Below, one piece after another: positions 1 through 34,906 of a DNA stretch of 34,906 nt. The position numbers and the translations under genes are program-made. The notes below the pieces were generated by a model that was not told the DNA's origin, did no database searches, and worked only from the letters and a program-made list of their open reading frames with translations. Source of the stretch: Agmasoma carcini (nom. nud.) (lineage: Eukaryota > Microsporidia > Thelohaniidae); NCBI GenBank assembly GCA_029232285.1, contig JAOXFI010000060.1, positions 1-34,906 on the forward strand. Reading direction: 5' to 3'. Position 1 is the stretch's first letter; every line of letters begins with the position of its first letter.

Positions 1-189
1 ACCATTGTCTGTAAGGGTTAAAACTTCTTAAATAGTTTCAAACCTGTCAAGATATGTTATGATATATTTACTGAATTTCCCTCAAACACAGACTACAACA
101 AATTATTTCGTATTTATTTGATTACTTTTATACCATATTATAAATTAAAAATATACACGTAGATATGTAATCTTTAAAATGCATAGAGA

Positions 190-632
190 ATTACTATAAT
201 TAGTTAAATTTTAAAAATAGGTATGTAATATTTCAACGTTGATTTGAAATAATTAAAATTGTGGTGAAAACATAAAAAACTTTTGTCTAAAAATTTTCAA
301 TAATTAAAACTTGATGTGAACGATTACAAAATTGGTATGAAATAAAATGAAAATTTTTCCAAAAAAAATGATTAAGAGCTGATATGTAATATTTAAAAAT
401 TGATATGTAATAATTCAAACATAAATGAAATGTTTAAAAATAGATATGTAATAATTCAAACTTAAATGAAATATTTAAAAAAATTTAAAAATTATAAGTT
501 GATATGTAAAGTTATAAAATGGATAAAAAAATTGAAAAAATTTACTCGTTTAAAAATTTATTTAAAACTTGATGTGTAATGTTACAACGTAGGTATATAT
601 TCTTAAAAAATAGATTGAGAAACCCTATAATG
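190..632 (+). repeat. Solo copy of a long transposon terminal repeat
   Basis: This stretch aligns by eye with 11375-11753 and, inverted, with 9496-9860, which are the two ends of a DDE transposon. Shared landmarks in the same order are ATAGGTATGTAATATTT, GTTGATTTGAAAT, TTGTGGTGAAAAC, a repeated GATATGTAAT phrase, AACGTAGGTAT and the outer end GAAACCCTATA at 618-629. No matching transposase is visible beside it. A weaker repeat of the outer end occurs at about 153-200. The interior of such an element would lie upstream, so this could be the right end of an element cut by the window edge, or a solo end. Positions 1-152 hold only AT-rich sequence. Confidence 0.7.
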
Positions 633-946
633 TTAAATTTCATTGTATTTTTTATCTTAATTTAACTTTTTATATAATATATGTTTGGTTTGTAAGATTG
701 TTTGTCACTTTTTAATATACTGTTTAAATTTTTAATATTTAATATATTAATATTTTTTATCTATTTATTAATATTTTATATATTTTTAATTAAAAAATTT
801 TTGCAATTTTTTTTCACTCCGGCCCTATACTTTACTTCTACCAAATTTTTGATAAAGACAATAAATCTGGTACAACAATTTTTAATAAATAATATATTAT
901 TAATTTATTGCATTTTTTAAATAAATAATAAAAAATTTTTGTAGCA
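633..946. other. AT-rich leader with no recognised gene
   Basis: This is very T-rich DNA between the transposon end and the gene at 950. A 72-codon open frame on the plus strand is almost only Phe, Leu and Ile, as expected from poly-T sequence, so I do not call it a gene. No tRNA or other RNA is seen. Confidence 0.6.
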
Positions 947-949
947 CCC
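947..949 (+). promoter_or_regulatory. CCC-like start-proximal signal
   Basis: The bases GCACCC end directly against the ATG at 950. A CCC or GGG-like motif just upstream of the start codon is a described microsporidian signal linked to short 5' leaders. Here it supports the ATG at 950 as the true start, although the inference rests on three bases in a region otherwise almost free of C. Confidence 0.5.
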
Positions 950-1687
950 ATGCGAAAAGGAGGACTAATTACAATAGTAATGAATTTCATTTTAGACATA
1001 AAATGTGGAAGTGAAGAAACAGCAACATTTTATGTCGATTATTCTGGAGCCTGCGCGTTAGAAAAAAGTTTAGAAAAAGACGATTCAAAATCAGACCCAA
1101 TTGATGATTTAGTTGGAAAATGCGAAAACATTAACCTGAGAACAAATAAGAAAGAAAGAGGTCGTTTAAGCTCTATTTATCACGATTTTGATCCCAGTAG
1201 ACATTTTACAGACGTACAAAGTATGCCTTTGGTTAATGAAGAGGCAAGAACTGTGTGTCACTTAAATAAAGATGCTTGTGCTGGGGGTGTAACTAAATTT
1301 AAAAGGTTTGATAAAATTACAAAAGAATCTAAAAAAAAGTCTAAAAGTAATCCTTCGAATGAAACCATTCTCGAATCGCATGAGTGGGCCCATGGAGGTG
1401 TAAATGATGATATGTCGGAAACAGAAGTAGTTTTGAGGAATAAAATGTGTGCAGACAATCTCAGAGAGGATTTAAATTTTACAAGAAGACACGCTTATGA
1501 TTTTACTAAAGGTGAATTTGGAAATTATTCACCAAATCCTGAAGGAAGAGAAAGTCTTCACATAGCAAAATATAATGACTCGTACGAGGAACATTACCAA
1601 CAACATGAATCGAGAGGTTCAAAAGAAAAGTCTGGAGAGAATAGTGATGAAGATGAAACTTATTATACACCATTCCGTTTTCATTAA
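950..1687 (+). CDS. Orphan protein with probable signal peptide, 245 aa
   Basis: I do not recognise this protein. Residues 1-20 look like a signal peptide: a basic start (MRKGG), a hydrophobic run (about residues 6-17, LITIVMNFILDI) and a small residue after a Cys near 19-20. The rest is hydrophilic and charged, rich in Lys, Glu, Asp, Ser and Asn, with about six scattered cysteines. It contains a basic patch around residues 116-134 and ends in an acidic, low-complexity tail (Ser/Glu/Asp about 221-236) followed by YYTPFRFH. The reading frame has clearly higher GC content and less repetitive composition than its surroundings, and a CCC motif abuts the start codon, so I think it is real. It sits alone between a transposon end and a Tc1 relic. 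A secreted or host-facing lineage-specific protein fits the sequence, but that is inference. Confidence 0.7.
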   Translation: MRKGGLITIVMNFILDIKCGSEETATFYVDYSGACALEKSLEKDDSKSDPIDDLVGKCENINLRTNKKERGRLSSIYHDFDPSRHFTDVQSMPLVNEEARTVCHLNKDACAGGVTKFKRFDKITKESKKKSKSNPSNETILESHEWAHGGVNDDMSETEVVLRNKMCADNLREDLNFTRRHAYDFTKGEFGNYSPNPEGRESLHIAKYNDSYEEHYQQHESRGSKEKSGENSDEDETYYTPFRFH

Positions 1688-1851
1688 AACCTTTTAATTT
1701 AATTATAATATATTTATATTTAGAGATATTTAACTTGATTCAAATATATAATTTAGTTAAATTATTGTGATTTTTAAGTTCGTTAATATGATGAATATAA
1801 GATATTTGATTAAAGTTATACAGTATTCCAAAAAAAGCGGACACCTCAAAA

Positions 1852-2484
1852 AATTTGAGCACTGTTTAGATATGTGATATCAGATAAAAATTTAATATAA
1901 AAAACGAATAGCCTTATAATGCGCTCGTGCATATGAATACCAGTAAAGTATTTATTTTAATATTATATAGTCATATGATTTTTACAAATTTACATAATTC
2001 GGATGTTTAATAAATCTTAGAAGAAAGGCTTCAGTTATAATTTTATAGGAATAATTAAATTTGTCAAATCTGAATAATATAATTATCTGTGTTACACTGT
2101 TAATCATCACTTAACTATGTTGAGCTATTGAATAGACACATACTCAAACATAAAAAGATACTGGTTAGATATTTAGATATATAAAAAATAAGAGGTATAA
2201 CTACTAGTTCATTTGAGTTCACCTAGGTTTTATAAGCGGAAGAGATCCGAGATACGGCACAATTATGTTTTTATTGGTTATATTCAAGATATAAAGAATT
2301 GAACTAATAAAAAAATCAAAACTTAAAACTATTTTATTTATTAAAATTTAAAATATTGAACGCATAAAAAACACTATTTTATACTTATGGTATAGCTTAT
2401 TTGTTTAAAAATAGTCAGAATTGCATAAACTCACATATATTATTATTTCTTTTGAGATCACATATCCGAACAATACCAAATTTT
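1852..2484. mobile_element. Small element inserted in the Tc1 terminal repeat (MITE-like)
   Basis: Its ends are inverted repeats of about 35 bp: the left has CACTGTTTAGATATGTGAT (about 1860-1878) and the right, inverted, has TTGTTCGGATATGTGATCTC. The Tc1 terminal repeat runs up to the left end and resumes after the right end. There is no coding potential inside. I see a palindromic-ended, non-autonomous element; exact ends and any target duplication are unclear because the flanking bases are A/T runs. Confidence 0.5.
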
Positions 2485-2639
2485 TTTAAAGATTATTAAA
2501 TAAAAAGATAATTAGAGTATAATTGTGTAAGTATATCTATGATATTTTGTATTTTTATTTCAAGTATTGTATCTAAACTTATTGATAATTTTGATAAATT
2601 TTAAAACTAAAAATCAATATATAACCTGTCACCTAGGAA

Positions 2640-3480
2640 ACAACCATATAATTTTATTTCTCTTAATAAAACTTGAAAACAGTGTAAACCCCGACTTAAA
2701 GAAATCTACAAAGCAATATCACGTTAGAAATACAAGAATGATAAAGACAAAAAGAAAAAGTGATAGTAACAGAAATAAATTGATTTAAAAATGATCAATA
2801 AAAACCAAATAAACTACATACTATAATATTAGTAAAAAATGAAAATTAATCGAATGTGAATTTTCGTGATAAAAGTGTGCACATGTTATTAAAGAAAAAT
2901 TAACAGATTAAAAGTTTTAAACAGTGCTATTAAAGGTAAAAAATTAGTAATTTTAGATGATAAAAGCTTCTTAAACATTTATAATGACTCTAAGTAACAA
3001 AAGGTATAACTTGAAAAAACCAAGGCTTATAAATTAAACAGTTAAATTTGTAAGTATAAAACATTTGATTGGGGTTGTATTATAGAAATGTTGTTAGAAA
3101 TTTGGCGGTTTTTGCATTTAACCTTTTTTGACTATATTATAATTAATTATTATTTAAAATTTCTAATAAAGCGCAAGAAAATTTCTAATTTTCAAATATA
3201 AAATTTTAACAAGACGATTATTCAAATACTAAAAGTAACATGGTTTCATAATTTTTGAATATTGAAGCGTAGAACGGCCTTCACAGTTCCAGATCTCGAC
3301 TTTATTAAACATCTATAAGTTTATTTTTTGCAAAAATTAAGAAATATTGTTTTCGAAAAAAAGGCACATTTATATCAAAAATTTGTGAAATTTGTTTTGA
3401 TATCGATCTCTTATGTTATAGAAGACTAGTATATTCTGTGGTTGATAAATTAAAAAGGTTACAAGGTAAAGAGTGGTCAT
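2640..3480 (+). pseudogene. Tc1-like transposase relic
   Basis: Plus-strand frames, interrupted by many stops and shifts, match the transposase of the copy at 14878-16230. The N-terminal piece at about 2700-2785 reads VRNTRMIKTKRKSDSNRNK, parallel to ENTRMMKKIKEKVVVARK in the other copy. The C-terminal piece at about 3270-3440 keeps the shape of the Tc1 tail: a degraded SQ-PDL-IKHL phrase, then KLRNIVFEKKAHLYQKF. This is the catalytic-Glu region of the DDE domain, and the Glu of NPIE appears to be Lys here. It is certainly dead. Confidence 0.7.
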
Positions 3481-3657
3481 ATATCATATTAAATAAATGT
3501 GTCTGTTTTTTTTTGGTTTTTAAATTGAAAATTTTATAAAAGGGTTTATATAAAATGCAAGTTTTAACAATATAATATTAGTTTGGCTTATTTTGCTTGA
3601 CTTTTTTATTCTTTTCTTTATTTTTTTGGGGTTTCTGGTTTTTTTTTTGAAGTATTG

Positions 3658-4027
3658 AATAATAAAGAGTATAAATTTCTAACATGGTGCATGATAAATA
3701 TTATTTGAAACATAATAAGATAAAGTAAAATAAATGACAGTTTAAAATTTAAATATTGAATTTCAAGAATACATTAAGAATGAATAATCTGTAATATACA
3801 ATTAAATAGTTATAAATGTTATCATAATTACAGAGTAATATTGATTAGAAATCTTATTTTTTATAAGTTTTCTGTAAGAATATCAAAACTAATTTATATG
3901 AATTTATAAAAGGTATATTAAGTTGTAAAAATTCTAAAATTGGAACATATCAATGGTAAGATTCAAAAAATATATATAATGGTTAACGTATATATAACAA
4001 TTATGAAATTTTCGCACTTTAATAAAA
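3658..4027. other. No feature recognised
   Basis: AT-rich sequence between the Tc1 relic and the LINE relic. I see no open frame, RNA gene or repeat with a partner elsewhere in the window. Confidence 0.5.
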
Positions 4028-6360
4028 ATGGCAGTAAAAGGAGAACGTCATATTTTTCTAGATGGTGATATAAAAACATTAAAGAAACCGTTAAACCAAA
4101 CAATATCCCTACAAAATGCTTTGTGGAAATATTGTTCAGGAGATCTAATATACTGGAAGGGGCATAATGATCCTAAGAAGATAATTAAAAAATTAATGTT
4201 TAAATATATTTAAAGAACAACCAGGCAATTTAAAATAACCTGGAAGATGCGTAAAGTTATTAAAACCAATATTAAAATGTTTAAATTGGCAAAATCAAAC
4301 TCTAACATGCTATCAGTATATAGAAAACAACAAAATCTGTAAATATAAATACAACCTCTATAAGAAAAATATAAAAGAAAATATTAAAATTTTTGGTGAA
4401 TCAAACCTGGGAGAAGGCTAAAAAAATTTTAAAAACAAAATTGGACGGGTAAGAAGTGCTATCACACAAGTCCACTCCTTGACAAACAAGAAAGTAAAAA
4501 TTTGTTTAAAACAGGAGATATTATAGAGCATTTGACGGAAAATTACAAAATTTCTATTCTTCTGTATCCTTTAAAGACCTATCTTAAATGAAGAAATAGA
4601 GTTAGAACAATTGTCAATAACAGAGATAGGGCTGATGAGAGTATTACAAAGACTATAAAACAACAAGCTACAGTGACAAACCTAATCTTTGTCGAACTGT
4701 ATAAACTGGCATCAATAAGAACATCCTCTGAATATGTAAGATGTTTTAAAAATTATCTCCTAAAAGCAGTCAGAAATACCTGATAGCATGAAACTGATAT
4801 TATAGTTCTAATCTATAAAAAAGGTGATACCCGGAATACATGTAATTACAGAACTATAAATCTGATAAATGTTCTCATAAAGATCACATCAAAAATTATA
4901 AATATGAAGCTAAATGAATTTTTAGAAACAAAGAAAGATTTTATGAAAGAGCAATTTGGTTTTAGAATGAATAAAGAATGCCCAAGGCAAATAACTGCGC
5001 TCTATGAATTCCTTAAGAGAAGGCAAAATAATAAGTTTAATACAATGGTTAACTTCATTGATTTTAAAAAGCTTTTGATGGGTAGGCTATAACATATTTA
5101 TTGATAAATTAATTGATAAAAAATACCAAAAAGTATAATTTAATTTCTTAAAAATTCATTAAAATTCATTCATATAAGTTGAAATTTGGGGCATGGGTCA
5201 AGCCAGATAAAATTGAAAAGAGTGTCAAGACAAGGATGCCCATTTTCTCACTTTTTTGGATTATATATCAATGACATTTTTGTTGATCAAAATCACATAG
5301 ACATACATTAGTCTAACACCGAATGTAACTGTTTGCTGATGGCTTTGTTCGGATTGCCGAAAATCTTCGAACAATGAACCAAAAGCTTTGTAAGCTAAAA
5401 GAATAAACATTTAATAATCACATAGATATCAATATCAAGAAATGTAGTACCTTTAAGGTTAATCATAATACTTCAAAATATTAGAAGAAATTCCAATGCT
5501 ATATAATAACAAACAAATTCCAGAAATAAAATTGTATTGCTATCTTGGAGTACAGAGGATTTAAAATCTTGACTTAAACTCTATACCAAAATACAGATCA
5601 AAAATCACAAAAGCAAAAATAAAAAGTTTAAATCACTTTTTCCTTTAAAACACTACCCTTAGCAATAAAAAGGATAGTAAACAGTCAAATTATTTTACTT
5701 ATGCTAGCATACACTGTTGATTACATGTTTCAAGATGCAAGAATTTAACTGCTGCTTGAATATGCAATTGGGCTTTAGGGATGTCATTAGGTAAAACCAA
5801 CTTATATGGGGCTCAAGTGTAAAATATATGAATACAATAGTAGTATTTGGTAGATTAAGAACAATAAAGAAATTCACAAATTACAAAGGCATTATTGCTA
5901 AAATAATTTCAATTACAAAAAAGTATATAAAATAAGTCGTTTATCCATATAAAAGAAATCAGTGCACATAATAATGCAATTAAAAATATGATATTTTAAA
6001 AAAAGATTGCTTAACACATGTCTTAAAGAACCATCTCTATTAAATGGAATAAACAATATATTAAAATGTTGAACCTTAACAAACAGATGGGTGTATCAAC
6101 TGAAAAAATTGAGCCTTAATTCTAATATCATCAATAACCTTTGTTTTTAACTTTAAACAACACGTCTTAGCATGTGAAAAGTATAGTAGTATTATTAATA
6201 CTCAACTTACCAACCAGGAAGAACTGGTTAGGGTCGACAATTTAGCTACTATAAATAAACTCCTTAGAAAGAAGTGGCCAGCTTCCGGATAGAAGCATCT
6301 TAAGAGGTCAAATGAGCTATGTTCTTTAATCCTCAAGAAGCAAAAAATTTATATTGTGAA
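4028..6360 (+). mobile_element. Non-LTR (LINE) retrotransposon relic
   Basis: Plus-strand frames carry reverse-transcriptase blocks in the normal order. They are a YKKGD-NYR-INL-NVLIK phrase at about 4810-4890, EQFGF-MN-IDFKK at 4949-5070, RQGCPFSHFFGLYINDI at about 5227-5280, and a degraded VFADGFVRIAE at about 5330-5360, equivalent to the box holding the catalytic FADD. Frameshifts and stops separate the blocks. No terminal repeats are visible, as expected for a LINE. The YKKGD-NYRPI phrasing resembles R4/Dong-type and related elements reported in microsporidia, but I cannot settle the clade. Limits are approximate: the 5' edge is the open frame starting at 4028 and the 3' edge is where conserved-looking sequence fades. 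Confidence 0.75.
4780..5640 (+). pseudogene. LINE reverse-transcriptase domain, broken
   Basis: This is the recognisable RT core of the LINE relic. It reads through at least three frames and contains stops. The 62-codon open frame at 4904-5092 is the longest surviving piece and covers the EQFGF to IDF blocks (palm and fingers). The motif that should carry the catalytic FADD reads FADG, so one catalytic Asp is lost as well. Confidence 0.75.
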
Positions 6361-6735
6361 GCTTTGACCTTTAATCTCTTCTAGTATTCAAAGCAAGATG
6401 AGCGTACGTTCGGTGTGAAGCACCAATATTTACTACCCTTGATATTGTAGGATTATCAATTTTATACACACGTGCTTTTTCTAAGCCTCTGATTTCAAGT
6501 AGAATTAATAAATTATTGTTTTTTAATGTTTAAGTATAAATATAGAATTCATGTTAATGTGAATTTATATAATATAGAAAAAAAAACATAAAAATACAAA
6601 ATATTAATTATAAAAAATATTTTAAAATTGACCCGTGTTAACAAGGAAAGTATTTCAAGAAGTCATATTACCACTCCCGAATGAAATTAATTATTTGTTA
6701 TCAATTATATAAAGGAACAATAATCTTTTAAAAAT

Positions 6736-7345
6736 CCTATACTATGTCAAGGATGCGGGCAAAATATAAAAACATAAGATGGGTATTTTGAAAGTGTTTG
6801 AGAGCTAGCTGTTCAGAACACAGATCTATTCGTACTGGTTCTGTTTTTGCACAATCTAATCTATCACTTCAAAAATAAATACAATCTATGTATTTATGGA
6901 GTGAAGGTATAGGAGAGACAAAAGCACATAGGCAACTGGATGTAAGTAAAAAACAGCAATACACATTTATATATTTTAGAAAAATATTTTGATGCTCCCT
7001 ATTCGCCTTATTGGACCAGTTGTGAATTAAACAGATGGATAAATTGGTGTTTTTACATAAATCAAAATTTTATAGAAATTGCGAGACTCTTAGTAAATTG
7101 TTGGTTTTTGGTCTAGTTGATACAGGTTTATCGCCCGCTATTGGTTATATGGAGATAGTGCAAAATTCTTCTTATAACTCTTGTGTTAGTTGGACCCGGT
7201 TCAATAATACACGGTAATGAAGAGTTTATAATGATATTCAAAGTCACGGTTATGTTCATAGAAAAATTAATCATTCTTTAAACCTTGTAGACCCGGTGAA
7301 CGGTACACATACACATCACATTGAATCGTAATGGAATAAATAAGT
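6736..7345 (+). pseudogene. Merlin / ISXO2-like transposase relic
   Basis: Plus-strand frames hold an ordered set of ISXO2/Merlin (IS1016-type) blocks. There is a zinc-ribbon half (LCQGCGQ, about 6740-6760), SIRTGSVFAQSNLSLQK (about 6825-6876), YLWSEGIGETKAHRQL (about 6890-6940), a degraded IGPVVELNRW (about 7010-7040) where the family has its IGG-x-VEIDES box, and finally HSLNLVDPVNGTHTHHIE (about 7272-7326), matching the family's NHS-x-FVDP-x-GAHT-x-IE box. In-frame stops and shifts break it. Two short open frames at 7035 and 7359 are fragments or shadows. I could not define terminal inverted repeats, so element limits are unknown. Confidence 0.8.
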
Positions 7346-8055
7346 CTATTATAAAAATATGCAACCCGTTAGAAGAAATTTTTGCATTTATATTTACAAG
7401 AATTTATGTGGCGTGATTGTTTTTGATAGTATGCTTTCCATAGTTTATGCAATCGTATTGTTGAGCAAATTCTGCTGTAATATGATTCATCAGGATGTAC
7501 TAAATAAATATATAATTTTCAATATATTAATGTATTTATAGTTTTATAGATTATAAGATTTTATTAGTTGTACTTTGTGGGTATATTGTTCAGGTGGTAT
7601 ATTTCTGTAGAGAGATTATTCAAGTGATTCTTTCTGTGAGGATATTGTTCAGATGATCCAAGATACCTACAATATTATACATATGCAGTTAAATTTAGTG
7701 TTTTATTTACATTGATTAAGTTTTATCTACCATAGTATACGTACGTGTGAAATTTAGTGTTCTACTTATAGCGATCAAGTTATATCTTCAATATAGTGGC
7801 CTTCTCTATCAATAAAGAAAATGTAGCCATTTAATGTAAACTAGTTTTCAAGATAATAATAAAAGGTTTATTTGTCCAATATGCTTGCTCAATTAAAATT
7901 ATAAAAATAAACACACAAACGACATAAAGTAGTAGCGAGTAAAAATCTCTCAACTAATATTCAGTTTTTTTTTACATCGAATCTTAATTATCAATAATTT
8001 TACAATGAGAGAAAACTATACCAATAAGATAATCTCTTAAATCAGACAACAATAA
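7346..8055. other. Transposon-flanking DNA, no gene
   Basis: No coding sequence is supported; the 60-codon open frame at 7359 has no recognisable content. Imperfect repeats of a phrase like TATTGTTCAGGTGGTAT occur at 7580-7670. The phrase TATATCTTCAATATAGTGGCCTTCTCTATC at 7781-7810 resembles pieces of the repeats near 16330 and 20400. Confidence 0.4.
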
Positions 8056-8415
8056 TAAAATGAAATGTTAAGAAACTAAAAGCGATGATAATGACAACAC
8101 ATCGGTACATCTATAAAAGCTATAGAAAAACATAGTTGTCATGCTATCTTAGATGGTGACAGTTAAACTTTTAAGACATCATAATATAGGAGCGGTTGTA
8201 GCTAGGCAGGTGCTATTACGCACAATTATATCTTCGAGACCCCAAAGGACACCTCCCTACCGATTGATAATAGTTCACTGTATATTGACTGCGAACCAGT
8301 TTCCCAGAGTGAACAAGGTTATCTTATCTGTATCCCCATGGTCCTGCTTTAGTTTCTGAGCTGTTATAGCCGTCATTTCAAAAATTACCACTCTGCACCA
8401 TGTGGAGATCTGACA
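8056..8415 (+). repeat. Dispersed repeat family, copy A
   Basis: One of four copies of a noncoding repeat (others at 21540-21860, 25413-25840 and, inverted, 32150-32446). It begins AAAATGAAATGTTAAG, passes TTAAGACATCATAATATA, GTTGTAGCT and TTATATCTTCGAGA. It then has GACTGCGAACCAGTTTCC, GAACAAGGTTATC, and ends around AGCCGTCATTTCAAAAATTA followed by ACTCTGCACC. A 68-codon open frame inside it is not shared by the other copies and is rejected. GC content is visibly higher than its surroundings. Confidence 0.65.
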
Positions 8416-8889
8416 TCAATACAGAGACCTGGTTTACCAGAATGAATTGTGTTATCTAATTTCTGTCTATCTTTTCTTGACCCTTGGCAAATTAAAACCT
8501 GTTATAATTAATCAATTTTTTCTATTATGAAACAATGTAAATCTGTACTCTCCACAATGCTTACCTGTTCTATTATATGTTAAATGTGAACATATAAAAA
8601 TATTATTCTTACTATTGGTCTAAGTTATAATTTTTATTGCAACGTTAATAAGAATGCTATTCTTTGTCAAATGATTTCATTATTGTGGTATTATGAGGCG
8701 ACCCTTTTTTTTACTGTTAGTGACCCCTTTACACCACATAATATTTCTTTAAAGTTGAAAAAATTATGGGGTTAATTTTTTGTATTTAATTCATTTTGGC
8801 GGGAAAATGATTTTGAATAATGAGATGGTATTACCAAATAAATCAAAATATCACATATTATAATCAATAAAACTACTTAATAATAATAT

Positions 8890-9490
8890 TCATTTTTTAA
8901 ATCCTTCCTTTAGAAACAACTAGTATTTGGCTTGTTTTGAGATCAAATATTTCAACATTATAAAGATCTAAAATCTTGATAACTTCTCTGTTTCAAAAAC
9001 CGCCAAATTCTTCTTTTCTTGTAAAACGATTATTGTCAAAGTCTTTCCTTAATAAAACAAGATCGCCCAGTTGAATTTCTATTCTATAAAATTACTATCG
9101 TTATTCTTTATAATGAGTTATTGTAAGTGCTAAAGTGTTTCTGCTACCATGTCATGATCTATATTCGAATTTTAAAATAAATTATCATTAAAACCGTATT
9201 TGAACAATTCAAAACAGTTTATTGCTCCATCATTGTTAAGTTTAATGGAAGCATTGATTAAGTTAGAACCAGGATGCTTTTAAAACAAAATAAATAGAAA
9301 TTAAAAGGTTGCTTTGCGAGAAATGGTGTTAAAATCAAATAAAACATATTCTAAAAATAAAATAGATTTTTTAAAATTTATTCTTTTAAACACTTTTCTA
9401 TTCGCCTTTTATCTCTCTGATTAAGCCTTCCTACCTGTCCCTGGCTTTTTAGATATCTTGTCCTACGTGTACTGGGTGAACTAAAAATTT
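8890..9490 (-). pseudogene. Integrase relic, C-terminal part
   Basis: On the other side of the inserted transposon the minus strand continues the integrase. SQGQVGRLNQRDKRRIEK (about 9395-9450) corresponds to the SQGQVER-LN box that carries the catalytic Glu; here it reads Gly, so the enzyme is dead even apart from stops. Further on, RIEIQLGDLVLLRKDFDN and FTRKEEFGG (about 9000-9095) match the GPY-type C-terminal region (GDLV-LR ... GP). DLKTSQILVVSKGRI follows. Order and strand agree with the block at 11760-12300, showing one gene split by insertion. Confidence 0.7.
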
Positions 9491-9495
9491 ATATA

Positions 9496-9860
9496 TAGGG
9501 TTTCTTTATCTATTTTTTCAGATTACATACCTACGTTTTAACATTTCACATCAAGCTTTAAATATTTTTTTCTTTATTTTCTATCCATTTTTAGATATTA
9601 CATATCGACTTATAAATTTTAAATTCTTCGAATTTTTTTAAATATTACATACCTATTTTAAACATTATGTATCAACTGTCAATCTTAATTTTTAGGTAAA
9701 ATTTTCATAATATTTCATACTAATTTTTAAATCGTTAACATCAATCATTAAGAATTTCTGACAAAAATTCTTCATGTTTTTACCACAATTTTATATATTT
9801 CGAATCAACGTTTAGATATTACCTACCTATTTTTAAATATAATTTATAAAAATAATATAT
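9496..9860 (-). repeat. Left long terminal inverted repeat
   Basis: This is the inverse of 11375-11753 over about 365 bp with scattered differences: AACGTAGGTATGTAATC at the outer part, then ATACCTACT-type phrases, ACCACAATTTTA and ATTACCTACCTATTTTTAAATA at the inner edge. Within it the phrase for GATATGTAAT recurs every 20-30 bp, so the terminal repeat is itself built from degenerate short repeats. Confidence 0.75.
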
Positions 9861-10119
9861 TGTTAGTGGTATATATTACATAAAAATTTGAACAAGTCAT
9901 ACCAGAATATATTGATGACTGATTGTCCATAATATAGTTAACTATTCTAAACAAGAAACATTATTTCAAGCTGATTTAATTACACTCAGTCGAATATATA
10001 TTTTTAAATAATTTTCATTTGGTTGTCCACCACGCTAAGTTTCACGTCAAAAGAATGAGTGTATTTAGATCATTTTTCTTCATTGCTTGTATGGTTAATA
10101 TGACAGAATATATTTATTC

Positions 10120-11197
10120 AAGAATAGTTTTTTTTTGCAATTGACTTATCCAAATATCTGAGCATCTTTCTAAAATAACCATCACAATCATCAGAAGTTA
10201 AATGATTAAATCCGTTGGTAATCAATCCACTAAGCTCTGTCTCATTTAAAGTCTCGCCTTTCAGAACAAAATTCTTCCTTTTACTAAAGCAATTTTTAAT
10301 AGGGTTAAAAAAAGGTGAATAAGTAGGTAAGTATACTAGCTCTAGTCCATCTAGTGCTATAACACCTTCTAAGCCTTTTCTGAATGAATCTTTGTATTAT
10401 CTAAAATGAAAATAGGGTTTGAAATACCATTGACTAAACACTTATATCTAAGTGCAAGAGACAGGTCCTAAAACCTTCACTCTAAACGCTTTGTTTTGTA
10501 TGTCATTAAAAAGCATACCGTGTTTATTCATAGCGGTAACACCGAAATGTTCTTAGATTTGGTTCCGGGATCATTTACATAGGAAGATGTTCCCACCGAA
10601 GATCTTTCACGTTTAGGTCTACTGACAACGGAAACATCGACTTCATCAATAAAGACAAGGTTTTTGTAATTGTAGGTTAGGAGGAGCTCTTTAAAATTTG
10701 TAGCATAGACTGTTTTTTTTTCTTTAGAATTTTCACAGTTTCTCCTCTCAGGAACTAAATTTATCTGTTTAAGGGTATAGTAAAATCTTTTAAGATACTT
10801 GTCTAATGTTGAAATTTCTACTGATATACAAAAAAATCATACACACACCTTCTTAATTTTTTTAAAGTCAATAGTGGATTTTCGTCAATCCAAGATAAAA
10901 TTATATCTATTTGATAAGATGTTAATTTTGACCGTCTATCACCACCTTTGAAGTTTTTTCTGTCCGAAGATAGATAATCGCAATATTTCTTACAGTATGA
11001 TACGAAAGCATTAGTTCCTTAGCAATTTGTTTATAAATTTTACCTTATATAACCTTCTCGGCTATTCTCGTTTTGTCAATTAGAATAGTTGTTTTATTGT
11101 GTCTTTTCACATCACTGTTTTAAGAAATGTCAACGTTTTCACACTTATCAACTTTTAAAGAATTAGAAATTGAACCTTCATTTTCATTTGGTTCCAT
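10120..11197 (-). pseudogene. DDE transposase relic of the nested element
   Basis: Minus-strand frames read, in order: MEPNENEGSISN (start Met at 11197, or 11353 if the longer open frame counts), and a helix-turn-helix IYKQIAKELMLSYHTVRNI (about 10960-11045). The first catalytic block is NLVFIDEVDVSVVSRPKRE (about 10600-10665). The second is FILDNTKIHSEKA (about 10380-10410), and the third is LVYLPTYSPFFNPIKNCF (about 10285-10345). This is the DD-E pattern of the IS630/Tc1-mariner superfamily. The catalytic Glu of NPIE is Lys, a single GAA-to-AAA change, and there are stops and at least two frame changes. The family normally has about 300-350 residues, consistent with this span. Confidence 0.8.
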
Positions 11198-11374
11198 GAT
11201 TTGAAAATATATATTATTTTTATGTATGAGATTTAAATTGTTATATATATGATATTTTATTTTGTCATGTGTGTTATCATTTTTTACAAAAAAACTATGT
11301 TCTGCATAATATATAACTATTGTTGTTTTTAATAGATTTATGTTTCTTCCCACATATAAAATTTGAAATTTTTA

Positions 11375-11753
11375 ATGATTATGTATAATTATCTAAAAAA
11401 TAGGTAAGTAATATTTAAACGTTGATTCGAAATATCTAAAATTGTGGTGAAAACGTGAAAAACTTTTGTCAGAAATTTTCAAAAGTTTAAAGACTGATGT
11501 TAACGATTTAAAATTGGTATGAAATATTATGAAAATTTTACAAAAATAATTATGATTGACAGTTGATACATAATGTTTAAAATAAGTATGTAATATTTAA
11601 AACTTAAATCCAAAGTTTAAAACTAGGTATCTAAAGTTAAAAAATAGATAGAAAATAAAAAAATTTTACTCGTTTAAAAATTTATTTAAATATTGATTTA
11701 AAATGTTAAAACGTAGGTATGTATAATCTTAAAAAATAGATGAAGAAACCCTA
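11375..11753 (+). repeat. Right long terminal inverted repeat
   Basis: Pairs with 9496-9860 in inverted orientation and with 190-632 in direct orientation. It runs from TCTAAAAAATAGGTAAGTAA at the inner edge to GAAGAAACCCTA at the outer edge. Identity to the solo copy at 190-632 is high over the first 150 bp and lower afterwards. Confidence 0.75.
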
Positions 11754-11759
11754 TAATTA

Positions 11760-12300
11760 AGAAAATATGGTTAATTCCAGAATCTTTTAATATTATCAGA
11801 ATGCAGTACCTTTGGAACGTTATAATGCATAAAAACATGTCTGAGTTTTTCTGCTACTTCAGTACCTGTTTTAGATTTCATAGGATATTTGTATACAATC
11901 TATTATTGTTAAGAGCCACTTAAATATTTCATTGTGTTCTTCATAATGCCTAAGGTCAATACAGTTAATCATATATCGATCATATTTGTACGGACTTGCA
12001 ACACCATTAAAGATTTAATAGTTTGCATAGAATTAAAGTTGAAGAAAGAACAACAATTATTGATAAAAGGATTTATTATATCACAAGATATCCTGTAATT
12101 TCTTTTAGAAATGAGATTACACATCTTTGTATATCTTAAGTGTGATCTTCCGAGCTACTGTTGCATAATTAAATGAATTAGTGTATTTTCATCATTACAC
12201 CCTACTAATTTTGGAGTGTTTCTTTTGTCTCTATGATAGTATAGAGTATCATTGAACAGTTCTATTTTCTATGAAAATTTCTTTTTTGATATTTATCTAG
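11760..12300 (-). pseudogene. Integrase relic, N-terminal part (zinc finger and first catalytic Asps)
   Basis: Minus-strand frames give an HHCC-like zinc-binding region at about 12020-12200 (CNDENTLIHLI, then RSHLRYTKMCNLISK and INNCCSF). The first core strands follow at about 11880-11960 (FKWLLTIIDC, where the family has the first catalytic Asp). Next come KTGTEVAEKLRHVF with one frameshift and VPKVLHSDNIKRF (about 11780-11830), equivalent to the HSDNG-x-EF box with the second Asp. Stops are present. The frame runs directly into the right end of the inserted transposon at 11753. Confidence 0.7.
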
Positions 12301-12457
12301 ATTGTCCGGGTATATTATTTAAGTTTAAAATAATGACAAATATAATTTTTAACAAATATATTATATATGCATAATAAATATACACTGATATGATAGGCAA
12401 GTTTTTAAACTTACCTTAATATAAGTCAAAAACAGGAGGTCGCCTCATAATACGACA

Positions 12458-12792
12458 AAATTAAAAATAAAGAAATATAAATTTGTCATATTTTGTTCTA
12501 AAACGGTTGTTATAAGAATTAAATGTATATTTTTGATAGATATTTTATATTTTAATTTAGGTTTTACATAAAAATTATATTGTCTAGTTTGATTAAAGAC
12601 TTTTTAATATTTTAATATTTTTTAATTTTTAATTTTTAATTTTTAATTTTTTTGCTGTCAAAAATAATATAAATCTATCAAAAATTATTTTTTTAGTAAT
12701 AAATATCTATTTAAAAAACTTAAACCTGGTTAGTTATTTTAATTAAAATTTTAATTTTAATTTATTTATAATTTATTTTTTTAAAAAAAAAT
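12458..12792. other. AT-rich leader of the 501-aa gene
   Basis: Almost pure A/T sequence with a short homopolymer-type repeat (TTTTTAATTTT units at about 12600-12650). No start-proximal CCC motif is seen before the ATG at 12793. Nothing else is recognised. Confidence 0.5.
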
Positions 12793-14298
12793 ATGGTTTT
12801 TGCAATATTTACCAATTTGATACTTTTTAACGTATTTGTTAAAGGTGGCTCAATATTTAGTACAAATAAGAGACAACGCGCTGATAATAGAAATAAATCA
12901 GCTACAGGTCAAAAGGCTAAGTATTCAAATCCAAGAAATACTGGAATAATTGAAAATTCAAGTCCAGCTCAAAAGCCCAAATATCCAAATTCAAGAAATG
13001 CTCAAATAAAAGAAAATGAATATGCTTCAATAAAAACAACTAGACCAAAAAATAGAGAACCAGTTCAACTTGAAACAATAAATGTACCTCAATATACCAC
13101 ACCCTTTGATCAAAGAACTAATTTTGCAACAGTTCATGTCGTTGAAGTTGAAATAAGTCAAGGTAATTCTATAAATAATTTACATGGTTCACCACCCCCT
13201 ATGCAATCATTTCAAGTCAATAAGAATTTTAAAGATTCTAAAGGTAATTCTATAAATAATTTACATGGTTCACCACCCCCTATGCAATCATTTCAAGTCA
13301 ATAAGAATTTTAAGGATTCTAAAGGTTATGCTGTTCCTTTTCAACATCAAAGCATTGTTAAATCATGTTCTTCTACCAACAATATAAATAATATAAAAGA
13401 TTCACCAAATAAAAATAACTTAAGGAAAAGAAATTCTTTAAATGTGATGGAAAGTGATTGTTTTAATAAATTTAAAAAAGATAAAAAAATACCAGAAAAA
13501 CCACCAAGAAAAAATATCGTTAAAAAACCTTTAAATTTATCTAATCCTAACAATGAAGAATATAATTCATCTTCATATGATGTAAATCTTTCTATGTCTT
13601 ATAATATTGATAATTCAGACCATAACAATGTTAATTCTCCATCCTTTTCAACGCAAAGTAACATTTATTCACCAACTTTTTATAGTACTAATTCATGTTT
13701 TTCACATATTATACCCCCTCCAACAGAATTCGAATCTCCTTCTTCTAAAAATCCTATAAATTTGAGCAAAGAATCTTATTTATCTCCTTCTAAATCTTCC
13801 AATTATAGGGAAAACCCTATATGTTTGAACAAAGATTCTTATTTACCACCTTATCCAAACCAAAGTATAAGTCCAATAACATCTCAAATTGTGAATTCTT
13901 CACCCCATCGAAGTGTACTTTCATCAACAATTATTGATAGTGGTACAAGGCCTAAAACTTACAACAATAGCCCAAATCATAGAAGAAATTATTACAAATC
14001 TCCAAAAAGATCAAAACCTGATCAAAGAAGTAAACTATTTAAGACATCTACGCCTACGTTTAGTACTTGTTCTGCAGATTCTACTCATTTATACATTCCT
14101 CCTAAATTTAGTTCTGCTGGATATAATATTCAAGAAATGGGTGTATCAAGTTTTGATGAACAATCAGTAAAAGATGAAAGTAGTGATGATAATAGTGTTG
14201 TTAAGAAAGAAAAATCTATTGAAGAGATTGAAATGGAATATGAAAAGGCATGCAGGGATCTTGAAGAGATAATGGAAGGTTTAGAACTTGAAAATTGA
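12793..14298 (+). CDS. Low-complexity Asn/Ser/Pro-rich protein with signal peptide, 501 aa
   Basis: I do not recognise a family. Residues 1-20 form a likely signal peptide or anchor (hydrophobic run VFAIFTNLILFNVFV, then KGG). The body is disordered and rich in Asn, Ser, Pro and Lys. Two exact tandem copies of a 27-residue unit lie at residues 124-177, starting GNSINNLHGSPPPMQ. An older imperfect duplication lies near residues 37-75 (GQKAKYSNPRN and AQKPKYPNSRN). Poly-basic stretches occur around 218-242 and proline-rich PEKPPRK at about 234-240. The C-terminal 35 residues are acidic and helical (KSIEEIEMEYEKACRDLEE), a likely short coiled coil. The frame has distinct codon composition compared with the flanks, so it is probably expressed. 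It lies between two transposons. A secreted, wall, polar-tube or host-exposed protein is possible but unproven. Confidence 0.8.
   Translation: MVFAIFTNLILFNVFVKGGSIFSTNKRQRADNRNKSATGQKAKYSNPRNTGIIENSSPAQKPKYPNSRNAQIKENEYASIKTTRPKNREPVQLETINVPQYTTPFDQRTNFATVHVVEVEISQGNSINNLHGSPPPMQSFQVNKNFKDSKGNSINNLHGSPPPMQSFQVNKNFKDSKGYAVPFQHQSIVKSCSSTNNINNIKDSPNKNNLRKRNSLNVMESDCFNKFKKDKKIPEKPPRKNIVKKPLNLSNPNNEEYNSSSYDVNLSMSYNIDNSDHNNVNSPSFSTQSNIYSPTFYSTNSCFSHIIPPPTEFESPSSKNPINLSKESYLSPSKSSNYRENPICLNKDSYLPPYPNQSISPITSQIVNSSPHRSVLSSTIIDSGTRPKTYNNSPNHRRNYYKSPKRSKPDQRSKLFKTSTPTFSTCSADSTHLYIPPKFSSAGYNIQEMGVSSFDEQSVKDESSDDNSVVKKEKSIEEIEMEYEKACRDLEEIMEGLELEN
13162..13323 (+). repeat. In-frame 81-bp tandem duplication
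   Basis: Two copies of 81 bp (13162-13242 and 13243-13323) encode two identical 27-residue units. They differ at one silent-looking position near the end (AAAGATTCT against AAGGATTCT). This near-identity implies recent duplication or ongoing homogenisation. Confidence 0.95.
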
Positions 14299-14877
14299 AT
14301 ATTTATTAAATTTTATTTTTATATAAAGAAATTTTCAAAATACACTGGAGGAAAAAACATTTCAATAAATATTATTTTATATTTTTGTATATTGTTTTAT
14401 ATTTGACAAAAGAAAAAAGACTGTTTGACTCCTATTAAATATTAAAAATTTTAATTTGAACTTATAAGAAATATTTCCAAAAAACATTGGCCGTACTCAA
14501 TTCATTAGTGCAAGATATAAACAAAAATATGATAATTTAAAAAAAAGTAAAAGGATTCTTAATTGTATTTAAAAATATATTATGAAAATTTTGTTTTTCA
14601 CACCCTTGAGTTAGCAAAAATCTGTCATCAATGTATTTTTAAGTATCCAATAGTAAAGTATAGTATAATATGAATATTTATTAAGATTTAAGCATAATAT
14701 TCATTTTTGAGTAAATTACAAAAGGAAACTTATTTAAGAAAGATTCGGTTCAGAGACAAAAATTCTTCATATTTAGCTACTTAATTTTTTGTTACAAATG
14801 TTTAGCCATTGTTAAATATTAACGATGAATTAATAACATTTCCACAAGATTTGGGTGTATTAAGGAAGAATTATTTA
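14299..14877. other. No feature recognised
   Basis: AT-rich DNA between the 501-aa gene and the Tc1 copy. I see no frame, RNA or repeat with a partner in the window. Confidence 0.5.
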
Positions 14878-16230
14878 CAGTACTCCAAAAAAACGGGACA
14901 CCCTTAAAAAGTTTGTTTACAAGGTGTAAATTTAAAAAAATTGAGTTTAATTGTATAAGTATATCTATAATATTTTATATAAACTCTTTTAATAATTTTA
15001 ATAAAAACCAATAAAACACCAGACACCTTTATTTAATATGATGTATGGCCTCCTTTTGCTTGATAAATTTTTTAATTTTGTTACTCATAGAATCCACTAG
15101 TGTTCTACAATATAAAGTATCGATATCAGCCCATATTTCACTTATTTTTGATATTAAATGCGCCTCGTTTTCAAAAATAACATTTCTTAGTTTTTGATTT
15201 AAATAAACCCATAGATGTTCTATTAGGTTTAGATCTGGGCTCTGTGAAGGTCATTCTAACACCTCAATGTTCATATATTAAAAAAACTCTGATGACATCT
15301 TACTTTTATGCTTTGGATCATTATTTTGTTAAAATTTATATTATGAAAATGAATTTTCGTGCACTCTCATTTAAATTATTGCTTAATATTTGAGTATAAC
15401 ATAGTGCATTTAAGGTTCTATCTAAAAATATCAAATTTTAATACTATTTCTATTAATATAACTTTAAACAGATATTTTCTTTTTACCAAATTTGAAAGTT
15501 TCATTTATAGGTGTTGATTTGTCTTCTTCAACCCACACCTTTTGCCTCTTAGAGTAATTATAAATGTTAAAAAACGTTCATCTAAAAAATAACATCGCTA
15601 TGTAGTCTTTGCTTTCAAATAGCCACATTTTTGCAATTCTTAATCTGTTAATGAATTGCACATTTGATAATTTTAGCTTAGAAGAAAAATAAACACATCT
15701 AAAATGATTTTTCTTTAAGAAAAGACGCACATTTTTATCACAGATACTTATATTTGATTTGTCTATAATATTTTTTTTGAAATAGTAGCATGTAGCGTAG
15801 GTGTTTTTGTTAATCTTTTTTAATCAATTTAATATTGCTGATATCAATTAATTTTCTTGCCACTACCACCTTTTCTTTTATCTTCTTCATCATTCTTGTA
15901 TTTTCTAACGTGATCTTGTATTGTAGATCTTTTTTAATCGGTTTTTACATTGATTTCGCATATTTAAAACTCCATAGAAAATAGCTGAAAATTAGACCTT
16001 TTTCGAATTCAGAAACATGTTTACCCTTAGGGTATTTGTCTTGTATTTTTTAGGTGTTTGATTTTTTTTATTGGTTTTTAATTAAAAATTTTATCAAAAT
16101 TATTAAAAGAGTTTATATTAAATGCGCGATTTAAAAAAATAAAAAATAACATAGATATACTTGTACAATTATACTCAAATTATTTTTATTTAAAAATTTA
16201 CATTTTTTAAACAAGTTTTTTGGAGAACTG
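14878..16230 (-). mobile_element. Tc1-like transposon (copy 2) with intact ends
   Basis: The element is 1353 bp with ends CAGTACTCCAAAAAAA and, inverted, CAGTTCTCCAAAAAA. TA dinucleotides flank both sides (14876-14877, 16231-16232). The inverted repeats continue inward for about 150-200 bp; both sides contain AATTGTA-AAGTATATCTAT and ACCAATAAAA-CACC phrases. A transposase with stops and shifts is on the minus strand. It is better preserved than copy 1 at 1821-3657. Confidence 0.85.
15035..16060 (-). pseudogene. Tc1-like transposase relic
   Basis: Minus-strand frames give an N-terminal helix-turn-helix-like region (GKHVSEFEKGLIFSYF, about 16005-16045) and a basic linker (KEKVVVARKLID, about 15845-15880). 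The third catalytic box is SQSPDLNPIEHLWVYLNQ (about 15198-15250), with the catalytic Glu intact. A stop codon sits just before SQSPDL where the family has Trp-Pro-Ser (TGA for TGG). The tail LRNVIFENEAHLISKISEIW and a C-terminus ending SNKIKKFIKQK follow normally, near 15045-15190. Frameshifts in the middle hide the first two Asp boxes. Confidence 0.8.
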
Positions 16231-16249
16231 TAAACTAAATATGTCAATT

Positions 16250-16520
16250 ATAGTAAAATCAGTATGTTATGTCTTTATAGATGGTAACTATAAGATACAA
16301 TTTATATTATAGCTTTAATATTGCTATAACCATCTTATATCCTCTAGATAGTAACCTTCTCTATCTATCAAGTACAAATATTCCATACCTACACTTATTA
16401 AAGTTTGAAAAAACAAGCTAATTGTGATAAATTTGATCACTCTAACTAACAATAGATAGTACTAAGTCAAGGTATAATATATTATTGTTACTATCTATAA
16501 AGATATAATGTTCTGATTTT
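16250..16520. mobile_element. MITE-like palindromic-ended repeat
   Basis: AAAATCAGTATGTTATGTC followed by TTTATAGATGGTAACT (about 16256-16289) pairs, in inverted orientation, with AAAATCAGAACATTATATC followed by TTTATAGATAGTAACAA (about 16486-16519). The interior has no coding frame. It begins about 20 bp after the Tc1 element ends. Part of its left half resembles 20330-20440 and fragments of the dispersed repeat family (TTCATAGATAGTGA, CCTTCTCTATC), so the families may be related. Confidence 0.55.
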
Positions 16521-16610
16521 GTTACCTATTATAAAAGAACGTAAATGTATGATCATAATACCTTCTGTCAAATTCTTTTATATTTTAATTATTAATGTTG
16601 TAACAATTTG

Positions 16611-16660
16611 TATCAATATGTATCAATATGTATCAATATGTATCAATATGTATCAATATA
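16611..16660 (+). repeat. 10-bp tandem repeat
   Basis: Five head-to-tail copies of TATCAATATG (last one ending A). It lies about 90 bp before the start of the E2 gene, so it is in or near its promoter. An 81-codon open frame crossing it is explained by the repeat and is rejected. Confidence 0.9.
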
Positions 16661-16747
16661 TTGTTTCAATATATTATTTCAATATAAATTCTTTCTATTT
16701 AACTACATACAATAATATTTTTTATTATTTAAAAAAAATATCCAAAT

Positions 16748-17167
16748 ATGAGTTCGGTTGCTGAAAAAATTATAATGGCAGATTTAGAAAATATAGCTAT
16801 AGATATTGAATATAAGTATAAAGATTATGAATTATGTTTTAATATTGAGGTAAATAATCATATTTATGATCAAAACTTAAAGTTTAAGCTTATATTAAGT
16901 GAAGAATACCCCTTTGAATCACCTAAGTTGATTTGTTTAACAAAAACATACCATCCGAACATTGATTATGAAGGAAATGTATGTTTAGATATTCTAAGAT
17001 TGAATTGGTCACCATGTTATAACTTAAATTCTATATTTATATCAGTTAAGTTGATTTTTGAAGAATTTATATTTGAAAATTCTCTTAATAAAGAAGCTGA
17101 AGATCTTTTTAAATATAAATATGATGAATTTATAAGAAGAGTCAAAAAATACAATAGGAATGTATAA
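16748..17167 (+). CDS. UBC12: Ubiquitin-like conjugating enzyme, Ubc12 (NEDD8 E2)-like
   Basis: E2 enzymes take an activated ubiquitin-like protein from E1 as a Cys thioester and pass it on with an E3; Ubc12 does this for NEDD8/Rub1, which activates cullin ligases in cytosol and nucleus. The 139-residue protein is essentially one UBC fold. YPFESPK (54-60) matches the P-x-PPK loop, and HPNID (69-73) is the HPN motif. Cys79 in GNVCLDIL is the expected active site, followed by a Trp (87) as in E2s. HPNID-x-EGNVCL-ILR-W, with LNSI and the SLNKEAEDL helix (about 113-121), resembles Ubc12 more than ubiquitin E2s. The N-terminal extension that docks on the NEDD8 E1 is shortened (family about 180 residues). 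A ubiquitin E2 remains possible. The start is the first Met; an internal Met at 10 is the alternative. Confidence 0.75.
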   Translation: MSSVAEKIIMADLENIAIDIEYKYKDYELCFNIEVNNHIYDQNLKFKLILSEEYPFESPKLICLTKTYHPNIDYEGNVCLDILRLNWSPCYNLNSIFISVKLIFEEFIFENSLNKEAEDLFKYKYDEFIRRVKKYNRNV

Positions 17168-17480
17168 TAAAAATATAAAAGTGTATTGTATAGAAATATT
17201 ATAATAAAATTTATATAATAAAATTTATATATATAAAAGTGTATTATATAAATGTATATATATAAAAGTGTATATATATAAATGTGTATATTATATAAAA
17301 GTGTATAATATAAATGTATATATTATATAAAAGTGTATAATATAAATGTATATAATATAAAAATACAATAGGAATGTATAATAAAAATATATAATAATAA
17401 AATATACAATAATAAAATATACAATAATAAAATTTATATAATAAAATTTATATAATAAAATTTATATAAAAATTTATAAT
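17168..17480. repeat. AT-rich simple-repeat tract
   Basis: Alternating units such as TATAAAAGTGTATA and AATAAAATTTATAT fill the gap between the converging E2 gene and the 60-aa gene. A 3' fragment of the E2 gene (AAATACAATAGGAATGTATAATAAAAATAT) is duplicated at about 17359-17390, so the tract grew by local duplication. Confidence 0.8.
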
Positions 17481-17482
17481 AT

Positions 17483-17665
17483 TTATTTTTTACGTAATAC
17501 AATTTTATAAGTTTCTGTTACTTCTATTACTTCATGCTTAAAATCAATATCTACACCATTAAATACCAATGAAATACCATTTGGATAATCATAAGTCTCA
17601 GTTTTTGTATATTGAACTGGTTTTTCTGTACCAACATACTTTTTTATTCTTTCCTTTAAGTCCAT
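17483..17665 (-). CDS. Small conserved-looking orphan, 60 aa
   Basis: I do not recognise it. It is a compact, soluble 60-residue protein with no signal or membrane segment. It has a basic N-terminal helix (MDLKERIKKYVG) and then alternating polar/hydrophobic strands (TYDYPNGISLVFNGVDIDF and EVIEVTETYKIVLRKK). That pattern suggests a small beta fold. Composition (mixed residues, C and G at informative codon positions) is unlike the poly-A/T shadows nearby, so I keep it as a probable gene. It converges on the E2 gene and diverges from the gene at 17885. Confidence 0.5.
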   Translation of the reverse strand: MDLKERIKKYVGTEKPVQYTKTETYDYPNGISLVFNGVDIDFKHEVIEVTETYKIVLRKK

Positions 17666-17884
17666 GTAATAATTTTAAAAATTTTTATTAAAATAGAAAG
17701 CTTTCATAAATATTAAGAATTATATCAAAATAATATTTATGATCAGTTAAAATTTGATTTTATAACTTTATAACTTATTTTTATAATTTTATAGCTTTTT
17801 TTATAATTTTATAGCTTTTTTTATAACTTACTTTTATAACTATAATTTTTTTGCTTTACTCAAAATAACAAACAAAAAAAATTT
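17666..17884. promoter_or_regulatory. Divergent intergenic region with short repeat
   Basis: About 220 bp between divergent starts. Units of TTTTATAACTT and TTTTATAGCTTTTTTATAAT recur at 17757-17850. It must hold the promoters of both small genes; no defined motif stands out. Confidence 0.35.
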
Positions 17885-18094
17885 ATGCAAAATCTTTTTG
17901 ATATTCTAGACGAATTGCTACTTTTACTGGACCAAAAACCATCTTCTGAAAACGAACAATCTCACTTCGAAGCTGAGAAAATGTACGCCTTTTATGCTCT
18001 TAAAATAGCTTTGGCCAAGCTTAACAACAAAATAGACGATGAAAGTAAAGCTAAAATCAAAGAAGTCTATCAATACTTCAAAAGACTACAATAA
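17885..18094 (+). CDS. Possible C1D/Lrp1-like small protein, 69 aa
   Basis: The 69-residue protein is acidic and helical. It starts with a leucine-rich helix (LFDILDELLLLLDQ) and contains KMYAFYALKIALAKLNNK followed by a helix ending VYQYFKRLQ. C1D/Lrp1 (Sas10/C1D family; cofactor of the nuclear exosome subunit Rrp6, acting in rRNA and snoRNA processing) has a similar order: a Leu-rich helix, AYALNSLFW-x-YL, and a terminal helix with YMKRV. The resemblance is short and I hold it loosely. Only 29 bp separate it from eS24 on the same strand, and co-location with a ribosomal gene would suit a ribosome-biogenesis role. If correct it is shorter than the usual 140-180 residues and lacks the basic C-terminal tail. 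Confidence 0.5.
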   Translation: MQNLFDILDELLLLLDQKPSSENEQSHFEAEKMYAFYALKIALAKLNNKIDDESKAKIKEVYQYFKRLQ

Positions 18095-18114
18095 ATAAAT
18101 TTTTTATGCAAAAA

Positions 18115-18121
18115 TTTTCCC
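18115..18121 (+). promoter_or_regulatory. CCC-like start signal of eS24
   Basis: TTTTCCCAT lies directly before the ATG at 18124. It matches the microsporidian start-proximal CCC signal and argues for that ATG over the in-frame one at 18106, which would place the signal inside the coding sequence. Confidence 0.55.
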
Positions 18122-18123
18122 AT

Positions 18124-18528
18124 ATGTCTACAGTCATTAAAGTAGTAAAGAAGTTTGATAACTCTTTATTGAGTAGAAGAGAGTTAGTTCTTGACATTCA
18201 ACACAAAAATGGTCCTACTCCTTCAAGGCAAATCATCTCCAAGGAACTATGCTCTTCTTACAATGCCAAACCAGAACAAATAAGAATATTTGGAATGACT
18301 ACAAGATTTGGTTCATGCTTAAGCAGATGCAGTGCCAGAATCTATGATAAGAAAGATGACCTAATGAGGGTTGAACAGAACTATGTTCTAGTGAAGAATG
18401 GTCTTAAGGAAAGTGAAGTAAGCAATAGGAAGCAAAAGAAAGCTTTAAGAAAGAAGAAGGCTAAATTATTTGGTTCTCAAAAGAGAAGAGATTATAAGGC
18501 ACAGAGAAGACAGGATGAGGAGGAATAA
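18124..18528 (+). CDS. RPS24: 40S ribosomal protein eS24
   Basis: eS24 is a structural protein of the small ribosomal subunit. The 134-residue product has the family's order: an N-terminal strand with NSLLSRRELVLDIQHKNG (the NPLL-RKQ-V-DV-HPG-A region), then P-x-R--I---L and the strand IRIFGMTTRFGSCLSRCSARIYD (family V-VFGFRT-FGGGKTTGFG-IYD). The basic tail follows with KKALRKKKAKLFGSQKRRDYK. Length is normal for eS24. The glycine-rich GGGKTTG stretch is replaced by GSCLSRCS, a divergence likely tolerated. An in-frame ATG at 18106 would add six residues (MQKFSH); the canonical MS-start and CCC motif favour 18124. No intron is present. Confidence 0.93.
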   Translation: MSTVIKVVKKFDNSLLSRRELVLDIQHKNGPTPSRQIISKELCSSYNAKPEQIRIFGMTTRFGSCLSRCSARIYDKKDDLMRVEQNYVLVKNGLKESEVSNRKQKKALRKKKAKLFGSQKRRDYKAQRRQDEEE

Positions 18529-18689
18529 ATTTTAATAACTTAGATTTGTTTATTATATTTGTATAGAATATATTGTTATGATGTAGGATTAAATAAAACA
18601 TTTATAATAACATTAATTGATATACTTGATCGGAAGTGATTTATTTAAACAAATATAATAGAAATAAGGTGGATTTGTATATAAAGCCA
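18529..18689. other. Downstream spacer of eS24
   Basis: Short AT-rich spacer without recognised features before the minisatellite. An ATTTATTATA-type phrase near 18549 could serve polyadenylation, but nothing specific is visible. Confidence 0.3.
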
Positions 18690-19005
18690 TTGTAGAATTA
18701 TATATCTATTTTCAAAATTTTTCTATTTGTAAATATTATATATCTATTTTTAAATATTATCTATTTGTAAATATTATATATCTATTTTTAAATATTATCT
18801 ATTTGTAAATATTATATATCTATTTGTAAATATTATCTATTTGTAAATATTATATATCTATTTTTAAATGTTATATATCTATTTTTAAATATTATCTATT
18901 TATAAATATTATATATCTATTTTTAAATATTATCTATTTGTAAATATTATATATCTATTTTTAAATATTATCTATTTATAAATATTATATATCTATTTTC
19001 AAAAT
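18690..19005. repeat. Minisatellite between eS24 and thymidylate synthase
   Basis: About eight copies of a variable unit built from TATATCTATTTTTAAATAT and TATCTATTTGTAAATAT occur. Interchange of TTT and TTG, and of short and long linkers, points to slippage and unequal exchange. The rest of the gap to 19212 holds no recognised feature. Confidence 0.9.
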
Positions 19006-19212
19006 TATTAAGTTTTTCTAGGAAGCAATTCTTAATATAATAAATAGGCTAGTTGAATTATAAATCACATAATGGATGTTATTTGTAAAAAATTATAAAT
19101 ACTTAAGTATGTACCAATATTAAATTATATATTATTTAAAAAATAATTAGACAGACTTATATATTACAACTAACTAACTATATATTATTATACTTAAAAT
19201 AATTAGATTTAA

Positions 19213-20094
19213 TTAGGCTGACATACGCATTACAATCTTAGGATGATGCTCATAACCATCCAATATTATATCATCAAACTCAAAATCTTCAATACTTCCA
19301 TACTCTCTCTCCTTTAAATATAATTTACCAAATTTTTTGGGTTTTCTTTCAACTTGAATCTTTAACTGCTCAATATGATCAGCATACACATGAACATCAC
19401 CAATCGTATGTACAAACTCACCTGGCTCATATCCTAAGATCTTAGCCATTAATATTGTCATTAAAGAATAGCTAGCTATATTAAAAGGAACACCTAGTCC
19501 CATATCAGCTGATCTTTGATAGAGCATACAACTCAGTTCATTATTAGATACATAGAATTGTATAAAGCAGTGACAAGGTGGTAAGGCCATTATCCCGATT
19601 TGTTCAGGGTTCCAAGCTGATATGATGTGTCTACGACCAGTTGGATTGGTTTTTAGAGATTCCATTACATTTTTTAGTTGATCAATTCCGATTCCATCAT
19701 AGTTATCATGACATGTTTTATAATCAGCATTCCAGTGCCTCCACTGAAATCCGTAAATAGGGCCTAGATCGCCAGGATTTCTATTGATACCGTTTTTTTC
19801 AAAGAATTCTTTGGTAGAATTTGCATTCCAGATGTTAACCTTCTTGTCTTTTAATATTTTGTTATCTGTTTGTCCTCTGATGAAGAACATAAGTTCTTCA
19901 AAAATGATTCTTAGATTTATTTGCTTGGTTGTTAGTAATGGGAATTGATTGTTTCTTAGTGAGAATCTCATTTGCCTGCCAAACATAGAGAAGGTGCCTG
20001 TGCCGGTTCGATCTTGTCTTAGATCATGTTGTAAGCATTCTTTTATCATATTTAAGTATTGCATTTCCTCATTATTATGTTCAATGTCTTTCAT
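19213..20094 (-). CDS. Thymidylate synthase
   Basis: The enzyme converts dUMP to dTMP using methylene-tetrahydrofolate, giving dihydrofolate; it is the de novo source of dTTP. The 293-residue protein covers the whole monofunctional family length. Visible motifs: DRTGTGT (28-34, phosphate-binding Arg29), GPIYGFQWRHW (111-121), GRRHIISAWNP (153-163), active-site LPPCH with Cys174, QRSADMGLGVPFNIASYS (193-210) and GDVHVYADHIEQL (232-244). All key residues are present, so it should be active. It is not fused to DHFR, as it is in protists and plants. The C-terminus reads MRMSA, against the common M-MAV. It faces the eS24 gene tail to tail and lies about 3.3 kb from another dNTP gene, the R2 subunit. 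Confidence 0.97.
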   Translation of the reverse strand: MKDIEHNNEEMQYLNMIKECLQHDLRQDRTGTGTFSMFGRQMRFSLRNNQFPLLTTKQINLRIIFEELMFFIRGQTDNKILKDKKVNIWNANSTKEFFEKNGINRNPGDLGPIYGFQWRHWNADYKTCHDNYDGIGIDQLKNVMESLKTNPTGRRHIISAWNPEQIGIMALPPCHCFIQFYVSNNELSCMLYQRSADMGLGVPFNIASYSLMTILMAKILGYEPGEFVHTIGDVHVYADHIEQLKIQVERKPKKFGKLYLKEREYGSIEDFEFDDIILDGYEHHPKIVMRMSA

Positions 20095-20613
20095 GGTAGT
20101 AAAAATTTTATTGTTTTTATATTATCGTAATTTTTATAGTGAAATTTATAGTGAAATATGTAACTTTTTAATAATAAAAATATTTAATGTTTTATAGTGA
20201 AATATGTTATTTTTTTAATAGTAAAAATATATTAAAATTATATTAAAAATATGTTAGAAATATTTACATACATAAAAGTTAACACATCAAATTTAATATA
20301 AAGATGTGATGTTGTAAAAGCAAAGTGTCATATCTTCATAGATTATGATAAATAGTTACAATTGGTACGTTTACAGTTGATTTAGTACAATTTTAAAGCT
20401 TCATCATCACGAACTAACCTTCTCTATCTAACTATCGTTAGTCTAGCATAATAATTTATATAACAAATATTATTTTTTTTCAAAATTTAATAAAAATATA
20501 AATTATAAAAATTTATATTATAAGAATTTATATTTTTTATTAAAATTTTCTGTTACAAAAAATAAATATTTTTTATTTTTTAAAATTAATCAAAATTATA
20601 ATTTATTTATCCT
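20095..20613. other. Promoter gap with a repeat fragment
   Basis: Divergent intergenic region between thymidylate synthase and the 256-aa gene. GTGAAATATGT-containing units repeat at 20140-20210. 20310-20450 (ATATCTTCATAGATTATGAT ... ACTAACCTTCTCTATC) resembles 16265-16375 in the MITE-like repeat. No gene is supported; the 82-codon open frame at 19949-20197 is a shadow of thymidylate synthase. Confidence 0.45.
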
Positions 20614-21384
20614 ATGGATGAAATACTGTTGGAGTGCTTGAAAGTGGACCAAAGCTTAATTATAAATGAAGAAATATCAATCTTTGGTAGATTTGCCTTC
20701 TACTTAACAATATTTATAGCAGCAACTACTATTAATACTGTTTTAGACAGTATAAAGAGTATGTGTGATCCAAATATAAAATTAACCAATGAAATAATAG
20801 AAGAAAGAAAAAAATATATTTTTATACCAAAAATAATATTTGAATTATTAGAACATCTCATGAATAGAAAATCAACAATGATAAAAATATTGAAATATGA
20901 AAATAGATTTGATTATGATATTGATATGATGAATAATTTAATTGATAGAAAATTGGTATTTAATGATATCAGTACAATTGATTTATTAAAATTATTATTG
21001 AATTTTATAAAATTCGATTTAAAAGATTTAATAATTGATAATTATTATGAGAAAATAGATAAGTTTAATAATGATAAAATATCTATTCTTAATAATGATT
21101 TCAATTATTGTGAAGAAATGTTAATGTCTATTGATATTTCAGTTATTTATTTATTTATAAAATTAGAATCATTATCTAATAAATATTATAATCTTAATAT
21201 TACTCAAATAACCTCAAATACTTATGTAAATTTATTTATACCAAATTCAAGTAATTTTTATAATTCTTTTAATAAAATTTTAGTATCAGAAGCAATGGTA
21301 AAATTAGGTCTAGGAATTACATTTGAAAATTTAAATGAATGGGTCAAAAAGAGAAGTGATGAATTGATGAAAAAATATTATTGA
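20614..21384 (+). CDS. Orphan protein with one membrane-like segment, 256 aa
   Basis: I do not recognise it. A hydrophobic stretch at about residues 24-44 (GRFAFYLTIFIAATTINTVLD) could be a membrane segment or a buried helix. The rest is predicted mostly helical and rich in Ile, Asn, Lys and Asp, with segments such as IPKIIFELLEHLMNR (about 69-83) and LLKLLLNFIKFDLKDLIID. It ends in a helical, basic-acidic tail (LNEWVKKRSDELMKKYY). There are no catalytic-looking clusters or cysteine patterns. The frame is long for this AT content and starts right after a CCT before the ATG, so it is likely real. It diverges from thymidylate synthase and converges on the Tubby gene. Confidence 0.7.
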   Translation: MDEILLECLKVDQSLIINEEISIFGRFAFYLTIFIAATTINTVLDSIKSMCDPNIKLTNEIIEERKKYIFIPKIIFELLEHLMNRKSTMIKILKYENRFDYDIDMMNNLIDRKLVFNDISTIDLLKLLLNFIKFDLKDLIIDNYYEKIDKFNNDKISILNNDFNYCEEMLMSIDISVIYLFIKLESLSNKYYNLNITQITSNTYVNLFIPNSSNFYNSFNKILVSEAMVKLGLGITFENLNEWVKKRSDELMKKYY

Positions 21385-21539
21385 AATAAATAATTGTTGT
21401 ATTTTATATAAAAAAGGAAAATTATATTATATTTTTTAATTAATATTTATAAAGAAGTGAATAATATATGATTTCATCAAATTGCAAATAATTTGATATG
21501 AAATATATATTTGTAAATGGTTGGAGAAACATTATAACC

Positions 21540-21860
21540 AAAATGAAATGTAGAAAGAATAAGCAGCAAGGATAGTGATCATATATTTATACTGGGTTTT
21601 CAATATATCTTAAATGTTTAATTATAACTTTAAACATATCATACTATATCGTAGCTAAGATTAGTACTATTACGCATACCACTCAGCTTACATCTTTAAA
21701 AGGTGATCCTTACTTGTCAATGAACAATAAGGGCTGTATATCGACTGTAACTAGTTTCATAGAGTAAACAAAGTTATCACTACTCATGTACCTACTTTAA
21801 CCCTATAAATTAACTGTTATAATCTAATCATGATAATCTAAAACTTTCCCAAGGTTCATC
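21540..21860 (+). repeat. Dispersed repeat family, copy B
   Basis: Aligns with copies A, C and D: AAAATGAAATGTAGAAAG at the start, AACATATCATACTATATCGTAGCTAA, GTACTATTACGCAT, ACATCTTTAAAA, then TATATCGACTGTAACTAGTTTC and GTAAACAAAGTTATC. It ends near TTAACTGTTATAATC. It occupies the gap between the convergent 256-aa and Tubby genes and is clearly more GC-rich than the flanks. Confidence 0.65.
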
Positions 21861-21931
21861 CCACACACCAATGACATATCAAATCCCATAATAAAATTTT
21901 AAATTTTATAATTTTATAATTTTTCTATAAT

Positions 21932-22489
21932 TTATTCACATCCAAATTTATAATCTAATGCACTTAGTCCCATGCAAAATGACAGCAATGGGTTCCAAGG
22001 ATATGTATAATCTAATATATAATTACTATCATCTTCTTTACCAAAGGTTAATGTAATATAAGTAGGCTCTAAAGGATGAATCACTTGAAAATTCTTAATA
22101 CTTGGCGTAGTCACTCTCCCATTAAAGTTAAGGCTATATGAATTGGTATCTGGGTTGAAATATGGCTTTTTATTAATCAATAGCTTATCATTAAAACTTA
22201 TCTTAAAGCTTCGAGGGTTTCCTCTGTTAAAAAACTTTGTTTCATATATCACTCTTAACTTAAACCCTGAAATCACTAGATCGTACTTTGTTCCAAATAA
22301 ATTACATTTTAATTGTGCTACCTTCTCATTATTTGAGTCATATACATTAAAACCACAAAGAGTTCTTCTAGCACTCATTATTCTTCGGTTATCATGGTGT
22401 ATGAATACATAATTGGTGAATATGCCTGGCTCCATCGATATTTTACATCTTGCGATAGACCCAACCTCTCTTGACTCGTAAATTTCCAT
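21932..22489 (-). CDS. Minimal Tubby-domain protein, 185 aa
   Basis: Tubby C-terminal domains form a closed beta barrel around a central helix and, in animals, bind PI(4,5)P2 at the plasma membrane. This protein is a near-complete short version. NRRIMSARRT (34-43) corresponds to the start of the barrel and QLKCNLFGTKYDL (59-71) matches KLRSNLMGTKF. KPYFNPDTNSYSLNFNGRV (108-126) and PSIKNFQVIHP (129-139) match NDD-x-SYVLNFHGRV and SVKNFQIVH. The ending GLSALDYKFGCE (174-185) matches the hallmark central-helix end SSFDSKLACE. The whole protein is shorter than the usual 240-260-residue domain, with no F-box or disordered N-terminus. The two phosphoinositide-contact positions of mouse Tubby (Lys330, Arg332 in KLR, from memory) read Gln and Lys here. 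Confidence 0.9.
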   Translation of the reverse strand: MEIYESREVGSIARCKISMEPGIFTNYVFIHHDNRRIMSARRTLCGFNVYDSNNEKVAQLKCNLFGTKYDLVISGFKLRVIYETKFFNRGNPRSFKISFNDKLLINKKPYFNPDTNSYSLNFNGRVTTPSIKNFQVIHPLEPTYITLTFGKEDDSNYILDYTYPWNPLLSFCMGLSALDYKFGCE

Positions 22490-23043
22490 AAATCAATGCA
22501 TTGGATAATTTTATCAACAAAGTTTCAAATCATGCATAAGTTTTAAATTTTTAAAAATTATAGGTTAATAGAAATAAATGAAGGAAAATGATTATAAGAT
22601 GTTTAAACATTAATATTGAGTTATATAAAATGTTATTTAAAGTTTGAAAATGATGTTAGTTAGTTTATTGATTATAATGTAAAGTTTCACTTTAAGTTTG
22701 AAATATAATTTTTATGAGAGATTGTTAAATAATTTTATTTACTATAATAAATTCATATTGAAATATTTGTTTTGAACAGTTACTTTTCTATACATCAATA
22801 AACAAAAAAAATTAATCTTATGATTGCATTTGTTTCTATTAATCAAGGCTTATTTTTTATTTTGATTAAAAAACAACATTTTATACATTTTACTTGAAAT
22901 CAAAGGCACAAGTGTACAAAATCAACCATACGCTCACCGTGCTTTGATTACTAGAGGAGATATATCGGCAATAATAATTGCTCGCTTCTTAGGGATTTAT
23001 GAACATAGCCCATTAAACCCCTCGGAGTGTTTCCATACGAAAC
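22490..23043. other. Spacer without recognised gene
   Basis: AT-rich at 22490-22890, then a less AT-rich segment from about 22915 (ACGCTCACCGTGC, CCCCTCGGAG). No frame, tRNA or rRNA piece is recognised. The GC shift marks the start of the tandem unit region that follows. Confidence 0.45.
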
Positions 23044-23255
23044 CTTCCACTCCATTATAGAGTTTATTTATACTGACTGGATTATCAACCATAATCAATT
23101 CTTCTGAGTTGATAAGAGTGTTTTGATATCTATGATTCGACCTACACCCTTCACTCCCACTAAAGAGTTTATTTATATTGGTTAGATTATCAACCCTGAC
23201 CAGTTCTTCTGAGTTGATAGGGTAGGTTTTGATATCTATGATTCGACCTACACTC
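23044..23255. repeat. Two 105-bp tandem units with conserved stems
   Basis: Two diverged copies (start 23044 and 23149) share AGAGTTTATTTATA, GATTATCAACC, TTCTTCTGAGTTGATA and TTTGATATCTATGATTCGACC. Inside each, TATCAAC pairs with GTTGATA (7 bp). In the second copy GTAGG pairs with CCTAC across about 20 bases. The copies differ elsewhere but keep the TATCAAC/GTTGATA pair. It lies downstream of the R2 gene, on its 3' side. Confidence 0.8.
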
Positions 23256-23421
23256 TCCCTTTCATTACCAATAAGAGTGAGAGTCTATATTTAACTCAAT
23301 TAGCTTTGTTCCTAGCACCAAAGTATTGACTCTTGGCATATCCATAGTCCTTATACTCAATAAATAAACTATCTAATCAACATGAAACAATCTCTAATAA
23401 TTTTTTAATTTATTTAATAAA

Positions 23422-24390
23422 TTAAAAATCTTCTTCGAAATTAATAGGTCCAGATTTATCAGAGAAACCACAGAATGCCTTTTGATAATTAGATTCTTTT
23501 CTTTCAAAGAAGTTCGTCTTACCTATTAAAGAAATATTCTCCATAAAATCAAATGGATTTTCAACTTTATAAATCTTTTCTTCTCCTAAATCAGCCAATA
23601 ATCGATCAGCTACAAACTCAATATATTGTGACATCAATTCACAGTTCATACCAATCAAATTAACTGGAAGCGCTTCAGTTAAAAATTCTTTTTCAATTTC
23701 AACTGCCTCCTTAACAATATCAACTATGTACTCAGATTTGTTATTAAGCATACTGTTAAGGATGCATGCGAAATCAGTATGCAGACCTTCATCCCTACTT
23801 ATAAGTTCATTGGAGAATGTTAGTCCAGGCATCAATCCTCTCTTCTTTATCCAGAAAATAGATGCAAATGAGCCTGAGAAAAAAATACCTTCAACACAAG
23901 CAAAAGCTACAAGCCTATCACAGAAAGGTCTATCACTTTCAATCCACTTTTTGGCCCACATAGCTTTCTTCTGAATACATGGTATCGTTTCTATAGCATT
24001 AAATAGTCTATTCTGTTCTTCCCTATCAACAATGTAAGTTTCAATTAATTTTGAATACATCTCAGAATGAATATTTTCTATAGCCATTTGGAAGTTATAA
24101 AAAAACTTGGCTTCGAGGATAGCAACATCATTTCCGAATCTTTCTACTAGATTTTCATTTACAATACCATCGGAAGCGGCAAAGAAGGCAAGTATGTGAT
24201 TTAAGAAGTATTTTTCATTTTCGTCAAGTTTGTTATAGTCTCTTAAATCGTCTTTTAAGTCAACTTCCTCTATAAGCCAGAAGGAAGATTCGGCTTTCTT
24301 ATAGAAATCCCAAATATTTCTGTACTGAATAGGGAATATAACATATCTCTTCTGTGTCTGGTCAAGTATTGGTTCTACTTCTTTTGACAT
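23422..24390 (-). CDS. RNR2: Ribonucleoside-diphosphate reductase small subunit (R2)
   Basis: R2 holds the di-iron/tyrosyl-radical cofactor that drives reduction of NDPs to dNDPs by the R1 partner; R1 is not in this window. The 322-residue class Ia protein has every expected ligand: Asp74 (FFAASDG), Glu105 and His108 (IENIHSEMY), radical Tyr112, Glu167 ([10 protein letters not shown]), Glu201 and His204 (SRDEGLH). The C-terminal tail INFEEDF fits the R1-docking peptide (F----DF). Length is a little below yeast or mammalian R2 (about 390-400) because the long N-terminal extension is missing, usual in compact genomes. Start: [10 protein letters not shown], the first Met. With thymidylate synthase it covers two dNTP-supply steps, but the two are far apart and there is no sign of co-transcription. 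Confidence 0.97.
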
Positions 24391-24506
24391 TGAAGAGAGT
24401 TAGTTAAATTTTTTATATAATTTTAGGAGGGAAAAACATGTGGGAAAATGAAAGAAGAAAGAAAATGGTAGATTATTGAAATAGAGGTATATATGTTGGC
24501 GTGAGG

Positions 24507-24670
24507 CTTATATCTAAGACTTTAAGCATGTATAGATGTATTACAGCTATTAACCAGTCATGAGACAAGTATTTACAGATTATAAATGCTTATATCTAAG
24601 ATTTTAAGCATGTATAGATGTATTACAACTATTAACCAGTCATGAGACAAGTATTTACAGATTATAAATG
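24507..24670. repeat. Two exact-like 82-bp tandem copies
   Basis: Two copies with period 82 bp (start 24507 and 24589), sharing CTTATATCTAAGA-TTTAAGC and AACCAGTCATGAGACAAG; a third partial unit starts at 24671. Only about two differences separate the full copies. It lies upstream of the R2 gene, in a gap otherwise free of recognised features to 25134. Confidence 0.95.
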
Positions 24671-25134
24671 CTTAAATCTCGTAATATGCCACCACAACTT
24701 AAATCAGTTGTCATATGGTGAAATATTCAATTATTTACGACAGATTTGACTTTTATAAACAAAATACAATAATTTGTAACTTAATTTATTGACAAGCAAA
24801 TAAGATGAATGGTTGTGTTTATGTCTTTGAAATATTTAGACACTATACCATGTATTTCATTATTTGTTAATACATTAGATTGTTAGTACCATCAAATTAT
24901 TGAATATCTTTTGTTTGTAAAACTTTCATTAATTTTTTTATTTGTTTCACAAATAAATCATAAAAATGGAGGTAAAATAGGTTATTTACAAACAATGTTA
25001 ATGATAGATAGAGTTATTGTGATTGTAGGTTGAACTTATGATTGTTTAATTAGTAGATATGGTTTAGACTAGTGATTTTATTATAATAATGGGTTTATTT
25101 AATAAATATACTTGAATAGGCTAAGTATTAAAAA

Positions 25135-25353
25135 ATGTTAAGAGACAAAGTAGTATCGATTGGAAAGACTCTCCACTCATTTTTCGTTCTACAAAGAATA
25201 TCAAAAAATGTTAAGAGACAAAGTAGTATCGATTGGAAAGCCTCTCCACTCATTTTTCTTTCTACAAAGAATATCAAAAAATGTTAAGAGACAAAGTAGT
25301 ATCGATTGGAAAGACTCTCCACTCATTTTTCTTTCTACAAAGAATATTAAATC
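25135..25353. repeat. Three 73-bp tandem copies
   Basis: Three head-to-tail copies at 25135, 25208 and 25281 contain ATGTTAAGAGACAAAGTAG and TCCACTCATTTTT. They differ at one or two bases each, so the duplication is recent. Because 73 is not a multiple of three, the 74-codon open frame across them reads different peptides in each copy and is not a gene. Confidence 0.95.
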
Positions 25354-25412
25354 AACCTATATGAGAAAAAGTCAAATTAAGTAAAAACTCTTAAAATTAA
25401 ATAATAAATATC

Positions 25413-25840
25413 AAAATGGAATGTAGAAGCTAAGGACAGTGAAAAGAATAGTAAAAATATATTTATTGTGATCTGGTAAAAGGTAGTAAGAAACTTAAAT
25501 ATTTGCCCTCATAGATAGTGATTGTAATACTTTAAAGACACTTATTGTGATCTGGTAAAAGATAGTAAGAAACTTAAATATTTGCCTTCATAGATAGTGA
25601 TTGTAATTTAAAGACATCATACTATATTGTAGCTGTTCTTACAAACAAACCCAATTTTATATCTTTGAAAACCGGAAGTAGCCCTTACCTGCCAATAAAG
25701 AAGAGGGTGTTGTCTAACGACCGCAAACCAGTTTCCTTAAGTTAAGAAAGTTATCCGTATTCCAATGTCTAACTCTGGCACTATCTCTAGCGTTACCGCT
25801 TTACACCACGTTGAAATTTGAACTATTTGCATATCATTTT
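25413..25840 (+). repeat. Dispersed repeat family, copy C, with internal 79-bp duplication
   Basis: Matches copies A, B and D: AAAATGGAATGTAGAAG at the start, CTTCATAGATAGTGATTGTAA, TTTAAAGACATCATACTATA, TTGTAGCTG, TTATATCTTTGAAAA, GACCGCAAACCAGTTTCC and GAAAGTTATCCGTATTCC. It ends around TTACCGCTTTACACCACG. Inside it a 79-bp unit (25463-25541) is duplicated (25542 to about 25620) with few differences. Confidence 0.7.
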
Positions 25841-27706
25841 CAATAATATCTAATAAAGTTCTCCTTCTAAGAATTTTATTGCCGTAGACAGATTACGAGG
25901 CCAAACATAATTAAGGATTATATTTTATTTTTACCGTTTTATTCTTTTCGAGACTCATTTAATGTTTTTATAACGTATTTATACTTGAGAATGAGATAAG
26001 TGTCACCCTCATAGAACCCCACAGTAAATTTTTTTGACATTAAAAAAACTATATCAATACAATAAAAAAATTATTTTGACACCTTTTATGCTTTTTAGAC
26101 CAAACACTTTCAATTTTATTTGTAAACTATTGAAGGTTAGCCATCAAATGTTCTATTGTCCTATCCAACAGAACCTGCAATCTAATTTGTATTGTCTCTA
26201 TAGGAATTATAATTTAATACTTTTTTTATAATGAGCCGCTTCATCACTTTGAACAATTTTACTGATGCCTTTCACCAATATTACTTTTACCATTTGAATA
26301 AAGAAGTTATAAGTCTCATATATTGTTTTAAAGTATATTAAGTTGTGATGTTACGCCCAATTGAGTGTTTAGTGAGCATATAAATAAGCAGTAAGTATAA
26401 TTCTTTTGATTGTATCTTGGATAGTTCCGTAGCAAAATATTAATCAAAAATGAGTGTCTTAATACATTGAAAACATTTAAGAAATTTATTTATAAATGTT
26501 AAAATATGCTTTCTTCTAGTTCTGTGGTTAGTTTTTTTAATTTTTATCATAAAGTTCTTTCTTTAAGCAATTCCTTATCTATTTTATTGTAAATAATATA
26601 AACACTTCAGCCATCATATTTATGATTTGATAACAATAAATAAACCATATTAGTTTATAATCTATTATGATCGATAATTAAAAGGTATAAAATTAGTTAC
26701 TTAAGAGAAATCTTGATCAAGTCATTTCTAGATTTTTTTTTGATTTTATAAAAGACATTCAGTGCAAGACAAATAAAATTTACAAATAAAGTAAAAATTC
26801 AATTTATTTAATAATAATTGTCCTATATAATACATTTTAGAGAAGAAAGGTCAAAACAAAAAATAATAAGCATTATTACTGATATATCACCAATATTCTT
26901 GTATATCACCAATATTATAATATTTAGTGAGTATATAACAAATACTCGTGCAAAAACTAGATCAAATACCATCAGAAATGAACTTTAAAGTTTCATTTTT
27001 TAACATGATGATGAACCAATTATTATAACGAATGTTAAAGATAAAACATATTGATGTGTTACAACGGACTCTAAAATATCTTAATTTAAATTCAAAATAC
27101 ATTTTGGCTTATATAAAAGAAAAAAAAATTGAAAAAATATTTTTAATAATTAAAATTTGGAATTTTATTACAACAATGCTGATTAAAATATATATTTACA
27201 AAACTGATATGGATTATTAATATATAACGTAATAACGTTAATTTTTATTTATTCATGTCTATATAACCTATAAAGCTGGGAAACCTTACGAGGGAGGGTG
27301 TTGCTGATAAATACTAAATAATCCACTTTTAGATATTTGATAGGTAATAATATTATTAGACTGACTTAACACTTTATAATAATATATTAGTAAACAGTGG
27401 TTTAATAAATTATTAATATTTTATATATTTGTTCATTAATTATTTTTTTATATAAAAAATCTAAAAATGATAAAAATACAAGTTCTTTATATATAAAGCT
27501 ATGTATGGGATTATAATAACCACCAGCTTAAATAATTACGGTATTTATATGTAAACACAACATTGTCATTGATTAACATGTGTATTAAGACTAACCTTGG
27601 CATGGCTAATCTGACCAACCTTGACATGTCTAATTTTTACTATATCTGACTAATCTGACTAATCTTACTGACTAATCAGATACTAAAAATCATTACTAAC
27701 TAACAT
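25841..27706. other. Long gap with no supported gene
   Basis: About 1.9 kb. The open frames at 26034 (65 codons) and 27032 (62 codons) have no family resemblance and AT-driven composition, so I leave them out. GTATATCACCAATATT is repeated at 26881-26920, and ATCTGACTAATCTGAC-type units occur at 27605-27680 just past the stop of the next gene. A decayed transposon is plausible for 25850-26300, where GC rises, but I found no match to the other elements. Confidence 0.45.
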
Positions 27707-28156
27707 TTATTTATGTGAAGAAACTTTCTTTTTTATCTTTCTAAGAGTAACACAATCCTCTTTCATAGACTTCCATTCCAACCGTAACTTATTTTTACAT
27801 TCCGTCCTTACAATAAGCATTTCTTCTGTATTTTCAGCAACAATACCTTTATATTTCCTCCTTAAGACTCTTACACTAACATAATCTCCCTTAAAAACCG
27901 TTTCCCTATTCTCAGGTGGTACAATACTATCAGGACCTTCAATTTCTTCTAAATCATCTTGTATTTCAACATAATTTGCTTTTTTAAACTTAAAAGGGAC
28001 ATTTATTCTCTTTGATTTGCGTATGCTATCTTCAGGCTCATCAAAGGATTCCTTCTTGAACTGGTTTAAATAAGCCTTTGAGGCTCTGTCAAGTATTTCT
28101 CTATATGTATTTGAGTCTAATTCTTCATTTATGTTTTTATAATGAAAATATCTCAT
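27707..28156 (-). CDS. Small basic protein, possibly Pop4/Rpp29-like, 149 aa
   Basis: The N-terminal part (1-45) is charged and helical (YREILDRASKAYLNQFKK). A basic patch RKSKRINVPFKFKK lies at about 46-59 and an acidic linker at 66-84. Residues 88-135 look like a small Sm/SH3-like barrel: FKGDYVSVRVLRRKYKGIV, ENTEEMLIVRT, LEWKSMKEDCVTLR. The tail is basic (KIKKKVSSHK). The barrel order (G-x-V-V-x(4)-Y-G-I-V-x-E-T-x(3)-L-x-V) recalls Pop4/Rpp29, a protein of RNase P and RNase MRP, but the usual K-x-x-P-K near the end is not seen. A KOW/Agenet-type domain is the alternative. A CCC motif lies one base before the ATG, supporting the start. I am confident it is a gene, less of the function. Confidence 0.75.
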   Translation of the reverse strand: MRYFHYKNINEELDSNTYREILDRASKAYLNQFKKESFDEPEDSIRKSKRINVPFKFKKANYVEIQDDLEEIEGPDSIVPPENRETVFKGDYVSVRVLRRKYKGIVAENTEEMLIVRTECKNKLRLEWKSMKEDCVTLRKIKKKVSSHK

Positions 28157-28157
28157 T

Positions 28158-28160
28158 GGG
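28158..28160 (-). promoter_or_regulatory. CCC-like start-proximal signal
   Basis: On the minus strand TTTGCCCA precedes the ATG at 28156. It fits the same microsporidian signal as at 947 and 18119. Confidence 0.5.
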
Positions 28161-28289
28161 CAAATTTTTTAAAATAACTAAATACAAATAAGTTTGATGA
28201 AAGTTAAAGAAAATATTTAAAGTATTGTTTGGTTAGTCTGTTAGTATTAAATACAATTGTGATTTAGTTAATAAGTATATAGTTGTTAG

Positions 28290-28660
28290 TTAGTAAGCTT
28301 ATGGTTGTTAGTCAATTAGATGATTAGTTAGATTAGTTAGTTAGTTAGTTAGTTAGTCAGTTAGATTTAGATTAGGATTAGTTAGTCAGTTAGATTGAGA
28401 CTAGGATTAGTTAGTCAGTTAGATTGAGACTAGGATTAGTTAGTCAGTTAGATTGAGACTAGGATTAGTTAGTTAGTTAGTTAGATTTAGATTAGGATTA
28501 GTTAGTCAGTTAGATTGAGACTAGGATTAGTTAGTCAGTCAGATAGTCAGATTAGTCAGATAGTTAGTTAGATTAGTTAGTTAGTTAGATTAGTTAGTTA
28601 GTCAGTTAGATTAGTTAGTTAGTCAGTTAGATTAGTTAATAACCCAGATTAGCCAGATTA
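28290..28660. repeat. TTAG-based minisatellite
   Basis: A dense array of GTTAGTTAG and GTCAGTTAGATT. The central part (about 28375-28530) repeats a 29-bp unit, GATTAGTTAGTCAGTTAGAT plus TGAGACTAG, several times with few changes. A smaller relative (TTAGTTAGTTAATTAG) lies downstream of the HisRS gene at 30787-30868. The simple TTAG units differ from TTAGG and TTAGGG telomere repeats, and it is internal between genes, so I do not call it telomeric. Confidence 0.9.
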
Positions 28661-29254
28661 GTAAGCTGATATGTTTATCAATTCATTAGATAAATGTTTG
28701 ATTGTTAATTATTTTATATCAGACAGTTATATGCCTTATTATATGGTTAGATAATAAATTACTGTAAGTGTTCGTCTTTAATATATTTATAAATTTATAA
28801 ATAGAATGATAAACATATTTTCTAATGATATTGTAAGAATTTTATCAACTGAAGATGGTATTTTTACATTCTAAAAGCAAGAAACACGTTTCAAATGCAC
28901 AATAAGCCTTGTATAAAAGCAAATTGCGCTGGTAAATATAACCTTGAGTGTAAACAAGAATGTTTTAAGACATCAACTTAGACAAAAAGCATCTAGACAT
29001 GTTTTATCTTTGTTTAATAGTGCACTTTTGAACAAAATTATATATTTGATACGTCATAAAAACCAAAATAATTTCATAACCATCAAATATTTAAACTATA
29101 ACAAAAAATTTAATAATTAATTAATTATCAATGTAGTATTTCAAAATCAAAACTTTCAATACTAAAACATTCAGATAATAAATATTAAGCTTTTATATTG
29201 ATAATAATTCACTTATGATTAAATTTTAAATATATAAATAAATATATAATATAT
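28661..29254. other. No feature recognised
   Basis: AT-rich gap between the TTAG minisatellite and the 20-bp repeats before HisRS. No frame or RNA is recognised. Confidence 0.5.
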
Positions 29255-29432
29255 TCTTGAATTATTTTATCAGTTCTTTAACTATTTTATCAATTCTTTA
29301 TCTATTTCATCAATTCTTTAATTATTTTATCAGTTCTTTATCTATTTCATCAGTTCTTTATCTATTTCATCAGTTCTTTAAGTATTTTATCAGTTCTTTA
29401 ACTATTTTATCAATTCTTTAACTATTTTAACT
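29255..29432. repeat. 20-bp repeat array upstream of HisRS
   Basis: About nine copies of a 20-bp unit of the form TATTTTATCAGTTCTTTAAC, varying at two or three positions (CAG/CAA, TTTTAT/TTTCAT, AAC/ATC). The array stops 17 bp before the HisRS start codon, so it occupies the proximal promoter or 5' leader. Confidence 0.9.
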
Positions 29433-29439
29433 TAAAATT

Positions 29440-29447
29440 TTTTTTCC
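29440..29447 (+). promoter_or_regulatory. T-tract with CC before the HisRS start
   Basis: TTTTTTTTCCAT directly precedes the ATG at 29450, resembling the eS24 signal TTTTCCCAT with two C instead of three. It is a weaker instance of the CCC-like signal. Confidence 0.4.
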
Positions 29448-29449
29448 AT

Positions 29450-30748
29450 ATGAAATCTGATAAGAAGCAAATACAATTAAGATGTCCAAAGGGTACTCAA
29501 GACATCGATCCAAATAAGTTTTCTAACTATAATTTTATTGTTGATAAAGTTAAAAACATCTTTGAGTCTCATAACGCTCAACAAATACAAACCCCAGTCT
29601 TTGAACTACGTGAGATTTTGATCTCTAAGTATGGAGACGATCAGAAGCTCGTGTACAACTTAGAGGACCAGGGCGGAGACATATGCTCCTTAAGATACGA
29701 CCTAACTGTCCCTTTTGCCAGATACTTAAGCTCTAACAAAATTAGAAAAATGAAAAAATATCAAATAGGAAACGTCTATAGAAGAGATAACATATCTATC
29801 GACACCGGCAGGCTAAGAGAATTTACACAGGCTGACATTGACATCGTGGGTGACTCTTATAACAATCTAAATGATATTGAAATATTAATCATAGCAAATG
29901 AAGTAATGAGCACATTTTTTATCAAAGATTATAAAATCAAAATCAACGATAGAAGAATTTTAATGGGTTTCTTGGAATATCTAAAAATCAAAAATAAAAT
30001 GGATATTTGTTCAACAATTGATAAAAAGGACAAGAAAACTGAATTAGATCTAATTAATGAATTTAAAGAAAAGGGTTTAAATGAAAATCAAATAGAAAAT
30101 ATTTTCAAATTTATAAATTTTGATGGAATCGATAAATTTGAGTATTTAAGAGGGTTGAACTGCAATGATCAATTCAACAAGGGGGTTGAAGACATGGAAA
30201 ATATTCTAAAATGTTTGAATATAAAAAATATTGAATTTGATTTAAGTCTGGCAAGAGGTCTTAGCTATTACACTGGTCTAATATTGGAGGGAAGTGTTCC
30301 TAACACAAAGATAGGTTCTGTAATTGGTGGTGGGCGTTATGATGACCTTTGTTCTTCTATTAGCAACCATAAAGTATCATGTGTAGGATTTTCAGTTGGA
30401 GTATCAAGAATTTTAAGTTTGTTTGATTCAAATAATTTTATTGATGAAAAGAAAAAAATATTTGTTGGATGTTGGAGAAACAATTATTTTGAGGAGAGGT
30501 TGAATATTTTAAAGAAATTATGGACTAATAATTTGGTAGCCGAAACTTTTACAAGTAAGAGGGTCAATCTTCAAGATCAGAAAGGCTATTGTAAGAAAAA
30601 TGGGTTTGTAATTGGTATTTTTATTGGTGAAGAGCTAATGACTGATGGAATGGTTAGTGTGCTTGTTTTTGATCATAAAAATGATACAGAAGAGAAGTTT
30701 TACATCAAAGCTGATGAATTGATTGATTTTATTAAGAACTATAAATAA
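29450..30748 (+). CDS. Histidyl-tRNA synthetase
   Basis: The class II synthetase charges tRNA-His. The 432-residue protein starts with RCPKGTQDIDP (11-21), the family's PKGT-D motif. Motif 1 region lies near 45-60. LRYDLTVPFARYL (81-93) and motif 2 (YQIGNVYRRDN at 104-114, then GRLREFTQADIDIVG at 120-134) follow. The histidine-A signature RGLSYYTG is at 269-276, and GGGRYDDL (293-300) and motif 3 GFSVGVSRI (313-321) come next. The C-terminal anticodon-binding domain is about 335-432, shorter and divergent. No organellar targeting peptide is visible, in line with a single cytosolic enzyme. Codons in roughly the first 130 residues use C at the third position more than the rest. The start is the first ATG, next to a TTTTCCAT signal. 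Confidence 0.97.
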   Translation: MKSDKKQIQLRCPKGTQDIDPNKFSNYNFIVDKVKNIFESHNAQQIQTPVFELREILISKYGDDQKLVYNLEDQGGDICSLRYDLTVPFARYLSSNKIRKMKKYQIGNVYRRDNISIDTGRLREFTQADIDIVGDSYNNLNDIEILIIANEVMSTFFIKDYKIKINDRRILMGFLEYLKIKNKMDICSTIDKKDKKTELDLINEFKEKGLNENQIENIFKFINFDGIDKFEYLRGLNCNDQFNKGVEDMENILKCLNIKNIEFDLSLARGLSYYTGLILEGSVPNTKIGSVIGGGRYDDLCSSISNHKVSCVGFSVGVSRILSLFDSNNFIDEKKKIFVGCWRNNYFEERLNILKKLWTNNLVAETFTSKRVNLQDQKGYCKKNGFVIGIFIGEELMTDGMVSVLVFDHKNDTEEKFYIKADELIDFIKNYK

Positions 30749-32149
30749 AAAAGTTAACAGAAATGGTATTCTTGTAGTGATGATATTAATTAGTTAGTTA
30801 GGTTAGTTAGTTATTACTTAGTTAGTTAATTAGTTATTACTTATTACTTAGTTAGTTAATTAGTTAATGTTAATAAAAGTATATACCTCAGGAACCAGAC
30901 TTGGTTCACCTCGAAAAACATAAAAAATTTCCATTGTTGTAAATTTATAATTGATCTCTAAGTATAATATATTGTGTACCTACCCGATAACAACGTTAAT
31001 AATTTTTAAGAAATATATTTAAATTTGAATCTTATAATTTAATATTTTTATATTTTTAAAGTGTGGCTCCATAGATCTATATTTTAGATAACATTAACAC
31101 ATATAACTAAATAAAAAATGATACACTTCCTTGTAAAAAAGTGATATCCCAAAAACGAATAGCTTTTTTATAAAGTTTATCCATCCAATTGCAAACATTT
31201 CACATCAACTGGTAAATAACGTTATTGTTTAAGTTGATAATTATAATATATATTTAATTTAAAATTTACAACTAGGTATGAATTATTTACAATTAGATCA
31301 AGAAATCCTATATTTAATAGAACATTTTAATTTTGAAAAATTGGTCTTGTAAAAAAGTTATACCTTAAATTTTATATTCAATTGCCCTGAAAATAGCTAA
31401 ATCACGCTTATAACATAAATTTTAATCATCAATTAATCCATATTGTATCATCCTTCTTAATATGAATAAAAATGTTCAATATTATTCATATCACAGTGTG
31501 ACAAGGTACATTATCATACCAAAGATATAAATTTAGAATTTTACTATAATATATTGGGCTAATAGTAGTTTAATATTTAATTAAATATGTTTTTTAGATA
31601 ACACTATTAGTAATCCATCATTTGTTTAAAATTACCACTATCTAGGTATCACATGTTAGATCTGCAATGATTATAAAATATTATAACTTTTATCTTTTCA
31701 TTTTAGTGTACCAAAAATTCATCAAACTGTTTTTTTATTCAATAAAGATTTAATCTTTGTTCATAAACTAATGAAGTGACCTTTCCTTACATACTTAGTT
31801 TTTATATTGAAAATATTTTCACTGGAAATTCCATATTTATAAGTAATAAAATTTTGGGTATTTGTGAGGTGTTGTAGGTGTACCAGGCCCGTGTCTGTCG
31901 TCTTGCACCATTTCTATGTAGTAGTATCTTCTTTATATAGTTTGCACACTGTCTTATAGATTATGATTAATCAAAGTGATGATCATCCATAATTCAATAT
32001 ATCTCATTCTGGTTCACAACAGGTATAATCTGGCCTTAATCACTTATTATTTAGATTTTTATCTATAGCAATGAAAATCAATAATAATATGTATATATTA
32101 AATTATAAAAATTGTATTTCAAAAAAAATCTCCTATACATTACTTTGCG
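30749..32149. other. Long gap with repeats, no gene
   Basis: TTAG-type repeats at 30787-30868, then AT-rich DNA. 31200-31315 holds a faint relic of the long transposon end (listed separately). A less AT-rich patch near 31870-31920 (GGTGTTGTAGGTGTACCAGGCC, CGTGTCTGTCG) has no recognisable frame or RNA fold by eye. Confidence 0.45.
31200..31315 (+). repeat. Relic of the long transposon end
   Basis: TTTCACATCAACTGG, then ACAACTAGGTATGAATTAT and GATCAAGAAATCCTATA, align in order with AAACGTAGGTATGTATAAT and GATGAAGAAACCCTATA of the right terminal repeat at 11700-11753. Many substitutions and the short length make this an old fragment. Confidence 0.4.
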
Positions 32150-32446
32150 ATAAGTCCAGAATGATAACGTTAGAAACAACGGCTAATTGAATAAAGCATA
32201 GCCGTGAGGGATACGTATAACCTTGATCACTCTGAAAAACTTGTATGCGGTCATATACAGACACCCCTATTCTTAAAGATATAAGCTAGGATCTACGTGA
32301 TAACACTAAACCAGCTACAATATAAAATGGGATCTATAAAGTCTTACTGTCACTATAACAATCAAACTTTTATACTGCCCTTTACAAAGCACGAATAGTT
32401 ATTAGTCTTTAATATCCGTTTTCGTCTTTTTTACATTCTATTTTGT
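32150..32446 (-). repeat. Dispersed repeat family, copy D (inverted)
   Basis: Read on the minus strand it starts AAAATAGAATGTAAAAAAG and contains CCATTTTATATTGTAGCTGG. It goes on through TTATATCTTTAAGA, TATATGACCGCATACAAG, TTTTTCAGAGTGATCAAGG and TTATACGTATCC. It ends AGCCGTTGTTTCTAACGTTATCATTCTGGAC, close to the end of copy A (AGCCGTCATTTC ... CACTCTG). This is the shortest and seemingly complete copy, about 297 bp, and it gives the best estimate of the unit's two ends. Confidence 0.7.
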
Positions 32447-32691
32447 TTGTAAAAAATGATCGGAAAGGATTGCAATCGCAACTACTTTGTGTCTTATTTC
32501 ATATAAATTAAATTATTTAATATTTGAAGAATGATTTATATTCATAAAGTTTAAGTGATGTAGTTTTTCTCGTAATATTGTATAAAATAATAAATCTTGA
32601 TATTTTGTACGATTATAACCTATAAACTAACTAACTAAAATAATCCACATTGATATTACAACCCTTTAATAAAAATAACAAAGGAATTCAT

Positions 32692-33336
32692 TTATTGTTC
32701 AGGCAAAGATTCTGAATATAAAAAATGTTGAGTCACTTGCTTTGTATTCATAACGCTTTTAACGTAATAATTTTTCATTTCAATATTAATTCTATCAATT
32801 TTATATTGAAACATATGAAAATCACGTGGATTAAAATCTGTAAATAATTTTTGATTATAAGAATTAAGAAGATAAGGAAACAATTGATAATCATCAACCT
32901 GCCAAAATCCTTTACCCCCAGCAGGTTCTATATTAAATTTTTTAATATAAATTTTTATATATTTTGAATATAAATAAAAATTATATAAAATAAAGTCAAA
33001 ATCAGCATTCAAGGTATATAAATAGCATACAAAGTTAAATTCGTGTCCAGTGCCAAAATCCATTCTTATTTCATTCCCAAATGAGTTTTTGAAATAAGAA
33101 ACATCAGGAAGGCTTTCTATAACAGTTATCATTGCTTTATTAGCGAATCTAGACTTATCTTTAGATAATTGTGTTTTTTCTATTAAATCAATAGCAATAA
33201 GAAGGTTTTTGTCAATATCTGTTTCAATTAAAGTATAACTGGTGACTTTGGCTAACATTCTAACTATAAATTTATGTATTAAGTCGTAGGCTTTTGTTTC
33301 CATGAAATTTACATTAGGATTTGTGTGAGTGGTCAT
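32692..33336 (-). CDS. PP2A activator PTPA (Rrd1/Rrd2 family)
   Basis: PTPA proteins (yeast Rrd1/Rrd2, human PTPA) bind PP2A-type phosphatase catalytic subunits and help form their active metal-loaded state, with an ATP site between the two. The 214-residue product keeps the family landmarks: RFANKA (63-68), SYFKNSFGNEIRMDFGTGHE (80-99; family SYFGN-RIDYGTGHE), NIEPAGGKGFWQVDDYQLFPYL (135-156; family EPAGS-GVWGLDDY-FLPF) and a QHF near the end (203-205). Usual length is about 310-390 residues; here the N-terminal and connecting loops are trimmed and the C-terminus stops soon after QHF. The start is the first Met; Met12 is an alternative. The C-rich CTTACC lies right before the ATG. Confidence 0.95.
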   Translation of the reverse strand: MTTHTNPNVNFMETKAYDLIHKFIVRMLAKVTSYTLIETDIDKNLLIAIDLIEKTQLSKDKSRFANKAMITVIESLPDVSYFKNSFGNEIRMDFGTGHEFNFVCYLYTLNADFDFILYNFYLYSKYIKIYIKKFNIEPAGGKGFWQVDDYQLFPYLLNSYNQKLFTDFNPRDFHMFQYKIDRINIEMKNYYVKSVMNTKQVTQHFLYSESLPEQ

Positions 33337-33460
33337 GGTAAGAAAAAAAATTTTATTTTGAAATAAGGATAAAGCAATTATAATTAGCTTAATCTTTCAA
33401 TATGTTTTTATATAGGCATAACATTACCAAAGTATAATATTTATAGTCAATTAACTAACT

Positions 33461-33612
33461 ATAAGAAGATATAAAAGTTATTTTTTACAATATTAAATGG
33501 CTAGGTTTTGATATGAAATAATAATTTATTTTATATATAAGAAGATAGAAAAGTCATTTTATATTATTAAATGGCTATGTTTTGATATGAAATAATAATT
33601 TATTTTATATAT
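33461..33612. repeat. Two 76-bp tandem copies
   Basis: Units start at 33461 and 33537 and share ATAAGAAGATA, TATTAAATGGCTA and TTTTGATATGAAATAATAA. They lie between PTPA and the 345-aa gene, on the 3' side of the latter and within 30 bp of its stop. Confidence 0.95.
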
Positions 33613-33641
33613 AAAACCAAATTCTTTTATTTCAGCAATAA

Positions 33642-34679
33642 TCAAAATTTATTATCAGTTATAATTTTATAAATCTTATTATAAAATTCTTTGTTCTTTA
33701 CTCTAACCGTTATTTGTTCAAAATGGCTGAAGAAAGTTGGTAAGTCAACAAAAATACAAAAAATTAGAAAATTTTCACTTACCTCTTCAATGTTATCAAG
33801 ATAGTAACTTAAGAAATCAAATCTATTAGGTTTTACATTTCTAATTTTAGAAATACCAAAATAATTAAAATCAAATAATTTTTCTGTTGTTATATCAGGA
33901 TTAATGTTCATATCAGGATTAATGTTCATATCAGAAATAGTGTTCATATCAGGATTAATGTTCATATCAGAAATAGTGTTCATATCTTTTATATTATTAA
34001 ATATATATTCTACTATTAGCTTAGAATCATAGCTTTGATACTCATAATTCTTAACATATGCTGCTACAGTCTCTGGTATTCTATTTACACAATAATTAAT
34101 GTATTTAGAATCATTAATACCCTTTCTAAATATCTTTACCCTTAGATTTAAGTTATTCACTTCACAAATATAATAATCTTTGATTTCTATTTTATCAATA
34201 AAACTAAATTTCGTTTTTTCTTCGTAAAAACATAGAAAATTTATTTTTTCTAAAGTCGGATTTTTGTTTATTTCATCAATAATCACATTTTCTATTTTTA
34301 ATTCAATAAATTGATCTAAATATTTATCACTATTGATCAAAATACTTAAACATTCAATGTTAAGTGTTTCCATCACCAATTTAAGTATTTTCTCTTCATA
34401 TTTATCATTTATCACCATTTTTTCACAATAAAAGGATAAAAAATCTTCTTTATAGTATAAAAACTTAGGTAATTCAAGTAAGTCTTTGATTTTAAAGTAA
34501 AATTCATAATTTTCAATATAAACAAAATTCTTTGAAAAATATTCTCTATATTTCTTATTGTTCCTCAAGCATTCTTCTATAAATTTGGTATCATATGGAT
34601 CAGTCTTAAGATTGTTCATTGATTGTATAAACTTTTGATACTGAAGTGGTCTACCTTGAAGAATATCAAGTATGTTCAT
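33642..34679 (-). CDS. Orphan mostly helical protein, 345 aa
   Basis: I do not recognise it. There is no signal peptide or membrane span. The protein is rich in Asn, Ile, Lys, Tyr and Phe and is mainly helical, with segments such as FIEECLRNNKKYREYFSK (33-50) and KILKLVMETLNIECLSILIN (about 97-116). Around residues 232-266 is a short tandem of six-residue units, alternately DMNTIS and DMNINP. That insert looks like a slippage-prone loop rather than part of the fold. After it FNYFGISKIRNVKPNRFDFLSYYLDN and a last helical block follow. A HEAT/ARM-like or scaffold protein would fit, but nothing proves it. It is last in the window, with an AT-rich microsatellite upstream of its start. Confidence 0.75.
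   Translation of the reverse strand: MNILDILQGRPLQYQKFIQSMNNLKTDPYDTKFIEECLRNNKKYREYFSKNFVYIENYEFYFKIKDLLELPKFLYYKEDFLSFYCEKMVINDKYEEKILKLVMETLNIECLSILINSDKYLDQFIELKIENVIIDEINKNPTLEKINFLCFYEEKTKFSFIDKIEIKDYYICEVNNLNLRVKIFRKGINDSKYINYCVNRIPETVAAYVKNYEYQSYDSKLIVEYIFNNIKDMNTISDMNINPDMNTISDMNINPDMNINPDITTEKLFDFNYFGISKIRNVKPNRFDFLSYYLDNIEEVSENFLIFCIFVDLPTFFSHFEQITVRVKNKEFYNKIYKIITDNKF
33893..33986 (-). repeat. In-frame 18-bp tandem repeat in the 345-aa gene
   Basis: Five 18-bp units, read on the minus strand as GATATGAACACTATTTCT and GATATGAACATTAATCCT, alternate. They code for the six-residue units DMNTIS and DMNINP. All copies keep frame, so the array is compatible with function. Confidence 0.95.
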
Positions 34680-34689
34680 ATTTGTTTAT

Positions 34690-34841
34690 TTTGGTTTTAA
34701 ATCTTTTATATTTATATTTATATCTATAATCAATATTTATAGTTAATATCTATATATATATGTCTATATCTATATTTATATTATATTTATATATTTATAT
34801 TTATAGTTAATATCTATATCTATATTTCTATTATATATTTC

Positions 34842-34900
<59 letters not shown>

Positions 34901-34906
34901 CTATAT
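34690..34906. repeat. (TATATC/TATGTA)n microsatellite
   Basis: TATAGTTAATATCTATATCTAT units are followed by about 12 copies of a six-base TATATG unit to the window end. It forms the 5' flank of the 345-aa gene. Its length is likely unstable and could also be an assembly limit. Confidence 0.95.

What the first reader, a model, noticed from the sequence alone, without database searches (positions are those of the whole stretch)
8684..12457. GINGER-like transposon in a microsporidian: retroviral-type integrase between TGTNR ends
A 20-base terminal repeat (19/20 identical: TGTGGTATTATGAGGCGACC and inverted TGTCGTATTATGAGGCGACC) brackets a minus-strand integrase relic with HHCC-like region, HSDN box, SQGQV-x-R-LN box and a GDLVLLR region. 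No LTR, gag or RT is seen. This is the defining combination of GINGER cut-and-paste elements, described mainly from animals. If real, it is a new TE lineage or a horizontal transfer from a host.
Basis: partly seen in the sequence, partly recalled or inferred. Interest (0 to 1): 0.75.

Follow-up and report, generated by a model that had tools for sequence, protein, structure and literature searches.

The report
Dead integrase-type transposon, microsporidian genome
The window holds the decayed remains of a small jumping gene that, as far as its anatomy tells, moved by cut-and-paste with a retrovirus-like integrase and without reverse transcription, one of at least two such families in this parasite's genome.

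Summary
The window (microsporidian genome) carries a TIR-bounded element at 8684-12457 with a broken, minus-strand, retroviral-type integrase. A Tc1/mariner-like element (9498-11751) is nested in it. The genome holds five copies of this family A (C59, C3, C68, C30, C17; best matches 66-73% identical to C3), all broken. The C3 copy is complete in 1,528 bp with a 5-bp target duplication and no room for RT or LTRs. A second family B (about 2 kb, TGTTG ends, at least six copies) has the same plan. Perfect 5-bp duplications flank 4 of 9 two-ended copies (P 1.2e-8), but not the window copy. The protein aligns end to end with intact 425-458-aa proteins; in a tree, family A joins Dictyocoela, Enteropsectra, Hamiltosporidium and unnamed records (99/98). 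One intact relative is predicted as a full integrase. Best reading: an extinct Ginger2/Tdd-like cut-and-paste lineage. Limits: family A TIRs are clear over only 20 bp in 3 of 4 copies; no labelled Ginger protein was available; grouping with both Ty3-like rows is not rejected (p 0.075). Transfer from the host is not supported.

The parts
8684..12457 (-). Family A element (integrase-type DNA transposon relic), 3,774 bp including a 2,254-bp nested insert
   Evidence: TIR pair and DNA matches to the C3 (1,528 bp) and C68 copies
12438..12457 (-). 5' terminal inverted repeat (TGTCG...)
   Evidence: 19 of 20 identical to the other end
8684..8703 (+). 3' terminal inverted repeat (TGTGG...)
11972..12268 (-). 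Integrase block 1a: zinc-binding (H2C2) region, broken
   Evidence: one frame with one stop; aligned to intact relatives
11774..12014 (-). Integrase block 1b: first part of the catalytic core incl. the HSDN box, in two frames, broken
9381..9488 (-). Integrase block 2a: end of the catalytic core (SQGQV box), broken
8900..9091 (-). Integrase block 2b: C-terminal domain (GDLVLLR region), broken
9498..11751 (-). Nested Tc1/mariner-like element relic, about 360-377-bp inverted ends, flanked by TA
   Evidence: ends and flanks; DDE_3 (PF13358) E 1.2e-7 for 10121-10396
8679..8683 (.). Left flank pentamer; matches the right flank at 2 of 5
12458..12462 (.). Right flank pentamer; no target duplication kept in this copy

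Best explanation
The stretch 8684-12457 is a dead copy of a small cut-and-paste DNA transposon of the Ginger2/Tdd type. Without the later insert it would be about 1.5 kb, like the C3 copy: TGTNR inverted ends around one gene of roughly 430 codons for a stand-alone integrase-type transposase (N-terminal extension, H2C2 zinc domain, DD35E RNase-H core, C-terminal domain). Inferred mechanism: transposase multimers bind the ends, process the 3' ends and join them to target DNA with a 5-bp stagger, which repair turns into a 5-bp duplication; no RNA step. Shown here: ends, copies, the architecture of intact relatives, 5-bp duplications at part of the copies. Inferred: DNA-only transposition, end binding, and excision. 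All five copies found are broken. A Tc1/mariner-like element later landed in the window copy.
Against: Three of the four two-ended A copies, the window's among them, have no 5-bp duplication (2 of 5 matches each). Of the four duplications, two rest on an end that is decayed and was placed by alignment (C14, C63), and one is A5 (C27). Family A TIRs: beyond 20 bp no inverted similarity above chance in 3 of 4 copies. No labelled Ginger protein, so the name rests on anatomy and published features. The protein searches cannot return proteins over 1.75 times the query length, so RT-bearing polyproteins could not appear. Holding A with both Ty3-like rows is not rejected (p 0.075).
Confidence: 0.88

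Rival explanations
1. It is a Ty3/gypsy LTR retrotransposon relic that lost gag, RT and LTRs, and the inverted ends are coincidence or a later product.
For: The genome has Ty3-like elements with RT and integrase in one open frame (C21 757 aa, C37 658 aa). Some relatives are annotated as Tf2-6, Gag-Pol or Pro-Pol polyprotein. Holding A with both Ty3-like rows is not rejected (p 0.075).
Against: The same ends bound related DNA at several sites; C3 is complete in 1,528 bp; a second family shares the plan; relatives look like stand-alone ORFs with a conserved first Met; the free tree places A elsewhere.
Confidence: 0.05
2. An integrase-derived host gene (as KRBA2 or GIN1) was copied about the genome, and the inverted ends are edges of those copies.
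For: Some relatives carry the automatic name KRAB-A domain-containing protein 2.
Against: Flanks of the copies share only scattered repeats (4 pairs among 19 flanks), the ends are TGTNR, 5-bp duplications occur, and all five copies found are broken.
Confidence: 0.03
3. A recent transfer of a Ginger element from the animal host.
For: In another clade of the tree a Dictyocoela protein groups with Octopus proteins, so such transfers may occur.
Against: Family A groups with microsporidian and unnamed proteins, with no named animal among the rows used; the copies are old (best matches 66-73% identical to C3). The unnamed records could include host DNA.
Confidence: 0.04

Closest known systems
Ginger2/Tdd DNA transposons (TDD-4, TDD-5, animal Ginger2; Bao et al. 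2010, PMC2836005, parts 1-3 of 5 read)
   Same: TGTNR ends, lone H2C2 plus DDE integrase-type transposase, no RT or LTR, AT-rich targets; TDD-4/5 also have 5-bp duplications; no GPY/F seen by eye in the relatives
   Different: Published autonomous elements are 2.75-6.7 kb with 45-297-bp TIRs (animal ones 4-bp duplications, RTATAY); family A is 1.53 kb with TIRs clear over 20 bp, family B about 2 kb with inverted ends of at least 140 bp
Ginger1 (same paper)
   Same: Integrase-type transposase, TGTNR ends
   Different: Ginger1 has 4-bp CCGG/CCGT duplications, GPY/F, 500-800 aa and in nearly all cases OTU or Ulp1 domains; here 5-bp, mostly A+T duplications and relatives of 425-458 aa
Dictyocoela muelleri 'Transposon Tf2-6 polyprotein' P0001 (425 aa) and Enteropsectra breve P0041 (452 aa)
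   Same: Same protein family; P0001 aligned end to end with family A; both Microsporidia
   Different: Intact ORFs; their flanking DNA could not be read here, so TIRs and duplications are untested
KRBA2, said in PMC13359818 (one passage read) to be thought to come from Ginger2
   Same: Integrase-type protein; KRBA2-named Octopus and Dictyocoela proteins are among the hits
   Different: They form another clade than family A; host gene in mammals, not a transposon
Ty3 and foamy-virus integrases (7q5b, 3oy9)
   Same: Same domain order and fold by prediction
   Different: Those are parts of reverse-transcribing elements
Ginger2-like integrase of sesarmid nimaviruses (PMC10871703, passages read)
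   Same: Ginger2-type enzyme with TIRs and AT-rich target
   Different: There it serves a 265-285-kb viral genome

Membership tests
Ginger2/Tdd | Ends follow TGTNR | tested here: met
   A: 8 of 8 ends of the four two-ended copies (TGTGG or TGTCG); B: TGTTG at 8 of 10 ends, two decayed
Ginger2/Tdd | Inverted repeats of about 45-297 bp (family A) | tested here: inconclusive
   Positions 21-80: at chance in C59 (177 of 300 shuffles as good), C3 (106), C17 (95); above all 300 in C68. Published lengths:
Ginger2/Tdd | Inverted repeats of about 45-297 bp (family B) | tested here: met
   Positions 21-140 above 300 of 300 shuffles in 5 of 5 two-ended copies
Ginger2/Tdd | 4-bp duplication (animal Ginger2) or 5-bp (TDD-4/5) | tested here: met
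   5-bp in 4 of 9 two-ended copies, P 1.2e-8; at 4 bp only C27 matches, at 3 bp C27 and C68 of A; window copy none. RTATAY preference not tested
Ginger2/Tdd | H2C2 zinc finger and DDE core in the transposase | tested here: met
   Relatives: Integrase_H2C2 over its cut-off in 5 of 7 and rve in 7 of 7 scanned; positions traced into family A pieces
Ginger2/Tdd | No GPY/F and no YPYY motif | tested here: inconclusive
   No GPY/F seen by eye; the N-terminal stretch has spaced Y/F and P residues that might be YPYY-like; the defining figure is not held
Ginger2/Tdd | No RT, RNase H or LTR in the element | tested here: met
   C3 copy complete in 1,528 bp; the window's RT relic lies outside the element
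Ginger2/Tdd | Transposase groups with Ginger2 in a tree | not testable with these tools
   No labelled Ginger2 sequence was obtained; KRBA2-named proteins form another clade
Ginger1 | CCGG or CCGT 4-bp duplication | tested here: not met
   Duplications found: TTAAT, TCTTT, AAAAA, GTATA
Ginger1 | Transposase of 500-800 aa, nearly always with OTU or Ulp1 domain | tested here: not met
   Close relatives P0001-P0006 are 425-458 aa; the 3 of them scanned match integrase families and no OTU or Ulp1
Ty3/gypsy LTR retrotransposon | Long terminal direct repeats and RT in the same unit | tested here: not met
   Inverted ends and no room for RT in the 1,528-bp C3 copy
Ty3/gypsy LTR retrotransposon | Integrase groups with RT-linked Ty3 integrases | tested here: inconclusive
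   Free tree places A elsewhere; forced grouping p 0.012 with C21, 0.075 with C21 and C37; the Ty3-like rows are long branches
IS481EU | IS481-like transposase, duplications of about 4, 15 or 25 bp | not tested
   Features from PMC10045372, part 1 of 5 read; no sequence at hand

The most novel reading that the evidence does not exclude
Microsporidia and some arbuscular mycorrhizal fungi carry their own, unrecognised group of compact (1.5-2 kb) integrase-type cut-and-paste transposons with 5-bp duplications, in several deep lineages, arisen separately from Ginger1 and Ginger2. Their proteins have been filed as LTR-retrotransposon polyproteins or KRBA2, so that published microsporidian LTR counts include DNA transposons.
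Probability: 0.25. Interest if true: 0.65.

Novelty: new member of a known kind. Interest (0 to 1): 0.48.

Why it matters
In the passages I read of a broad microsporidian TE survey (PMC4202319), the DNA transposons are Mariner/Tc1, piggyBac and Merlin, and some LTR families were accepted on partial sequence or an integrase domain alone. A lone-integrase DNA transposon lineage in microsporidia would add another class and show that an integrase domain is no proof of an LTR element. It also adds compact elements to the old question of how DNA transposons and LTR retrotransposons came to share their integrase.

Tried and rejected
Pfam on two one-frame stretches of the window integrase with X at stops: no hit. 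PF00665 over the whole genome missed the family: 4 hits, none in the five copies. First protein search with a C68 frame piece: 33 candidates, none at E <= 0.01. PDB search with the decayed profile: 2 chance-level hits. Viral collection: A2 gave one relative of 92 stretches, L041 (28% identity), IS-like by my reading of its surroundings, dropped; A4 gave none of 44; the TIR core gave 5 stretches with one match each, not examined. Prokaryote genomes: none of 30 stretches. The microsporidian SSU rRNA model had no hit in this assembly, 5 of 64 candidates scored, so the label 'microsporidian' rests on PF17018 MICSWaP (E 2.1e-31, 0 of 14 controls; that this is a spore-wall family is recalled) and on the relatives. 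The eS24 gene did not decide it: its best PDB match is not one I know as microsporidian. First structure job, 6 rows: poor (mean pLDDT 56.7); the second, 52 rows, is used. Family B ends were first placed too far in, at TGTTAATATT, then moved out to TGTTG by comparing copies. A count without the two copies that have a decayed end leaves 2 duplications in 7 copies (C3 and C27, the latter A5). The TGTNR-pair screen of 11 loci gave about chance numbers at most loci and missed C17. Six duplication lengths were tried; its P value is not corrected for that.

Full report
WHAT WAS CLAIMED AND WHAT IS THERE. Both ends are present at 8684-8703 and 12438-12457, 19 of 20 identical. The window is contig C59 of a 4.26-Mb, 69-contig assembly. 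The 20-mer has five matches there at up to 3 mismatches, against 0 for the reversed pattern. Two pairs are inverted and close: C59 (3,774 bp end to end) and C3 (1,528 bp). The genome is microsporidian: family PF17018 (MICSWaP; spore wall, recalled) matches at E 2.1e-31 and in none of 14 control genomes. The window also encodes ordinary genes, such as thymidylate synthase, ribonucleotide reductase small chain and histidyl-tRNA synthetase.

COPIES. A DNA search with the C3 copy finds five copies: C3, C59, C68, C30 and C17; the best match of each other copy is 66-73% identical to C3. C59 and C68 match each other at about 77%. Both ends were placed in four; in C30 I found only the 3' end. No copy has an intact frame. 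In the window copy a 2,254-bp element (9498-11751) is nested; it has inverted ends of about 360-377 bp and TA on both sides, and a DDE_3 match, E 1.2e-7, so it is Tc1/mariner-like. The C68 copy has its own insert, about 0.57 kb, between repeats of TTAAGCCTTTCTAC. Up to 1 kb of flank on both sides of the nine two-ended copies, and on one side of C30, share only four repeat pairs; one of them (C14 and C63 of family B) starts near an element end.

A SECOND FAMILY. Searching the genome with the intact relative P0005 gave 18 matches, among them relics outside family A. A screen and then a comparison of copies showed family B: TGTTG ends, 1,946-2,068 bp. A DNA search with the C14 copy finds C63, C27, C68, C29 and C9 over most of the length, a part in C21, and short end pieces. 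Both ends were placed in five. Their inverted similarity reaches at least position 140: better than 300 of 300 shuffles in 5 of 5. In family A positions 21-80 are at chance in C59, C3 and C17 and above all shuffles in C68, so its TIR is 20 bp as far as it can be read, and may once have been longer.

TARGET DUPLICATIONS. For the nine two-ended copies, perfect duplications of 5 bp occur in four: C3 (A) and C14, C27, C63 (B). Random positions in the same loci give 0.0032 per copy, so P(4 or more of 9) = 1.2e-8; no copy matches at 6-8 bp, one at 4 bp (C27), two at 3 bp (C27, C68 of A). The other five match at 2 of 5 positions, and the window copy is among them. Two of the four rest on an end placed by alignment because the terminal TGT is decayed (C14, C63), and the C27 one is A5.

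TREE. Forty-two rows were used: 35 of the 91 proteins found, three rows of family A, two of family B, and two Ty3-like integrases of this genome. Family A is one clade (100/100) inside a set of 20 rows (99/98) with Dictyocoela, Enteropsectra, Hamiltosporidium and unnamed proteins. Family B joins another Dictyocoela protein (100/99). Octopus KRBA2-named proteins join a third Dictyocoela protein (100/100). Holding A and B as one clade is rejected (p 1e-6), so at least two deep lineages lived here. Holding A with C21 is rejected at p 0.012; with C21 and C37 it is not (p 0.075). The Ty3-like rows are long branches, two of the three family A rows fill under half of the columns, and no labelled Ginger row was at hand.

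MECHANISM. Shown: inverted TGTNR ends, one integrase-type gene, several sites, 5-bp duplications at part of the copies. Inferred from retroviral and Ty3 integrases: multimer binding at the ends, 3' processing and a 5-bp staggered strand transfer. Not shown: DNA-only transposition itself, and excision, which Bao et al. call unknown for Ginger1.

COMPARISON. Bao et al. (PMC2836005; parts 1-3 of 5 read, passages) describe Ginger1 (CCGG/CCGT, TIR 40-270 bp, GPY/F) and Ginger2/Tdd (TGTNR, TIR 45-297 bp, 4-bp duplications, 5 bp in TDD-4/5, no GPY/F). Families A and B fit Ginger2/Tdd in ends, in the Tdd length of the duplication, in domain content and in lack of RT; B also in TIR length, A not clearly. 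So they work like Ginger2/Tdd; that they are members is likely but not proved. I found no report of such elements in microsporidia in the listings, which show the top of longer lists (for instance 20 of 135 papers and 15 of 204), nor in passages of PMC4202319, PMC7313128, PMC12558613 and PMC8101967. That speaks only for an open-access library searched by words.

VERDICT. A real and sound observation: an extinct Ginger2/Tdd-like family, one of at least two in this genome. Interest is moderate: a known kind in a group where I found it unreported, with a testable hint that some microsporidian 'LTR' annotations are DNA transposons.

Noticed in passing
window 4817-5293 (+): Reverse-transcriptase relic (PF00078, E 3.8e-8, 7 stops), LINE-like by my reading and similar to RT frames on C48; not part of the element.
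   Followed up: partly
window 2504-3521 and 14876-16232: Two inverted relics of another Tc1-like element; the second has TACAGT-type ends and a PSQSPDLNLIEHLW stretch on the minus strand.
   Followed up: partly
window 202-630: Fragment of the inverted end of the nested Tc1/mariner-like family.
   Followed up: no
G000 C68:112333-112899 (in L007): About 0.57-kb insert in the C68 copy between 14-bp repeats TTAAGCCTTTCTAC, near the part of the element that was also hit in the window copy; identity unknown.
   Followed up: no
G000 C14:103250-103333 (L069): A third integrase relic, 61% identical to P0005 over 30 residues, for which the screen gave no TIR pair above chance.
   Followed up: partly
P0012 (Dictyocoela) with P0009, P0015 (Octopus sinensis): KRBA2-named integrases of a microsporidian and a mollusc fall in one clade (100/100): a candidate for horizontal transfer or for contamination of an assembly.
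   Followed up: no
P0018, P0053, P0057, P0058, P0069: A clade of integrases from Acaulospora and unnamed records, with Paraglomus, Cetraspora and Gigaspora hits: possible Ginger-like elements of mycorrhizal fungi.
   Followed up: no
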